Below are positions 1-64,000 of a stretch of DNA of 64,000 nucleotides, one piece after another. Within the stretch, counting starts at the first letter, position 1; each line of letters opens with the position of its first letter. The stretch spans positions 124,001-188,000 of the forward strand of contig NZ_STFX01000001.1 of the NCBI RefSeq assembly GCF_005222915.1. Reading direction: 5' to 3'. The DNA is from Rhizobium sp. FKL33. GTDB lineage: Bacteria > Pseudomonadota > Alphaproteobacteria > Rhizobiales > Rhizobiaceae. The notes under the pieces were generated by a model. It saw only the letters and a program-made list of their open reading frames with translations, was not told the DNA's origin and made no database searches. The translations under genes were made by a program, and so were the position numbers.

Positions 1-93
1 AAGATTAGAGTTCCCCGATATATGACGGAGCCGTGTGGCCAGCGGCCCTCCGTCTGTTGCAGGCCCGAATGCTATAAGCGATAAGGAGCGACG

Positions 94-4230
<4,137 letters not shown>

Positions 4231-4240
4231 AATCCTATCG

Positions 4241-4270
4241 GCCGCGCGCGGGACATAACCCGCGCGCGGC
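4241..4270 (+). other. GC-rich hairpin after rpoB
   Basis: A perfect 12-base-pair inverted repeat, GCCGCGCGCGGG paired with its complement around the loop ACATAA, starts 10 bases after the rpoB stop. It lacks a T-run, so it is more likely an mRNA processing or stability structure than a terminator. Confidence 0.6.
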
Positions 4271-4326
4271 GTCACGCTTTGGTCCGTTTCGCATGTCATA
4301 GCGTTGAGTCGGACGAGGGTGTGGAG

Positions 4327-4355
4327 CGCGGCGCAGGCCGCGGTTTTCCATTTTT
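4327..4355 (+). promoter_or_regulatory. Terminator-like or attenuator hairpin in the rpoB-rpoC spacer
   Basis: A 6-base-pair GC stem (CGCGGC, loop GCAG, GCCGCG) is followed by the T-rich stretch GTTTTCCATTTTT. It looks like a weak intrinsic terminator inside the rpoBC transcript, which could reduce rpoC relative to rpoB. This is inference from sequence only. Confidence 0.4.
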
Positions 4356-4356
4356 A

Positions 4357-4397
4357 GGAAGCGACGATTTTCGTCGACAAGAATCGTCAGCGCTTCC
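4357..4397 (+). promoter_or_regulatory. Long imperfect hairpin upstream of rpoC
   Basis: GGAAGCGACGATT pairs with a matching arm ending CGCTTCC, interrupted by a short bulge, with a 12-base loop. It ends 33 bases before the rpoC start and could influence rpoC translation or RNase processing. Confidence 0.4.
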
Positions 4398-4430
4398 ATT
4401 TCAGGGTTTGGCGCCCCCAAGGAGACAGGC

Positions 4431-8639
<4,209 letters not shown>

Positions 8640-8664
8640 TCGGACGCGAAAACTGAAAAAAGTA

Positions 8665-8694
8665 ACGCCGGAGGGAAACCTCCGGCGTTTTTTT
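8665..8694 (+). terminator. Rho-independent terminator after rpoC
   Basis: ACGCCGGAGG, loop GAAA and the complementary arm are followed by seven T residues, 25 bases after the rpoC stop. It is the clear end of the rpoBC transcription unit. Confidence 0.93.
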
Positions 8695-8936
8695 GTGGCG
8701 CGCCTGCCAAACTTCAACCGGTCGAGCGATTGCGATCTCGGCCCCGAGGTCAGCGTCTCGTTCTCAACGCGTAGCGATGGGATCGATCGGTTCATCCATG
8801 CGCGATATCCCCCATTTGGGAGTTGTCCGCTGCGCCGCCGCGCCATACTGTCCTGGGCGGGGCAGCGCGATGTCACTCGAGAGTGACTGGCGGCGTCGCG
8901 GGCGCGTTTCCTGAAGATTCAGTTTGGGGCCATCTG

Positions 8937-10697
8937 ATGACCATTCATAAGAACGTTGCGTTCAAGCTCGATGGGAAAACGAAATTTTCAGTCGGCGACG
9001 ACGATTTCGCGTGGAGCGGCCGGTGGATCGACCAGATCAACATTTGGTCTGGAGACAAAGGCAAGGTCTATACGAGCACCGTCACGCTAACGGGCTCTGA
9101 CTGGGGCGTGGCCTCGCTGCGTTTCGTTGGGCAGGCGGACATGAAGCTCGTCCTCAAGGATGGCGACGCCAGGACAGGGCGTGAATTCGAGTCCATTCTT
9201 GCTGGCAACGCCGGCAGCGTCATCACCCTAAAATCGACCAGCGTCCATGATCTGGCGGGGTCCGGCGGCGTCGACAAGGTCACGCTCGGCGCGGGGCGGG
9301 TCGATCAGGTCTATCTCTACGATGGCAATGACGTGGTGACGACGGGCAGCGGCAGCGTGGGCTCCATCCAGACCGGCAATGGCAACGACAAGGTCACGCT
9401 CGGCGCCGGGAATGTCGACGGCGTCATGACTGCGGATGGCAACGATACGGTCGTCGGCGGGTCTGGGGACGCCAGCCTGATCGGCCTGGCGGCCGGGAAC
9501 AACAGCTTCACCAGCGGCGACGGCTGGGTCGGCATTCTCTCTTTGGGGTCAGGGGACGACAAGGTCAAGATTGCCCGTGGCGAGGTCGATCTCATTCGGC
9601 TGTCGGATGGCGATAATACGGTGACGGTCACGGCTGATGGCTGGTCCGGCTCGATCGTGGCCTATGGGGGTGATGACACGCTGAGCCTCGACGCCTCGCG
9701 GGGTATAGAGAACGTCAATCTGGGCTCCGGCCACAATGTGGTGAACGCCGGCGCCGGTTATATCGGATCCCTGGTGTTTTACGGCGGCGTCGACGAGGTG
9801 ACGTTGGGCGCAGGCGGAGCCGGCAGCGTTCAGCTGGGTGACGGCGACAACAGTCTTTACTCCGGCGCCGGTTGGCTGGGAGCGGTCATGGCAGGCTCGG
9901 GCAATGATACAATTTCAATTGTCGGGGACGCGGGGACGGTGCAAGCCGGTTCCGGCAACAACACCATCACGGCAACGGGTTCCTGGGTGAGTTCCATCGT
10001 CGCCAATGGCGGTGTGGATATCGTCGAAGTCACCTCCGGCGTCGAGGCGATGCTCCTGGGCTCCGGCGATAATCGGATCGAGACGGGGGCCGGCTGGGTT
10101 GGCTCGATCATCACCTATGGCGGCGCGGACAAGATCCTGGTGGGCGCCGGCGGGGCTGGTTTCGTCGCCGCTTATGGAGGCGATGACACCGTCGCCCTGA
10201 CCGAGACGGATATGGGCGACACCTCGATCATCAATGGCGGCAGCGGAACGGATACGGTCGACTTTTCCCGCTTTTCGCTGGATGTGGTGATATCCCTGGC
10301 GGATCCCAGCCCTTATCAGGCCGGAGACACCGCATTCGTAGTCGTCGGCTTCGAAAACCTCGTTACCGGCTCGGGAGACGACATATTGACCGGAAGCGCC
10401 GTCAACAATACGCTCGCCGGCGGAACCGGAGATGATGCGCTTACGGGCGGCGAGGGGGCGGACAAATTTGTCTTCGCGTCCGGCGACGGTGAGGATCTGG
10501 TTACCGATTTTTCGGTCGCCCAAGGCGACGTCGTCGATCTTTCCGGCGTAACTCAAATTACGAGTTTCAGTGATCTCGCCGCCAGCCATATGACCCAGGA
10601 TGGATCCGATGTGGTGATCAGCAACGGCGCCGGCGACACGATCACGCTTGCGGATGTCGTTCTCGCCGACCTGAGTTCGGCCAGCTTCGCATTTTGA
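8937..10697 (+). CDS. RTX-like (hemolysin-type) calcium-binding repeat protein
   Basis: Predicted secreted glycine- and aspartate-rich repeat protein of 586 residues, starting MTIHKNVAF. The reading frame is open 38 codons further upstream, but that stretch has no coding character. The body is a long run of about 22-residue units of the type GAGxVxxVxxxxGNDxV, which should build a beta-roll or beta-helix. Near the C-terminus are two canonical RTX nonapeptide-like units (GGTGDDALT, GGEGADKFV). They lead into a region with VTDFSVAQGDVVDLSG, typical of the C-terminal type I secretion domain of serralysins. There is no N-terminal signal peptide and no enzymatic domain. No type I exporter lies in the window. 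It interrupts the usual rpoC-rpsL neighbourhood. Confidence 0.8.
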   Translation: MTIHKNVAFKLDGKTKFSVGDDDFAWSGRWIDQINIWSGDKGKVYTSTVTLTGSDWGVASLRFVGQADMKLVLKDGDARTGREFESILAGNAGSVITLKSTSVHDLAGSGGVDKVTLGAGRVDQVYLYDGNDVVTTGSGSVGSIQTGNGNDKVTLGAGNVDGVMTADGNDTVVGGSGDASLIGLAAGNNSFTSGDGWVGILSLGSGDDKVKIARGEVDLIRLSDGDNTVTVTADGWSGSIVAYGGDDTLSLDASRGIENVNLGSGHNVVNAGAGYIGSLVFYGGVDEVTLGAGGAGSVQLGDGDNSLYSGAGWLGAVMAGSGNDTISIVGDAGTVQAGSGNNTITATGSWVSSIVANGGVDIVEVTSGVEAMLLGSGDNRIETGAGWVGSIITYGGADKILVGAGGAGFVAAYGGDDTVALTETDMGDTSIINGGSGTDTVDFSRFSLDVVISLADPSPYQAGDTAFVVVGFENLVTGSGDDILTGSAVNNTLAGGTGDDALTGGEGADKFVFASGDGEDLVTDFSVAQGDVVDLSGVTQITSFSDLAASHMTQDGSDVVISNGAGDTITLADVVLADLSSASFAF

Positions 10698-10757
10698 CCG
10701 GGAGGCTGGTGAGGGGAAATGCGCAGCGGCACAACCGCCGCGCTCCGTAATGTCATG

Positions 10758-11048
10758 TCATGAAAAGCGAATGATAGACACGTCGCCTTCGAGCGCGCCC
10801 TGATAGGCCGAGGCGTGCGGCTCTTCGTCGGGTTCGCCCATGATGGTGCCGATCTGGTCGAGGTCCGCCTCGTGGAAGCCCTCCTCGGTCAGCGCGTTCA
10901 GCGCCTCGCGCACGGCGGTGTCGTCGTCGGGCGCGCGCAGCATGATATGCACGTCGATGCCGTCCTCGTCGTCTTCCAGATAGGCCTTGCCGATGATGAT
11001 GAAGACGAAGCCGTCCTTTGGCGCGTTGTCGTTGACGGGATCTTCCAT
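10758..11048 (-). CDS. Small acidic conserved-hypothetical-type protein
   Basis: A 96-residue acidic protein starting MEDPVNDNAPKDGFVF and ending DVSIIRFS. It contains a compact alternating pattern compatible with an alpha/beta fold (FVFIIIGKAYL, IDVHIMLRA, AVREALNAL). The frame stays open 45 codons upstream, but that part is Arg/Ser-rich and looks non-coding, so the internal ATG at 11048 is preferred. It is on the opposite strand to its neighbours, convergent with the RTX gene and divergent from the str operon. I do not recognise the family; coding bias supports a real gene. Confidence 0.65.
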   Translation of the reverse strand: MEDPVNDNAPKDGFVFIIIGKAYLEDDEDGIDVHIMLRAPDDDTAVREALNALTEEGFHEADLDQIGTIMGEPDEEPHASAYQGALEGDVSIIRFS

Positions 11049-11319
11049 ATGAACGCTTTCTTTGCTTGGGAGAGGGCGGTCCGCCCCGATTGCGAAATCT
11101 GTGCCGGTGGAATCACCAGAAGCTGCGATGCGCCGATGAGGCGCTGATGGGCCGAATCTATCGGTTTGGCGTCTCCCGCACAAATATTATGTGGCGGCGC
11201 GACGGGTTTTTACCCTTGATTAAGGTTGCTGAAATCTTGCGCCTCAGTCCGGATTCGGGTCATATCGGGCCGAAACCCGCCGTTTCCACCCGGTTGCCGT
11301 AAAAAAGCGGCGTCGCCTC

Positions 11320-11348
11320 TTGACTGTGAAGGGGAATGGATTTAGTAC
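11320..11348 (+). promoter_or_regulatory. Candidate sigma70 promoter for the str operon
   Basis: The -35-like TTGACT is followed after exactly 17 bases by TAGTAC, which matches only three positions of the -10 consensus. Location upstream of rpsL and orientation fit; strength is uncertain. Confidence 0.4.
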
Positions 11349-11457
11349 GCCGGCCATCAGAGCCGATGTGGGGCTGGCTGGTTCGGGACGACGCGTCCTG
11401 GAGTTCGTCCCAAACAAGGTTCATCATAGCACGTTGATTTGCGATTGCTGCACGCAT

Positions 11458-11481
11458 GATTCCTCTTTTTGCGGAGGAATC
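11458..11481 (+). other. Hairpin in the rpsL leader
   Basis: GATTCCTC and its exact complement GAGGAATC flank an 8-base loop. It lies 140 bases before rpsL and is a possible leader structure; function unknown. Confidence 0.4.
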
Positions 11482-11622
11482 CTCTGTTTCATCGGATACA
11501 CACGCTCACTATGGCGGTGCATCCGATTTTTGCGCATGAAACATCGATATGCTTGAAGGCCGGAGACGGCGTAACGAGTGCCCGCAAGGGTCCAGGAAAA
11601 CAGTTTCTAAAGGGATGGTTAC

Positions 11623-11994
11623 ATGCCTACCGTAAACCAGCTGATCCGCAAGCCGCGTCAGGCACAGGTCAAGCGCAACAAGGTTCCTGCTCTGCAGGAA
11701 AACCCCCAGAAGCGTGGTGTTTGCACCCGCGTGTACACGACCACGCCGAAGAAGCCGAACTCGGCTCTGCGTAAGGTTGCCAAGATCCGCCTGGTGAACG
11801 GCTTCGAAGTCATCGGCTACATCCCGGGCGAAGGTCACAACCTTCAAGAGCACTCCGTGGTGATGATCCGCGGCGGCCGCGTCAAGGACTTGCCGGGCGT
11901 GCGCTACCACATCATCCGCGGCGTGCTCGACACCCAGGGCGTCAAGAACCGCAAGCAGCGCCGCTCCAAGTACGGCGCGAAGCGTCCGAAGTAA
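11623..11994 (+). CDS. rpsL: 30S ribosomal protein S12
   Basis: Ribosomal protein S12 of the decoding centre, 123 residues, full length. The conserved [18 protein letters not shown] and [13 protein letters not shown] segments are intact, so the lysines equivalent to Lys42 and Lys87 carry wild-type residues and no streptomycin-resistance change is present. First gene of the str operon rpsL-rpsG-fusA-tuf, 57 bases before rpsG. Confidence 0.99.
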
Positions 11995-12000
11995 TATTGG

Positions 12001-12027
12001 CCGCCTCCGCGTTTCGCGGCGGCTCCC
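12001..12027 (+). other. Hairpin between rpsL and rpsG
   Basis: GCCGCC and GGCGGC arms flank a loop containing TCCGCGTTTCGC. There is no T-run. It may be a processing or autoregulatory structure, as expected in some str operons, but this is inference. Confidence 0.35.
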
Positions 12028-12039
12028 TGATCAAGTTGA

Positions 12040-12522
<483 letters not shown>

Positions 12523-12546
12523 TCATCGAGAGAAAGGCAGTCTATC

Positions 12547-14646
12547 ATGGCTCGCGAATACAAGATCGAAGACTACCGCAATTTCGGCATCATGGCTCAC
12601 ATCGATGCCGGCAAGACGACCACGACCGAGCGTATCCTCTACTACACCGGTAAGTCCCACAAGATCGGCGAAGTCCATGACGGCGCTGCCACGATGGACT
12701 GGATGGAGCAGGAGCAGGAACGCGGCATCACCATCACGTCCGCCGCCACCACGACCTTCTGGAAGGGCCGTGACGGCAAGCAGCGCCGTTTCAACATCAT
12801 CGACACCCCCGGCCACGTCGACTTCACCATCGAAGTCGAGCGTTCGCTGCGCGTGCTCGACGGCGCGGTTGCTCTGCTCGACGCCAACGCCGGCGTTGAG
12901 CCGCAGACGGAAACTGTCTGGCGTCAGGCCGACAAGTACAACGTCCCGCGGATGATCTTCTGCAACAAGATGGACAAGACCGGCGCGGACTTCTACCGCT
13001 CGGTCGAAATGATCAAGACCCGTCTGGGCGCCACCCCGGTCGTCTGCCAGCTGCCGATCGGCGCTGAAAGCGACTTCAAGGGCGTCGTCGACCTGATCGA
13101 AATGAACGCTCTGGTGTGGCGCGACGAATCGCTCGGCGCTCAGTGGGACGTCGTCGAGATCCCGGACGACCTGAAGGACAAGGCTGAAGAATATCGCGAA
13201 AAGCTCATCGAGACCGTCGTCGAAATCGACGAAGCCGCGATGGAAGCCTATCTCGAAGGCAACATGCCCGACAACGACCAGATCCGCGCGCTGATCCGCC
13301 GCGGCACGATCGACGTCAAGTTCTTCCCGTTCTTCTGCGGTTCGGCCTTCAAGAACAAGGGCGTGCAGCCGCTGCTCGACGCCGTTGTCGACTTCCTGCC
13401 GTCGCCGATCGACATTCCGGCGATCAAGGGCATCGACGCCAAGACCGAAGCTGAAATCGAGCGTCACGCCGACGACAGCGAGCCGCTGTCGATGCTGGCC
13501 TTCAAGATCATGAACGACCCCTTCGTCGGTTCGCTGACCTTCTGCCGCATCTACTCGGGCAAGCTCGAAAAGGGCGCGTCCGTGATGAACACGGTCAAGG
13601 ACAAGCGCGAGCGCGTCGGCCGCATGCTGCAGATGCACTCCAACAGCCGTGAAGACATCGAAGAAGCCTTTGCAGGCGACATCGTGGCTCTCGCCGGCCT
13701 GAAGGATGCGACCACGGGCGACACGCTCTGCGACCCGCTGAAGCCGGTTATCCTGGAACGCATGGAATTCCCCGAGCCGGTCATCCAGATCGCGATCGAG
13801 CCGAAGTCCAAGGGCGACCAGGAAAAGATGGGCCTCGCGCTCAACCGTCTCGCTGCCGAAGATCCGTCCTTCCGCGTGAAGACCGACGAAGAATCGGGTC
13901 AGACGATCATCGCCGGCATGGGCGAACTGCACCTCGACATTCTTGTTGACCGCATGCGTCGCGAGTTCAAGGTCGAAGCCACCGTCGGCGAGCCGCAGGT
14001 TGCCTATCGCGAAACCATCACCCGCGAGCACACCGAAGACTACACGCACAAGAAGCAGTCCGGCGGCACCGGTCAGTTCGCCCGCGTCAAGCTGGTGTTC
14101 AAGCCGAATCCCGATGGCGAAGAGTTCAAGTTCGAGTCCAAGATCGTCGGCGGCGCGGTTCCGAAGGAATACATCCCCGGCGTTGAAAAGGGCATCCTGA
14201 GCGTCATGAGCTCCGGTCCGCTCGCTGGCTTCCCGATGCTCGGCGTTCATGCGACGCTGATCGACGGCGCCTTCCACGACGTCGACTCGTCGGTTCTCGC
14301 CTTCGAAATCGCCTCGCGCGCCTGCTTCCGCGAAGCCGCCAAGAAGGCCGGCGCGCAGCTGCTTGAGCCGATGATGAAGGTCGAAGTCGTCACCCCCGAA
14401 GACTATGTGGGCGATTGCATCGGCGACCTGAACGCGCGTCGCGGTCAGATCCAGGGTCAGGAAAGCCGCGGCGTGTCCGTGGTGATCAACGCCCATGTGC
14501 CGCTCGCCAACATGTTCAAATACGTCGACAAGCTGCGCTCGATGTCCCAGGGCCGCGCTCAGTACTCGATGGTGTTCGATCACTACGCGCCGGTTCCGGC
14601 TAACGTCGCCCAGGAAATCCAGGCTAAGTATTCCGGTCAGCGTTGA
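12547..14646 (+). CDS. fusA: Elongation factor G
   Basis: Translocation GTPase EF-G, 699 residues. It has the G1 motif AHIDAGKTT, the DTPGH motif (IDTPGHVDF) and NKMDKTGAD in the N-terminal GTPase domain. The [13 protein letters not shown] region of domain II and the C-terminal [18 protein letters not shown] region are also present. It reads through without interruption and is a standard member of the str operon, followed by tuf after 60 bases. Confidence 0.99.
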
Positions 14647-14706
14647 CCGGAATACACCACCCGATTTTGAAGTTACGCCTTCGGGCGAGAGAATGGAGAG
14701 CCAACT

Positions 14707-15882
<1,176 letters not shown>

Positions 15883-15925
15883 CAATCGATCGACGATAGC
15901 GAAAGCTGCCGACGCAACTAAGTCT

Positions 15926-15950
15926 GCAAATCGCGTCAAGCGCGATTTGC
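15926..15950 (+). repeat. Perfect inverted repeat downstream of tuf
   Basis: GCAAATCGCG and its exact complement CGCGATTTGC surround the loop TCAAG. No T-run follows. It sits between the tuf stop and the duplicated tuf end, suggesting a small inserted or recombination-associated element. Confidence 0.7.
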
Positions 15951-15952
15951 GC

Positions 15953-15985
15953 GGCGCCGGCATCGTCACCTCGATCGTCGAGTAA
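15953..15985 (+). pseudogene. Remnant of a second tuf 3' end
   Basis: These 33 bases match the last 33 bases of the intact tuf gene except for five substitutions, and would encode GAGIVTSIVE followed by TAA, versus [10 protein letters not shown] in tuf. Nothing upstream of it is tuf-like. It is best read as the scar of recombination or deletion involving another tuf copy. Confidence 0.75.
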
Positions 15986-16008
15986 TGTCTCGACGAGACT
16001 GATTGGGA

Positions 16009-16042
16009 AGCCCCGCTGGAAACAGCGGGGCTTTTCGTTTTT
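16009..16042 (+). terminator. Rho-independent terminator of the str operon
   Basis: AGCCCCGCTG, loop GAAA and the complementary arm are followed by TTTTCGTTTTT. It lies after the tuf remnant and before pdxY. Confidence 0.9.
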
Positions 16043-16074
16043 GCTGTCCCTTACGCCTTTGTCCGGAATCCCCC

Positions 16075-16923
16075 ATGAAGCAGATCCTGTCCATCCAGTC
16101 GCATGTCGCCTATGGCTATGTCGGAAACCGCGCGGCGGTGTTTCCGCTGCAGCGGCTCGGCCATGAAGTGACGGCTGTGAACACGGTGCAATTCTCCAAC
16201 CATACCGGCTATGGCGAGTGGACCGGCGAGGTGTTGTCAGCCGGCCATATCGAGGCGATCGTCGAGGGGCTCGACAAGCGCGGGGCGCTGGCGTCGGCAG
16301 ATGCGCTGCTGACCGGCTATCTCGGCGATCCCGCCATCGGCGACATCATCATTTCGCTTCTCGACCGGCTGCCGAAGGATGCGCTCTGGCTCTGCGACCC
16401 CGTGATGGGCGATGTCGGCCGCGGCTTCTTCGTGCGTCCCGGCATTCCCGAATTCTTCCGCGACCGGGCGCTGCCGCGCGCCGGCATCATCACGCCCAAC
16501 CAGTTCGAACTCGAATTCCTGACCGGCCGCACGATCACGACGCTCGAAGAGGCGCGGGCGGCCTGCCGTTCGGCGCATGAGATGGGACCCGAAATCGTGC
16601 TGTTGACCTCGCTGATCCATGACAAGACCGGCGACGACGAGATCCAGATGCTCGCATCGCATCGCTTCGGCGAACAGGCTTTGGTCTCGACGCCGCGACT
16701 GGCGATTAATCCGGCCCCGAATGGCGCGGGCGACTGCACCTCGGCGCTGTTTCTGGCGCATCGTCTGTCGAGCGCCTCGCTTGCCGACAGTCTGGCGCGC
16801 ACCGCATCCAGCATCTTCGCGCTGTTCGACAAGACGATGAAAGCGGGCCGGCGCGAATTGCACCTGATCGCCGCCCAGGACGATTTCGCCAATCCGGCCG
16901 CGCTCGATGTGACTCTGCTCTGA
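16075..16923 (+). CDS. pdxY: Pyridoxal kinase
   Basis: Ribokinase-like vitamin B6 kinase that phosphorylates pyridoxal in the PLP salvage pathway. The 282-residue product begins MKQILSIQSHVAYGYVGN, a hallmark of PdxK/PdxY enzymes, followed by the VQFSNHTGYG substrate loop. The C-terminal PNGAGDCTSALFLA carries the catalytic Asp of the GxGD anion hole. The frame is open further upstream but overlaps the str terminator, so the ATG at 16075 is chosen. It is monocistronic between a terminator and an intergenic gap. Confidence 0.93.
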   Translation: MKQILSIQSHVAYGYVGNRAAVFPLQRLGHEVTAVNTVQFSNHTGYGEWTGEVLSAGHIEAIVEGLDKRGALASADALLTGYLGDPAIGDIIISLLDRLPKDALWLCDPVMGDVGRGFFVRPGIPEFFRDRALPRAGIITPNQFELEFLTGRTITTLEEARAACRSAHEMGPEIVLLTSLIHDKTGDDEIQMLASHRFGEQALVSTPRLAINPAPNGAGDCTSALFLAHRLSSASLADSLARTASSIFALFDKTMKAGRRELHLIAAQDDFANPAALDVTLL

Positions 16924-17053
16924 AGCTACAGGTTCACGACGCTAAAACCGTGGCTTTTGCCGCTTGGGCTTGAACGAATTCGGCTTTCGCGCGTATCACT
17001 CCTGCCTGATATCATGTCCGTCTGTTGAAGGCGGATCACGGGAGGATTGATTT

Positions 17054-17947
17054 TTGAAAAAGCGTATTCTGTTCACCGGCGGCGCGGGCAAGGCCGGTCG
17101 CCACGTCGTGCCCTGGCTCATCAATGCCGGATATGAGGTGCACAATCTCGATCTCGCGCCGCTCGACAGCCCCGGGGTGACCAATCTCATCGTCGACATC
17201 ACCGATTCCGGTCAGGTCTACAACGCCCTGACAATGCATCGTGATTTTCCGGATCTCGATCATGGCCGGGGCGTGCAGCCCTATGACGCCGTGGTGCATT
17301 TCGCGGCCATTCCCCGCATCCTCATCAAGCCAGACAACGAGACCTTCCGCGTCAACACGATGGGCACCTACAATGTCGTGGAGGCTGCGGTGAAGCTCGG
17401 GGTGCGCAAGATCATCGTGGCGTCGTCGGAAACCACCTATGGCGTCTGCTTCGCCGAGGGACATCGCGACTTCCACCAGTTTCCGCTGGAGGAAGACTAT
17501 GACGTCAATCCGATGGACTCCTATGGCCTGTCGAAGGTTCTGAACGAGAAGACTGCGCGCGCTTTCGCCGAACGCTCGGGCGCCGACATCTATGCGCTCC
17601 GCATCGGTAATGTGATCGAACCGCATGAATATGCGGATTTCCCGCGTTACTTCGCCGATCCTGAGATCCGCAAGCGCATCGCCTGGTCCTATATCGACGC
17701 CCGCGATCTCGGCCAGATCGTCCATCTCTGCATTGGCAAGGACGGATTGGGCTATCAGGTGTTCAACGCGGCAAACGACACGGTGTCGGCCAACACGCCG
17801 AGCCGCGAGCTTGCGGCGCGCTACTATCCGAATGTGCCGTTCACCCGGGAGATCGGCGAATTCGAAGGGCTGCTCTCCAACCGCAAGATCCGCGAAGTGC
17901 TCGGCTTCAAGGAAGAGCATGACTGGCGGAACTATGTGACGGTCTGA
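17054..17947 (+). CDS. NAD(P)-dependent epimerase/dehydratase (extended SDR)
   Basis: Extended short-chain dehydrogenase of 297 residues, probably acting on a nucleotide sugar or free sugar acid. The Rossmann signature is TGGAGKAG (GxxGxxG) at the N-terminus. The catalytic Ser lies in VASSETTYG and the Tyr and Lys in YGLSK. The start appears to be TTG at 17054: GGAGG lies 8 bases upstream and no ATG lies at that distance. The product immediately gives the Rossmann strand MKKRILFTGG. It is followed by its own terminator. The substrate cannot be named; relatives include UDP-glucose 4-epimerase-like and uronate dehydrogenase-like enzymes. Confidence 0.85.
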   Translation: MKKRILFTGGAGKAGRHVVPWLINAGYEVHNLDLAPLDSPGVTNLIVDITDSGQVYNALTMHRDFPDLDHGRGVQPYDAVVHFAAIPRILIKPDNETFRVNTMGTYNVVEAAVKLGVRKIIVASSETTYGVCFAEGHRDFHQFPLEEDYDVNPMDSYGLSKVLNEKTARAFAERSGADIYALRIGNVIEPHEYADFPRYFADPEIRKRIAWSYIDARDLGQIVHLCIGKDGLGYQVFNAANDTVSANTPSRELAARYYPNVPFTREIGEFEGLLSNRKIREVLGFKEEHDWRNYVTV

Positions 17948-17952
17948 ACATG

Positions 17953-17981
17953 CGAAAGGGCTCCGCGAGGAGCCCTTTTCA
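17953..17981 (+). terminator. Rho-independent terminator after the epimerase gene
   Basis: AAAGGGCTCC, loop GCGA and GGAGCCCTTTT form a short GC stem followed by Ts, 5 bases after the stop codon. Confidence 0.85.
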
Positions 17982-18000
17982 GCATATCAAGCTTGGCGGA

Positions 18001-18246
18001 TCAGGCGTCCTTACCGACCACCAGACCATAGACATAGGCGACAGCCATTAGGCCGACGAGCCCGGCCATGGCGAAAAGTTGTCCAAAGAAGCCGCGCTTG
18101 GGCAGCAGCGCCGCATCACCCGCGCCAGTTGCGCGCACGGTGTTGGCCTTGAGAATCTCGACCAGCCTGGCGTTTACGGCGTCGTTGTTGTTGGCGACAT
18201 CGCCATCCACTGCGTCGCTGGCGCTGTTTGCGCGTTCATTCTGCAT
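18001..18246 (-). CDS. Small membrane-anchored protein
   Basis: An 81-residue protein with a polar, Asn/Asp-rich N-terminal half and one hydrophobic helix near residues 54-77 (FFGQLFAMAGLVGLMAVAYVYGL). That predicts a C-tail-anchored inner-membrane protein with its N-terminus in the cytoplasm. It is convergent with the epimerase gene and sits downstream of the LacI-type regulator on the same strand, 77 bases away. I do not recognise a family, and a function cannot be assigned. Confidence 0.6.
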   Translation of the reverse strand: MQNERANSASDAVDGDVANNNDAVNARLVEILKANTVRATGAGDAALLPKRGFFGQLFAMAGLVGLMAVAYVYGLVVGKDA

Positions 18247-18323
18247 GACTTCACCCCATGGTTAATGAGTGTGTAATGCTTTTCAAAGATTGAGGCAAGA
18301 CCGCGCGCGCCGTCTCCGAGCTT

Positions 18324-19337
18324 TCAGAGTTCCGGGATGTTTTCGCGAAACACCACCTGCAGCCGCGGCGCGTGATAGTCGAAACGCTTTCCGAGCACCG
18401 CATGGCTGAGCATGGCGATGGCCTCGCGCGCCTCGACGCGCGGATTCTGGTCGATGACCGCATCCATCGCCCCGGATAGGAGAAGAAGCTTGGACGATTC
18501 TGTCAGTTCATGACCGATGAAGATGATGGATTTCGATCGGCCGGCTTCGGAGATCGCCTGGCCGATGCCGGCATTGCCGGCGCCGATATTGTAGATTCCG
18601 ACCAGATCCGGATGCCGCGCCAGAAGGGCGGCCGCTTCCTCATAGGCGCGCTGGCGGTCGTCGCGCACTTCCCTGAGTTCCACCACCTCGAGGTGCGAAA
18701 ACTCCTCCGACAGAATGTGCCGGAAGCCCATCTCACGCTCTTCATGGCCGCGATAGGAGAGGGAGCCGGCGAACAGCGCCACTTTACGATTTTCGCCCGG
18801 AGGCAGGAAACGACCCAATAGATAGCCGGCTAAACGACCGGCGGCGCGATTGTCGATGCCGACATAGCCGGTGCGCGGCACATGCAGGATATCGGACACC
18901 AGCGTGACCACGGCAACACCTGCATCCGCCAGCATGCGCATGGCCTCGCGCACGGCGGGGTGATCGAGCGCAATCAGGCCGACGCCCTGGCTTTCGCCGC
19001 GCAAACCCATCAGCGTCTCGGCGAGCGTGATGGGATTGAAGCCCTCCACCTCATGGATGCGGCAATCGATGATTTCCTGGGCCGCGCATTGCCGTTCGAT
19101 CTGCGCCTTCAGCGTCTTGATGAAGGAATTGGTGCCCTGCGGCAGCACGAAATCGAGCCTGATGCGTTCCGACGAAGCGTCGCCGGCGCCGAAATAGCCG
19201 AGGCGCCTCGCAGTTTCCATCACGATCGAACGGGTGCGTTCGCTCACGCCGGAGCGATTGTTGAGCACGCGGTCGACGGTGGCGGTGGAGACGCCGGATT
19301 CCCGCGCAATATCAAAGAGTGTCGACCGCAAGCCCAT
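18324..19337 (-). CDS. LacI-family transcriptional regulator
   Basis: DNA-binding repressor of the LacI/PurR type, 337 residues from MGLRSTLFDIARESGVS. The helix-turn-helix (about residues 5-24) and hinge helix are clear in STATVDRVLNN and ERTRSIVMETARRLGY. The rest is a periplasmic-binding-protein-like sensor domain that should bind a sugar or derivative. An upstream ATG at 19352 is possible but adds only MLTGI. It is divergent from the sugar ABC operon, across 264 bases containing a palindromic operator candidate. It is therefore the likely regulator of that operon. Confidence 0.92.
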   Translation of the reverse strand: MGLRSTLFDIARESGVSTATVDRVLNNRSGVSERTRSIVMETARRLGYFGAGDASSERIRLDFVLPQGTNSFIKTLKAQIERQCAAQEIIDCRIHEVEGFNPITLAETLMGLRGESQGVGLIALDHPAVREAMRMLADAGVAVVTLVSDILHVPRTGYVGIDNRAAGRLAGYLLGRFLPPGENRKVALFAGSLSYRGHEEREMGFRHILSEEFSHLEVVELREVRDDRQRAYEEAAALLARHPDLVGIYNIGAGNAGIGQAISEAGRSKSIIFIGHELTESSKLLLLSGAMDAVIDQNPRVEAREAIAMLSHAVLGKRFDYHAPRLQVVFRENIPEL

Positions 19338-19351
19338 GATTCCCGTCAGCA

Positions 19352-19373
19352 TTTATGATGTAAAATGATGTAA
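19352..19373. repeat. Direct repeat at the LacI gene start
   Basis: Two ATGATGTAA units occur 9-10 bases apart, overlapping the possible upstream start of the regulator. They share the GATGT half-site of the palindrome at 19538 and could be an autoregulatory half-operator. Confidence 0.3.
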
Positions 19374-19537
19374 TCTCTTCTTGCATTCGCGCAAGCGATT
19401 TTGCGGCGCATCGAACTTTCTTCGGTTATTCATCACCTCATATTTCTTCATTTTTTCAACGCTTTGGGTTGCTGTTGACGCGATTCCGTTCTCTGTTTGA
19501 TGACAAATGATCCCTCCTGAAAGATTCATGATGTTAA

Positions 19538-19553
19538 TTGATGTTGACATCAA
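19538..19553. promoter_or_regulatory. Palindromic operator candidate for the LacI-type regulator
   Basis: TTGATGTTGACATCAA consists of the arms TTGATGT and ACATCAA around a 2-base centre, a size and symmetry typical of LacI-family operators. It covers the -35 element of the candidate promoter for the binding-protein gene, so occupancy would block transcription of the ABC operon. Confidence 0.6.
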
Positions 19554-19572
19554 GTCATCAGCAAATCAATAT
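19544..19572 (+). promoter_or_regulatory. Candidate promoter of the sugar ABC operon
   Basis: A consensus -35 TTGACA is followed after 17 bases by CAATAT. The -10 element lies 44 bases before the binding-protein start codon. The -35 lies inside the palindrome at 19538-19553. Confidence 0.6.
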
Positions 19573-19616
19573 CCATCATGCAGAGGATGGGAGGTCCGCT
19601 GCAAAGGGAGGAAAAT

Positions 19617-21227
19617 ATGTCCACTTCGTTTCGCGTGTCGCGACGCGGCTTCTTGAGCGCGTCCTCACGACTGGCCGGCGTCACCGCCGCCATCGGCATC
19701 GCCCCGCAATTCATTCGACCCGGCCGCGCATTTGCGGCCGATGCGCTGGCCCCCGGCATGATCGGCGGGCCGACCGGCTTCGATGGCGCCGAGCGCTATC
19801 AATATGGTCCCGATACGCCCGAGGGCAGGGCGATCGAGGCGGCCAAGGCGCTGAAGGGCGCCGGCAAGGCGCCGGCCAAGATCGTGCTCGGCCTGTCCGA
19901 CGGTTCGATCGGCCAGTTGACGCAACCGTTCCCCAAAGGCGCGCCGTCGATCAAGGAGCTGTGGGAAAAAGAGACCGGCATCACGCTGGAAATCGTCGGC
20001 GTTCCCAACGGCCAGGAATTCACCAAGACGATGCAGGACATCTCCACCAAGGGTGGAGCCTTCGACATCTATGCGGTGGAATGGAACCGTCTGGGCGATC
20101 TCGCCGAAACCGGCGGCATCATCGCGCTCGACGACTATGTCGCGGCCCATAAGCCGGAATGGGACGATCCCGAGCGTGGCTATGTTGGCGGCCAGGCCGG
20201 CGTTTCGCTGCTCAACCAGTATCGCGGCCAGACCTATGGCGTGTCACTGGATGGCGACTTCCAGACCTGGAACTACCGCACCGACCTGTTCAACGACGAG
20301 GCGGAAAAAAAGGCCTTCTCCGACAAGCACGGCTATGAGCTCGCGCCGCCGAAAACCTGGAAGCAGCATTCCGACATCGCCGCTTTCTTCCATCGTCCTG
20401 ACAAGGGCCTGTTCGGCTCGACCGACCTGCGCAATCAGGGCTGGGGCTACACCAACTGGTATCAGCGCTATGTGTCGATGGGCAATCCCAACCAGTATCT
20501 GTTCGACGACAGCGGCGCGCCGCTGATCAATTCCGACGCCGGCGTCGCCGCCACGCTGGAATATGTGGACTCGCTGTCGCATCATTCGCCGGATGCGATT
20601 TCCTGGGGCTGGCCGGAGCAGTATGGCAATTTCGCCAATGCCGGCGCCGCCATGACCTGCGCCTTCTCCAACCTGCCGAAATTCCTCGACAATGCCGGCA
20701 ATACCGGCTCGAAGGTCACCGGCAAGATCGGCTCGATGCTGCCGCCGGGCCGCGAAGTCGACGGCAAGCTGATCCAGCGCACCGTGCTCTGGCTCAATCT
20801 CTCAGCTTCGGTGTCCTCGCAGAGCAAGAACCCGGAAGCCTGCTATCTGCTGCTACAATGGCTCGGCTCCAGCCGCATCTATTCCTGGATGACGGCCAAT
20901 CCGGGCGGCTATTTCGATCCGTTCCAGCTCGCCAACTTCTCCGATCCGCTCGTGCGCGAGACCTATCACGATTACCATATGGACATCGTGAGGGAGAGTG
21001 TGGCGCGGACCGTGCCGACGATCAACTATCCCGGCGCGACCGCCTTCCACAATGCGCTGGACGAGAATCTGATGGCGGCGCTGACCAAGGCGAAGACCCC
21101 GGAACAGGCGATGGCCGACACCGAGACGCAGTGGAAGCGCATTGCCCGCCGCACCGGCGAGGACAAGCTGATCGAGGCGATCAAGGCCAACAAGGCGGCC
21201 TGGCCGACCATCACCGACGCCGCCTGA
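19617..21227 (+). CDS. Sugar ABC transporter substrate-binding protein (Tat-exported, long form)
   Basis: Periplasmic solute-binding protein of a carbohydrate-type importer, 536 residues. That is longer than the usual 410-450 but similar to the long binding proteins of GlpV-type glycerol transporters. The N-terminus MSTSFRVSRRGFLSASS carries a twin-arginine motif followed by a hydrophobic stretch and a likely cleavage after AFA, so it should be exported folded by Tat. AGGGAGGA just upstream fixes the start at 19617. It is the first gene of the operon driven from the LacI-controlled promoter and is followed by a hairpin that may protect its mRNA. Confidence 0.88.
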   Translation: MSTSFRVSRRGFLSASSRLAGVTAAIGIAPQFIRPGRAFAADALAPGMIGGPTGFDGAERYQYGPDTPEGRAIEAAKALKGAGKAPAKIVLGLSDGSIGQLTQPFPKGAPSIKELWEKETGITLEIVGVPNGQEFTKTMQDISTKGGAFDIYAVEWNRLGDLAETGGIIALDDYVAAHKPEWDDPERGYVGGQAGVSLLNQYRGQTYGVSLDGDFQTWNYRTDLFNDEAEKKAFSDKHGYELAPPKTWKQHSDIAAFFHRPDKGLFGSTDLRNQGWGYTNWYQRYVSMGNPNQYLFDDSGAPLINSDAGVAATLEYVDSLSHHSPDAISWGWPEQYGNFANAGAAMTCAFSNLPKFLDNAGNTGSKVTGKIGSMLPPGREVDGKLIQRTVLWLNLSASVSSQSKNPEACYLLLQWLGSSRIYSWMTANPGGYFDPFQLANFSDPLVRETYHDYHMDIVRESVARTVPTINYPGATAFHNALDENLMAALTKAKTPEQAMADTETQWKRIARRTGEDKLIEAIKANKAAWPTITDAA

Positions 21228-21245
21228 GGCGTCCGACGAGCCGGG

Positions 21246-21268
21246 GAGAGGCGCTTGAGGCGCCTCTC
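21246..21268 (+). other. Hairpin after the binding-protein gene
   Basis: GAGAGGCGC and GCGCCTCTC arms flank the loop TTGAG. There is no T-run. Such hairpins commonly stabilise the binding-protein portion of ABC operon mRNA. Confidence 0.55.
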
Positions 21269-21300
21269 TTCACCGCGCCCGCATTTTTTGTGATAGATCC

Positions 21301-22161
21301 ATGTCCCGTTCCCCCGTTTTCGAGCTGATCCGCTATGGCGCCATTGTTCTGGCGATGGCGATCACGCTCGTGCCCATTCTGTGGATGGCCTCGATGGCCT
21401 TCAAGCCGATCGCCGAATGGTCGGCCGCAGGCGCCAATCTCACCTGGTGGCCGAAAGAGCCGACGCTCGACAATTTCCGCTTCATCTTCGGCACATCTTC
21501 GAGCGACCTGATCGTGGCGCTCGACCGCACGGCGGCCAAACCCATCCTGTCCTCGCTGCTGTCGGCGGTGTTCGGCACGCTGATCGCCATGATCGCCGGC
21601 ACATCCGCCGCTTACGGCCTGTCGCGCTTCGGCTCGGGGCAAAACCTGCCGCTCGCGCTGATCCAGCTCCGGCTGTTTCCGCCGATGGCGGTGATGATCC
21701 CGGTGATGATCATGTGGGCCTTTCTCGGCCTGGTCGACACCTGGTGGGGCCTGGCGCTGATCTATGGCATCGTCACGCTGCCCTTCGCCTTCTGGCTGAT
21801 GAAGACGTTTTTCGACGACATGCCGCGCGAAATCGAAGACGCCGCCCGCGTCGAGGGCTGCTCGCGCTTCCGCGTCTTCACCCGCATCACGCTGCCGATG
21901 ATGCGCGCGCCGCTCGCAAGCTCCGCTCTGTTCGTCTTCATTCTCAACTGGTCGGATTATCTGATCGGCCTGCTCCTGACCACGCGCGAATGGGTGACGA
22001 TCCCGGTCTATATGGCGTCGCTGTCGTCGTCGATGACCGGCCAGCTCTATGGCGCGAAAGCCGCCCTCGGCCTGATCGCCGCCGTGCCGCCCGTGATCAT
22101 GGGCATCGCCATCCAGAAACATCTGGTGCGCGGCCTGACCTTCGGAGCGCTGAAGCAATGA
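21301..22161 (+). CDS. Carbohydrate ABC transporter permease (MalG type)
   Basis: Inner-membrane permease of 286 residues with about six hydrophobic helices. The cytoplasmic EAA loop reads [21 protein letters not shown], matching the EAA---G---------I-LP consensus that docks the ATPase. It overlaps the next permease by 4 bases (ATGA), showing translational coupling. MalG-type before MalF-type is the reverse of the common order. The substrate is unknown; neighbours point to a sugar or polyol. Confidence 0.9.
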
Positions 22162-23123
22162 CCGACGCGCTCGCTTCCTCGACGGACCTCATCGCCATGC
22201 AGACCACCGACACCACCAGCAAGGACGTCGAAAGCGGCCGGCTCGGCTTCCGGCTGACGCTGCCCGCGCAGATCCTCGTCCTGTTCATTTCCGTCTTTCC
22301 GCTGCTGATGCAGCTTTATATCAGCCTCACCGACTGGTCGCCGCTCGATGGCGTCGGCTGGTGGATGGCCTGGGAAAGCTGGAACACGTTCGCCAATTAC
22401 ACCGATCTCGCCGTCGACACCCGCTTCTGGGATGCGATGGGCCGCACGCTGCTGGTCATGGCCGTCTGCGTGCCGGCCGAATTCCTGCTCGGCTTCGGGC
22501 TGGCGCTGCTGTTCATGGACGACTTCCGCGGCAAGCGGCTGTTCTACTCGATCCTCCTGATGCCGATGATGGTGGTGCCTGCGGTCGCCGGCTACATGTT
22601 CTTCATGCTGTTCCAGTCAGGCGGACCGGTGAACGACATCATTTCCAGCCTGATCGGCCAGCCATTTTCGCTCGCCTGGTTGTCGAGCCCGCAATGGGCG
22701 CTGATCGCGGTGATGATCGCCGATGTCTGGCAATGGACGCCGCTGATGTTCCTGATCCTGCTCGCGGGCCTCGCCGGCGTGCCGGATGACCAGCTGAAGG
22801 CCGCGACGCTGCTCGGCGCCTCCTGGCCACAGAAATTCCGCACCATCATCCTGCCGAAGATGAAGACGATCATCATCATCGCGCTGGCGATCCGGGTGAT
22901 CGAAAATTTCAAGATCTTCGACACGCTCTACATCATGACCGGCGGCGGCCCGGGCGTCGCGACCGAAACCATCTCCGTCTACATCTACAAGGTCACCCAG
23001 AACGATCTGATCTGGGGCTATGTCGCAGCCATCGCGCTCGCCATCCTGATCGTCCTGTCGGTGCTGGCCAATTTCGCCATCTCGCGCATGAACCGGGCGC
23101 GCAATGCGGGGAGCGCGGCATGA
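22158..23123 (+). CDS. Carbohydrate ABC transporter permease (MalF type)
   Basis: Partner permease of 321 residues, starting [11 protein letters not shown] at the ATG overlapping the previous stop. After a polar N-terminal tail of about 38 residues come six or so hydrophobic helices. The EAA loop has [21 protein letters not shown], and [17 protein letters not shown] near the C-terminus is typical of MalF/UgpA proteins. It overlaps the downstream ATPase gene by 4 bases. Confidence 0.9.
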
Positions 23124-24208
23124 CCTCTATTCACCTCAAGCAATTGACCAAGAGTTTCGGCGCATTCCAGGCGCTAAAGACCATGGACCTGAAAATCGAG
23201 GACGGCGAGTTCGTGGCGCTTTTGGGTCCTTCGGGCTGCGGCAAGTCGACGACGATGAACATGATCGCCGGCATGGAAGACCCGACCAGCGGCTCCATCC
23301 TGTTTGACGATCGCGACATGACCGGCGTGGCGATGGGCCGGCGCGGCGTGGGCTTCGTGTTCCAGAACTACGCGATCTTCACCCATATGAGCGTTTACGA
23401 CAATCTGGCTTACGGGTTGCGCATGCGCAAGCTGCCGACGGCGGAGATCGACCGTCGTGTGAAGCAGATGGCGGAGTTCCTGCAACTCGGCCCGCTGCTG
23501 TCGCAACTCTCGGCGAAACTGTCAGTCAACATCCTGCAGCGGCTGGCGATCGGCCGTTCGGCGATCGTCGAGCCGGCGATCTTCCTGCTCGACGAACCCC
23601 TGTCGAATGTCGACGCCGCCTTCCGCGCTGTGATGCGCACCGAACTGAAGCATCTGCAGCGGCAATTCCGCCAGACCATGGTCTATGTCACCCATGACCA
23701 GCTGGAAGCCATGACCATGGCCGACCGGATCGCGGTGATGGATCACGGCGTCTTGCTGCAGAGCGGTTCGCCCGTCGATGTCTACAACAATCCGAGCAGC
23801 ACGTTCGTCGCCGGCTTTCTGGGATCGCCGGGCATGAACCTCATCCGCGGCGAACTCGTCGACCGCGCCGATGCGCTGCATGTCGATCTCGGCGTTTTCG
23901 GCCTGTCGGAGGCGTTGGAGCCTTCATTGGCAAGAGCGGCGAAAACGGCCAGGACCCGCAGCGTCACTTACGGCTTCCGGCCGGAACAGGCTCAGATCGA
24001 GCCCTCGTCTTCGGGATTGCCGGTGTTTTTCGTCGAGCGGATCGGCTCGCGCACCATCGTTCATCTGGGAACCGAGGGCGCGGTGATCAAGCTCGTGCTC
24101 GGCAATGACGCCGGTTTCGACGTCGGCCAGACGGCGCGGCTCACGGTCAATCCCGGTTCGGTTCGCCTGTTCGACGGCGAGACCGGCCTTGCGATCAGGG
24201 AGGCGTGA
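23120..24208 (+). CDS. ABC importer ATPase 1, degenerate signature motif
   Basis: MalK/UgpC-type ATPase of 362 residues with a C-terminal TOBE-like regulatory domain. Walker A is GPSGCGKST (36-44), the Q-loop is VFQNYAIF, Walker B is IFLLDEP with catalytic Glu159, and the switch His192 is in VTHDQ. The ABC signature is not LSGGQ but LSVNI (134-138), although the flanking residues QRLAIGR still align. The protein therefore keeps its own nucleotide-binding and catalytic residues but cannot offer a normal signature to a partner. A second, different ATPase follows immediately, so a heterodimer is likely. Confidence 0.9.
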   Translation: MTSIHLKQLTKSFGAFQALKTMDLKIEDGEFVALLGPSGCGKSTTMNMIAGMEDPTSGSILFDDRDMTGVAMGRRGVGFVFQNYAIFTHMSVYDNLAYGLRMRKLPTAEIDRRVKQMAEFLQLGPLLSQLSAKLSVNILQRLAIGRSAIVEPAIFLLDEPLSNVDAAFRAVMRTELKHLQRQFRQTMVYVTHDQLEAMTMADRIAVMDHGVLLQSGSPVDVYNNPSSTFVAGFLGSPGMNLIRGELVDRADALHVDLGVFGLSEALEPSLARAAKTARTRSVTYGFRPEQAQIEPSSSGLPVFFVERIGSRTIVHLGTEGAVIKLVLGNDAGFDVGQTARLTVNPGSVRLFDGETGLAIREA

Positions 24209-24210
24209 TC

Positions 24211-25266
24211 ATGGCCAGCATCGCATTTCGCAATGTCACCAAGCGGTTCGGCAGCACACTCGCAGTCGACAATGTCTCCTTCGAGATCGCCGACAATGAG
24301 TTCTTCTGCTTCTTCGGACCGCCTCTGTCGGGCAAGTCGACCATCCTGAAACTCATTCTCGGACTGGAGACGCCGGATACGGGTGAAATCCTGATCGGCG
24401 GCAAGCTCGCCAATGCGCTGTCACCGGCCGAGCGCAATGTCGCCATGGTGTTCCAGAACCTGGCTCTCTTTCCGCATATGTCGGCGGAAGAGAATGTGCG
24501 TTTTCCGCTGGTCGAGCGGCGCGTGCCGGAAGACAAGATCAAGGCGCGCGTGGCGGCGGTGGCGGCCAAGCTGCATATCGGCCATCTCCTGCACAAGCCG
24601 CCGGCGCAGCTTTCGGGCGGTGAACGCCAGCGCGTCGCCATTGCCCGCGCTCTGGTGCGCGATCCCGCCGCCTATCTGATGGACGACCCGATTTCGGCGC
24701 TTGATGCTCGGCTACGCGAGGAAACCCGCGTCGAGCTCAAGCGCATCCAGCGCGAACTCGGCCATACGCTTGTCTATGTCACCCATGACCAGGAAGAGGC
24801 GATGTCGATCGCCGACCGCATGGCGATCATGGAACACGGCGCAATCCGCCAGATGGGTGCGCCCTCGGAGATCTATGACCGGCCAGCCAGCGATTATGTC
24901 GCGCGTCTGCTGGGCTCGCCGGCGATGAATATCCTGCCGATCGAGGCGGGCGCTGCGGCCTCCGGCGCGATCGATCTCGCGGGGCTCGCGCCGCCCGCAG
25001 CGTCAAGCGTCGGCATCCGTCCCGAAGATCTCAGGCCGGAACCCTGGAGCGCGGACCGGACGGGACAGCCCGCCCGCGTGTTCGAGGTCGAGCCGCTCGG
25101 CGGCTACACGGTGGTGACGTTTGCGGTCGGGGAGGGCCGCTTGCGGGCGCTGTTGCGCGGACAGCCGCGCATCGAGATCGACAGCGCCGTCGCGCTCAGC
25201 TGCGACCCGCGCCGCATTCACTTTTTTGGTCCGGACGGGCGCGCGCTCGCTCCCGCCGGCGCATGA
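24211..25266 (+). CDS. ABC importer ATPase 2, catalytic Glu replaced by Asp
   Basis: Second MalK-like ATPase of the same transporter, 351 residues from the ATG at 24211, which has AGGGAGG 7 bases upstream; a GTG at 24205 is an alternative. Walker A is GPPLSGKST (36-44), keeping GxxxxGKST but with Leu in place of the usual second Gly. The signature LSGGE (134-138) is intact. Walker B is AYLMDDP, so the catalytic base is Asp159 rather than Glu. The switch His is kept in VTHDQ. Its intact signature would complement the degenerate one of the preceding protein. A C-terminal TOBE-like domain is present. Confidence 0.9.
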   Translation: MASIAFRNVTKRFGSTLAVDNVSFEIADNEFFCFFGPPLSGKSTILKLILGLETPDTGEILIGGKLANALSPAERNVAMVFQNLALFPHMSAEENVRFPLVERRVPEDKIKARVAAVAAKLHIGHLLHKPPAQLSGGERQRVAIARALVRDPAAYLMDDPISALDARLREETRVELKRIQRELGHTLVYVTHDQEEAMSIADRMAIMEHGAIRQMGAPSEIYDRPASDYVARLLGSPAMNILPIEAGAAASGAIDLAGLAPPAASSVGIRPEDLRPEPWSADRTGQPARVFEVEPLGGYTVVTFAVGEGRLRALLRGQPRIEIDSAVALSCDPRRIHFFGPDGRALAPAGA

Positions 25267-25278
25267 TGGGAGGAGAAC

Positions 25279-26370
25279 ATGGCTGACGCCAAGGGTTTCA
25301 AGCCGGATGTGGAGGTCCGGGTCAAAGACTACAGGATCGGCGCGATCGGCGCCGGCATGATCATGGCCGAATGCCATCTGGCCGCCTACAAGGAAGCGGG
25401 TTTCACGGTGGCGGCCATCGCGTCGCGCACCAGATCCCGCGCCGAGAGCGTGGCTAGCCGTTGGGGCATTCCCAGGGTGCACGACACGCCGGACGCGCTG
25501 ATCAAGGATACCGACGTCGAGATCCTCGACATCGCCTATCCGCCCGACCAGCAGCCGGCGCTGATCCGCGCGGCGCTGAAGGAACCGCATATCAAGGCGA
25601 TCCTAGCCCAGAAACCCCTGGCGCTGTCGCTCGACGAGGCGCGCAAGCTGCGCGACGAGGCGAAAGCCGCCGGCAAGATCCTCTCGGTCAACCAGAACAT
25701 GCGTTACGACCAGTCGATGCGGGTGCTTAAGCAGATCCTCGACAAGGGCGAACTCGGCAAAGTGGTGATCGCGACGATCGACATGCGCGCCATTCCGCAT
25801 TGGCAGACATTCCTCGAAGGTCTGGATCGGCTGACGCTCGCCAATATGAGCGTGCATCATCTCGACGTGCTGCGCTTCCTGTTCGGCGATCCCGAGGAAA
25901 TCTACACCGCGACGCGATCCGACCCGCGCACGCAATTCGCCCATAAGGACGGCATCACCGTCTCCACCATCAAGTTTCCCGGTAATGTGCTGGCGGTGTC
26001 GATGGAGGATGTCTGGGCCGGGCCGCGCGAGGCGGGCTTCGACAGCGATTTCTACATCAAATGGCGGGTCGAGGGCACAGATGGCGTGGCGCAGGGCACG
26101 ATCGGCTGGCCCGACGGTTCGGCCTCAACACTCACTTACGCCTCGAAAACCACCACAGGCGGCCAATGGGTGACCCCGACCTGGGAGACGATGTGGTTCC
26201 CGCACGCCTTCATCGGCGTGATGGAGCAGCTGCAATATGCCGTCAAAACGGGAGAAACGCCGGCGTTGAACGTCGCCGACAATGTGAAAACCATGGCGCT
26301 GGTCGAAGCCGGCTATCGATCCATGGACGAAGGCCGAGCCGTCAAGCTCGCCGAAATCGCCATCGACTGA
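25279..26370 (+). CDS. Gfo/Idh/MocA-family oxidoreductase
   Basis: NAD(P)-dependent sugar or polyol dehydrogenase of the glucose-fructose oxidoreductase / inositol dehydrogenase family, 363 residues. The Rossmann motif is IGAIGAGMI near residues 21-29. The usual EKP motif that positions the substrate is QKP here (LAQKPLALSLDEA). A conserved His pair lies in MSVHHLDVLRFLFG. It lies 12 bases after the second ATPase and belongs to the same operon, so it probably oxidises the imported sugar or a derivative. The exact substrate is unknown. Confidence 0.88.
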   Translation: MADAKGFKPDVEVRVKDYRIGAIGAGMIMAECHLAAYKEAGFTVAAIASRTRSRAESVASRWGIPRVHDTPDALIKDTDVEILDIAYPPDQQPALIRAALKEPHIKAILAQKPLALSLDEARKLRDEAKAAGKILSVNQNMRYDQSMRVLKQILDKGELGKVVIATIDMRAIPHWQTFLEGLDRLTLANMSVHHLDVLRFLFGDPEEIYTATRSDPRTQFAHKDGITVSTIKFPGNVLAVSMEDVWAGPREAGFDSDFYIKWRVEGTDGVAQGTIGWPDGSASTLTYASKTTTGGQWVTPTWETMWFPHAFIGVMEQLQYAVKTGETPALNVADNVKTMALVEAGYRSMDEGRAVKLAEIAID

Positions 26371-26396
26371 CCATCATAAAAGGGAGGATCACCATC

Positions 26397-27311
26397 ATGA
26401 TGCAAACAGGTATTTTCACCGGCTATTTCCCCTACAGCCTAGAGGAAACCGCCAAGAAGATCCGCGACATCGGCTTCAACACCGTGCAGCTCGACATGCA
26501 TTTCAAGGATCTGGACCTGTCGGCCGGGCAGATCACCAAGGACAAATGCGTAACGATCCGCGAGACGTTCCGCGATCACAATCTGCCGATCTGCTGCATT
26601 TCCGGCTACACCAACATCATTCATCCCGACAAGGCCGAGCGCGAGCGGCGGGTGGGCTATCTCAAGGAGATCATCGCGCATGCGCAATATCTCGGCACGC
26701 CCTATGTGATCTCCGAGACCGGAACCTTCAACACCGACTCCGATTGGGTGCATCATCCCAAGAACAAGACGGAGGAGGGCTTCGAAGAGTGCCGCAAGGT
26801 CATCGCCGATCTGTCGCAATTCGCTTACGATCACGGCGCGGTCTTTCTGCTCGAAACCTATGTGAACAATGTCGTTGGCTCGGTCGAAGAGACGGTGAAG
26901 ATGTTTGCGCAGGTCGATCACCCCGGCCTCGGCCTGTTGATGGACCCGACCAACTATTTCGAGACCCACAATATCGATCGCATGGATGAAATCCTCAATC
27001 AGGTGTTCGACACGCTGCAGGACAAGATCAAGATCGGCCATGCCAAGGACGTCAAGCGCTCGGGCGACGACAAGTCGGAAAAGCATGCCGATATCGGCGA
27101 TGAGGACGCGTTGGAAAGCCACACTTTCCGGGGCGTCGGCGAAATCGAACTGCCGGCTCCGGGCCTGGGCTCGCTGAACTACGATCTCTACCTCAAGCTT
27201 CTTGCGCGCAAGCATCCGAACATTCCGGTGATCATCGAGCATCTGGAAGAGTCCGACGTGCCGCGCGCCAAGAAATTCCTCGACGGAAAGCTGAGAGCGC
27301 AAGGTCTCTGA
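26397..27311 (+). CDS. Sugar phosphate isomerase/epimerase (AP endonuclease 2-like TIM barrel)
   Basis: Xylose-isomerase-like TIM-barrel protein of 304 residues, family of IolE, IolI and hydroxypyruvate isomerase. Likely metal-binding acidic and His residues are seen in ISETGTFN, LMDPTNY, KIGHAKDV and VIIEHLEE. AGGGAGG lies 9 bases before the ATG at 26397, which sets the start although the frame is open further upstream. In combination with the preceding oxidoreductase it resembles inositol- or keto-sugar-converting pairs, where a dehydrogenase product is isomerised or dehydrated. Confidence 0.87.
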   Translation: MMQTGIFTGYFPYSLEETAKKIRDIGFNTVQLDMHFKDLDLSAGQITKDKCVTIRETFRDHNLPICCISGYTNIIHPDKAERERRVGYLKEIIAHAQYLGTPYVISETGTFNTDSDWVHHPKNKTEEGFEECRKVIADLSQFAYDHGAVFLLETYVNNVVGSVEETVKMFAQVDHPGLGLLMDPTNYFETHNIDRMDEILNQVFDTLQDKIKIGHAKDVKRSGDDKSEKHADIGDEDALESHTFRGVGEIELPAPGLGSLNYDLYLKLLARKHPNIPVIIEHLEESDVPRAKKFLDGKLRAQGL

Positions 27312-27323
27312 ATAGTGACAAGG

Positions 27324-27346
27324 CCGGCCGGGGACGATCCGGCCGG
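27324..27346 (+). other. GC-rich hairpin between isomerase and DUF4432 genes
   Basis: Two copies of the self-complementary CCGGCCGG surround the loop GGACGAT. It is an intra-operon hairpin without a T-run; it may separate mRNA segments. Confidence 0.5.
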
Positions 27347-27387
27347 TCGCCTCCGACCAGGGCGACAGACAAGAAGGAAATGCAGAC

Positions 27388-28569
27388 ATGGTTGAACTTT
27401 ATGGCGGCCAGCGGTCACGTCGTGACCTCGCGGCGCATGCGGGATCGTTCGGACAATTTGCCGGCGTCAGGCTGATGACGTTGGGTGACGGCATTGAGCG
27501 CGGCATCCGCATGCTGGAATTTCGAAGCGGCACGGGCCTGCGCTTCACCGTGCTCATCGACCGCGCCTTCGACATCGCCGATTGCGACTATCGCGGCATG
27601 GCGGTGGGCTGGCATTCGCCGGCCGGTTTCCGCCATCCCGGCCTGCATGAGTATGAAGGCGAGGGCGGGCTCGCCTGGCTGCGCTCCTTTTCCGGCCTGA
27701 TAGTGACCTGCGGGCTCGACCATATCCTGTTCATGCATGACGAGCCGGCGGATCACTATGTCTATGGGCCGCGCAAGACGGTCAGCCACTCCATTCATGG
27801 CCGCATCGGCACGATCCCCGGTAAGCTCATCGGTTACGGCGAGCGTTGGGACGGCGACGAGATGGTGCTGTGGTGCGAAGGCTCGGTCATCCAGGGCACG
27901 GTGTTCGGCGAACATCTGGAGCTCATCCGCCGCATCGAGATTACTGCGGGGACCAACGACATCCGAATTTCCGACCGCGTCATCAATCGCGGCTTTTACC
28001 GAACGCCGCATATGTATTGCTATCACATCAATGTCGGCCATCCCGTGCTGTCCGAGGGATCGCGTTACATCGCGCCGATCAAGGACGTGGTCTGGGCCGC
28101 GCATGCGGGCGACGATTATCGCAAGCAGAAGGTCGGCTATCGCACGATGCCGGCGCCGCAGCTCGGTTTCCACGAGCAGGTCTGGCAGCATGAACTGGGC
28201 GCCGACGCCGCAGGCGAAGTCCCGGTGGCGCTGGTCAATGATGCGCTGGGCCTCGGCTTCGAAGTGACGACGCGCAAGGACCAGTTTCCCTGCCAGTATG
28301 AATGGCAGAATCTGCAGGCTGGCCAATATGCCCTGGGCATCGAGCCTTCTACCAACCATGTGCTCGGCAAGGGCTATGCGAAGGAAAAGGGTGAACTGAT
28401 CTGGCTCGAACATGGCGACGAGCGCGCCTATCAATCGACCTTCCGCATCCTCACCAGCACTGATGAGATCGCCGGTTCCGAAGGCCGCATCCGCGCCATC
28501 GCCGCGCAGCCCGATGAGGACTATCCGCAGCCGTCCGGCAAGCATCTGCCGATCGGAGGCCGCGCATGA
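27388..28569 (+). CDS. DUF4432 (aldose 1-epimerase-like) protein
   Basis: A 393-residue protein of the galactose-mutarotase fold, matching what I know of DUF4432. It has the N-terminal GIRMLEFRSGTGLRFTVLIDRAFDI segment with the DR pair and a central CYHINVGHPVLSEGSRY segment carrying the His expected of mutarotase-like sites. IEPSTNHVLGK lies near the C-terminus. Probable role: anomer or epimer interconversion, or sugar binding, in the pathway encoded by this operon. It overlaps the SDR gene by 4 bases. The reaction is not known to me. Confidence 0.78.
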   Translation: MVELYGGQRSRRDLAAHAGSFGQFAGVRLMTLGDGIERGIRMLEFRSGTGLRFTVLIDRAFDIADCDYRGMAVGWHSPAGFRHPGLHEYEGEGGLAWLRSFSGLIVTCGLDHILFMHDEPADHYVYGPRKTVSHSIHGRIGTIPGKLIGYGERWDGDEMVLWCEGSVIQGTVFGEHLELIRRIEITAGTNDIRISDRVINRGFYRTPHMYCYHINVGHPVLSEGSRYIAPIKDVVWAAHAGDDYRKQKVGYRTMPAPQLGFHEQVWQHELGADAAGEVPVALVNDALGLGFEVTTRKDQFPCQYEWQNLQAGQYALGIEPSTNHVLGKGYAKEKGELIWLEHGDERAYQSTFRILTSTDEIAGSEGRIRAIAAQPDEDYPQPSGKHLPIGGRA

Positions 28570-29321
28570 TCGATATGACCGGAAAGACCATTCTTTATAC
28601 CGGCGGCGCCGGCGGGCTGGGGCTTGAGACGACGATGCATTTCCTCGACGCCGGCGCACGCGTGGTGGTGATCGATCGCGACGCCGCAAAGATGGCGGCG
28701 CTGGAAGAGGCGGCGAAGGCGCATCACGCCGAGCGGCTGCTGGTGCGCGATTTCGATCTCGCCGATCTCGCGGGCCTGAAGCGGGAACTCGATTTCCTGC
28801 AGGACAAGCATGGCGGCTTCGACGTGGTGATCAACAATGCCGCGATCTATCCGTCCAAGCCCTTCGAGAATTACACGATCGAGGAGCATCAGATGGTGCA
28901 GCGCGTCAATGTCGACGCGGCCATCGTCTGCGTGCAATCGGCGCTGCCGCATATGAAAGCGCGGCAATGGGGGCGGATCATCAATATCGCCTCGATCACC
29001 CTGTATGGCGGCTGGGCGCTGCTGTCGCCTTACGTCCAGTCCAAGGGCGCGCTGGTGGGCCTCGCCCGCGCCTGGGCGCGGGAGTTCGGTTCATATGGCG
29101 TCACCGTCAACGCGATTTCGCCGGGCGCCTTTCCGACCGACGCGGAAAAGATCCATCCAGATCCGGAAGGCTATACCCGCCATGTGCTGGATCACCAGGC
29201 CGTGAAACGGCGCGGTTCGCCCGCCGACATCGCCAATGCGCTGATGTTCCTCGCCTCAGACGGCGCCGGCTTCATCACCGGCCAGACGCTGAATGTCGAT
29301 GGCGGATGGGTGATGCATTGA
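28566..29321 (+). CDS. Short-chain dehydrogenase/reductase
   Basis: Classical SDR of 251 residues. The cofactor motif is TGGAGGLG (TGxxxGxG) at about residues 12-19, the structural motif is NNAA, and the catalytic residues are a Ser in NIASITLYGG and Tyr/Lys in YVQSK. The PGAFPTDAEK region after the active site and the C-terminal GQTLNVDGGW are standard. Asp following the second beta strand (VVIDRD) suggests NAD preference. It should oxidise a hydroxyl of the sugar or sugar acid handled by this operon. Confidence 0.9.
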   Translation: MIDMTGKTILYTGGAGGLGLETTMHFLDAGARVVVIDRDAAKMAALEEAAKAHHAERLLVRDFDLADLAGLKRELDFLQDKHGGFDVVINNAAIYPSKPFENYTIEEHQMVQRVNVDAAIVCVQSALPHMKARQWGRIINIASITLYGGWALLSPYVQSKGALVGLARAWAREFGSYGVTVNAISPGAFPTDAEKIHPDPEGYTRHVLDHQAVKRRGSPADIANALMFLASDGAGFITGQTLNVDGGWVMH

Positions 29322-30463
29322 TGAAGCGCTATCATGCCCTGACCTGGGATCATCCCCGGGGTTACAATGCGCTGGCGGCAGCGGCGGACAAGGCGCGCGC
29401 CGAGGGACTGGTCGACATCGTCTGGGACAAGCAGCCGCTCGAAGGCTTCGAATCCCATCCGATCGCCGATCTCTGCGCGCGCTATGACCTCGTCGTGCTC
29501 GATCATCCGCATGTCGGCGAAGCGGTGGCGGAGACCTGCCTCAGACCGCTGGAGGAGGTTTTCAGCGCTGGCGTCCTCGCGGACATCGTCGCGGCGACCA
29601 TCGGTCCGTGCCTTCAGAGTTACCATTACGAGGGGGCGACCTGGGCGCTGCCGCTCGATGCCGCAACGCAGGTGATGGCGCTCAGGCCCGACCTCGTGGA
29701 GCGGCCGCCGCGGACCTGGAAAGAGGTGGTGGACCTCTCCTGGTCCGGCGGCAAGGTGGCGCTGTCGCTGGCGGGACCACATGCGGTCCTCAGTTTCCTG
29801 TCGATTGCCGCAGCCTATGGCGAAGAGGCCGGCCACAATGGTCACCAACTGGTGACGGAAGAGATAGGCCTGATCGTCTATGATCTCATGAACCTTCTGG
29901 CGTCCCGCAGTCCCGCATCCGTGCGCGCGCTCAATCCCATCGGTATTCTCGGCCATATGGCGGCGCACGACGATGTCGCGCTGTGTCCGCTGATCTATGG
30001 CTATGTCAATTATTCCGCTCCGAGCGCTGGCCGCGCGCTCGGCTTCCATAACGCGCCGGTGACCAGGGCTGGTGGACGGCCGGGTTCGACGCTGGGCGGC
30101 ACCGGCATCGCCGTGTCGCGCCGTTGCGACATGACGCCGGAGCTGATCGAACATCTGAGATGGCTGATGGGTGAGGAGGCGCAAACGCGCTTCATACCTG
30201 GCCATGAAGGCCAGCCGTCGCGCAGGTCGGCCTGGAGCGACGAGGCGGTGAATGCGCGCTGGGGCCAGTTCTATCGCAACACGGCCGCGACGCTCGAAAG
30301 CGCCTATGTCCGACCGCGTTTCAACGGCTATATCCGCTTCCAGACGGAAGCCTCGGCGCTGTTGCGCGACTGTTTCGCCAACAAAACCAATGGAAAAGCC
30401 GCCATCGCAGCGCTGAACGCGCTGTTTGCAAAACATGCGCCCGAGAAGGATTACGCGTCATGA
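29321..30463 (+). CDS. Solute-binding-protein-like protein without signal peptide
   Basis: A 380-residue protein whose middle and C-terminal parts resemble family 1 extracellular solute-binding proteins (YNALAAAADKARAEGL, PLDAATQVMALRPDLV, RTWKEVVDLS, STLGGTGIAVSRRCD). It begins MKRYHALTWDHPRGY with no signal peptide, lipobox or membrane helix, so it should remain in the cytoplasm. The ATG at 29321 shares one base with the SDR stop codon. The frame continues upstream only as an out-of-phase reading of the SDR gene. The crotonase gene starts within its stop codon. An intracellular sugar- or CoA-ester-binding role is a guess. Confidence 0.7.
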   Translation: MKRYHALTWDHPRGYNALAAAADKARAEGLVDIVWDKQPLEGFESHPIADLCARYDLVVLDHPHVGEAVAETCLRPLEEVFSAGVLADIVAATIGPCLQSYHYEGATWALPLDAATQVMALRPDLVERPPRTWKEVVDLSWSGGKVALSLAGPHAVLSFLSIAAAYGEEAGHNGHQLVTEEIGLIVYDLMNLLASRSPASVRALNPIGILGHMAAHDDVALCPLIYGYVNYSAPSAGRALGFHNAPVTRAGGRPGSTLGGTGIAVSRRCDMTPELIEHLRWLMGEEAQTRFIPGHEGQPSRRSAWSDEAVNARWGQFYRNTAATLESAYVRPRFNGYIRFQTEASALLRDCFANKTNGKAAIAALNALFAKHAPEKDYAS

Positions 30464-31230
30464 CCGAAGATATCAGGTTCGAGATCGAGGACGATATCGC
30501 GATCATCACCCTCAACCGCCCGCAGAAGCTGAACGCCGTGACGCCGGAGATGGCCGACGCCATCGTCGCGGCGGTCACCGAATGCAATGACAGCGACACG
30601 ATCCGCTGCGTCATCGTCACCGGCGCCGGCGAGCGCGCTTTCTGCGCGGGCTCGGATATTCGTGAGCTCGATGCGTATGAGACGCCCTGGCAGTTCCGCA
30701 ACCGGCCGGATTACTGCGATGCGATCCGGGCGCTGCTGAAGCCGTCGATCGCCGCCGTCAACGGCTACGCCTTCGGCGGCGGACTGGAGACGGCGATGTC
30801 CTGCGATATCCGCCTGGCTTCGGACAACGCCCAGTTCGCGGCGCCCGAGATCAAGCTCGGCTGGATCGGCGGCGGCGGCATGGCGGTTCATCTCGCCCAT
30901 GCCGTCGGCCCGTCGAACGCCGCGCTGATGATCATGACCGGCGATCCGATCAGCGCCGAGCGCGCGCTCGGCTGGGGCCTCGTCAGCGAAGTCGTAAGCC
31001 AAGCGGAGCTGATGACGCGGGCGAGGGCGCTGGCGAAAACCATCGCCGCGCGGGCGCCGATCGCTGCGGAAACGGCCAAGCTCAATCTCAAGGCCGCCTT
31101 TTCGATGCCGGTCGAAAAGGCTATCGAATATGAGCGCGATTTGCAGACCATCTGCTTCGCCACGGCTGACGCGACCGAGGGCCGCGCGGCCTTCAAGGAA
31201 AAGCGGCCACCGGTGTTCCGGCGGCGCTGA
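30460..31230 (+). CDS. Enoyl-CoA hydratase/isomerase (crotonase) family protein
   Basis: Crotonase-fold protein of 256 residues. It starts with FEIEDDIAIITLNRPQKLNAVT, has the oxyanion-hole segment RAFCAGSDIREL, and the second signature AAVNGYAFGGGLETAMSCDIRLAS. The Glu at the GGGLE position is retained; the second catalytic position reads EIKLGWIGGGGM. Crotonases act on acyl-CoA esters, which is unexpected in a sugar import operon. It may act on a non-CoA acyl intermediate, or link sugar acid cleavage to CoA metabolism. It overlaps the preceding gene by 4 bases. Confidence 0.85.
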   Translation: MTEDIRFEIEDDIAIITLNRPQKLNAVTPEMADAIVAAVTECNDSDTIRCVIVTGAGERAFCAGSDIRELDAYETPWQFRNRPDYCDAIRALLKPSIAAVNGYAFGGGLETAMSCDIRLASDNAQFAAPEIKLGWIGGGGMAVHLAHAVGPSNAALMIMTGDPISAERALGWGLVSEVVSQAELMTRARALAKTIAARAPIAAETAKLNLKAAFSMPVEKAIEYERDLQTICFATADATEGRAAFKEKRPPVFRRR

Positions 31231-31232
31231 GA

Positions 31233-32378
31233 ATGCAGGGAGTGAGGATTGTGAATTTGACTGCGAAACAGTTTGCAAGCGGAACATTTGTCGGCCGGAT
31301 CTGGCTGGAGGCCGCGGATGGCCCGGCGCTGGTGAGCTTGCGCGACGGCATGCTGCATGACGTGACCTCGAAGGCGGCGCCGACCATGCGCGATCTGCTG
31401 GAAATGGACGATCCCGTCGCCTGGCTCGCCGCCAATCCGGGAACGCCGGTCATGTCGCTCGAAGACGCTGCTGCCCAAGGCCTGCTTCTTGCGCCTTGCG
31501 ATCTCCAGGCGGTGAAGGCCTGCGGCGTGACCTTCGCCCGCTCCATGGTCGAGCGCGTGATCGAGGAGAAAGCGGCAGGCAATCCGGCGCTGGCCGAAAA
31601 GATCCGCGAACGCGTCACGTCGATCATCGGCGACAGCCTGCGCAACCTGAAGGCCGGCTCGGACGCGGCGATGAAGGTCAAGGCGGCGCTGATCGAGGAA
31701 GGCGTCTGGTCGCAATATCTCGAAGTCGGCATCGGCCCTGATGCCGAAGTGTTCAGCAAGGCCCAGCCCATGGCATCCGTCGGCTATGGCGCCGAGGTCG
31801 GCCTGCATCCGATTTCCAAATGGAACAATCCCGAGCCGGAAGTGGTGCTCGCGGTCAATTCCAAGGGCGTGGTGCAGGGCGCGACGCTCGGCAACGACGT
31901 CAATCTGCGCGATGTCGAAGGACGCTCGGCGCTGCTGCTCGGCAAGGCCAAGGACAACAACGCCTCCTGCTCGATCGGCCCGTTCATCCGTCTGTTCGAC
32001 GCGACTTACTCCATCGATCATGTCCGCAACGCCGACCTGACGCTTCGGGTGGAAGGCGAAGATGGCTATGTGCTCGACGGCAAGAGCTCGATGAAGGAAA
32101 TCAGTCGCGATCCGCTCGATCTCGTCAGCCAGACCATCGGCCGGCATCATCAATATCCGGATGGGTTCATGCTGTTCATGGGCACGCTGTTCGCGCCCGT
32201 CGAGGATCGCGATCACAAGGGCCAAGGCTTCACCCACAAGCTCGGCGACGTGGTGACCATCGCCAATCCCGAATTGGGCAGCCTGACCAACACCGTGCGG
32301 CTGTCGACGGAATGCAAGCCCTGGACATTCGGCGTCCGCGCCCTGATGGCCAATCTCGCCAAGCGCGGACTGCTCTAA
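31233..32378 (+). CDS. Fumarylacetoacetate hydrolase (FAH) family sugar-acid enzyme
   Basis: FAH-superfamily enzyme of 381 residues. Metal ligands lie in NNPEPEVVLAV (the E-x-E pair), and GNDVNLRDVEGRSALLLGKAKD is the GNDxxxRDxE segment. That segment, together with SCSIGPF, resembles 2-keto-3-deoxy-pentonate dehydratases of the AraD group, which make alpha-ketoglutarate semialdehyde. Diketo-deoxy-fuconate hydrolases belong to the same superfamily and cannot be excluded. It is the last gene of the operon, 2 bases after the crotonase gene, and converges with the metallo-hydrolase gene. Confidence 0.85.
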   Translation: MQGVRIVNLTAKQFASGTFVGRIWLEAADGPALVSLRDGMLHDVTSKAAPTMRDLLEMDDPVAWLAANPGTPVMSLEDAAAQGLLLAPCDLQAVKACGVTFARSMVERVIEEKAAGNPALAEKIRERVTSIIGDSLRNLKAGSDAAMKVKAALIEEGVWSQYLEVGIGPDAEVFSKAQPMASVGYGAEVGLHPISKWNNPEPEVVLAVNSKGVVQGATLGNDVNLRDVEGRSALLLGKAKDNNASCSIGPFIRLFDATYSIDHVRNADLTLRVEGEDGYVLDGKSSMKEISRDPLDLVSQTIGRHHQYPDGFMLFMGTLFAPVEDRDHKGQGFTHKLGDVVTIANPELGSLTNTVRLSTECKPWTFGVRALMANLAKRGLL

Positions 32379-32381
32379 ACG

Positions 32382-33266
32382 TCAGCCGTGGACCTTCTCA
32401 ACCGCCTCGACATTGCGGCGGTGGACCGCCTCATAGGGCTCGAAATAGAGGATGGCGCCGCGGGTGCAATCCTCGGCGACGAAATCGACCAGCGGAGAGG
32501 ACGCCGCGATGCGGCGGTCGAGCGGATCGATCAGCCTTTCGAGATAGACGCGGTTGGCGTCGATCAGGCCCTTCTTGTAGCCGCCCTCGGCGATGCGTCG
32601 GGGATCACCGTGATTGGGCAGAATGCGGCGGATCGGCCACAAGGCCATGCGCGACAGTTCTGCGATATGCGTGTCGATATGTTCGGGTTCCGACACATAG
32701 GTCACCGTATCTTCCAGCGTGTCGCCGGCGAGCAGCAGGCCTTCATCCGGCAGCCACAGCACGCAGCCATCGGCGCTGTGAATGTTGAAGTGATGCAATT
32801 CGATGCGCCGATCGCCGAGTGTGAGATCGAGCCGTTTATCGAACAGGCGCGTCGGCATCACCAGCGGCGAGATCGGCGGCGAGCCGCCTTCCAACTCCGC
32901 GCGATGCTCTTCCATGGCCTGCGCCGTTAATCCGAGCGCGATGATCTCGCAATCTGAAAAGACCTCGTTGCCGGCGACATGGTCGGTGTGCCAGTGGCTC
33001 AGCACGAGGCGGATCCTCGTCACGCCCGCCTCTTCAAGATACCGCCGCATGAAGCGGGCGTGATCGAGACTGGTGTGGCTGTCATAGACGATGGCCTCGG
33101 CCCCGTCGACCAGCGCATAGGCTGCGATACCCAGGCCATAGGCGCCGTCGTCGAGCCAGTTTTCCTCCTCCGAATGCAGCCGCTTGCCGGCGATGCGGCC
33201 GTCATAAAATGCAAAAAGCCCCGGATAGGGCTCGAACACGCGCATGGTCTCGGCAAGATCGGGCAT
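32382..33266 (-). CDS. Metallo-beta-lactamase-fold hydrolase
   Basis: MBL-fold hydrolase of 294 residues. The zinc motif HxHxDH is SHWHTDHVAG with His91, His93, Asp95 and His96; further ligand candidates are Asp182 (LLLAGDTLED) and the His in LPNHGDP. No signal peptide is seen. It lies 54 bases downstream of the aminobutyraldehyde dehydrogenase gene, on the same strand, with a perfect hairpin between. It may hydrolyse an ester, thioester or lactam (for example a pyrrolidone or lactone by-product), but the substrate is unknown. Confidence 0.85.
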   Translation of the reverse strand: MPDLAETMRVFEPYPGLFAFYDGRIAGKRLHSEEENWLDDGAYGLGIAAYALVDGAEAIVYDSHTSLDHARFMRRYLEEAGVTRIRLVLSHWHTDHVAGNEVFSDCEIIALGLTAQAMEEHRAELEGGSPPISPLVMPTRLFDKRLDLTLGDRRIELHHFNIHSADGCVLWLPDEGLLLAGDTLEDTVTYVSEPEHIDTHIAELSRMALWPIRRILPNHGDPRRIAEGGYKKGLIDANRVYLERLIDPLDRRIAASSPLVDFVAEDCTRGAILYFEPYEAVHRRNVEAVEKVHG

Positions 33267-33286
33267 GGGAGCCTCCGCGGAAGGGA

Positions 33287-33310
33287 TCTCCCCGCGTGGA
33301 CGCGGGGAGA
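33287..33310 (-). other. Intra-operon hairpin between patD-like and MBL genes
   Basis: TCTCCCCGCG and CGCGGGGAGA arms flank the loop TGGA or its complement. A T-run is not evident. It may attenuate expression of the hydrolase. Confidence 0.55.
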
Positions 33311-33320
33311 GCTGTTGTGA

Positions 33321-34745
33321 TCAGTGAGCGATCATAACATGGCGGACGGCGGTGTAATCCTCAAGCGCATACATCGACATATCCTTGCCATAGCCGGACT
33401 GCTTGACGCCGCCATGCGGCATTTCGTTGGTCAGCATGAAATGGGTGTTCACCCAGGTGCAGCCATATTGCAGCTTGGCCGACGCCTTCATCGCCTTGGA
33501 GACATCCTTGGTCCAGACCGAGGAGGCGAGGCCGTAATCGCTGTCATTGGCCCAGCCGATCACATCGGTGTCGTCATTGAAGCGGGTGACGGAGACAACG
33601 GGGCCGAACACTTCGCGACGGACGATTTCGTCATCCTGCAGCGCGCCGGCCACCACGGTGGGCTGATAGTAGAAGCCCTTATCCGAGCCGAGCTTGCCGC
33701 CGGTGACGACATCCATATGGCCGAGTTCTGCGGCGCGCTCGACAAAGCTCGCGACGCGATCGCGCTGACGCTTGGAGATCAGCGGCCCCATTTCGTTTTC
33801 GGCGTCATCGGCCTGGTTGAAGCGGATGCTGGAGACGGCGGCGCCGAAATCTGCGACGAAGCGGTCATAGATCTTCTCATGCGCGTAAATGCGGCAGGCG
33901 GCGGTGCAGTCCTGTCCGGCATTGTAGAAGCCGAAGATCTTCAGCGCCTCGACGGCGGCCGGAATATCGGCGTCGTCATAGATGATCACCGGGGCCTTGC
34001 CGCCCAGTTCCAAATGCGTGCGCTTGACGGTCTTGGAGGCGGCGACCAGCACCTTCTTGCCGGTGGCGACATCGCCGGTGATCGACACCATCTTGATCTT
34101 CGGATGGTTGATCAGGTGATTGCCGGTGGTCTCGCCGCGGCCGAGCACGACATTGACCACGCCTTCCGGAAGGATATCGGCCAAAACCTTGGCGAGCTTC
34201 AGGGCCGTCAGCGGCGTCTGCTCAGACGGCTTGAACACCACGGTATTGCCGGCGGCGAGCGCGGGGGCGAGCTTCCAGGCGGTCATCATCAGCGGATAGT
34301 TCCACGGCGCGATGGAGCCGACGACGCCGATCGGGTCGCGGCGGATCATCGAGGTGAAGCCCGGCAGATATTCGCCGGCGACAGGGCCATGCTGGCTGCG
34401 GACAGCGCCCGCGAAGAAGCGGAAGCAATCGGCGATGGCCGGGATTTCGTCGTTCAGCGCCGCATTGATCGGCTTGCCGCAATTCAGCGATTCGAGCGTG
34501 GCAAAGCCGAGCGCGTCGGCCTCGATGGCGTCGGCGATCTTGAGGAGATAGCCGGCGCGCTGGGCGGGCGTCGTTTCCGACCACTGCACGAAAGCGGTCT
34601 CGGCGGCGTCGACGGCGGCGTCGATCTGGGCGGTCGAGGCCTCGGGAATGGCGGCGATGGTTTCGCCGGTGCGCGGGTTGAGAATCTGTTCCTCGGTTTC
34701 CGTGCCAGCTTCGAACTTTCCGCCGATCAGCAATTCGGTATCCAT
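33321..34745 (-). CDS. patD: Gamma-aminobutyraldehyde dehydrogenase
   Basis: Aldehyde dehydrogenase of 474 residues, the length of E. coli PatD (YdcW), which oxidises 4-aminobutanal from putrescine to GABA. The catalytic Glu lies in [10 protein letters not shown], the nucleophilic Cys in [11 protein letters not shown], and the cofactor loop is [10 protein letters not shown]. The C-terminal [14 protein letters not shown] is typical. It sits directly behind a complete YdcSTUV-like polyamine importer on the same strand, which supports the polyamine assignment over betaine aldehyde dehydrogenase. Confidence 0.85.
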
Positions 34746-34770
34746 GATGTTCTCCCTCTTGATTGCCGGG

Positions 34771-35586
34771 TTATTTGCCGGCGCCGGCGGTTTCGGCGCC
34801 GTCGCGGGTCAGGTAATAGGCGCCCAGGATGGGCAGGAATGTCACCAGCACGACGAACATGGCGACGACATTGGTGACCGGCCGCTCGCGCGGACGAATG
34901 AGTTCTTCGAGCATCCAGATCGGCAGCGTCTCCTGCTGGCCGGCGGTGAAGGTGGTGACGATCACCTCGTCGAAGGACAAAGCGAAGGCCAGCATTCCGC
35001 CCGCCATCAGCGCCGTGCCGATATTCGGCAGGATGACATAGCGGAAGGTCTGGAAGGAATTGGCGCCGAGATCGTAGGACGCCTCGATCAGCGAGCCGGA
35101 CAGGCGGCGGAAGCGCGCCACCGCATTGTTGTAGACCACCACGACGCAGAAGGTGGCGTGGCCCAGCACGATGGTCCAGAAGGAGAAGGGGATCTCCATG
35201 ATGCCGAAGGCGGAGCGCAGCGCGATGCCGGTGACGATGCCGGGCAGCGCGATCGGCAGGATGACGAGCAGCGAGATCGCCTCCTTGCCGAAGAAATTCG
35301 CCCGCGACACGGCTGCGGCGCAGAGCGTGCCGAGCACCAGCGCGATGGCCGTGGCGATGGCGGCCACCTGCACCGACAGCGTCAGCGCCGCCCAGACATC
35401 GGGCCGGTCCCAGGCCTTGCCGAGCCATTGCAGGGTGAAGCCCGGCGGCGGCCATTTGAAGCTCTTCTCTTCGGTCGTGAAGGCGTAGACGAAGATCAAC
35501 AGGATCGGTAGCTGCAGGAAGAGCAGGCCGGCGCCGGCGGCGATCTTGAGGCCAGTGGGGGCCGCGTTGAGACGATCAGAGCGCAT
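34771..35586 (-). CDS. Polyamine-type ABC transporter permease (PotC/YdcV-like)
   Basis: Inner-membrane permease of 271 residues starting [12 protein letters not shown] at the ATG 35586; a TTG one codon earlier is less likely. About six hydrophobic helices are present. The EAA loop reads [23 protein letters not shown], as in PotC/YdcV proteins. It overlaps the end of the preceding permease gene by 11 bases. Confidence 0.9.
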
Positions 35587-36517
35587 CAAAGGCTCCCTTC
35601 TTCTTGGCGACCCAGAGATAGATCCCCATGATCACGATCGGCACGACGGAGAAGGCGGCGGCGAGCGGAATGTTGCCGGCCGTGCCCTGCTGGGTATAGA
35701 CGGCCTGACCGATGAACAGCCTCGACGAGCCGATAATGCCGGGGATGATGTAGTCGCCGAGCGTGAGCGAAAAGGTGAAGATCGAGCCTGCGACAATGCC
35801 GGGCAAAGCGAGCGGCAACAGCACATGCCGGAAGGTTTTCCCCGGCGCTGCGCCGAGATCATAGGAGGCCTCGATCAGATTGCCGGGCACGCGTTCGAGC
35901 GCCGCCTGGATCGGCAGGATCATATAGGGCAGCCAGATATAGACAAAGACGAGAAACGTGCCGGTAAAGCTGATCGACAGCGACGTGCCGCCGACGATGG
36001 GCAGAGCGAGATAGGCGTCGAGCAGAAAGCTCAGACCGATCTTCTCGAACGCCCAGCTGATGATGCCTTCCTTGGCGAGGATCATCTTCCAGGCGTAGAT
36101 CTTGACGAGATAGGACGACCAGAGCGGCAGCATCACGCCGAGATAGAACAGCGCCTTCCATTTGCCCTTGGCGTAACGCGCCGCGAAATAGGCAATCGGG
36201 AAGGCAATGATGGCCGAGGCCACGGTCACCAGCGCCGCCATGGTGACGGTGCGGAGGATGATGTCGATGTTGGACCGCCGCAACAGTTCGCCATAGGTCG
36301 ACAGCGTCAGCTCGTATTTCACCTGACCGGTGAAATCGTCGAGCATGAAGAAGCTCTGCAGCAGCAGCGTCAGAAGCGAACCGATATAGATGACGCCGAG
36401 CCAGAGCAGCGGCGGGGCGAGCATCAGCGCGAGCAGTAATTTTGGCCGCCGCCACAGCGTCGCCGAAGCCCGGCTGATCACGCCATCCTGGGAGGGAGAA
36501 ACCGCCGCGCTGGTCAT
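35576..36517 (-). CDS. Polyamine-type ABC transporter permease (PotB/YdcU-like)
   Basis: Inner-membrane permease of 313 residues. A polar N-terminal segment ([14 protein letters not shown]) precedes the first helix ([23 protein letters not shown]). The EAA loop is [25 protein letters not shown]. It overlaps the ATPase gene by 4 bases and the next permease by 11, so the importer is translationally coupled. Confidence 0.9.
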
Positions 36518-37515
36518 GCCGCGTCATCCAGAAGGTGAAGGGCGGATTTCGGGAAGCTGAGCGTCACCGCTTCGCCTTCGCCCGGCACGTGAGCGCCCGG
36601 GGCGAGATTGGCGTGCAGCCTGACATCGCCTGCATCCACCGCGATGCGGGTCACCGAGCCGAGGAAAGCGCGGTTGGCGAGCTGACCGGAAAGGACGGCA
36701 TTGTCCGCGCCGCCGTCGCCGAGGCCGATCATCTCCGGCCTCAGGCTCGACCAGCGGCGCTGGCCGATCAGTTTCTCGGTGGTCGCCGGCGGAAGGAGGT
36801 TGGAAGAGCCGACGAAATCGGCGACGAATTTCACCTTGGGACGCTGGTAGATGTCCTCGGGCGTGCCGGCCTGGACGATGCCGCCATTGTTGAACACGGC
36901 GACGCGGTCGGCCATCGACAGCGCTTCGCCCTGATCGTGGGTCACAAAGATGAAGGTGATGCCGAGGCTCTTCTGCAGCGCCTTCAATTCTTCCTGCATG
37001 GCTTCACGCAGTTTGAGGTCGAGCGCGCCGAGCGGCTCGTCGAGCAACAGCACTTTCGGCTTGTTGACCAGCGCGCGGGCGAGCGCCACGCGCTGACGCT
37101 GGCCGCCTGACAGCTGTCCCGTCTTGCGTCCGCCGTAACCGCCGAGCTTGACGAGCTCCAGCGCCTTCTCGGCTTCGCGCAGCCGCGTCGTCTTGTCGAC
37201 GCCCTTGACCATCAGCCCATAGGCGACATTGTCGAGGATCGTCATATGCGGGAAGAGCGCGTAGTCCTGGAAGACGGTGTTGACCTGGCGCTTCCACGGC
37301 GGCACGCCATTGGCGCTCTCGCCGAAAATGGAGATTTCGCCGCCGGTCGGCTGTTCGAAGCCGGCCACCAGCCGGAGACATGTGGTCTTGCCTGACCCTG
37401 AGGGCCCGAGCATGGCGAAGAATTCGCCCTCGGCGATGTCGAGATCGACCCCGTCGACCGCCTTGACGCTGCCGAAATGGCGCGACACGGCGCGGAAGGA
37501 TACAGCCGCTACCAT
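36514..37515 (-). CDS. Polyamine-type ABC transporter ATPase (PotA/YdcT-like)
   Basis: ATPase of 333 residues energising the polyamine-type importer. Walker A GPSGSGKTT, signature [14 protein letters not shown], Walker B VLLLDEP with the catalytic Glu, and switch His in VTHDQ are all intact. The C-terminal TOBE region follows (LIGQRRWSSLRPEMI). It overlaps the downstream permease by 4 bases and is separated from the binding-protein gene by two GC-rich hairpins. Confidence 0.93.
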   Translation of the reverse strand: MVAAVSFRAVSRHFGSVKAVDGVDLDIAEGEFFAMLGPSGSGKTTCLRLVAGFEQPTGGEISIFGESANGVPPWKRQVNTVFQDYALFPHMTILDNVAYGLMVKGVDKTTRLREAEKALELVKLGGYGGRKTGQLSGGQRQRVALARALVNKPKVLLLDEPLGALDLKLREAMQEELKALQKSLGITFIFVTHDQGEALSMADRVAVFNNGGIVQAGTPEDIYQRPKVKFVADFVGSSNLLPPATTEKLIGQRRWSSLRPEMIGLGDGGADNAVLSGQLANRAFLGSVTRIAVDAGDVRLHANLAPGAHVPGEGEAVTLSFPKSALHLLDDAA

Positions 37516-37570
37516 AATGAAGTCTCCGTCATAGAAAGAATTGCGGCCTCAAGGCCATGCCCTGCGCTTG

Positions 37571-37623
37571 CTCCGCCCCGGCAAGGGGCGGAGGAATGGG
37601 GCGATCCGCCGCCAAGGCGGCGG
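37571..37623 (-). other. Twin GC-rich hairpins between binding-protein and ATPase genes
   Basis: Two perfect inverted repeats, CTCCGCCCC/GGGGCGGAG at 37571-37593 and CCGCCGCC/GGCGGCGG at 37606-37623, follow the stop of the binding-protein gene. They fit the usual arrangement that keeps binding-protein mRNA in excess of the downstream ATPase and permeases. Confidence 0.6.
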
Positions 37624-37634
37624 GAGAGGGCGGC

Positions 37635-38795
37635 TTACTGGCCGCCCATCACTTCGATGTAGTCCGAGGTCCAACGGCTATACGGCACGCAAGCGTCCTG
37701 CGACGCGCATTTGGCGGTCGGCGTCTTCCAGAAGCTGATCTTCTCGAAATTGTCGAAGCCATTGGTGGCGCAACCCTGATCGGTCAGGAGCGCATTGCCT
37801 TTGCAGGCGGCCGGAACTGACGGCACGGAGCCGAACCAGGCGGCGAGATCGCCCTGGACCTTGGGCGAGAGCGAATGCTCCATCCACATATAGGCGCAGT
37901 TGGGGTGCGCGGCTTCGGCATGCAGCATCGTCGTGTCGGCCCAGCCGGTCGCGCCTTCCTCGGGGAAAACGGAGGCGACGGGCTGCTTTTCCGCTGCCAG
38001 CAGGTTGACCTGGAACGGCCAGGAGCCGGAAGCGACGACGCCTTCGTTCTTGAAGTCGTCGATCTGCACCATGGCGTCGTGCCAGTAGCGGCCGATCAGC
38101 TTGCGCTGGCCCTTGAGCAGTTCGAGGACGGCGGCATACTGCTCTTCGTTGAGCTCATAGGGATCCTTGATGCCGAGCTCGGGCTTGTGCGCCTTCAGAT
38201 AGAGCGCGGCGTCGGCGATATAGATCGGGCCGTCAAAGGCCTGGACGCGGCCCTTATTGGTCTTTCCGTCGGGCAGGTTCTGCTCTTCGAACACCACCGA
38301 CCAGCTCTTCGGAGCCTTATCGCCGAACACTTTGGTGTTGTACATCAGCACGTTCGGACCCCACTGATAGGGCGTGCCGTAGTGCTTGCCGTCCACGGTG
38401 TGCCAAGGCGCATCCTTGAGGCGATCATCGACGGTCGACCAGCTCTTGATCAGGTCGACATTGATCGGCTGCACCTTGCCGCCGGCGATCAGACGCAGCG
38501 AGGCGTCGCCCGAGGCGGTGACGAGGTCGAAACCGCCCTGGTTCATAAGCGTCACCATTTCGTCGGAGGTGGCGGCGGTCTTGACGGAGACCTTGCAACC
38601 GGTTTCCTTTTCGAAAGCGGTCACCCAGTCGTAATTCTTGTCGGTTTCGCCGCGCTCGACATAACCGGCCCAGGCGACGATCGACACCTGGCCCTCGCCG
38701 GGTCCGATTTCCTTAAGCATTTCGGCGGCCATCGCCTGTCCGGAGACGGACAGGCCCAGCATGAGAGCGGTCGTGGACTTCAAGAAGGTCTTCAT
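37635..38795 (-). CDS. Polyamine-type periplasmic binding protein (YdcS/PotD-like)
   Basis: Extracellular solute-binding protein of 386 residues. A Sec signal peptide of about 23 residues (MKTFLKSTTALMLGLSVSGQAMA) precedes AEMLKEI. The mature part has the YdcS-like beginning GQVSIVAWAGYVERG, and four Cys residues in the C-terminal third (CKG, CAT, CASQDAC) that could form disulfides. It is the first gene of the ydcSTUV-patD-like operon, with GGGAGAA just upstream. Binding of putrescine or spermidine is inferred from the neighbours. Confidence 0.88.
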   Translation of the reverse strand: MKTFLKSTTALMLGLSVSGQAMAAEMLKEIGPGEGQVSIVAWAGYVERGETDKNYDWVTAFEKETGCKVSVKTAATSDEMVTLMNQGGFDLVTASGDASLRLIAGGKVQPINVDLIKSWSTVDDRLKDAPWHTVDGKHYGTPYQWGPNVLMYNTKVFGDKAPKSWSVVFEEQNLPDGKTNKGRVQAFDGPIYIADAALYLKAHKPELGIKDPYELNEEQYAAVLELLKGQRKLIGRYWHDAMVQIDDFKNEGVVASGSWPFQVNLLAAEKQPVASVFPEEGATGWADTTMLHAEAAHPNCAYMWMEHSLSPKVQGDLAAWFGSVPSVPAACKGNALLTDQGCATNGFDNFEKISFWKTPTAKCASQDACVPYSRWTSDYIEVMGGQ

Positions 38796-38845
38796 GGTCG
38801 TTCTCCCGTTTGTGATTTATGTTCCCGTCGCTATTGAGCCAAAGT

Positions 38846-38862
38846 TTTGCGGCATTCGCAAA
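38846..38862. promoter_or_regulatory. Inverted repeat upstream of the polyamine operon
   Basis: TTTGCGGCATTCGCAAA has perfect 6-base arms around a 5-base centre, 51 bases before the binding-protein start. It is a candidate operator; no regulator gene is adjacent. Confidence 0.4.
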
Positions 38863-38916
38863 TTTATTATCAAGAATATCGCTATCGGAATTTCCGAAAT
38901 CAGAAGCTCAAGTCTT

Positions 38917-38953
38917 CCAAAAACGAAAATGGGGATGGCAACCAGCCATCCCC
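38917..38953 (-). terminator. Rho-independent terminator of the HasA/RTX gene
   Basis: Read on the minus strand, GGGGATGG, a 7-base loop and CCATCCCC are followed by ATTTTCGTTTTT, 27 bases after the gene's stop codon. Confidence 0.88.
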
Positions 38954-38979
38954 ACCATAGTCTTGCGATTTTGAGCCGC

Positions 38980-40410
38980 TCAAAGGTCGAAGAAATCGGC
39001 CTTGAAGTTGACGGCGCTGTCGATGTGGATGGTGAAGTCCGCCTTGCCATCGCCGTCATTGTCGCCAGCAACATAACGCTCGCCGCCGAAGGTGTAGGTG
39101 CGCAGTTCACCGGCATGCTTGGAGAAGGAATCGCTGCCGATGAAGGAGAAAGCCTGATCGCCATCCTGATTCTCATTGGCGTCGATGCCGCTGAGATCGA
39201 TGATATCGCCCTGCTTGCCGTTGAAGTCCTTGATCGTGTCGGCGTTCGTCCGACCGGCGGAGGTATCGGTGAGCGAGAAGACGAAGGTGTCTGCGCCTGC
39301 GTTGCCAGACAGCGTGTCGACGCCAGCGCCGCCGGTCAGCACGTCTGCGCCGTTGCCGCCGGTGAGCACATCATTGCCGGCGTTGCCAGACAGCGTGTCC
39401 TTGCCATTGCCGCCCGTCAGCGTGTCGGCGGCAGCGCCGCCCGAAAGCGTATCATCGCCCACACCGCCGTCGATCGTATCCTTGCCGTCGCCGCCATCCA
39501 GCGTATCGGCGCCTGCGCCGCCGGACAGGGTGTCAGCGCCAGCCATGCCGTAGATCACGTTGCCGATGCTGCTGCCCACAATCGAATTGGCCGAGTCATT
39601 GCCGTAGCCATAAACCGCGACATCGCCGGAAAGAACCAGCGTCTCGACATTGGCGGCGATCTGGTAGTGATTGATCGTTGTTGTGGTGGTGTCAGAGCCG
39701 CTATCAGCGTCTTCGGTCACGACATCGCTGGAGTCGTCCACCACATAGCTGTCGTCGCCGAGGCCGCCCGCCATGGCGTCAGCGCCGGCGCCGCCGTCGA
39801 TCGAGTCATCGCCGTCGCCGCCTGTCAGGCTGTCGGCGCCGTCATTGCCCGCGATCACATCGTCATACGCGGTGCCCGTATAGACGTCGACGCCGGCAGA
39901 TCCGATGAAATTCTGCGCCTGGGAGGCGAGCACGGAATAGATGTAGTCGACATTCTCAGTCTCGCTCACCGTGCCATCGCCGTCGAGGTCCCGGTCACCC
40001 ACGACATTGCCGCGCTGCAGGGCGCGGTAAAGCGCGTAGAGTTTGTTCGTGGTCACGTCGGTGCTGGCGGTGTCCTGGGTGATATCCATGCCGGACACGA
40101 CAAGCCCGGCAACGACGCCCGTCAACGCGCCGTTCTCATCCGTCGTCGTCTCGCTCGTGTAATTGCCGAGCGTGAAGCCAGTCAGCGTGCCATAGATCCC
40201 GGCGCTGTAGGAAAGATCGCCTTCCAGCACGACCTGCGCGCTGGTCTCGTCAGCCGAATAGCGAAAACCCACTTGCTCTGCGTTGGTATAGTCAGGATAC
40301 CAAGTGGAGGCGCCTGCGGTTGCGCCCAGACTCGCGAAATATTCGGTAATGTAAGTTGCGTAGTTGAACGACTCCAGATTGCTGGCGTCTACCGTGATCA
40401 TGTCTGCCAT
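38980..40410 (-). CDS. RTX calcium-binding protein with HasA hemophore-like N-terminus
   Basis: Secreted protein of 476 residues. Residues 1-165 resemble the HasA heme-binding fold: the order YATYITEYFASLG, GFRYSADETSAQVVLEGDLSY, IYGTLTGFTLG and KLYALYRALQRG matches conserved HasA blocks as I remember them. Tyr68 in GDLSY sits where HasA has its heme ligand Tyr75. No His is seen in the loops corresponding to His32 or His83. Residues about 185-390 hold around nine GGxGxDxLx RTX nonapeptides. The end (DTIKDFNGKQGDIIDLSGID and onward) is the typical type I secretion domain. The gene is monocistronic; no exporter is encoded nearby. Confidence 0.75.
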   Translation of the reverse strand: MADMITVDASNLESFNYATYITEYFASLGATAGASTWYPDYTNAEQVGFRYSADETSAQVVLEGDLSYSAGIYGTLTGFTLGNYTSETTTDENGALTGVVAGLVVSGMDITQDTASTDVTTNKLYALYRALQRGNVVGDRDLDGDGTVSETENVDYIYSVLASQAQNFIGSAGVDVYTGTAYDDVIAGNDGADSLTGGDGDDSIDGGAGADAMAGGLGDDSYVVDDSSDVVTEDADSGSDTTTTTINHYQIAANVETLVLSGDVAVYGYGNDSANSIVGSSIGNVIYGMAGADTLSGGAGADTLDGGDGKDTIDGGVGDDTLSGGAAADTLTGGNGKDTLSGNAGNDVLTGGNGADVLTGGAGVDTLSGNAGADTFVFSLTDTSAGRTNADTIKDFNGKQGDIIDLSGIDANENQDGDQAFSFIGSDSFSKHAGELRTYTFGGERYVAGDNDGDGKADFTIHIDSAVNFKADFFDL

Positions 40411-40585
40411 TTTTCTCTCCTTGCACGTCCCCAGAGCGCCCCGGCCGCGGACGGCGCGCGAGCGACGGGGCGGCGCGCCGGCATAGCCGGGCCGCTGAAT
40501 CTTTTTTTGGGTGAGGCGCGGATCTCAGCGCGTGGTCGCGCTCTGGCAAGGCCGCGGGAGCAACCCCTCGGCGGCTCCGGCGGGG

Positions 40586-40614
40586 TTTCTAGTAAACATG
40601 AATATTTCAGTCAA
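40586..40614 (-). promoter_or_regulatory. Promoter of the HasA/RTX gene
   Basis: On the minus strand TTGACT and TAGAAA are separated by exactly 17 bases. The spacer contains a small inverted repeat, TGAA-ATA-TTCA. Transcription from here leaves a leader of about 170 bases, which includes the CCCCGCCGG...GGGG stem region. Confidence 0.55.
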
Positions 40615-40670
40615 CAACTACGATGGTTTCAAGGCCATAAAATATGACATTTTTTATCATCATATCGATT

Positions 40671-41663
40671 TCAGCCGATCCGAAGGCTGAAAGGATCGAA
40701 GTCCGCATAGATTTCGGCGCCGAAGCGATGAGCGAGACTCTGCAAATTTCGGATCAGGCTGGAGGCTTTTGCTGTGCCGATGAGCACGCTCGCCACGCTT
40801 GATTCCGATAGAGGGAACTGCAGCGCCAACGTCGCCAGATCATCGCCTCTCTGTTCGGCAAGCGCCTTCATTTTTCCAACCCGATTCTGGATGTCGTCGG
40901 ACGCCGGCGCGTAATCGAAGGTTGCTTCGGGCGAGGGGCCAGTGGCGAGAATGCCCGAATTGAAGACGCCGCCGATCACCAGCGCCGTTCCGCGCGCTCG
41001 GCACAGCGGCAGCAGCTCGCGCTCCGCCGTTCGGTCGAGCAGGGTGTAACGACCGGCGAGCAGAATCACGTCGATATCGAAATCGCCCATCAGGTCCAAA
41101 CAGACCGCGGTCTCGTTGACGCCGAGACCCCAGGCGCCGATGACGCCCTGCGCCTTCAGCTCCTCGAGCGCCGCGCCGCCACTGCGGCGGAAATCATCGA
41201 GATGTCTGGAGTTGTCTGGCTCCTGATGGGTGTAGGGGCCGATGTCATGGACGAAGACGATGTCGAACCGGTCGACGCCCAAGCGTTTGCAGCTTTCCTC
41301 GAGGCTGCGGAGAATGCCGTCGCGGCTGTAATCATAGCGCATGACGGCGGGGTTGGCGTCGACGAAGCCGTAGTCGGGGGCGTCTTCACGGGGAACGGGC
41401 GTGAAGAGACGGCCGACCTTGGTGGAGATCACCACCTCCGATCGCGCCTTGTCGGCCAGGAATTTGCCCAACCGCTCCTCCGATAGCCCCGCGCCATAAT
41501 GCGGCGCGGTGTCGAAATAGCGGATGCCGGCGTCCCAGGCGGTCTGCAGCACCTCGCGCGCCTGTTCTTCCGAGCAGGGCCGGTAAAGACCCGCGAGCGG
41601 CGCGCAGCCGAAACCGATTTCCGAAATCTTGAGCGAGGTCTTGCCGACGCGGCGGGTCTTCAT
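40671..41663 (-). CDS. Aldo/keto reductase, D-threo-aldose (L-fucose) 1-dehydrogenase-like
   Basis: NAD(P)-dependent aldose dehydrogenase of the AKR superfamily, 330 residues from MKTRRVGKTSLKISEIGFG. The catalytic tetrad is visible: Asp and Tyr in YFDTAPHYGAG, Lys in ISTKVGR and His in IVFVHDIGPY. The beginning GFGCAPLAGLY matches D-threo-aldose 1-dehydrogenases, which oxidise L-fucose and similar sugars to lactones. The AAAGGAC ribosome site selects the ATG at 41663 rather than the longer frame. It follows the mutarotase gene by 11 bases in the sugar importer operon. Confidence 0.85.
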   Translation of the reverse strand: MKTRRVGKTSLKISEIGFGCAPLAGLYRPCSEEQAREVLQTAWDAGIRYFDTAPHYGAGLSEERLGKFLADKARSEVVISTKVGRLFTPVPREDAPDYGFVDANPAVMRYDYSRDGILRSLEESCKRLGVDRFDIVFVHDIGPYTHQEPDNSRHLDDFRRSGGAALEELKAQGVIGAWGLGVNETAVCLDLMGDFDIDVILLAGRYTLLDRTAERELLPLCRARGTALVIGGVFNSGILATGPSPEATFDYAPASDDIQNRVGKMKALAEQRGDDLATLALQFPLSESSVASVLIGTAKASSLIRNLQSLAHRFGAEIYADFDPFSLRIG

Positions 41664-41674
41664 GGCGTGTCCTT

Positions 41675-42004
41675 TCAATCCAGATGATAGACGCAGGGCA
41701 GGAACGACCACCATTCCCCCGGCGCCGCCGTGTCGAACGGCGTCTGGCACACATCGGTGAGAGCGAGCCAGCGTCTGACGACATCGAGATCTCCCAGGCG
41801 TTTCATATCGCCCTCGAAATCGTCTCCGTCATAAACCCAGACGCCGAACAGAAGGTTCTCCGGCTCCTTGAGAAAAATGGAATAATCGCGGAGACGGGCC
41901 GCTTTCAGCGCCGCGTCCATCTCCGGCCAGGGCGAGGCGTGGAGCCGCTTATAGGTATCCACCATGTCAGGCTTCAGCCTGATGGCCATGCCCATCTTGG
42001 CCAT
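41675..42004 (-). CDS. L-rhamnose/L-fucose mutarotase family protein
   Basis: A 109-residue protein of the RhaM/RhaU family (formerly DUF718), which interconverts anomers of 6-deoxyhexoses. Typical features are MGMAIRLKPDMVDTYKRLHASPWPEM, with the catalytic-region His, the central NLLFGVWVY and the C-terminal WWSFLPCVYHLD. It lies 1 base after the ATPase gene and before the aldose dehydrogenase. Pairing with that enzyme suggests L-fucose or a related sugar rather than rhamnose itself, but this is inference. Confidence 0.85.
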   Translation of the reverse strand: MAKMGMAIRLKPDMVDTYKRLHASPWPEMDAALKAARLRDYSIFLKEPENLLFGVWVYDGDDFEGDMKRLGDLDVVRRWLALTDVCQTPFDTAAPGEWWSFLPCVYHLD

Positions 42005-42005
42005 G

Positions 42006-43067
42006 TCAGCGAATCCGGTCGCCGTCGAGGGTGAAATAGCGGGCGTTGAGGGTGTCGAAGCGCATCTCGATCATGTCGCCGACGCGCGCTGTCGTCTTGC
42101 GCTTTTCCGCCACCACGACAGCGCCATCGGGCAGGGCGGCGTGGACATAGGCCGTAGCCCCGAGATGCTCCACCACATCCGCCCGTGCCGGGAAAGCGAC
42201 GCCATCGGCTTCGTCGAGATGTTCGGGCCTGAGGCCGATGAGCAGTGTCGTCGACGGTGCAAGCGGCGCCGACAGAGCCGGGCAGGGCATGGAGATCCCG
42301 GCGAATTCGATGCGCGCGCCATCTCCTGAAACTGCGGCCTGCAGGAAATTCATCCGCGGCGAGCCGATGAAGCCGGCGACGAAAGCATTGTCGGGATCCT
42401 CATAAAGCGTCACCGGCGAGCCGATCTGCTCGACGCGCCCGGCGCGCAGCACGACGATCTTGTCGGCGAGCGTCATCGCCTCGGTCTGGTCGTGGGTGAC
42501 GTAGATGATGGTGTTCTTCAGCGTCTGGTGCAGCTTGGCGATCTCCACCCGTGTCTGCACCCTGAGTTCGGCGTCGAGATTGGAGAGCGGCTCGTCGAAC
42601 AGGAAGACATCAGGATTGCGCACGATCGCCCGGCCGATGGCGACGCGCTGGCGCTGGCCGCCGGAGAGCGCTGCGGGCTTGCGGTCGAGCAGCGGCGTGA
42701 GCTGCAGGATGCCGGCGGCGCGCGCCACCTTCTCCTCGATCTCGGCCTTGGGCGCTTTCGCCATGCGCAGGCCGAAACTCATGTTTTCAGCCACCGTCAT
42801 ATGCGGATAGAGCGCATAGGACTGGAAGACCATGGCGACGCCGCGTTCGGAAGGCTCGGTGTCATTCATCCTGACGCCGCCGATGAACAAATCGCCGCCG
42901 GTGATCTCTTCCAGTCCTGCGATCATGCGCAGCAGAGTGGATTTGCCGCAGCCGGACGGGCCGACGAAGACGGTGAATTCGCCCCGTTCGATCTGCATGG
43001 ACACGCCATGGATGACGTGAGCTGCGCCATAGGACTTTGTGACGTTGGCGAGTTCGATCTGATGCAT
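42006..43067 (-). CDS. Sugar ABC transporter ATPase (UgpC/MalK type)
   Basis: ATPase of 353 residues with intact Walker [10 protein letters not shown], signature [14 protein letters not shown], Walker [14 protein letters not shown] and switch His in VTHDQTEA. The C-terminal TOBE region contains [15 protein letters not shown], the conserved RPEH-type motif of the sugar importer ATPases. It lies 3 bases after the second permease. All motifs are canonical, so this one should work as a homodimer, unlike the ATPase pair at 23-25 kb. Confidence 0.93.
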
Positions 43068-43070
43068 GGT

Positions 43071-43904
43071 TCAACCCTTCACGGCGCCGGTGGCGATGCC
43101 ATTGACGATGCGCCGCTGGAAAACGAGGTAGATGAGAACGATGGGCGCCGCGGCGATGACGATGCCGGCCATCAGCAGCGGCACATTGGTGGTGTATTCG
43201 CCCTTCAGCGCGGCGATGCCGACCATCAGCGTACGCTCCTTCTGCAGCACGAGCAGCGAGATCAGCACGTCGTTCCAGCAATAGAGCGTGTTGAGAATGC
43301 CGAGCGTGATCAGCGCGGGACGGCCGAGCGGCAGCATCACATGCCACCAGATCTGCAGGAGTTTCGCGCCGTCCATCCGCGCCGCCTCGACCAGTTCGCG
43401 CGGCAGGCCGGAATAGAAGGCTGTCATGAGATAGACGCAGAAGGGCAGGAAGAAGGCCGTGTAGGAAATGATCAGGCCGATGCGCGTGTTGACGAGATCG
43501 AGCGTGACGATGGTGCGGTAGAACGGCACCAGCACCACCTGCACTGGGATCATCAGCGAGGCCAGCACCACCATGAACAGCAGTTTCCGATAGGGAAAGC
43601 GCAGCATGGCGAAGGCGAAACCGGCCAACGACGACACGAGCAGCAGCAGCGCCACCGCCCCGAATGTGGTGACGACGGAATTGAGGAAGTATTCGGACAG
43701 CTTCGACCGGTTCCAGGCATTGATGAAATTGATGACGGTCGGGTCGTTGACCAGCGAAAAGCGGTTGAGAATATAGCCCTTGTCGGTCTTCAGCGCATTG
43801 TTGACGGCGAAATAGATCGGGTAGAGGCAGGTCAGCGCCAGGGCCCACATCGGGATCGACGCGAGCCGGAGCAGCGTCTTTTCGCGTTTTCCGGAAATGG
43901 CCAT
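43071..43904 (-). CDS. Sugar ABC transporter permease (MalG/UgpE type)
   Basis: Inner-membrane permease of 277 residues starting MAISGKREKTLLRLASIPMW. GAGGA lies 6 bases before the ATG at 43904; the frame is open further upstream only in the shadow of the other permease. The EAA loop is VEAARMDGAKLLQIWWHVMLPLGRP, and NGIATGAVKG at the C-terminus is typical of UgpE-type proteins. It starts 8 bases after the preceding permease gene. Confidence 0.92.
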   Translation of the reverse strand: MAISGKREKTLLRLASIPMWALALTCLYPIYFAVNNALKTDKGYILNRFSLVNDPTVINFINAWNRSKLSEYFLNSVVTTFGAVALLLLVSSLAGFAFAMLRFPYRKLLFMVVLASLMIPVQVVLVPFYRTIVTLDLVNTRIGLIISYTAFFLPFCVYLMTAFYSGLPRELVEAARMDGAKLLQIWWHVMLPLGRPALITLGILNTLYCWNDVLISLLVLQKERTLMVGIAALKGEYTTNVPLLMAGIVIAAAPIVLIYLVFQRRIVNGIATGAVKG

Positions 43905-43912
43905 GGCGATCC

Positions 43913-44797
43913 TCAGAGATTGGCGTTCTTGGACATGATCTTGATCTGGATGTAAGCGAGCCCCGCCATCAGCGAGAACAGCAGCATCGAGATCGCCGCC
44001 GCATAGCCCGGACGGTTCATCTTGCCCTGTTCCAGCCAGATCAGGAATTCCGGCAGCGCGGTCGATGTGCCCGGGCCACCGGCGGTGAGAACATAGATGA
44101 GGCCGAACATCGAGGTCAGCGCGCCGATGGTGGTGACAACGCCGACGAATTCGATGATTGGCTTCAGCGCCGGGATGATGACGTGAATCCAGACCTGCAG
44201 CGGCTTGGCGCCATCGAGCCGCGCAGCTTCGACCAGTTCCTTCGGCACGGTGGAGAGGCCCGCCATGAAGATTAGCAGGCTCATGCCGAAGGTCGACCAG
44301 AGCTGCACCGCAAACAGGCAGAACAGCGCCGTCCAGCCCGAGCCGAGCCAATCGACCGGGATAAAGCCGACCGCTTTCAGCATGGCGTTCAGGCTGCCGT
44401 CGTAACGCAGCACCATGTTGAAGATCGAGCCGACGATGACGGAGGAGAGCACGGCGGGCAGGAAATAGACGGCGCGAAAGAAGCGGCCGCCCGGCACGCC
44501 CTGATGAATGAGGATGGCGAGCACCATCGGCAGCGCCACCCAGACCGGGAGGGTGGCGATCAGGATCAGTGTGTTTTCGACGCTGTCGCGAAAGGCGCTG
44601 TCGGAGGCGATGGCGACGTAATTGTCGAATCCGACAAAGGTGAAGGTCGACATGCCGTCCGTGTCGAAGAACGACAGGACGAAGCCCCATATCAGCGGAA
44701 AAATCCTGAACAGCGCGACCAGCAGGATCGCCGGCGCGATGAACAGGTAAGCGATGCGTCTTTCTGTAGCGCTGCCCACGCGTGTCATCCCTTGCAT
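43913..44797 (-). CDS. Sugar ABC transporter permease (MalF/UgpA type)
   Basis: Inner-membrane permease of 294 residues. The first helix is IAYLFIAPAILLVALFRIFPLIWGF, the EAA loop VEAARLDGAKPLQVWIHVIIPALKP, and TAGGPGTSTALPEFLIW is the conserved MalF-type C-terminal segment. It follows the binding-protein gene by 38 bases. Confidence 0.92.
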   Translation of the reverse strand: MQGMTRVGSATERRIAYLFIAPAILLVALFRIFPLIWGFVLSFFDTDGMSTFTFVGFDNYVAIASDSAFRDSVENTLILIATLPVWVALPMVLAILIHQGVPGGRFFRAVYFLPAVLSSVIVGSIFNMVLRYDGSLNAMLKAVGFIPVDWLGSGWTALFCLFAVQLWSTFGMSLLIFMAGLSTVPKELVEAARLDGAKPLQVWIHVIIPALKPIIEFVGVVTTIGALTSMFGLIYVLTAGGPGTSTALPEFLIWLEQGKMNRPGYAAAISMLLFSLMAGLAYIQIKIMSKNANL

Positions 44798-44835
44798 TGC
44801 GGGCGCCGGGGTCGCCCCCGGCGCGAATGTCGTGA

Positions 44836-46098
44836 TTACTTGTGCGCGTCGGCCTGGACGGCGTCCATCTTGGCGACGGCTTCATCCACCGTCGTCTCGC
44901 CGTTCAGCAGAAGCTGGCTGACGCGATGGATTTCCTCGAGCTCCTTGGCGGTTGCATTGGCGTGCGCCATAGGCGCGCCCGAAGACCCCATCATGCCGAG
45001 AATGGCGATGCCGGCCGGGCTCTGAATCACGGCGGTGTCGACCTTGGTGTTGGAGGAAATCGCGCCGGCGTCGTTGAAGAAGATCTGCGCGGGTTCGGGC
45101 GAGGCCAGAACCTTGGCGAACTCCACGGCGAGATCGACATTGGTCGACGCCTTGTTGACGCCGTAACCGATGCCGCCGGCCAGCGGGAATTTGGGTTCGC
45201 CTTCCTTCTTGTCCGAGGCGACACTGGGCGACGGCATGGCGTAGACGCCGTCATTCTCCGCGCCGAGGAATTCGTCGAACTGTTTCCAATGGGCGACGTC
45301 GGAAATCAGACCGATGGTGTTGGCTGCTTCGCCGCGCATGAAACCTTCATATTCGTCCATGAATTTGGCGGTGGAATTGGCACCCTGCGGGAACCAGCCG
45401 GCCTTGTTGGCGTCCACCCAGGCCTCGAGGATGGACTTTACCGGTTCGCTCGACCATTTCAATTTGCCGGCGGCGAAGTCCGCCTGTTGATCTGACGTCC
45501 ACTGGGTGGCGGCGAGCGCCGAGAACCAGAATTCGATGCCGAAGCCTTCCTTGTTGCCCATGGCGAAGCAGGGAACCTCGCCCTTGGTCTTGATGGCGTC
45601 GCACATCTGGGACAGCTCAGCCCAGGTCTTCGGCGGCTTGGCGGCATCGAGACCGGCGTCCTGATAGAGCTTCTTGTTGTAATAGACGACAAAGCCCTGA
45701 ATGGAGAGCGGAATGGCGTAGATTCCGCTCTTGTCGGAAAACTCTTCCCAGCCGACGAGATCATCCCTGATGTCATCGATTTTGTCGTCGAGCTTCACCA
45801 GCGCCGGAAATCGCGCCTTGGCCTGGGCGCCGCCATTCATCAGGAAGAGGTCGGGACCGGAATTCGACGACAGCGCGGTGCCGAGCAGCGTATAATACTG
45901 GTCGTTGGGCTGCATGACGTAATTGATCGTCACGTCGGGATGCTTGGCTTCGAACAGCTCCTTGGCTTTCTGGTAAAAGCTCGCGGTGGCTGGGTCACCC
46001 GATTTCCAATCCCACACGGTCAGTTCGGCGGATAGAGCCTGGCCGGCGATCACCGCCAGCGACGCGCCCATCAAAAGCGCCTTCATGGTCTTCAGCAT
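44836..46098 (-). CDS. Sugar ABC transporter substrate-binding protein
   Basis: Family 1 periplasmic binding protein of 420 residues from MLKTMKALLMGASLAVIAG, a Sec signal peptide with probable cleavage after ALS-A near residue 24. The mature start is ELTVWDWKSGDPATASFYQKA. GGGAGGAACACGAC precedes the ATG at 46098, so the longer frame is rejected. GPDLFLMNGGAQAK and ETTVDEAVAKMDAVQADAHK are typical of the family. It lies between the dehydratase and permease genes of the same operon. Confidence 0.92.
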   Translation of the reverse strand: MLKTMKALLMGASLAVIAGQALSAELTVWDWKSGDPATASFYQKAKELFEAKHPDVTINYVMQPNDQYYTLLGTALSSNSGPDLFLMNGGAQAKARFPALVKLDDKIDDIRDDLVGWEEFSDKSGIYAIPLSIQGFVVYYNKKLYQDAGLDAAKPPKTWAELSQMCDAIKTKGEVPCFAMGNKEGFGIEFWFSALAATQWTSDQQADFAAGKLKWSSEPVKSILEAWVDANKAGWFPQGANSTAKFMDEYEGFMRGEAANTIGLISDVAHWKQFDEFLGAENDGVYAMPSPSVASDKKEGEPKFPLAGGIGYGVNKASTNVDLAVEFAKVLASPEPAQIFFNDAGAISSNTKVDTAVIQSPAGIAILGMMGSSGAPMAHANATAKELEEIHRVSQLLLNGETTVDEAVAKMDAVQADAHK

Positions 46099-46155
46099 GT
46101 CGTGTTCCTCCCAAAGGTGATGCCGCGCCTCCCGCGCCGGCATTTGTCGTTTCAT

Positions 46156-47292
46156 TCAAATCGGCAGTCTGGGATTGGCGGGCGCTGGCCCGAGATCCTG
46201 CCGCGCCAGAAGCGAAGGTCGCGCCCATTCGCGCCGTGTTGTTTCCGACAACACGAGCCCATGGCCCGGCCGTTCGGGCGCATAGGCCCAGCCATTTTCG
46301 ATCCGCACGGGCTCGTCGACCAGATGATCGAAATTCTGGAACGAATATTCGAGCCATTCGACCTCGGGCAGGGCGCAGGCCATGTGCACGCCGACCTCGA
46401 GGAAGGTGTTGCCGAGGCTGACCGGCACCGCCTTCTCCGCCGCCAACCAGCCGATCTTCATCACATCGCCGACCTGACCATGGACATTGATCATATCGGC
46501 GGCCTCGGCTTCCAGTAGCAGCCGCTTGCCGGTGAGATCGAGATATTCGCCGGTGTTGATCTGGGTGCGCGAGGCGGACCGGCGCAAAAGCCGGAGACCG
46601 TCGAAATCGCTGCGCAGAATGGGATCTTCGACCCAGAGCAGGTCGTGGCCTTCCTTCTGAACGCGCTCGATCTTCATCAGCGCCTCCTTGGCGCTCCAGG
46701 CCTCGTTGGCGTCGACCATGATCTCCGATCCGGCCGGAATGACTTCCTTCAGAAGTTTGAGGCGATGGAGGTCGCGATCGAAATCGGCATGGCCGACCTT
46801 GATCTTGAAGGCGCGGTAGCCGATCGAGGAAGCATAAGCAAAGAGCGACTGAAACTGGTCGTCCGCAAGATGAAAATCCAGCCCGCTGGCATAGGCTTTC
46901 ACGCGCTCGCGGCGACCACCGAGCAGGCGATGGAGCGGCAGGCCCGCCTCCTTGGCGGCGAGATCCCAAAGCGCGACCTGCAGCGCTTCATGAAAGGGCA
47001 GTGTGAAGGCGCGCTGATTCCCGCCGCGCGGCCGGCCCTGCCGATGAACGAGCGCAATAGCCGGCTGCCCTTCGATTGCAGGCCAGATTTCTCCGGCGAA
47101 CACCCTCGCGATCTCATCTTCATTCGGAAGAGCGGCAAAAAGTGTCTGGATAAAGCCGAGACCGACCGCGCCGCTTTTGGAGATCAGTTCCAGGGCTGCT
47201 ACATTCACATCATCCGCCCGCACCTGGCTATCGCCGATGACGCGGTCGCGGGCGAATTGAAAACGGGTGATGCGAAAGGCCTCGAGCGTCAT
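46156..47292 (-). CDS. Enolase-superfamily sugar-acid dehydratase (MR/MLE-like)
   Basis: Mandelate racemase/muconate lactonizing enzyme-like protein of 378 residues. The N-terminal capping domain is followed by a TIM barrel with the KxK motif FKIKVGH. Metal ligands lie in IMVDANEAW (Asp), LLWVEDPI (Glu) and INTGEYLDL (Glu). A His in INVHGQVGD is a possible general base. Together with the mutarotase and aldose dehydrogenase in the operon this fits dehydration of an aldonate such as L-fuconate. It is the first gene of the operon, divergent from the GntR regulator. Confidence 0.83.
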   Translation of the reverse strand: MTLEAFRITRFQFARDRVIGDSQVRADDVNVAALELISKSGAVGLGFIQTLFAALPNEDEIARVFAGEIWPAIEGQPAIALVHRQGRPRGGNQRAFTLPFHEALQVALWDLAAKEAGLPLHRLLGGRRERVKAYASGLDFHLADDQFQSLFAYASSIGYRAFKIKVGHADFDRDLHRLKLLKEVIPAGSEIMVDANEAWSAKEALMKIERVQKEGHDLLWVEDPILRSDFDGLRLLRRSASRTQINTGEYLDLTGKRLLLEAEAADMINVHGQVGDVMKIGWLAAEKAVPVSLGNTFLEVGVHMACALPEVEWLEYSFQNFDHLVDEPVRIENGWAYAPERPGHGLVLSETTRREWARPSLLARQDLGPAPANPRLPI

Positions 47293-47307
47293 GAACTAGT
47301 CTCTGAT

Positions 47308-47318
47308 CGATTAAATCG
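47308..47318. promoter_or_regulatory. Small palindrome in the divergent promoter region
   Basis: CGATTAAATCG has 5-base arms around a single A, 15 bases upstream of the dehydratase start. It is a candidate secondary regulator site. Confidence 0.3.
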
Positions 47319-47321
47319 TTG

Positions 47322-47337
47322 AACTGATCTATCAGTT
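47322..47337. promoter_or_regulatory. Operator candidate for the GntR regulator
   Basis: AACTGATCTATCAGTT has perfect 7-base arms around CT and lies midway in the 57-base gap between the divergent dehydratase and regulator genes. Its size fits a FadR-subfamily GntR dimer, so it may control both directions. Confidence 0.6.
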
Positions 47338-47349
47338 GCCGTATCTGAT

Positions 47350-48066
47350 ATGGCAAAACAGGATGGCGTGCAAGTGGCCCGAAAGACAAAATCCGCAGAC
47401 CCGGTGGAAGACAATGCAAGCGCGCAGCGGCTGAGCGACGTCGCCTATGACCGCATTCTCGAAGCGCTGTTCGATCGAAAGGTGCAGGCCGGCGCTTTCG
47501 TGTCGCAGGGGGAATTGTCGGAGCTCGTCGATGTGCCGGTGGCGCCGCTGCGCGATGCGCTGAGGGTGTTGGAGGCCGAAGGCATCCTCACCATCCACCC
47601 GCGATCGGGCATCCAATTCGTGCGGCCGGGGCTGGAACTGACGCGTTCGACTTACCAGTTCCGCTCCATCATCGAGAAGGCGGCGATCCGCATCTTCGCT
47701 GAGCAGGGCGACGAAACACTTGTCATCGCCATGCTGGAGCGGCATCTGCAGCTGATGATGGCGATCGGGACCGAAGGCCTCGGCGCTGCGGAACTTGTCG
47801 AAATGGAAGCGCTCGAGCAGATGCTGCATAATGCGGTTATAGGCGTGTTTCGCAATCCGCTGATCGACAGCAGCTATCGCCGCATGCACAATTACCTCCG
47901 GCTGCTGCGGCTCGACCGCAAGCTGACGGCGCCGGTGGCGCTGAGGACGCTGAAGGAGCATGTGGAGATCATCGAAGCCTGCCGGGCGCGAAATGCTGAC
48001 AAGGCGGAGCTGGCGCTCGACGCGCATTTCCAGGCGGCGATGAGCCGCAATCTCGGCCTGATCTGA
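47350..48066 (+). CDS. GntR-family transcriptional regulator (FadR/FCD type)
   Basis: Regulator of 238 residues. A winged helix-turn-helix (about residues 27-90) includes VAYDRILEALFDRKVQAGAFVSQGELSELVDVPVAPLRDALRVLEAEG split by family-typical spacing. An all-helical FCD-type sensor domain follows, with likely metal or ligand positions in LRTLKEHVEIIEA and ALDAHFQAAM. It is divergent from the sugar operon and very probably its local repressor. The ATG at 47350 lacks a clear ribosome site, so a start a few codons downstream is possible. Confidence 0.9.
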   Translation: MAKQDGVQVARKTKSADPVEDNASAQRLSDVAYDRILEALFDRKVQAGAFVSQGELSELVDVPVAPLRDALRVLEAEGILTIHPRSGIQFVRPGLELTRSTYQFRSIIEKAAIRIFAEQGDETLVIAMLERHLQLMMAIGTEGLGAAELVEMEALEQMLHNAVIGVFRNPLIDSSYRRMHNYLRLLRLDRKLTAPVALRTLKEHVEIIEACRARNADKAELALDAHFQAAMSRNLGLI

Positions 48067-48125
48067 CGCGCTGCGGCTTGCCTCGCGCGCGCCGCGTCAC
48101 CACATGGCGACCAGAAGGACGGATC

Positions 48126-48482
48126 ATGTGCCAACAGTGTGAACATCTCGACGACGACGAAGAGGAGAGGCCCAGACGCGGTCGCAACTGGCGCGGACCG
48201 TTCCGCAAGACGCCTGGCCGTCTTTTTGGAATGGGCTTTATCCGTCTCTACCAGCTCACACTGTCGAGCCTGATCGGCAACTCCTGCCGGCATATGCCGA
48301 CCTGCTCGGAATTCGGTTATGAAGCCATCGCCAGGCACGGCCTCTGGGCCGGCGGTTTCATGACATTGTTTCGTGTGGCGCGTTGTGGTCCTGGCGGAAC
48401 CTGGGGTGTTGATCCAGTTCCGCAAGAATTAACCCGCTCCATGCGATGGTATTTGCCCTGGACCTATTGGCGGAGAGGGTGA
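48126..48482 (+). CDS. yidD: Membrane protein insertion efficiency factor YidD
   Basis: Small amphipathic protein of 118 residues that assists YidC-dependent membrane protein insertion. The family core is complete: IRLYQLTLSSLIGNSCRHMPTCSEFGYEAIARHG, then LFRVARCGPGGTWGVDPVP. It has an N-terminal extension rich in Asp/Glu and Arg. The start at 48126 has AAGGAC upstream. It is not next to rnpA or yidC here but isolated between a GntR gene and an oxidase operon, which is common in rhizobia. Confidence 0.93.
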   Translation: MCQQCEHLDDDEEERPRRGRNWRGPFRKTPGRLFGMGFIRLYQLTLSSLIGNSCRHMPTCSEFGYEAIARHGLWAGGFMTLFRVARCGPGGTWGVDPVPQELTRSMRWYLPWTYWRRG

Positions 48483-48604
48483 CATTCTTGCATGCCCTTC
48501 CCATAGACGCCGCAGTTATTGCGGGCGGGCGCGCGAATATTTGCCCAAAGTCAACCGTTCCATGATCATCATCCGCGGACCGAATCGGATGGAGTGGGCA
48601 ATTC

Positions 48605-50104
48605 ATGGCGAAAGCGACAAAGAGGACGTTTCTGCTGGGCGCTGGCACGGCGCTGGCCGGCATGGGCCTGTGGCGTCTGACCAGCGGTTCGTCGGTTGCC
48701 AGGGGGCCGGCCTATCCTCAGTTCGACAGTTTCCTCTCCGCAAAAGGCAACATCCTCAATGACGCCAGCCTGCTCGAGCCGACGGAAATCCAAAAGTTCG
48801 TGCAATTCAATTCCCGAATCGACGGCGCCTTCATCCACCAACTGCGCGACATGGTCCGTGGCGGCGGCGAGAAGACCTATCCGATGATCGCCAGCACGGC
48901 TCGGCATTCCATGGGTGGCCAGAGCATTCCTGACAAAGGCATTGCGCTGTCACTGGTGCAAAGCTGGATCGAGCCTGATGTCAGCACGCGCAGTTATCGC
49001 GTCGGAGCCGGGACACGCTGGCAGACGGTGATCCGGGAACTCGACAAGATCGGCTTCTCACCGAAAATCATGCAGTCGAACAACGATTTCGGCGTCGCCA
49101 GCACCTTCTCTGTCAACGCCCATGGCTGGCCGGTAGCGTATCCTGGCTGCGGCTCTTCGGTGCGCTCGCTGAAGATGATGTTTCCAGATGGCGTCATCCG
49201 CACCTGCTCGCGGACAGAGAATGCCGACGTTTTCCGCCACGCCATGGGCGGCTACGGCTTGTTCGGCGTCATTCTCGAACTCGAATTGGACATGGTTCCG
49301 AACCTGCGGCTAGAGCCGCGTTTCGAACCGGTCGCCGGCCGGCAATTGGGGGAACGCTTCGCCGAAGCGCTCTCTGCCGACCGTTCCATCGAAATGGCCT
49401 ATGGACGCCTCGACGTATCGGTCGACAATTTCTTCAATGATGGACTGCTGATCACTTTCCGGCCGACAGAGGATCAAAGCGATCTGCCTGCCGCCGAGGG
49501 ATCAGGTATCGTCAGCATGATCTCAGCCGAGATCTTCCGCATGCAGACGGATTCGGAGACAGCGAAGGAGTTTCGCTGGTGGACGGAGAAGACCCTCGGC
49601 CCAAGCTTCACCGGGGTGACCACGCGCAACAACCTCATGAACGAGCCGGTCGTCACGCTGGACGATCAAGATCCCACCCGCACCGATATTCTGCACGAGT
49701 ATTTCGTGCCGCCCGATCGCTTCACGGATTTCGTCGACGCCTGCAGAGCGGTGATCCCCGCCTCCTACCAGCAGCTTCTCAATGTCACGGTCCGCTATGT
49801 CGGGGCAGACACCGAAAGCGTGCTCGCCTATGCGCCGGAGCCACGCATTGCCTCGGTCATGCTGTTTTCGCAGGAAATGAGCCGCCGCGGCGAAGAAGAC
49901 ATGCGACGCATGACGCATGAACTGATCGAGCGCGTGCTGGAGATCGGCGGCTCCTATTATCTGCCTTATCGACCGCATGCGTCTCTGGACCAGTTGACAC
50001 GGAGCTATCCGCGCGCCGCCGAATTCGCCGCCTTCAAGCGCAGCCTCGATCCCCGGCTGATCTTCCGCAATCTGATGTGGGACCGCTATTTCAGCAAAGT
50101 GTGA
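48605..50104 (+). CDS. Membrane-anchored or exported FAD-linked oxidase
   Basis: PCMH-type FAD oxidoreductase of 499 residues. The N-terminus MAKATKRTFLLGAGTALAGMG is a signal peptide or uncleaved anchor. The FAD-binding PP-loop-like segment is ARHSMGGQS (about residues 99-107), followed by GAGTRWQTVIRELDKIGFSP, ASTFSVNAHGWPVAYPGCGSSVRSLKMMFPDG and GGYGLFGVI. The last third (LSKMHDEYFV-type segment, here ILHEYFVPPDRF) resembles aldonolactone oxidases, and PHASLDQLTRSYPRAAEFAAFKRSLDPRLIFRN matches their C-terminal consensus. It heads a four-gene operon with three membrane-associated unknowns. The electron donor is unknown. Confidence 0.8.
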   Translation: MAKATKRTFLLGAGTALAGMGLWRLTSGSSVARGPAYPQFDSFLSAKGNILNDASLLEPTEIQKFVQFNSRIDGAFIHQLRDMVRGGGEKTYPMIASTARHSMGGQSIPDKGIALSLVQSWIEPDVSTRSYRVGAGTRWQTVIRELDKIGFSPKIMQSNNDFGVASTFSVNAHGWPVAYPGCGSSVRSLKMMFPDGVIRTCSRTENADVFRHAMGGYGLFGVILELELDMVPNLRLEPRFEPVAGRQLGERFAEALSADRSIEMAYGRLDVSVDNFFNDGLLITFRPTEDQSDLPAAEGSGIVSMISAEIFRMQTDSETAKEFRWWTEKTLGPSFTGVTTRNNLMNEPVVTLDDQDPTRTDILHEYFVPPDRFTDFVDACRAVIPASYQQLLNVTVRYVGADTESVLAYAPEPRIASVMLFSQEMSRRGEEDMRRMTHELIERVLEIGGSYYLPYRPHASLDQLTRSYPRAAEFAAFKRSLDPRLIFRNLMWDRYFSKV

Positions 50105-50111
50105 GGACGCC

Positions 50112-50519
50112 ATGAACCGCCTGAGACTGACGTCGTTTGTCTACTTCCTCATCCTGCTGGCGGTGGCGCTCCTGAATTACATGCCGTTCATCCCGACGCC
50201 GGATGGAAAGGTGTTCGGGATCTTCGCGCTCGACATATATGACGACGCCCTGCATTTCGCCTCGGCGCTCTGGGCCGGGGGCTCGGCGCTGGCGGGCGCC
50301 CGCGCCTCGAAATTCTTCCTGCGCAGCTTCGGCATTCTCTATTTCGCCGATGGCGCGCTTGGGCTGGCCACCGGGTCCGGTTATCTCGATCTCGGCATCG
50401 TGCATTACGGCATCCAGGACCTGCCGCTCACCTTCAAGATCCTCGCCAATCTGCCGCATCTGACGCTGGGCGGCGCGGCGATCGCCGCAAGCCTCGCCTT
50501 TTCAAGGGACGCCAGATGA
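50112..50519 (+). CDS. Integral membrane protein of unknown function
   Basis: A 135-residue protein with four hydrophobic segments: residues about 8-25, 45-62, 68-88 and 108-128. The polar connection FIPTPDGKVFGIFALDIYDDALHF lies between the first two. It starts 7 bases after the FAD oxidase stop and overlaps the next gene by 4 bases, so it is co-translated with both neighbours. It could be a membrane partner or quinone-linked anchor for the oxidase; I do not recognise its family with certainty. Confidence 0.75.
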   Translation: MNRLRLTSFVYFLILLAVALLNYMPFIPTPDGKVFGIFALDIYDDALHFASALWAGGSALAGARASKFFLRSFGILYFADGALGLATGSGYLDLGIVHYGIQDLPLTFKILANLPHLTLGGAAIAASLAFSRDAR

Positions 50520-51592
50520 TGCGGAAGGCGCTGAAAGCACTGGCCGTTCTATTCGGCCTCCTGTTGCTGGCGGTGATCGGGCTTTTGTCGCCGGTCGCCT
50601 ATGTCGAGACCTTCTGCCGGGGCAAGATCGGCGCGGCGCGGCAGGAGGCGAAGATGAGCGATCCCGCCTTCTGGCGCGCCGAGGCCAACACCTATCTCAC
50701 CTATCCCGAATGGCACATCGTCTATGCCTATGACGGACTGGCGGAGACGCTGAAGACGACGGACGAATTTGGCTTCGGCTATTTCCGATCGATCGGCGGG
50801 TTCTGGTCCTCCACCTGCCAGATGATGCGTTACGCCGACGCCCATGGCGGCGCGGACGGCGCCACACGGCTGATGGTGCATACGATCGGCGTGAGCTTCA
50901 CGCTCGAAATGGTGATGAAGGCAGCCTATGAGGAAACGTTCGGACGGCTCGTCGCCGCTGTCAGGGGCGAGGAGAAGACGCCGCAGGATCTCGTCGCCCG
51001 CGACATGGCGATCACCTATGCCGCCTTCCTTCGCCAGACGCCCTGGTACAAGTTCGATTTCGGCCAATGGCGCGACAAGCTCGACGCGGCGCCGATCACC
51101 GATACGCTTCGCGGCTGGGAGCGCCGGCTGGCGCTGGGCGGCGAATGGAGCGCCAAGATCGCCTATGCCCAGGCCATCGCCGCCGGCGTTGCTGCAACCG
51201 GCGAAGCCAAGCTCACCATACGGTCACTGGTCGGAGACATTCCGTCGGCTGATCTCACGACGGTTCCCGGCGTGACGCTGATCGAGGAAACTCCGGCAGG
51301 CGCGATCATCGAAACGGAGCGCTACGACGCCTTCACCAAGATCATCGCGGCGGTCACCGCCAAGGGCGGTCGCTTCGTCGAGATCGCCGGGAATGACGAC
51401 ATCATGGCGAGCGTGCTCGTCGCGCCGGGCGAAACCTATGCCGGGCCGGGCGCAGAGATCGCCCGCGTCGGCCGTGACGGTTTTGCGGGCGACAGGGTGC
51501 TGGCGACGCTGAAAACCAGCGAACTCGGGACGCTGTATTCCGCTTATCCCGCCATGGCGGGGCGAGGGGTCGAACATGTCTTCGACTACTAA
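50516..51592 (+). CDS. Unknown protein with N-terminal membrane anchor
   Basis: A 358-residue protein with one hydrophobic segment (LKALAVLFGLLLLAVIGLLSPVAYV, about residues 6-30). The rest is soluble and should lie in the periplasm. Recognisable landmarks are a TYPEWHIVYAYDG segment, GGFWSSTCQMMRYAD, and a C-terminal ETERYDAFTKIIAAVTAKGGRFVEIAGNDDIMASVLV domain. Two Cys (FCRGK, STCQ) may pair. I recognise no catalytic family. It is translationally coupled to the membrane protein upstream and overlaps the next gene by 17 bases. Confidence 0.78.
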   Translation: MMRKALKALAVLFGLLLLAVIGLLSPVAYVETFCRGKIGAARQEAKMSDPAFWRAEANTYLTYPEWHIVYAYDGLAETLKTTDEFGFGYFRSIGGFWSSTCQMMRYADAHGGADGATRLMVHTIGVSFTLEMVMKAAYEETFGRLVAAVRGEEKTPQDLVARDMAITYAAFLRQTPWYKFDFGQWRDKLDAAPITDTLRGWERRLALGGEWSAKIAYAQAIAAGVAATGEAKLTIRSLVGDIPSADLTTVPGVTLIEETPAGAIIETERYDAFTKIIAAVTAKGGRFVEIAGNDDIMASVLVAPGETYAGPGAEIARVGRDGFAGDRVLATLKTSELGTLYSAYPAMAGRGVEHVFDY

Positions 51593-51887
51593 GGGGCGAT
51601 TCGCGCCTGTGCTGACCTATGCGGCGGGGATCATGGGAATCGCGCTTGCCGCCGTCGCAATACAGCCGCTGACGCTCGCAGCCTTCGCATCGCCGCAGAC
51701 GGTGCGGGTGCTGACGGGCGGGCTCACACCGGATGATTTGCCAGAGGGCGTGGAGATGCTGGACTGGAGCGACGGGCAGGCGCGGCTCGAAGGCGTCGAC
51801 GCAATTGCGGCGCGGCAGCTCTACGCAAACGGCGCGCTGCTTGTCCTGCCCGAACGCGCCGGCGGCTGCATCGCCCTGTCATCCTGA
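51576..51887 (+). CDS. Small exported or membrane-anchored protein
   Basis: A 103-residue protein with a hydrophobic N-terminal segment (YAAGIMGIALAAVAIQPLTLAAFA) that acts as signal or anchor. A short polar domain follows, ending LLVLPERAGGCIALSS. It begins inside the end of the preceding gene. It is the last gene of the FAD oxidase operon, followed by a strong hairpin. Function unknown. Confidence 0.65.
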   Translation: MSSTTKGRFAPVLTYAAGIMGIALAAVAIQPLTLAAFASPQTVRVLTGGLTPDDLPEGVEMLDWSDGQARLEGVDAIAARQLYANGALLVLPERAGGCIALSS

Positions 51888-51908
51888 CCGATAGCCCAAA
51901 ACGCAGAA

Positions 51909-51936
51909 GACCGGATGGGCAGGGGGCCATCCGGTC
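51909..51936 (+). terminator. Hairpin at the end of the FAD oxidase operon
   Basis: GACCGGATGG and CCATCCGGTC form a perfect 10-base-pair stem with an 8-base loop, 22 bases after the last stop. The T-run is poor (GTCTGG), so it may be a Rho-dependent or mRNA-protecting end. Confidence 0.5.
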
Positions 51937-52000
51937 GTCTGGGGATGGAAGCGCGGCGCGGGGAAACCGGCTTCCGGGGGGAGGAGGTCGAAAGAAATTC

Positions 52001-52138
52001 TCAGAAAACGGCGCGGCGGGAGAGGGCGGCGCGGGTGGCGTGCTCCTCGCGCACAGCGTTGATGACGGAGGAAACGGCGGTCGCCAGGAACATGACGGAG
52101 ATCACGGCGGCCATCAGCGTCAGGGTCAGGTACATCAT
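52001..52138 (-). CDS. Small single-helix membrane protein (45 residues)
   Basis: This short gene encodes a 45-residue protein with a hydrophobic helix (MYLTLTLMAAVISVMFLATAVSSVI) followed by a basic tail (REEHATRAALSRRAVF). AAAGGA lies 8 bases before the ATG at 52138, and codon choice has the window's usual G/C third-position bias. It is convergent with the FAD oxidase operon and divergent from coaD. Function unknown; single-helix proteins of this size often regulate a membrane partner. Confidence 0.65.
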   Translation of the reverse strand: MMYLTLTLMAAVISVMFLATAVSSVINAVREEHATRAALSRRAVF

Positions 52139-52393
52139 CGTCGTCGTCCTTTCGTATCTGTTCCGCCTGCATCCGCAATCCTTGCGGGGTCGGCGCGGCT
52201 TCCGTTTCCAGGGAGGGCGCTTGTCGTTATCTCTCGCGTCGCTCCGAACTTGAGGCTAGATAACCATGCCGGCCCTGAAATCGCCCTGAATGGGCCGTTC
52301 ATCCAGCGTTCACTTTCGTGAATTGGCCGGAAACCGGTTGCGCCACCCGGAGTTCCGTGACAAAAGGCGGCGCATATTCTCCTGGATGGCGAC

Positions 52394-52888
52394 ATGACAA
52401 CAGCCTTCTATCCCGGTTCCTTCGACCCGATGACAAACGGCCATCTGGACGTGCTGATCCAGGCGCTGGCGATTGCGCCGCGGGTGGTGATCGGCATCGG
52501 CGTGCATCCGGGCAAGGTCCCGATGTTCTCTTTCGAGAAGCGGGCCGAACTGATCCGTCAGTCGCTGACCGAAACCCTGCCGGAACGCCTTGCCGACATC
52601 GAGGTCATCGCATTCGACAATCTCGTGGTCGACGCGGCGCGCCGGCATGGAACCAAAATCCTGATACGGGGTTTGCGGGACGGCACCGATCTCGATTATG
52701 AAATGCAGATGGCGGGCATGAACCGGCAGATGGCGCCGGATATCCAGACCGTCTTTCTTCCGGCAGGCGCGACGACCAGACCGATTACGGCCACATTGGT
52801 CCGGCAGATCGCGGCGATGGGCGGCGACGTCACAGCCTTCGTGCCCGGGCCAGTCCTCGCGGCGCTACAGGCCCTGCGCGCGTCCTGA
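52394..52888 (+). CDS. coaD: Phosphopantetheine adenylyltransferase
   Basis: CoaD, converting 4'-phosphopantetheine and ATP to dephospho-CoA in coenzyme A synthesis, 164 residues. The nucleotidyltransferase signature TNGH is in [14 protein letters not shown] at the N-terminus, [13 protein letters not shown] is the conserved central motif, and the second nucleotide segment reads [13 protein letters not shown], where many orthologues have xxxxISSSxVRE. It precedes two cyclophilin genes, the usual rhizobial context. Confidence 0.96.
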
Positions 52889-52922
52889 GCGATCCGAACA
52901 CAAGCATCTATAGGGAGACCCC

Positions 52923-53489
52923 ATGAACCTCTTCAAAACTTTCGCCGCCGGCCTCGTGGTCGCTCTAGGCCTCGCCGGCGCGGCCAGCGCCAATCCGAAC
53001 GAACTGACCATCCAGCTCAAGGATGGCCCCGTGGTCATCCAGCTGATGCCGGATGTCGCGCCGAAGCATGTCGAGCAGATCAAGACGCTGGCGCTCAAGG
53101 GCGAGTATGACAATGTCGCCTTCCACCGGGTGATTGAAGGCTTCATGGCCCAGACCGGCGATGTCCAGTTCGGCAATCTCAACAAGAATTTCGACGCGCA
53201 GCGCGCCGGCATGGGTGGCTCGTCGCTGCCGGATATCCCGGCCGAATTCTCGAGCGTTCCCTTCGAGCGCGGCACGGTCGGCATGGCCCGTTCGCAGGAC
53301 CCCAATTCCGCCAATTCGCAGTTCTTCATCATGTTCGCGCCCGGCGACTTCCTGAACGGCCAGTACACCGTGGTCGGCAAGGTGGTCAGCGGCATGGAGA
53401 ATGTCGACAAGATCAAGCGCGGCGACGAAGCCAATAACGGCTCGGTCACAGATCCCGACCGGATGATCAAGGTCACGGTCGGCAAGTAA
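52923..53489 (+). CDS. Periplasmic cyclophilin-type peptidyl-prolyl isomerase
   Basis: Cyclophilin of 188 residues that isomerises X-Pro bonds in exported proteins. A Sec signal peptide (MNLFKTFAAGLVVALGLAGAASA) precedes the mature NPNELTIQLKDG. Active-site landmarks are FHRVIEGFMAQTGD and NSANSQFFIMFA, including the catalytic Arg in HRV. AGGGAGACC precedes the ATG. It is followed after 22 bases by a cytoplasmic paralogue, so the pair is a tandem duplication specialised by location. Confidence 0.93.
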   Translation: MNLFKTFAAGLVVALGLAGAASANPNELTIQLKDGPVVIQLMPDVAPKHVEQIKTLALKGEYDNVAFHRVIEGFMAQTGDVQFGNLNKNFDAQRAGMGGSSLPDIPAEFSSVPFERGTVGMARSQDPNSANSQFFIMFAPGDFLNGQYTVVGKVVSGMENVDKIKRGDEANNGSVTDPDRMIKVTVGK

Positions 53490-53511
53490 GCTTTCAACAA
53501 GGAGAAAACCC

Positions 53512-54027
53512 ATGGCCGAGATCAAGGATCCGGAAAACACCATCGTGCTGGAAACCACCAAGGGCAAGGTCGTCATCCAGCTTCTGCCGGAAGTGGCCCC
53601 TGGCCATGTCGCCCGCATCAAGGAACTGGCCCGCGAAGGCGCCTATGACGGTGTGGTCTTCCACCGCGTCATCACCGATTTCATGGCCCAGACCGGCGAC
53701 GTGAAGTTCGGCAAGAAGGGCGGCGCGTCCTTCAATCCGGCTCGCGCCGGCATGGGCGGCTCCGACAAGCCTGATCTGAAGGCGGAATTCTCGGCCGTCA
53801 GCCATGTGCGCGGCACCTGCTCGATGGCCCGTTCGCAGAACCCGAACTCGGCCAATTCGCAGTTCTTCATCTGCTTCACCGACGCCCCCTGGCTCAACAA
53901 GCAGTATTCCGTCTGGGGCCAGGTCATCGAAGGCATGGACAATGTCGACAAGATCAAGCGCGGCGAGCCCGTGGTCGATCCCGACGAAATCATTTCGATG
54001 AAGGTCGCGGCCGACATCGCCGCCTGA
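53512..54027 (+). CDS. ppiB: Cytoplasmic cyclophilin-type peptidyl-prolyl isomerase
   Basis: Cyclophilin of 171 residues lacking a signal peptide. Landmarks are FHRVITDFMAQTGDVKFGKKGG and NSANSQFFICFTDAPWLNKQYSVWGQV, with the conserved Trp of the cyclosporin-binding pocket. Paralogue of the preceding periplasmic enzyme. AAGGAGAAAACCC sets the start. A terminator follows before queA. Confidence 0.93.
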   Translation: MAEIKDPENTIVLETTKGKVVIQLLPEVAPGHVARIKELAREGAYDGVVFHRVITDFMAQTGDVKFGKKGGASFNPARAGMGGSDKPDLKAEFSAVSHVRGTCSMARSQNPNSANSQFFICFTDAPWLNKQYSVWGQVIEGMDNVDKIKRGEPVVDPDEIISMKVAADIAA

Positions 54028-54050
54028 TTCTCGTTTTTAATGGACATACG

Positions 54051-54086
54051 CCGCCTCCGCGATTATGCGCGGGGGCGGTTTTCGTT
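54051..54086 (+). terminator. Rho-independent terminator between ppiB and queA
   Basis: CCGCCTCCGCG pairs, with one G-T wobble, to CGCGGGGGCGG around the loop ATTATG and is followed by TTTTCGTTT. It ends only 10 bases before queA, so queA expression needs read-through or a nearby promoter. Confidence 0.8.
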
Positions 54087-54096
54087 TGGAAGAAAG

Positions 54097-55173
54097 ATGC
54101 GCGTAGACCTGTTTGATTTCGAGCTCCCCGAAGAGCGGATCGCCCTGCGTCCGGCCGAGCCGCGCGACGCCGCGCGCCTGCTGATCGTCGATCCCTCCGG
54201 CGAGGGATTTCAGGACCTGATCGTGAAGGATCTCGTCGACCAGCTCGGACCCAACGATGTGATGGTGTTCAACGACACAAAGGTGATCCCGGCGCAGCTC
54301 GAGGGACGGCGGATCCGCGGGGAAAACATCGCGCCGGTGTCGGCCACGCTGCATATGCGCATGGGACCGTCGAGCTGGAAAGCCTTCGCCCGCCCGGGCA
54401 AGCGCATCAAGGAAGGCGACCGGATCGAATTCGGCCATGGCGGCGAGACCTGCCTAAACGGCAGCCTCGGCGCTGTCGTCTCCGAAAAGGGCGAGGCGGG
54501 CGAGGTGACGCTGTCCTTCGACCTTTCGGGCCCGGCGCTGGACGAGGCGATCGCGACGGTCGGCCATATTCCGCTGCCGCCCTATATCGCCTCCAAACGT
54601 CCCGAAGACGCGCAGGATCGCAAGGACTACCAGACGATTTACGCAAGGGAAGAGGGCGCTGTGGCGGCCCCGACCGCGGGCCTGCACTTCACGCCCGAAC
54701 TGTTTGATGCGCTTGATAAAAAAGGCGTCGGCCGCGCCTTTGTGACGCTTCACGTTGGGGCAGGGACCTTCCTGCCGGTGAAAGCCGACGACACGACCGA
54801 GCACAAGATGCATCACGAGATCGGCCATATCGATCAGACGACCGCCGACCGGCTGAACGCCGCCCGCGCCAAAGGCGGCCGTATCGTCGCCGTCGGCACC
54901 ACCTCGCTGCGCCTGCTCGAAAGCGCGGCGAAAGACGACGGCTCGATCGCCGCCTGGTCTGGCGCGACCGACATCTTCATCACGCCCGGTTATCGCTTTA
55001 AGATCGTCGACCGGCTGATGACCAATTTCCATCTGCCGCGCTCGACGCTGTTCATGCTCGTCTCCGCCTTTTCAGGCCTGGAGACGATGCGTGCGGCCTA
55101 TGCGCATGCGATCGACCGCGGTTATCGTTTCTATTCCTATGGCGACACCAGCCTTCTGACACGGAAAGACTGA
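54097..55173 (+). CDS. queA: S-adenosylmethionine:tRNA ribosyltransferase-isomerase
   Basis: QueA, which transfers the ribosyl moiety of SAM to preQ1-tRNA to form epoxyqueuosine, 358 residues. Family landmarks are [70 protein letters not shown] and [20 protein letters not shown]. The start MRVDLFDF at 54097 is chosen because the longer frame runs through the terminator. The stop codon shares one base with the tgt start, so the two queuosine genes are translationally coupled. Confidence 0.97.
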
Positions 55174-56303
55174 TGCACAGCGAATTCAAGTTCACGCTTC
55201 TCAAGACGGACGGCAAGGCGCGCCGCGGCGAAATCACCATGCCGCGCGGCACGATCCGCACCCCCGCCTTCATGCCGGTCGGCACGGTCGGCACGGTCAA
55301 GGCCATGTATCTCGACCAGGTGCGCGACACCGGCGCCGACGTCATTCTCGGCAACACCTATCACCTGATGCTGCGGCCCGGCCCGGAACGCGTCGGCCGT
55401 CTCGGCGGTCTGCACGAGCTGATACGCTGGCCGCATCCGATCCTGACCGACTCCGGCGGTTTTCAGGTGATGTCGCTGTCGGGCCTGCGCAAACTCGACG
55501 AGAAGGGCGTGACCTTCAAGAGCCATGTCGACGGCGCTCTGCATCACATGTCGCCGGAGCGCTCCATCGAAATCCAGGGCCTGCTCGATTCCGACATCCA
55601 GATGCAGCTCGACGAATGTATCGCGCTTCCCGCCGAGCCCAAGGAAATCGAACGCGCCATGGAATTGTCGGTGCGCTGGGCCGAGCGCTGCAAGGTCGCC
55701 TTCGGCGACCAGCCCGGCAAGGCGATGTTCGGCATTGTCCAGGGCGGCGATCAGCCTGCATTGCGCGTGAAAAGCGCCGAAGCGCTGAAGGCGCTGGATC
55801 TCAAGGGTTACGCCATCGGCGGCCTGGCGGTCGGCGAACCGCAGCATGTGATGCTGGAGATGATCGACACGGTCAATCCGCATCTGCCGACCGAAAAGCC
55901 GCGTTATCTGATGGGCGTCGGCACGCCCGACGACATCCTGAAATCGGTTGCGCGCGGCATCGACATGTTCGACTGCGTGATGCCGACCCGGTCTGGCCGC
56001 CATGGCCTCGCCTTCACCCGCCGCGGCCGCATCAATATCCGCAATGCGCGGCACGCCGAGGACATGCGTCCCTTGGACGAGGAATCCTCTTGTCCTGCGG
56101 CGCGCGATTATTCCCGCGCCTATCTGCATCATCTCGTGCGCGCCAATGAGGCGCTGGGCGGCATGCTGCTGACCTGGAACAATCTCAGCTATTATCAGGA
56201 CCTGATGAGCGGCATCCGCAAATCGATCGAGGAAGGGCGTTTCGCCGATTTCATGGCCGAGACGCAGGAGATGTGGGCCAAGGGCGATATCGACCCGATT
56301 TAA
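55173..56303 (+). CDS. tgt: Queuine/preQ1 tRNA-guanine transglycosylase with altered zinc site
   Basis: Tgt exchanges the wobble guanine of GUN-anticodon tRNAs for preQ1, 376 residues, normal length. Catalytic residues are intact: Asp93 in TDSGGFQ and Asp267 in FDCVMPTR, plus GGLAVGE for base recognition. The zinc site is not: where E. coli has Cys302, Cys304, Cys307 and His333, this protein has Ser305, Cys307, Ala310 and Asn336 ([17 protein letters not shown] and [10 protein letters not shown]). The fold around it is otherwise conserved. It overlaps queA by one base and ends at a strong terminator. Confidence 0.96.
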
Positions 56304-56323
56304 GTTGACTATTCTTATCATGT

Positions 56324-56357
56324 AAAAACGGCGCAACCGGACGGATGCGCCGTTTTT
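56324..56357 (+). terminator. Rho-independent terminator after tgt
   Basis: AAAAACGGCGCA and TGCGCCGTTTTT form a perfect stem around a 10-base loop, 20 bases after the tgt stop. The A- and T-runs make it potentially bidirectional. Confidence 0.92.
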
Positions 56358-56420
56358 CGCCTTTTCAGGGCGTCATTCGCGTGACATAGACACCGAACGC
56401 GAGACAACCGGACCAGGCCA

Positions 56421-57671
56421 GTGACCCCAGAGCATGTATTGAACGCCAACGAGGCGATGCGCGAACTCTTTCCCGCCACGCCCTTGCAGCTCAACGATCA
56501 TCTGTCGCGCCGTTTCGGCGCCGAGATCTGGCTGAAGCGCGAGGATCTGTCGCCGGTCCGGTCTTACAAAATCCGCGGCGCGTTCAATTTCTTCCGCAAG
56601 GTCATCGCACGCGGCGAGGGGAACACCACATTCGTCTGCGCCTCGGCTGGCAATCACGCCCAGGGCTTCGCCTTTGTCTGCCGGCATTTCGGCGTGCAGG
56701 GCGTCGTTTTCATGCCGGTGACCACGCCGCAGCAGAAGATCGACAAAACCCGGATGTTCGGCGGCGAATTCATCAAGATCCGCCTGATCGGCGACTTTTT
56801 CGACCAGTGCTACGCGGCAGCCCGCACCCATGCCGAAGAGACGAACGGCTATATGGTGCCGCCCTTCGACCATGAGGACATCATCGAGGGGCAGGCGACC
56901 GTCGGGGCCGAAATCATTGAGCAGATGCCGGAAGGTCTGCTTCCCGATCTGGTGATCATGCCGGTGGGCGGAGGAGGGCTCTCGGCCGGGGTCACCGGTT
57001 TCCTCAGTAACCGTTTGCCGCGCGAAGCCTTTCTGTTTGCCGAACCCTCGGGCGCCCCCAGCCTCAAGCGCAGTCTCGAGGCGCACGCCATCCTGACTTT
57101 GCCCAAGGTCGACAATTTCGTTGACGGCGCCGCTGTCGCCCGCATCGGCGACCTTAATTTTGCGGCGCTCGAACGCTTCGATCCGCGCCAGGTGATGCTG
57201 CTGCCGGAAAACGCAATCTGCGCCACGATGATCGAGATGCTGAATGTCGAAGGCGTGGTGCTGGAGCCCGCCGGCGCGCTGTCGATCGCCGCACTCGAAC
57301 AGATCGGCGCCGATGCGCTTGCCGGCAAGACCGTGGTCTGCGTCGTCTCCGGCGGCAATTTCGATTTCGAACGGCTGCCCGACGTCAAGGAACGGGCGAT
57401 GCGTTATTCCGGCGTGAAGAAATACTTCATCCTGCGCCTGCCGCAGCGCCCGGGCGCGCTCAAGGATCTACTCAATCTGTTCGGCCCTGACGACGACATC
57501 GCCCGGTTCGAATATCTCAAGAAATCCGCCCGCAATTTCGGCTCGATCCTGATCGGCATCGAAACCAGCCACAAGGACAATTTTGTCGGCTTGATGCAGC
57601 GTTTCGACGCCGCCGGCCTCGGCTTCGAGGACATCACCGACAATGAACTGGTGGCCAATCTGATTATTTGA
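56421..57671 (+). CDS. ilvA: Threonine dehydratase (biosynthetic type)
   Basis: PLP-dependent threonine deaminase producing 2-oxobutanoate for isoleucine synthesis, 416 residues. The PLP lysine lies in SPVRSYKIRGAFN, the Ser/Gly phosphate loop in VGGGGLSAGV, and SAGNHAQGFA is conserved. A single C-terminal ACT-like regulatory domain begins at YFILRLPQRPGALKDLL. GTG at 56421 gives the natural N-terminus MTPEHVLNANEAM; the ribosome site is weak. Monocistronic behind the tgt terminator. Confidence 0.93.
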   Translation: MTPEHVLNANEAMRELFPATPLQLNDHLSRRFGAEIWLKREDLSPVRSYKIRGAFNFFRKVIARGEGNTTFVCASAGNHAQGFAFVCRHFGVQGVVFMPVTTPQQKIDKTRMFGGEFIKIRLIGDFFDQCYAAARTHAEETNGYMVPPFDHEDIIEGQATVGAEIIEQMPEGLLPDLVIMPVGGGGLSAGVTGFLSNRLPREAFLFAEPSGAPSLKRSLEAHAILTLPKVDNFVDGAAVARIGDLNFAALERFDPRQVMLLPENAICATMIEMLNVEGVVLEPAGALSIAALEQIGADALAGKTVVCVVSGGNFDFERLPDVKERAMRYSGVKKYFILRLPQRPGALKDLLNLFGPDDDIARFEYLKKSARNFGSILIGIETSHKDNFVGLMQRFDAAGLGFEDITDNELVANLII

Positions 57672-57685
57672 GCGGGGCGGGGGCG

Positions 57686-58075
57686 TTACGCCCCCGGCGC
57701 GGTCAGACCGTTTGGCAAGGATATCCAGATCACCGTCTGCGCCTCTTGCGAATGGTGCGACAGATGGCCTTTGCCATGCGTATCCTCGACCAGCACGAAG
57801 CTGCCGGCGGAGACATGGCGGACGTCGCCGTCGCTCGTCTCATAGTCCACCGAACCATCCAGCCTGACCGTCAGCACCGGCTCCGGGACCGTATGCCATT
57901 CGACCGGGCGCATGCCTGCGGAAATGCGGGCGATGCGCACGCGCTCCGCCGGATAGCTCGCCGTCACATCGAAAGGCGCAGCGTCAGGATGCACCCGCAC
58001 TTGCGTCACCGGCATGTCCACCTCGTCGAAATGCGATTCTCCGTCTTGATCGGCATAGATCCGCAAGCATTTCAT
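57686..58075 (-). CDS. Small cupin-like protein
   Basis: A 129-residue protein predicted to form one double-stranded beta-helix. It contains VEWHTVPEPVLTVRLDGSVDYETSDGDVRHVSAGSFVLVEDTHGKGHLSHH split over typical cupin spacing, with His in EWH and in GKGHLSHH as possible metal ligands. It lies convergent with ilvA and 36 bases downstream of the ABC exporter gene on the same strand. The substrate is unknown. Confidence 0.75.
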   Translation of the reverse strand: MKCLRIYADQDGESHFDEVDMPVTQVRVHPDAAPFDVTASYPAERVRIARISAGMRPVEWHTVPEPVLTVRLDGSVDYETSDGDVRHVSAGSFVLVEDTHGKGHLSHHSQEAQTVIWISLPNGLTAPGA

Positions 58076-58111
58076 GGTCGTTTCACCCTTCTTTGTGAGT
58101 CCGTTGTTGGC

Positions 58112-59923
58112 CTAGATTTCCGCGACCAGTCCCTTGGTCAGTTCCAACGCCTGGCGTTCGAACAGGCCGCGATAGATGCCGTTCTTCCGATGCACCAGGC
58201 TGGCGTGATCGCCTTCCTCGACAATCCGGCCGTGATCGAACACCAGGAGCCGATCGAGCGCCCGCACCGTCGACAGTCGGTGAGCGATGACCAGCGTCGT
58301 GCGGCCCTGCATCAGCCGCTCCATGGCCTGCTGGATCAGCATTTCGGATTCGGAATCGAGGCTGGATGTCGCTTCATCGAGGATCAGGATCGGCGCATTG
58401 GCGAGAAAGGCGCGGGCGATGGCCACGCGCTGGCGCTCGCCGCCCGACAGCTTCACGCCGCGTTCGCCGACCAGCGTGCCATAGCCGTGCGACAGCGCCG
58501 AGATGAAGTCATGGGCGCTGGCGAGCCGCGCCGCGGTCTCGATCTCGGCCTGTGTCGCTTCCGGCCGTGCATAAGCGATGTTCTCCGCCAGCGAGCGGTG
58601 AAACAGGATCGGCTCCTGCTGGACGATGGCGATCTGCTGGCGGAGCGACGCTTGGGCTAGTTTGGAGATGTCCTGTCCGTCGATGCGGATCTCGCCGCCG
58701 GTCACGTCATGAAGCCGCTGGATCAGCTTGACGAAGGTGGTCTTGCCGGAACCGGAATGGCCGACCAGACCGACGCGTTCGCCCGGACGGATCGTCACCG
58801 AGAAATCGCGATAGAGCGGCGCGGAATGCTTGCCATAGTGAAAGTTCACGCGGTCGAACTCGATCCGGCCGGCGCTGACCGCCAGAGGCTTGGCGCCGGC
58901 GATATCCACGACGCCGAGCGGCTGGGCGTGAATGGCGACCAGTTCCTCCATGTCGTTCACCGAGCGTTGCAGATTGCGGATATGCATGCCGATTTCGCGC
59001 AGATAGCCCTGCAGGATGAAGAACGAGGTCAAGACGAAGGTGATGTCGCCGGCATTGGCCTGGCCGCTGGCCCAGAGCCACAGCGCCAAACCGAGCACGC
59101 CGGCGCGGAGAGCCGCGAGCAGGGCGGCCTGCAGCGTGCCGTTGAGCGTGCCGCGCGTCCAGGTGCGGCCGGTGCGGTCGCGCCATTTGTCGATCACGCC
59201 GGCGAGGCGGCGGTCTTCGCGGGCTTCCGCGCCATAGGCTTTGACCACGGCGTTGCAGGTCACTGCGTCGGCCAGCGAGCCGCCGAGCTTGGTGTCCCAA
59301 CGGTTGGCGAGACTCGCCATCGGCGCGACATAGCGCAGCGCCATCAGCGACGTGAAGGTGACGAAGATCACCGATCCCAACCCGACCAGACCGCCCATCA
59401 GCGGCCAATGCCAGGTCATCAGCAGCGTCGTGCCGACCAGCATGACGGCCGAGGGAAACAGCGCCACGAAAACCGTGTCGTTCAACAGATCGAGCGCCCA
59501 CATGCCGCGCGTCACCTTGCGCACGGTGGAGCCGGCAAAACTGTCGGCATGCCAATCGCTGGAAAAACGCTGGATGCGGTGGAAGGACTGGCGGCCGATC
59601 TCGCTCATCGAGCGCAACGTAAACGTGATGATCGCCGTAAACGTCGCATGCCGAAGCAAAAGCGCGCCGACCGACAGCGCCATCAGCCAGCCCAGAGCGG
59701 CGAGGGCGCTGTTCCACGCCTGGGGATCATCGGCGCGGCCCGCGACCACCGCATCGACCAGACGACCCGAGAAGAGCGGCGTGAACACATCGGCGAGCGT
59801 CGACAGCAACACTGTTGTGAGCATGAAGCCGACGCGGCCGGGCTGCTGGCGCCAATAAACGAAACAAAAGCTGAAAACACTGCGAAAAGCGCCGCCGGTG
59901 CGGGCCGTGTGACCGAATGCCAT
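58112..59923 (-). CDS. ABC exporter half-transporter (MsbA/ATM type)
   Basis: Fused permease-ATPase of 603 residues, starting MAFGHTARTGGAF. An N-terminal transmembrane domain with about six helices (FMLTTVLLSTLADVFTPLFSG and onward) is followed by an ATPase with Walker A GHSGSGKTT, signature LSGGERQRVAIARA, Walker B ILILDEATSSLD and switch His in IAHRLST. All motifs are intact, so it should act as a homodimeric exporter of lipid or drug-like compounds. The frame continues 81 codons upstream but those look non-coding. A short leader peptide candidate and several hairpins precede it. Confidence 0.9.
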   Translation of the reverse strand: MAFGHTARTGGAFRSVFSFCFVYWRQQPGRVGFMLTTVLLSTLADVFTPLFSGRLVDAVVAGRADDPQAWNSALAALGWLMALSVGALLLRHATFTAIITFTLRSMSEIGRQSFHRIQRFSSDWHADSFAGSTVRKVTRGMWALDLLNDTVFVALFPSAVMLVGTTLLMTWHWPLMGGLVGLGSVIFVTFTSLMALRYVAPMASLANRWDTKLGGSLADAVTCNAVVKAYGAEAREDRRLAGVIDKWRDRTGRTWTRGTLNGTLQAALLAALRAGVLGLALWLWASGQANAGDITFVLTSFFILQGYLREIGMHIRNLQRSVNDMEELVAIHAQPLGVVDIAGAKPLAVSAGRIEFDRVNFHYGKHSAPLYRDFSVTIRPGERVGLVGHSGSGKTTFVKLIQRLHDVTGGEIRIDGQDISKLAQASLRQQIAIVQQEPILFHRSLAENIAYARPEATQAEIETAARLASAHDFISALSHGYGTLVGERGVKLSGGERQRVAIARAFLANAPILILDEATSSLDSESEMLIQQAMERLMQGRTTLVIAHRLSTVRALDRLLVFDHGRIVEEGDHASLVHRKNGIYRGLFERQALELTKGLVAEI

Positions 59924-60057
59924 GAGATGATCCGGCCGAGGCCGGCTCCTGAAACAAGAAGAATGGATTGCTTCGCGCCGGAGCGCGAAAAGAGATCGCA
60001 AATTGGGGTAGACCGAGCGGGAAGCTGGTCGGGCGCGCAAAATGCGCCCGGGAGACG

Positions 60058-60105
60058 TCAGGCCGATACGACCGGCGTGACGGCGGAATGGGTAAAATGC
60101 ATCAT
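60058..60105 (-). CDS. Leader peptide candidate upstream of the ABC exporter
   Basis: Fifteen codons, MMHFTHSAVTPVVSA, start 6 bases after an excellent GGGAGG ribosome site and end 134 bases before the exporter start. The following RNA can form the hairpins TTCGCGC/GCGCGAA and GGGCGC/GCGCCC. The combination resembles translational attenuation leaders; no direct proof. Confidence 0.4.
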   Translation of the reverse strand: MMHFTHSAVTPVVSA

Positions 60106-60152
60106 TTCGAACCTCCCGCGTGGTGTTTGAGAGCGGCAGGATAGGACAAGGA

Positions 60153-60168
60153 GGTTGGCTGGCCAACC
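60153..60168. promoter_or_regulatory. Palindrome upstream of the ABC exporter
   Basis: GGTTGGCTGGCCAACC has perfect 7-base arms around TG. It lies 48 bases upstream of the leader-peptide start and is a plausible operator. Confidence 0.4.
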
Positions 60169-60406
60169 CCCAAAACGGCTTTTCATCGCATCAACCAATG
60201 AGTGCGGCAAAGCGGCAACAGACGCGCGAGAGGGGCATCTCCACGGAAACCCTGATCACTCCTGCAATGCCTGTTTCCCGCGTGACAGCGCCGACTGCAC
60301 AGGGCCGATACATCTTCTTTCACGCTTCGACACCGAACAGACCGATCGCTCGACGAAGCCGCCGGATCTCGCGAGGAGGCCGGCTATCCTGGAGAGAGGA
60401 CCCATC

Positions 60407-60892
60407 ATGACTGCAATGACTGCCGCCGCAAATCCTGCCGAAAACGATGTCCACTGGTTTGGCAACTCGCTGATCGCCTTCCGCGCCCGCGCCGATCAAT
60501 CCGAGGACGGCCTTTCGATCGTCGATCATTGGATGCCCTATGGCGAAGCGCCGCCGCTGCATATCCATCAGAGCCAGGACGAATATTTCCACGTGCTCGA
60601 AGGCGTGATGCGCTTCGAAGTCGGCGGCAAGACCATCGTCGCGCGGGCCGGCGACACGCTGACGGCGCCGAAAGGCGTACCGCATCGCTTCCGGGTCGAC
60701 AGCGTGCTCGGCGCGCGCTGCCTGACCATCACCAAAGGCGGCGATTTCGAAGCCATGCTGGATGAAATGAGCCGCCCGGCCGAAAGCGCCGACCTGCCGC
60801 CGCAGCGCCAGCCGACGCCGGAGATGATCGAAGCGCTGACGGAAGCCTGCCGCCGCGCCAATATCGACATCATCGGCCCGCCGCTCGGCTGA
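60407..60892 (+). CDS. Cupin-domain protein
   Basis: A 161-residue single-domain cupin. Motif 1 reads GEAPPLHIHQSQDEYFHVLEGVMRFEVGG split as usual, with His, His, Glu ligands (HIH...DEYFHVLEG), and motif 2 is GDTLTAPKGVPHRF with the fourth His. GGAGAGAGGA lies 7 bases before the ATG at 60407. The C-terminal helix region follows (PTPEMIEALTEACRRANIDIIG). Probable metal-dependent sugar- or phenol-binding or dioxygenase-like role; substrate unknown. Confidence 0.85.
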   Translation: MTAMTAAANPAENDVHWFGNSLIAFRARADQSEDGLSIVDHWMPYGEAPPLHIHQSQDEYFHVLEGVMRFEVGGKTIVARAGDTLTAPKGVPHRFRVDSVLGARCLTITKGGDFEAMLDEMSRPAESADLPPQRQPTPEMIEALTEACRRANIDIIGPPLG

Positions 60893-60900
60893 GACAATGA

Positions 60901-60932
60901 ACGCCGCGTTCCTGGGAACAGGGACGCGGCGT
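60901..60932 (+). terminator. Hairpin after the cupin gene
   Basis: ACGCCGCGT and ACGCGGCGT arms form a 9-base-pair stem with a 14-base loop, 8 bases after the stop codon. It lacks a T-run. Confidence 0.5.
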
Positions 60933-61011
60933 GCAGGCGTCGCAATGTCGTCGGCTCTCGGTTGACAGAGAGGAGCGGAGCCGGTGAGGCGCGCTGGCAA
61001 AATATGTTTCG

Positions 61012-61290
61012 CTAGCGCTTCAACTGTATGACTTGGATATGCAAATCCTGGGGGCTATCGGCAAAAATGGCGTGCCAGGTCTGTTTGGCACTGGGGTCTT
61101 TCATTAGCCGAAGACGCATGATGTCACCAGGTCGCCTGGATTCAATGTCCGGATATGACGACCGTACAGCTTCAAACAACCAACCCTGTGGGTTGCTTTT
61201 CCGAAGCTCGACGGTCTTCGTTTCGTTCCCCAGCGTCAGTGTGTAGCGGAACAACGGCCCGAGACACTCCATCGCATTGTCTTCAGGCAT
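61012..61290 (-). CDS. Hypothetical protein beside the insertion sequence
   Basis: A 92-residue protein starting MPEDNAMECLGPLFRYTLTLG and ending DLHIQVIQLKR. Alternating hydrophobic segments suggest a small beta-rich fold. Codon usage is less G/C-biased than the rest of the window, so it may be part of a recently acquired segment with the neighbouring insertion sequences. No family is recognised; it could be a chance frame. Confidence 0.5.
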   Translation of the reverse strand: MPEDNAMECLGPLFRYTLTLGNETKTVELRKSNPQGWLFEAVRSSYPDIESRRPGDIMRLRLMKDPSAKQTWHAIFADSPQDLHIQVIQLKR

Positions 61291-61299
61291 ACGCGTTAT

Positions 61300-61440
61300 C
61301 TAACGCATAAACTCTGCGGCTTCTATCCTCGGTTTGGCCTGTATCCTCGGTTTGGCCTGTTGGCGTCTGGCCATAGCCTCCGGATCACTAACGCGGGGAG
61401 AGTGACACTCTAACTTTGCGGCTACATACTTTGTTGCAAC
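61300..61440 (-). pseudogene. Decayed insertion sequence fragment related to the adjacent IS
   Basis: On the minus strand this segment encodes SDPEAMARRQQAKPRIQAKPRIEAAE, clearly related to the C-terminus of the intact transposase at 61883-63256 ([20 protein letters not shown]). It is joined directly to a sequence like the IS right end (GTGACACTCTAACTTTGC, then GGCTACATACTT), so the middle of the element is missing. It contains a perfect 18-base tandem duplication at 61324-61359. Confidence 0.7.
61324..61359. repeat. 18-base tandem duplication in the IS relic
   Basis: TATCCTCGGTTTGGCCTG occurs twice in perfect tandem. In the transposase reading it duplicates the six residues QAKPRI or equivalent in frame. 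Confidence 0.85.
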
Positions 61441-61506
61441 AAACTTCGAATGTCCGCTTTTGTGCAAAGTAGAAATGTCACTTTGCAAGGTGTGGCACGA
61501 CGATCA

Positions 61507-61552
61507 GCGCCCGATCATGCGGCTGGTCAGGGTTGCAAGCCTGATCGGGCGC
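61507..61552. repeat. Large hairpin inside the IS left end
   Basis: GCGCCCGATCA and TGATCGGGCGC form a perfect 11-base-pair stem, with an inner GGCT/AGCC pair. It lies between the IS left terminus and the passenger-like gene. Function unknown. Confidence 0.65.
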
Positions 61553-61656
61553 GGGTGAGGGGCAGCGTTCGGCTTTAGCTTTCTCAGCTCACCACCCCTC
61601 CCATATCTGGCTGCTCTGTCCTATATGAAAGAGACGTGGAACAGCGAGGTTCACAC

Positions 61657-61869
61657 ATGCCCCATAGTGATCGCAGCATTGCCAGTCGCATGTGGAGTGT
61701 GGTCAAGGTCGTCTGGACCATCTCAATCATCATGTTGGCGACCATCGTCGGTGCCGCCATAGGATGGAATACTCACGGCATTGCCGGTGCTTTTGCGCTG
61801 GGCTTTGTCGGATTTGTCGCTGGGGTGTTTCTCAGTTCACCCCAGTTCCTCTTACAAATTCTCAGTTAG
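61657..61869 (+). CDS. Small two-helix membrane protein, possible IS passenger
   Basis: A 70-residue protein starting MPHSDRSIASRMWSVVKVVW, with two hydrophobic helices (TISIIMLATIVGAAIGW and IAGAFALGFVGFVAGVFLS). The ATG at 61657 has GAGG 7 bases upstream; a GTG at 61636 is an alternative. It is oriented against the transposase and ends 13 bases from its stop. If the element's left end is at about 61451 this gene is inside it, which makes it a passenger candidate. Confidence 0.55.
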   Translation: MPHSDRSIASRMWSVVKVVWTISIIMLATIVGAAIGWNTHGIAGAFALGFVGFVAGVFLSSPQFLLQILS

Positions 61870-61882
61870 AAAAGAGCGGTGA

Positions 61883-63256
61883 TTACTCTGCCGCTTCGAT
61901 GCGTGCCGAGGCCCTCTGCCGTCTCGCGATCACTTCCGGGTCGTTCATGAAATCCGTTCGACGACCCGGCTTCGTGCCGCGTGGCTTATAGCCAAGCTTC
62001 TCGCTGTTGGTCTTCACCTTCGGAGGACGCATCTGATCCTGGCGCTCCCTGATGAACTCCAGCACGTCCCCGAGCCGCTTATTATCAGTGACGGCCGTAT
62101 GAGTGACGCGCTGATCCTTGTCAAACACCGCGTAGGGCAGGGAGTGTCCTTTCCATCTGACATCGAGGCGTCCGTCGGCATAGGCATAGGTCTCGACATA
62201 TTTGCCAGCCAGGCCACGCGACACCTCGGTCTCGGCAAGCATGACCTTCCTGCGTTCGAACGAGAAGCTGAGTTGGGAGCCGACATAACACTGCTCTCGC
62301 TTGCAGAGAATGTCGCGAAGCCGGTCCGGCGCCATGTTCAGCGGACGATGCAGATTGTCGGGCCGGAAGGGTGTTCGTGCAAATCTCTGATTATGCTGGG
62401 TAATGAAGCTCGGAAGAAATGCGTTTCCCGACTCCATGTCCGAAATGCCGGCGAGACGCAGTTCCTTGACCAGGCGGTCCTGCAAGGTCCGGTTCGCGCG
62501 TTCGACACGTCCTTTGGCCTGACTGGAATTGGCGCAGAGAATCTCGATGTTGAGTTCCGACAGCGCTCGACCGAACTGCGTCATACCCTGACCATTGACG
62601 GCATCCTTCTTCGCCACACGGAACACTGAATGCTTGTCGGAATAGAAGGCGACCGGGCAACCATGCTCCTGGAGATAGTCCTCAACGGCTTCGAAATAGG
62701 TGAATGCGCTCTCCGACCGAACAAAGCGCAACTGCAACAATTTGCCCGTGGCATCGTCGATGAAGACCAGTAGCGTGCACATCGGGCCACGATCTTCGAA
62801 CCAGCGATGCTCGGAACCGTCGATCTGCACCAGCTCGCCAAAGGCCTCGCGACGCAACCTCGGCTGATGGAAGGTCTTGCGCTGCTTTCGCGAGAGCCAG
62901 ATACCGGCCTCGCTCATCCATTTGCGCAACGTCTCGCGGGAAACTGTCACGCCGTGCAGATCTTGCAGCTTCTCTGATGCCAACGAGGGACCGAAATCGA
63001 AGTATCGCTCTCGAACCAACGCGATGACATAGTCACGCACGCCATCGCGAATCCAATTGTTCGATGGTCGACCTCGAGCCTTGTGCCGGATCGCCGCGGC
63101 TCCATCTCGTTCAAACACATCAAGCAGCCGTCGGACCTGTCGGGTCGATATCGCCAGAACCGAACTCGCTGCAACAATCGTCATTCGACCTTCAACAATC
63201 TTCGACAGCACTTCGATACGCTGCAAATCGCGTTCGCTCATGACAATCAGTCCCAT
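61883..63256 (-). CDS. IS1202/ISNCY-type DDE transposase
   Basis: Integrase-core transposase of 457 residues, apparently intact. An N-terminal helix-turn-helix region (RMTIVAASSVLAISTRQVRRLLDVFERDG) is followed by a DDE catalytic core: Asp146 in QIDGSEHRWFEDRG, Asp207 in FYSDKHSVF and Glu252 in AKGRVERANRTLQDRL. The start at 63256 is chosen for GGGAGG 7 bases upstream. The C-terminus [20 protein letters not shown] is repeated in decayed form at 61.3 kb. With all catalytic residues present it may still be active. Confidence 0.9.
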   Translation of the reverse strand: MGLIVMSERDLQRIEVLSKIVEGRMTIVAASSVLAISTRQVRRLLDVFERDGAAAIRHKARGRPSNNWIRDGVRDYVIALVRERYFDFGPSLASEKLQDLHGVTVSRETLRKWMSEAGIWLSRKQRKTFHQPRLRREAFGELVQIDGSEHRWFEDRGPMCTLLVFIDDATGKLLQLRFVRSESAFTYFEAVEDYLQEHGCPVAFYSDKHSVFRVAKKDAVNGQGMTQFGRALSELNIEILCANSSQAKGRVERANRTLQDRLVKELRLAGISDMESGNAFLPSFITQHNQRFARTPFRPDNLHRPLNMAPDRLRDILCKREQCYVGSQLSFSFERRKVMLAETEVSRGLAGKYVETYAYADGRLDVRWKGHSLPYAVFDKDQRVTHTAVTDNKRLGDVLEFIRERQDQMRPPKVKTNSEKLGYKPRGTKPGRRTDFMNDPEVIARRQRASARIEAAE

Positions 63257-63294
63257 CCTGCAGCCTCCCGCCAGCACTCAGAACCGGGGGAGAA

Positions 63295-63336
63295 TGACAT
63301 TCTTACTTTGCTGAGTTAGGACATTCTAACTTTGCG
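63295..63336. repeat. Repeated terminal motif at the IS right end
   Basis: ACATTCTTACTTTGC and ACATTCTAACTTTGC occur as direct repeats separated by 8 or so bases, probably transposase-binding sites. A third, inverted copy is at the left end near 61463-61479. Confidence 0.65.
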
Positions 63337-63452
63337 CCTACATACTTAAACATGATAAGATAGATTATGGAACATAATTGCCCGGCCTTTGCCGGCGATC
63401 GGCGACGATGGCGTGCGCCAAGTCTGCGCGCCGCCACCGGAGCCAATGCGGA

Positions 63453-63788
63453 TCATACCGCAATGAGGCCTGCGATGATATCCGTCGCCTTGTGGTCCGG
63501 ATCGACGCCGTCGATCAGGAAGACATCGCCGTCGGCGGCTTGCGTCCGCAACGACGCCAAGGCCTGATAAGCTGCGGATCGATACCAGCTGCGCGCGGCG
63601 GCCAGATCGGGAAAGGCAATCACGATCAGGTCGTCGGCGAAACGACCCTCCAACTCGTCCTTGGGGCCGCCATGGATGATGAAGCGGCCATCGTATGGCG
63701 CTAGCGTGGCGTCGATTCCTGTGAGGTAATCGATGATGCCAGGGTTGATGGTGATATTACGCAGATGCGCGACAGCGTAAGCGGTCAT
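63453..63788 (-). CDS. DUF1330-family protein
   Basis: A 111-residue protein of the dimeric alpha-beta barrel superfamily. The DUF1330 signature is clear: GRFIIHGGPKDELEG, LIVIAFPDLAAARSWYRSAAYQALASLRTQAADGDVFLIDGV read over the usual spacing. The biochemical role of the family is not established. It lies 110 bases from the IS right end and 13 bases after the partial membrane-protein gene on the same strand. Confidence 0.88.
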   Translation of the reverse strand: MTAYAVAHLRNITINPGIIDYLTGIDATLAPYDGRFIIHGGPKDELEGRFADDLIVIAFPDLAAARSWYRSAAYQALASLRTQAADGDVFLIDGVDPDHKATDIIAGLIAV

Positions 63789-63801
63789 GGCGTATAGTCT
63801 C

Positions 63802-64000
63802 TCAGGTGGTGGCGAGCGCCGGTTTGGTCGCGGCGTGTTCAGCGATGGTCAGAAACGCGACGGCGGCGGCCTGAACGATCAGAAACGCCCAGCCGAGCGC
63901 GTTCGGCGAAATGACGCCTGTGACAGGCAGCGCCAGGCTGGCGAGGATCCAAACCGCATTGCCGGCAACGACCATATGGGCCGCCAGCGCTGGAATTGGC
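63802..64000 (-). CDS. Integral membrane protein, N-terminus outside the window
   Basis: The last 65 residues of a membrane protein are visible, ending EHAATKPALATT. Two hydrophobic helices are seen (AAHMVVAGNAVWILASLALPVTGVI and GWAFLIVQAAAVAFLTI). The gene runs off the right edge. Thirteen bases separate its stop from the DUF1330 start, suggesting one operon. The family is not recognisable from this fragment. Confidence 0.7.
   Translation of the reverse strand, partial: PIPALAAHMVVAGNAVWILASLALPVTGVISPNALGWAFLIVQAAAVAFLTIAEHAATKPALATT

Follow-up and report, generated by a model that had tools for sequence, protein, structure and literature searches.

Complementary motif changes in a conserved pair of MalK-type importer ATPases predict an asymmetric heterodimer with a single consensus ATP site

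Introduction

MalK is a homodimer with two equal ATP sites. How much ATP is hydrolysed per molecule by ABC importers is a long-standing question, and the MalK-type importers, whose ATP sites are equal, serve as a model for it. TAP1/2, TM287/288 and TmrAB are exporters that carry the nucleotide-binding domain (NBD) and the transmembrane domain in one chain.

According to an excerpt of PMC7756269, all human degenerate sites have signature changes, with Glu-to-Asp replacement in Walker B as the next most frequent change. In Rhizobium leguminosarum a glycerol transporter with two ATPases, GlpSTPQUV, has been studied genetically, and its gene order is given in PMC7912956. Here we analyze two adjacent importer ATPase genes of Rhizobium sp. 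FKL33, located within a stretch of 64,000 nucleotides (positions 124,001 to 188,000 of contig NZ_STFX01000001.1), hereafter the window.

Results

The importer operon

The pair lies in the following gene context, with coordinates counted within the window:

18324..19352 (-), LacI-type regulator (Pfam LacI and Peripla_BP_4), divergent from the importer operon
19578..21227 (+), solute-binding protein SBP_bac_1 (Pfam), 549 aa counted from the first ATG
21301..22161 (+), permease subunit 1 (operon position; L182 counterpart annotated as carbohydrate ABC transporter permease)
22158..23123 (+), permease subunit 2, BPD_transp_1 (Pfam)
23120..24208 (+), ATPase 1, 362 aa, catalytic subunit "c" by prediction, with full Walker A, Walker B and His and without the signature
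24205..25266 (+), ATPase 2, predicted non-catalytic Walker subunit "n", with LSGGE intact and Walker A and B altered
25279..26370 (+), Gfo/Idh/MocA oxidoreductase (Pfam), the next gene in the same direction, with its place in the order shared by L182 and L185
26397..27311 (+), xylose-isomerase-like TIM barrel protein (Pfam), with matching gene order in L182 and L185
27388..28569 (+), DUF4432 protein (Pfam), annotated in L182 and L185 as aldose 1-epimerase family
28566..29321 (+), SDR oxidoreductase (Pfam), with counterparts in L182 and L185

The operon thus has one SBP_bac_1 protein and two BPD permeases, the composition expected of a CUT1 importer, with permease 1 assigned by position and annotated counterparts and Pfam covering the binding protein and permease 2. 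The UgpC profile matched both ATPases over nearly their full length (residues 1-358, 4e-108, and 3-346, 3e-102), both matches falling under the curated cut-off of that model, 432 bits. The best PDB sequence matches of the two proteins were MalK-type chains, as were the Foldseek matches of a predicted model of ATPase 2. By profile and PDB matches, both are CUT1/MalK-type importer ATPases, C-terminal domain included.

Motifs of the two ATPases

The preliminary description had reported complementary defects in the two proteins, and our reading of the window sequence bore this out for each motif:

23519..23533 (+), signature position of ATPase 1, LSVNI in place of LSGGQ, codons 134-138
23594..23596 (+), Glu159 of ATPase 1, the catalytic residue, retained
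24316..24342 (+), Walker A of ATPase 2, GPPLSGKST
24610..24624 (+), signature of ATPase 2, LSGGE, intact
24685..24687 (+), Walker B Asp159 of ATPase 2, replacing Glu

ATPase 1 has the Walker B motif LLDEP, with Glu159, and His192. In ATPase 2, which may start at GTG 24205 or ATG 24211 and whose residues are numbered from the latter, Leu39 occupies the position of the second Walker A Gly, Lys42 is retained, Walker B reads MDDP with Asp159, and His192 and the Q-loop are present. The window's two remaining MalK/PotA-type ATPases, at 36517-37548 (-) and 42009-43070 (-), have consensus motifs, as had been described.

When the motifs are assigned to the composite sites of a dimer, the lesions of both subunits fall on the same predicted site and the other site is consensus, which is the pattern of a degenerate-site pair that the preliminary description had proposed. 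In the window species, either homodimer would be without a full consensus site. Two monomer models built from 27 orthologs had mean pLDDT values of 69.8 and 81.1 and were weak around the nucleotide-binding motifs.

Conservation across orthologous loci

A first set of loci was found with peptide patterns that cover neither the signature nor Walker B. Both lesions were present in 80/80 fetched loci with ATPase 1; these were the 80 best among the 534 relatives found, a sample that leans towards close ones. With both lesions in all 80 loci and the patterns lying outside these two motifs, sequencing error was ruled out. Of the 12 matches outside the own genome in a further search, 7 were orthologous pairs and 5 (L177-L181) were canonical unpaired ATPases, used solely as controls. 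ATPase 1 matched 168 plasmid records, of which five were read (a further close one, H3, was left out); four held orthologous pairs and the fifth was L184, which we treat separately as a different pair. ATPase 2 matched 486 records, one of which, the unpaired L191, was read for this reason. When the search was started from ATPase 2, ATPase 1 adjoined it in 7/7 genomes with a match (385 searched, own genome included).

The final family comprised 98 loci, partly non-independent (94 and 95 distinct sequences among 97), of which 97 were read together and the last, L193, has the two ATPases side by side at a contig end that cuts the pair. The two genes were neighbours in 98/98 loci; in 97/97 they shared a strand, with no more than about 206 nt between the first gene and the start of the second. 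ATPase 1 carried LSVN[I/E] and kept the Walker B Glu in 98/98 loci, a count that holds for the family as bounded here, since the sister pair L184 has MGGSQ rather than LSVN; both signature glycines are therefore gone throughout. ATPase 2 retained SGGE in 98/98. Among the 97, LSVN was invariant, the Walker A Lys was present in both ATPases, and the ATPase 2 Walker B position was only Asp (90/97) or Glu (7/97). On this conservation, which extends over the 98 loci, a pseudogene was rejected as an explanation, as was sequencing error. The two proteins also diverged in a matched fashion (r 0.97 over 4656 locus pairs), although shared species history also raises r.

LSVNI was found with Walker B Asp in 90/98 pairs and LSVNE with Walker B Glu in 8/98 (7 of the 97, and L193), with no mixed pairs; thus two residues of one composite site vary together. 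The expectation that the two lesions co-occur in orthologous pairs held for the ATPase 1 signature, lost in all 98, but only in 90 for the Walker B Asp. Strict co-segregation was ruled out by the eight pairs whose ATPase 2 keeps Glu though ATPase 1 lacks the signature. The signature change is family-wide; the Glu-to-Asp change is not.

Other ATPases and other two-ATPase pairs

Unpaired control ATPases kept SGG, the Walker B Glu and the H-loop His in 60/60 cases (24 + 13 + 16 + 5 + 2 from separate reads, partly non-independent). One survey, of six genomes, covered the ATPases among the matches listed.

One parallel was GlpS/GlpT, in which complementary lesions load onto one composite site in 26/26 complete pairs: GlpT lacks the SGG signature and GlpS has Thr or Ser for the H-loop His, with GlpS Walker A usually altered as well. 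Among 190 genomes of the class, 23 had GlpT; the L131 locus is truncated by a contig end and does not figure among the complete pairs. Four of 259 records with a GlpT match were read: three carried GlpST pairs and one an unpaired ATPase with canonical motifs (L190). The glp locus of R. johnstonii 3841 has the gene order of the R. leguminosarum transporter in the excerpt of PMC7912956. Rhizobium sp. FKL33 itself carries a separate GlpST locus (L086), and the window pair was ruled out as a GlpST orthologue, as it branches apart in the tree and its neighbours are not glp genes (Pfam).

Lesions also fell on one composite site in a pair beside DhaK/DhaL-like genes (L087; one locus, present in 1 of 190 genomes, the own genome) and in the Phaeobacter pair L184 (one locus). 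A pair beside an FGGY kinase gene (L085 family, 3/3 loci, present in 3 of 190 genomes) fitted the one-site pattern more poorly: the LSNGQ signature shares a subunit with the Walker B and His changes, while the Q-loop Glu is in the other subunit, so that the lesions are not all on one site. In L150-L152 both subunits are near-canonical; heterodimers therefore need not be asymmetric, and the notion that all tandem CUT1 ATPase pairs are asymmetric was ruled out. Asymmetry had been described as unusual in MalK-type importers; the window pair is not a single case, as the GlpS/GlpT, L087 and L184 pairs share the pattern.

Phylogenetic trees

In a tree built without the motif columns, all 29 n subunits and the second subunit of the near-canonical family shared one side of a branch with support 82/88, which falls below the tool's mark for good support. 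A single clade of c subunits was not recovered, nor was it rejected (p-AU 0.367). The c subunit of L184 grouped with the window c subunit (100/97) and its n subunit with the GlpS and L087 n subunits (93/77). In a smaller tree of own-genome ATPases, with motif columns included, the window n subunit grouped with the L085 n subunit and the unpaired canonical L103 (83/89), apart from GlpS, and no n-subunit clade was recovered. These discordances make a single origin less likely; for the n subunits of two-ATPase CUT1 importers, a common origin has weak to moderate support.

Discussion

The conserved, co-occurring lesions, the single consensus composite site, the adjacency of the genes in all loci and the lack of a consensus homodimer agree with the asymmetric heterodimer that had been predicted. 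We propose, with a probability of roughly 0.8, that the two proteins form an obligate NBD heterodimer of a CUT1 importer in which, as in TAP or TM287/288, one site hydrolyses ATP and the other holds it; the assembly, the roles of the sites, the ATP stoichiometry and the ancestral state of the pair are what we infer from the motifs and their conservation. Site 1, with Walker motifs and His from ATPase 1 and LSGGE from ATPase 2, would be consensus, hydrolyse ATP and drive import. Site 2 would join LSVNI of ATPase 1 to three elements of ATPase 2, namely Walker A with its Lys, Asp159 and His; it would still bind ATP, hydrolyse it slowly or never, and act as a hinge or clamp. If so, about one ATP would be spent per transport cycle.

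Alternatively, both sites may hydrolyse, with Asp159 and LSVN(I/E) merely tuning the rate of the second and two ATP used per cycle. Counting against a one-site reading, sites with Asp for the Walker B Glu seem still to be hydrolytic, if slowly (excerpt of PMC7756269), ATPase 2 keeps its H-loop His, Q-loop and Walker A Lys, and 8/98 pairs keep Glu in ATPase 2. However, the opposing signature lacks both glycines in every locus and the corresponding GlpST site lacks the His, and we consider two-site hydrolysis unlikely. It is quite improbable that each ATPase instead homodimerizes or partners another canonical MalK of the cell, the adjacency being an operon relic. ATPases common to several carbohydrate importers are known, such as MsmK, and of the best 45 matches in the own genome 37 are unpaired ATPases of this type, but neither site of an ATPase 1 homodimer would have a signature, and in 90/98 cases an ATPase 2 homodimer would be without the Walker B Glu; the invariant adjacency and matched divergence, to which species history also contributes, argue in the same direction. 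Plain decay, in which one subunit is becoming a pseudogene and the importer failing, would account for motifs that depart from consensus, yet the altered positions show the conservation of catalytic residues, reading frames are open in the loci read, and GlpST, of comparable architecture, is the ABC transporter required for glycerol use according to the title of Ding et al. (2012), as cited in the excerpt of PMC7912956. We regard decay as very improbable.

In the asymmetric heterodimer reading, the window pair is by its motifs one of several two-ATPase CUT1 importers, GlpST included, whose second site appears to have been lost in different ways. The 90/8 association of LSVNI/Asp and LSVNE/Glu may go back to one event on the tree. 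We tentatively suggest, as a doubtful possibility, that an old MalK-type branch, several of whose members lie beside genes for glycerol, dihydroxyacetone-kinase or similar small-polyol functions, took up a one-ATP-per-molecule heterodimer in place of the symmetric pair, importing low-yield C3-C4 carbon at half price. On that view, steps of the transition may still be represented, from the near-intact heterodimer of L150-L152, through pairs with the signature lost and Glu kept (L105-L109, L176, L183 and L193), to the window pair with both changed.

If the main reading is true, a conserved natural family of one-site importers makes the question of ATP used per molecule directly testable, aided by GlpST as a known transporter and by the near-intact and half-changed relatives. 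Degenerate-site asymmetry would then extend beyond exporters and fused-NBD importers to binding-protein-dependent MalK-type importers. No two-ATPase CUT1 heterodimer appeared by molecule name among the PDB matches listed, and among the papers listed no title or abstract opening dealt with degenerate sites of CUT1 or GlpST ATPases, in a search with subscription literature mostly outside it.

Compared with known systems, the window ATPases belong to the same family as those of MalFGK2 and other MalK-type (CUT1/PotA) importers, with the difference that the pair consists of two different ATPases. The one-site pattern is usually described in exporters, and is here predicted from motifs in MalK-type importers. 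As in TAP1/2, TM287/288 and TmrAB, a signature change on one NBD and a Glu-to-Asp change on the other fall on one composite site (excerpt of PMC7756269), whereas the importer in the window depends on a binding protein and has its ATPases as separate proteins. RbsA/NupO likewise are importer ATPases with one degenerate site, but in these type II importers, which are not CUT1, the two NBDs lie in one polypeptide and the second Walker A Lys is lost (excerpt of PMC11466899). GlpSTPQUV, like the window system, is of the CUT1 type, with two ATPases encoded side by side, a pair of permeases and one solute-binding protein, whereas its ATPases are only 32-36% identical to those of the window, its gene order is n-c rather than c-n, and its neighbour genes differ. 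In GlpS the Walker B Glu is present and the His is lost, while ATPase 2 of the window keeps the His and loses the Glu.

The locus and its neighbours

The window pair and two further genes downstream of its operon, all on the + strand, are as follows.

23120-24208, +: ATPase 1, predicted catalytic subunit (c)
24205-25266, +: ATPase 2, predicted non-catalytic Walker subunit (n)
29321-30463, +: solute-binding-protein-like gene
31233-32378, +: fumarylacetoacetate-hydrolase family protein

Next to a divergently oriented LacI-type regulator, the locus encodes, in order, a solute-binding protein, two permeases, ATPase 1, ATPase 2, a Gfo/Idh oxidoreductase, a TIM-barrel isomerase-like protein, a DUF4432 protein and an SDR. 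This regulator-to-SDR order is kept in two annotated plasmid counterparts (Pseudosulfitobacter and Pararhizobium), while the upstream neighbours of a distant Jannaschia pair differ from those of the window. The closest named relatives of the locus, which lies in a genome of 5.3 Mb, are Rhizobium contigs (ATPase 1 identity 96-97%). Of the downstream genes, which have the same direction as the operon, the nearer matches SBP_bac_8 at 8e-6, just under the Pfam cut-off, and has no obvious signal peptide as judged by eye; the hydrolase-family gene lies farther downstream. A second solute-binding protein is likewise found downstream in the Pseudosulfitobacter cluster.

Co-segregation of the motif changes

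According to the preliminary description, ATPase 1 has LSVNI in place of LSGGQ but keeps the Walker B Glu, whereas ATPase 2 has an intact LSGGE signature, a Walker B Asp and a Leu for the second Gly of Walker A; all of these statements proved correct when the sequence was re-read. Orthologs were sought with ATPase 1, via peptide patterns outside the signature and Walker B, and the best 80 of 534 loci were taken. Both ATPases were present in all 80, invariably as LSVNI with Walker B Glu in ATPase 1 and LSGGE with Walker B Asp in ATPase 2. Together with 5 and 7 further loci, four plasmid loci and the window, these formed a set of 97 (ATPase 1 is represented by 94 different sequences and ATPase 2 by 95, with identity down to 48% and 45%), in which 90 pairs combined LSVNI with Walker B Asp in the partner, seven combined LSVNE with Glu, and none was mixed. 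One locus added later (L193) was also of the LSVNE/Glu type, giving eight Glu-keeping pairs (L105-L109, L176, L183 and L193) among 98. In these eight, Walker A of ATPase 2 is GPPS, GPPG or GPPA; in the Asp-carrying pairs it is mostly GPPL, with three exceptions (L025, L170 and L175). The proposal that the two lesions co-segregate thus held in part: the signature change is family-wide, but the Glu-to-Asp change is separable from it, because the 8 of 98 pairs that keep Glu already have the altered signature. What goes with Glu-to-Asp in ATPase 2 is an E-to-I change at the fifth signature residue of its partner, two positions that belong to one composite site but to different proteins, and this association may represent a single event on the tree.

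The two genes were on the same strand in 97/97 loci, with spacing by alignment start ranging from overlap to about 206 nt. Divergence of ATPase 1 tracked that of ATPase 2 (r 0.97 over 4656 locus pairs), a correlation to which common descent contributes. When the search was begun from ATPase 2, it was present in 7 of 385 genomes (own included), with ATPase 1 adjoining in all seven.

Unpaired ATPases and other tandem pairs

Of the 45 top-scoring hits of ATPase 1 in its own genome (E values up to 1.6e-44), 37 were unpaired and eight made up four tandem pairs. We used 60 unpaired ATPases as controls: these 37, including two in the window, 16 from other genomes, L177-L181, L190 and L191. SGG, the Walker B Glu and the H-loop His were retained in 60/60, which agrees with the earlier description of the window's other two importer ATPases as canonical.

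Among the matches listed, three of six other genomes surveyed contained tandem pairs (L150, L151 and L152) with Walker B Glu and the His in both subunits, and with LAGGD or LSGGD in one signature and LSGGE in the other. These are near consensus in both subunits, and two-ATPase importers can therefore be near-symmetric. L151 lies beside Dak1/Dak2 dihydroxyacetone kinase, and L150 and L152 beside PEP-utilising enzymes.

One own-genome pair, L086, is GlpS/GlpT, with neighbours that we read from sequence as putative glycerol-3-phosphate dehydrogenase and DeoR-type regulator genes. GlpT has LTADL at the signature position, and GlpS has an H-loop His-to-Thr change and an altered Walker A. The complementary pattern occurred in 26/26 complete GlpST pairs (own genome, 21 from the genome search, L153 and plasmid loci L187-L189), a set that takes in Rhizobium johnstonii 3841 and the betaproteobacterium Sphaerotilus. 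In L087 (own genome only), which adjoins putative DhaK- and DhaL-like genes by our own reading, one subunit has LDAGS and the other GPPKAGK, Walker B Asp and H-to-S. In the Phaeobacter pair L184, one subunit carries MGGSQ and its partner combines H-to-P with a Q-loop Glu. L085, adjoining an FGGY kinase, fits a one-degenerate-site pattern less well than the other pairs: Walker B Asp, H-to-Q and LSNGQ occur together in one subunit, whose partner has ISGGQ and a Q-loop Glu. The Q-loop Gln-to-Glu changes are in L085:5766-6887 (AFEGY) and L184:6056-7189 (VFESL). A D-loop Asp-to-Glu change was seen in the c subunits L085:5766-6887 (GQLEP), L087:5156-6238 (TNVEV) and L184:4989-6110 (SNLEA), and is absent from the window pair.

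Evolutionary history

The most likely reading is that the heterodimer is old and that its second site has been lost by differing routes; alternatively, two-ATPase pairs could have had several separate origins. When 96 ATPases were placed in a tree that omitted the motif columns, all 29 n subunits and the three second subunits of the near-canonical family fell on one side of a branch, with support (82/88) below the tool's good-support mark. The c subunits did not resolve from the unpaired ATPases, and one c clade was not rejected (p-AU 0.367). Under our own state coding, this tree needs three changes in Walker B, five in the H-loop and three in the signature. Two observations count against a single history. 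L184 is discordant, its c subunit grouping with the window's c (100/97) and its n subunit with GlpS and L087 (93/77). An earlier tree of 32 own-genome ATPases, with motif columns included, grouped the window n subunit with that of L085 and with L103, an unpaired canonical ATPase (83/89), and not with GlpS.

Predicted mechanism and comparison with known systems

ABC dimers have composite ATP sites. In the window pair, the ATPase 1 Walker motifs and the ATPase 2 signature make up a consensus site; the reverse combination is degenerate, with the Walker A Lys retained. Monomer models built from 27 orthologs had mean pLDDT of 69.8 (ATPase 1) and 81.1 (ATPase 2), both being weak near parts of the nucleotide-binding motifs. 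The best PDB matches of the ATPase 2 model were MalK-type chains, which confirms the predicted family membership, not the mechanism.

Among the titles and abstract openings listed in literature searches, none described lesions that complement each other in GlpS/GlpT or in further CUT1 ATPases, which is not proof that none is published. Two ATPases are mentioned for the glycerol-type transporter in PMC7912956, the passages covered there neither discuss ATPase motifs nor contain the word 'walker', and PMC11223650 names GlpS and GlpT only as ATP-binding proteins. E. coli DppD and DppF are aligned with consensus and degenerate sites in a figure legend (PMC12136057). RbsA and NupO also have a degenerate site, in fused NBDs (PMC11466899). 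A review of exporter degenerate sites (PMC7756269) reports that every human degenerate site carries a mutated signature and that E-to-D in Walker B ranks second in frequency; it also describes apparently slow, residual hydrolysis in such sites and a proposed hinge or glue role for the bound ATP. The window pair has the same combination of changes as these exporter sites, and its importer is predicted to hydrolyse one ATP per cycle.
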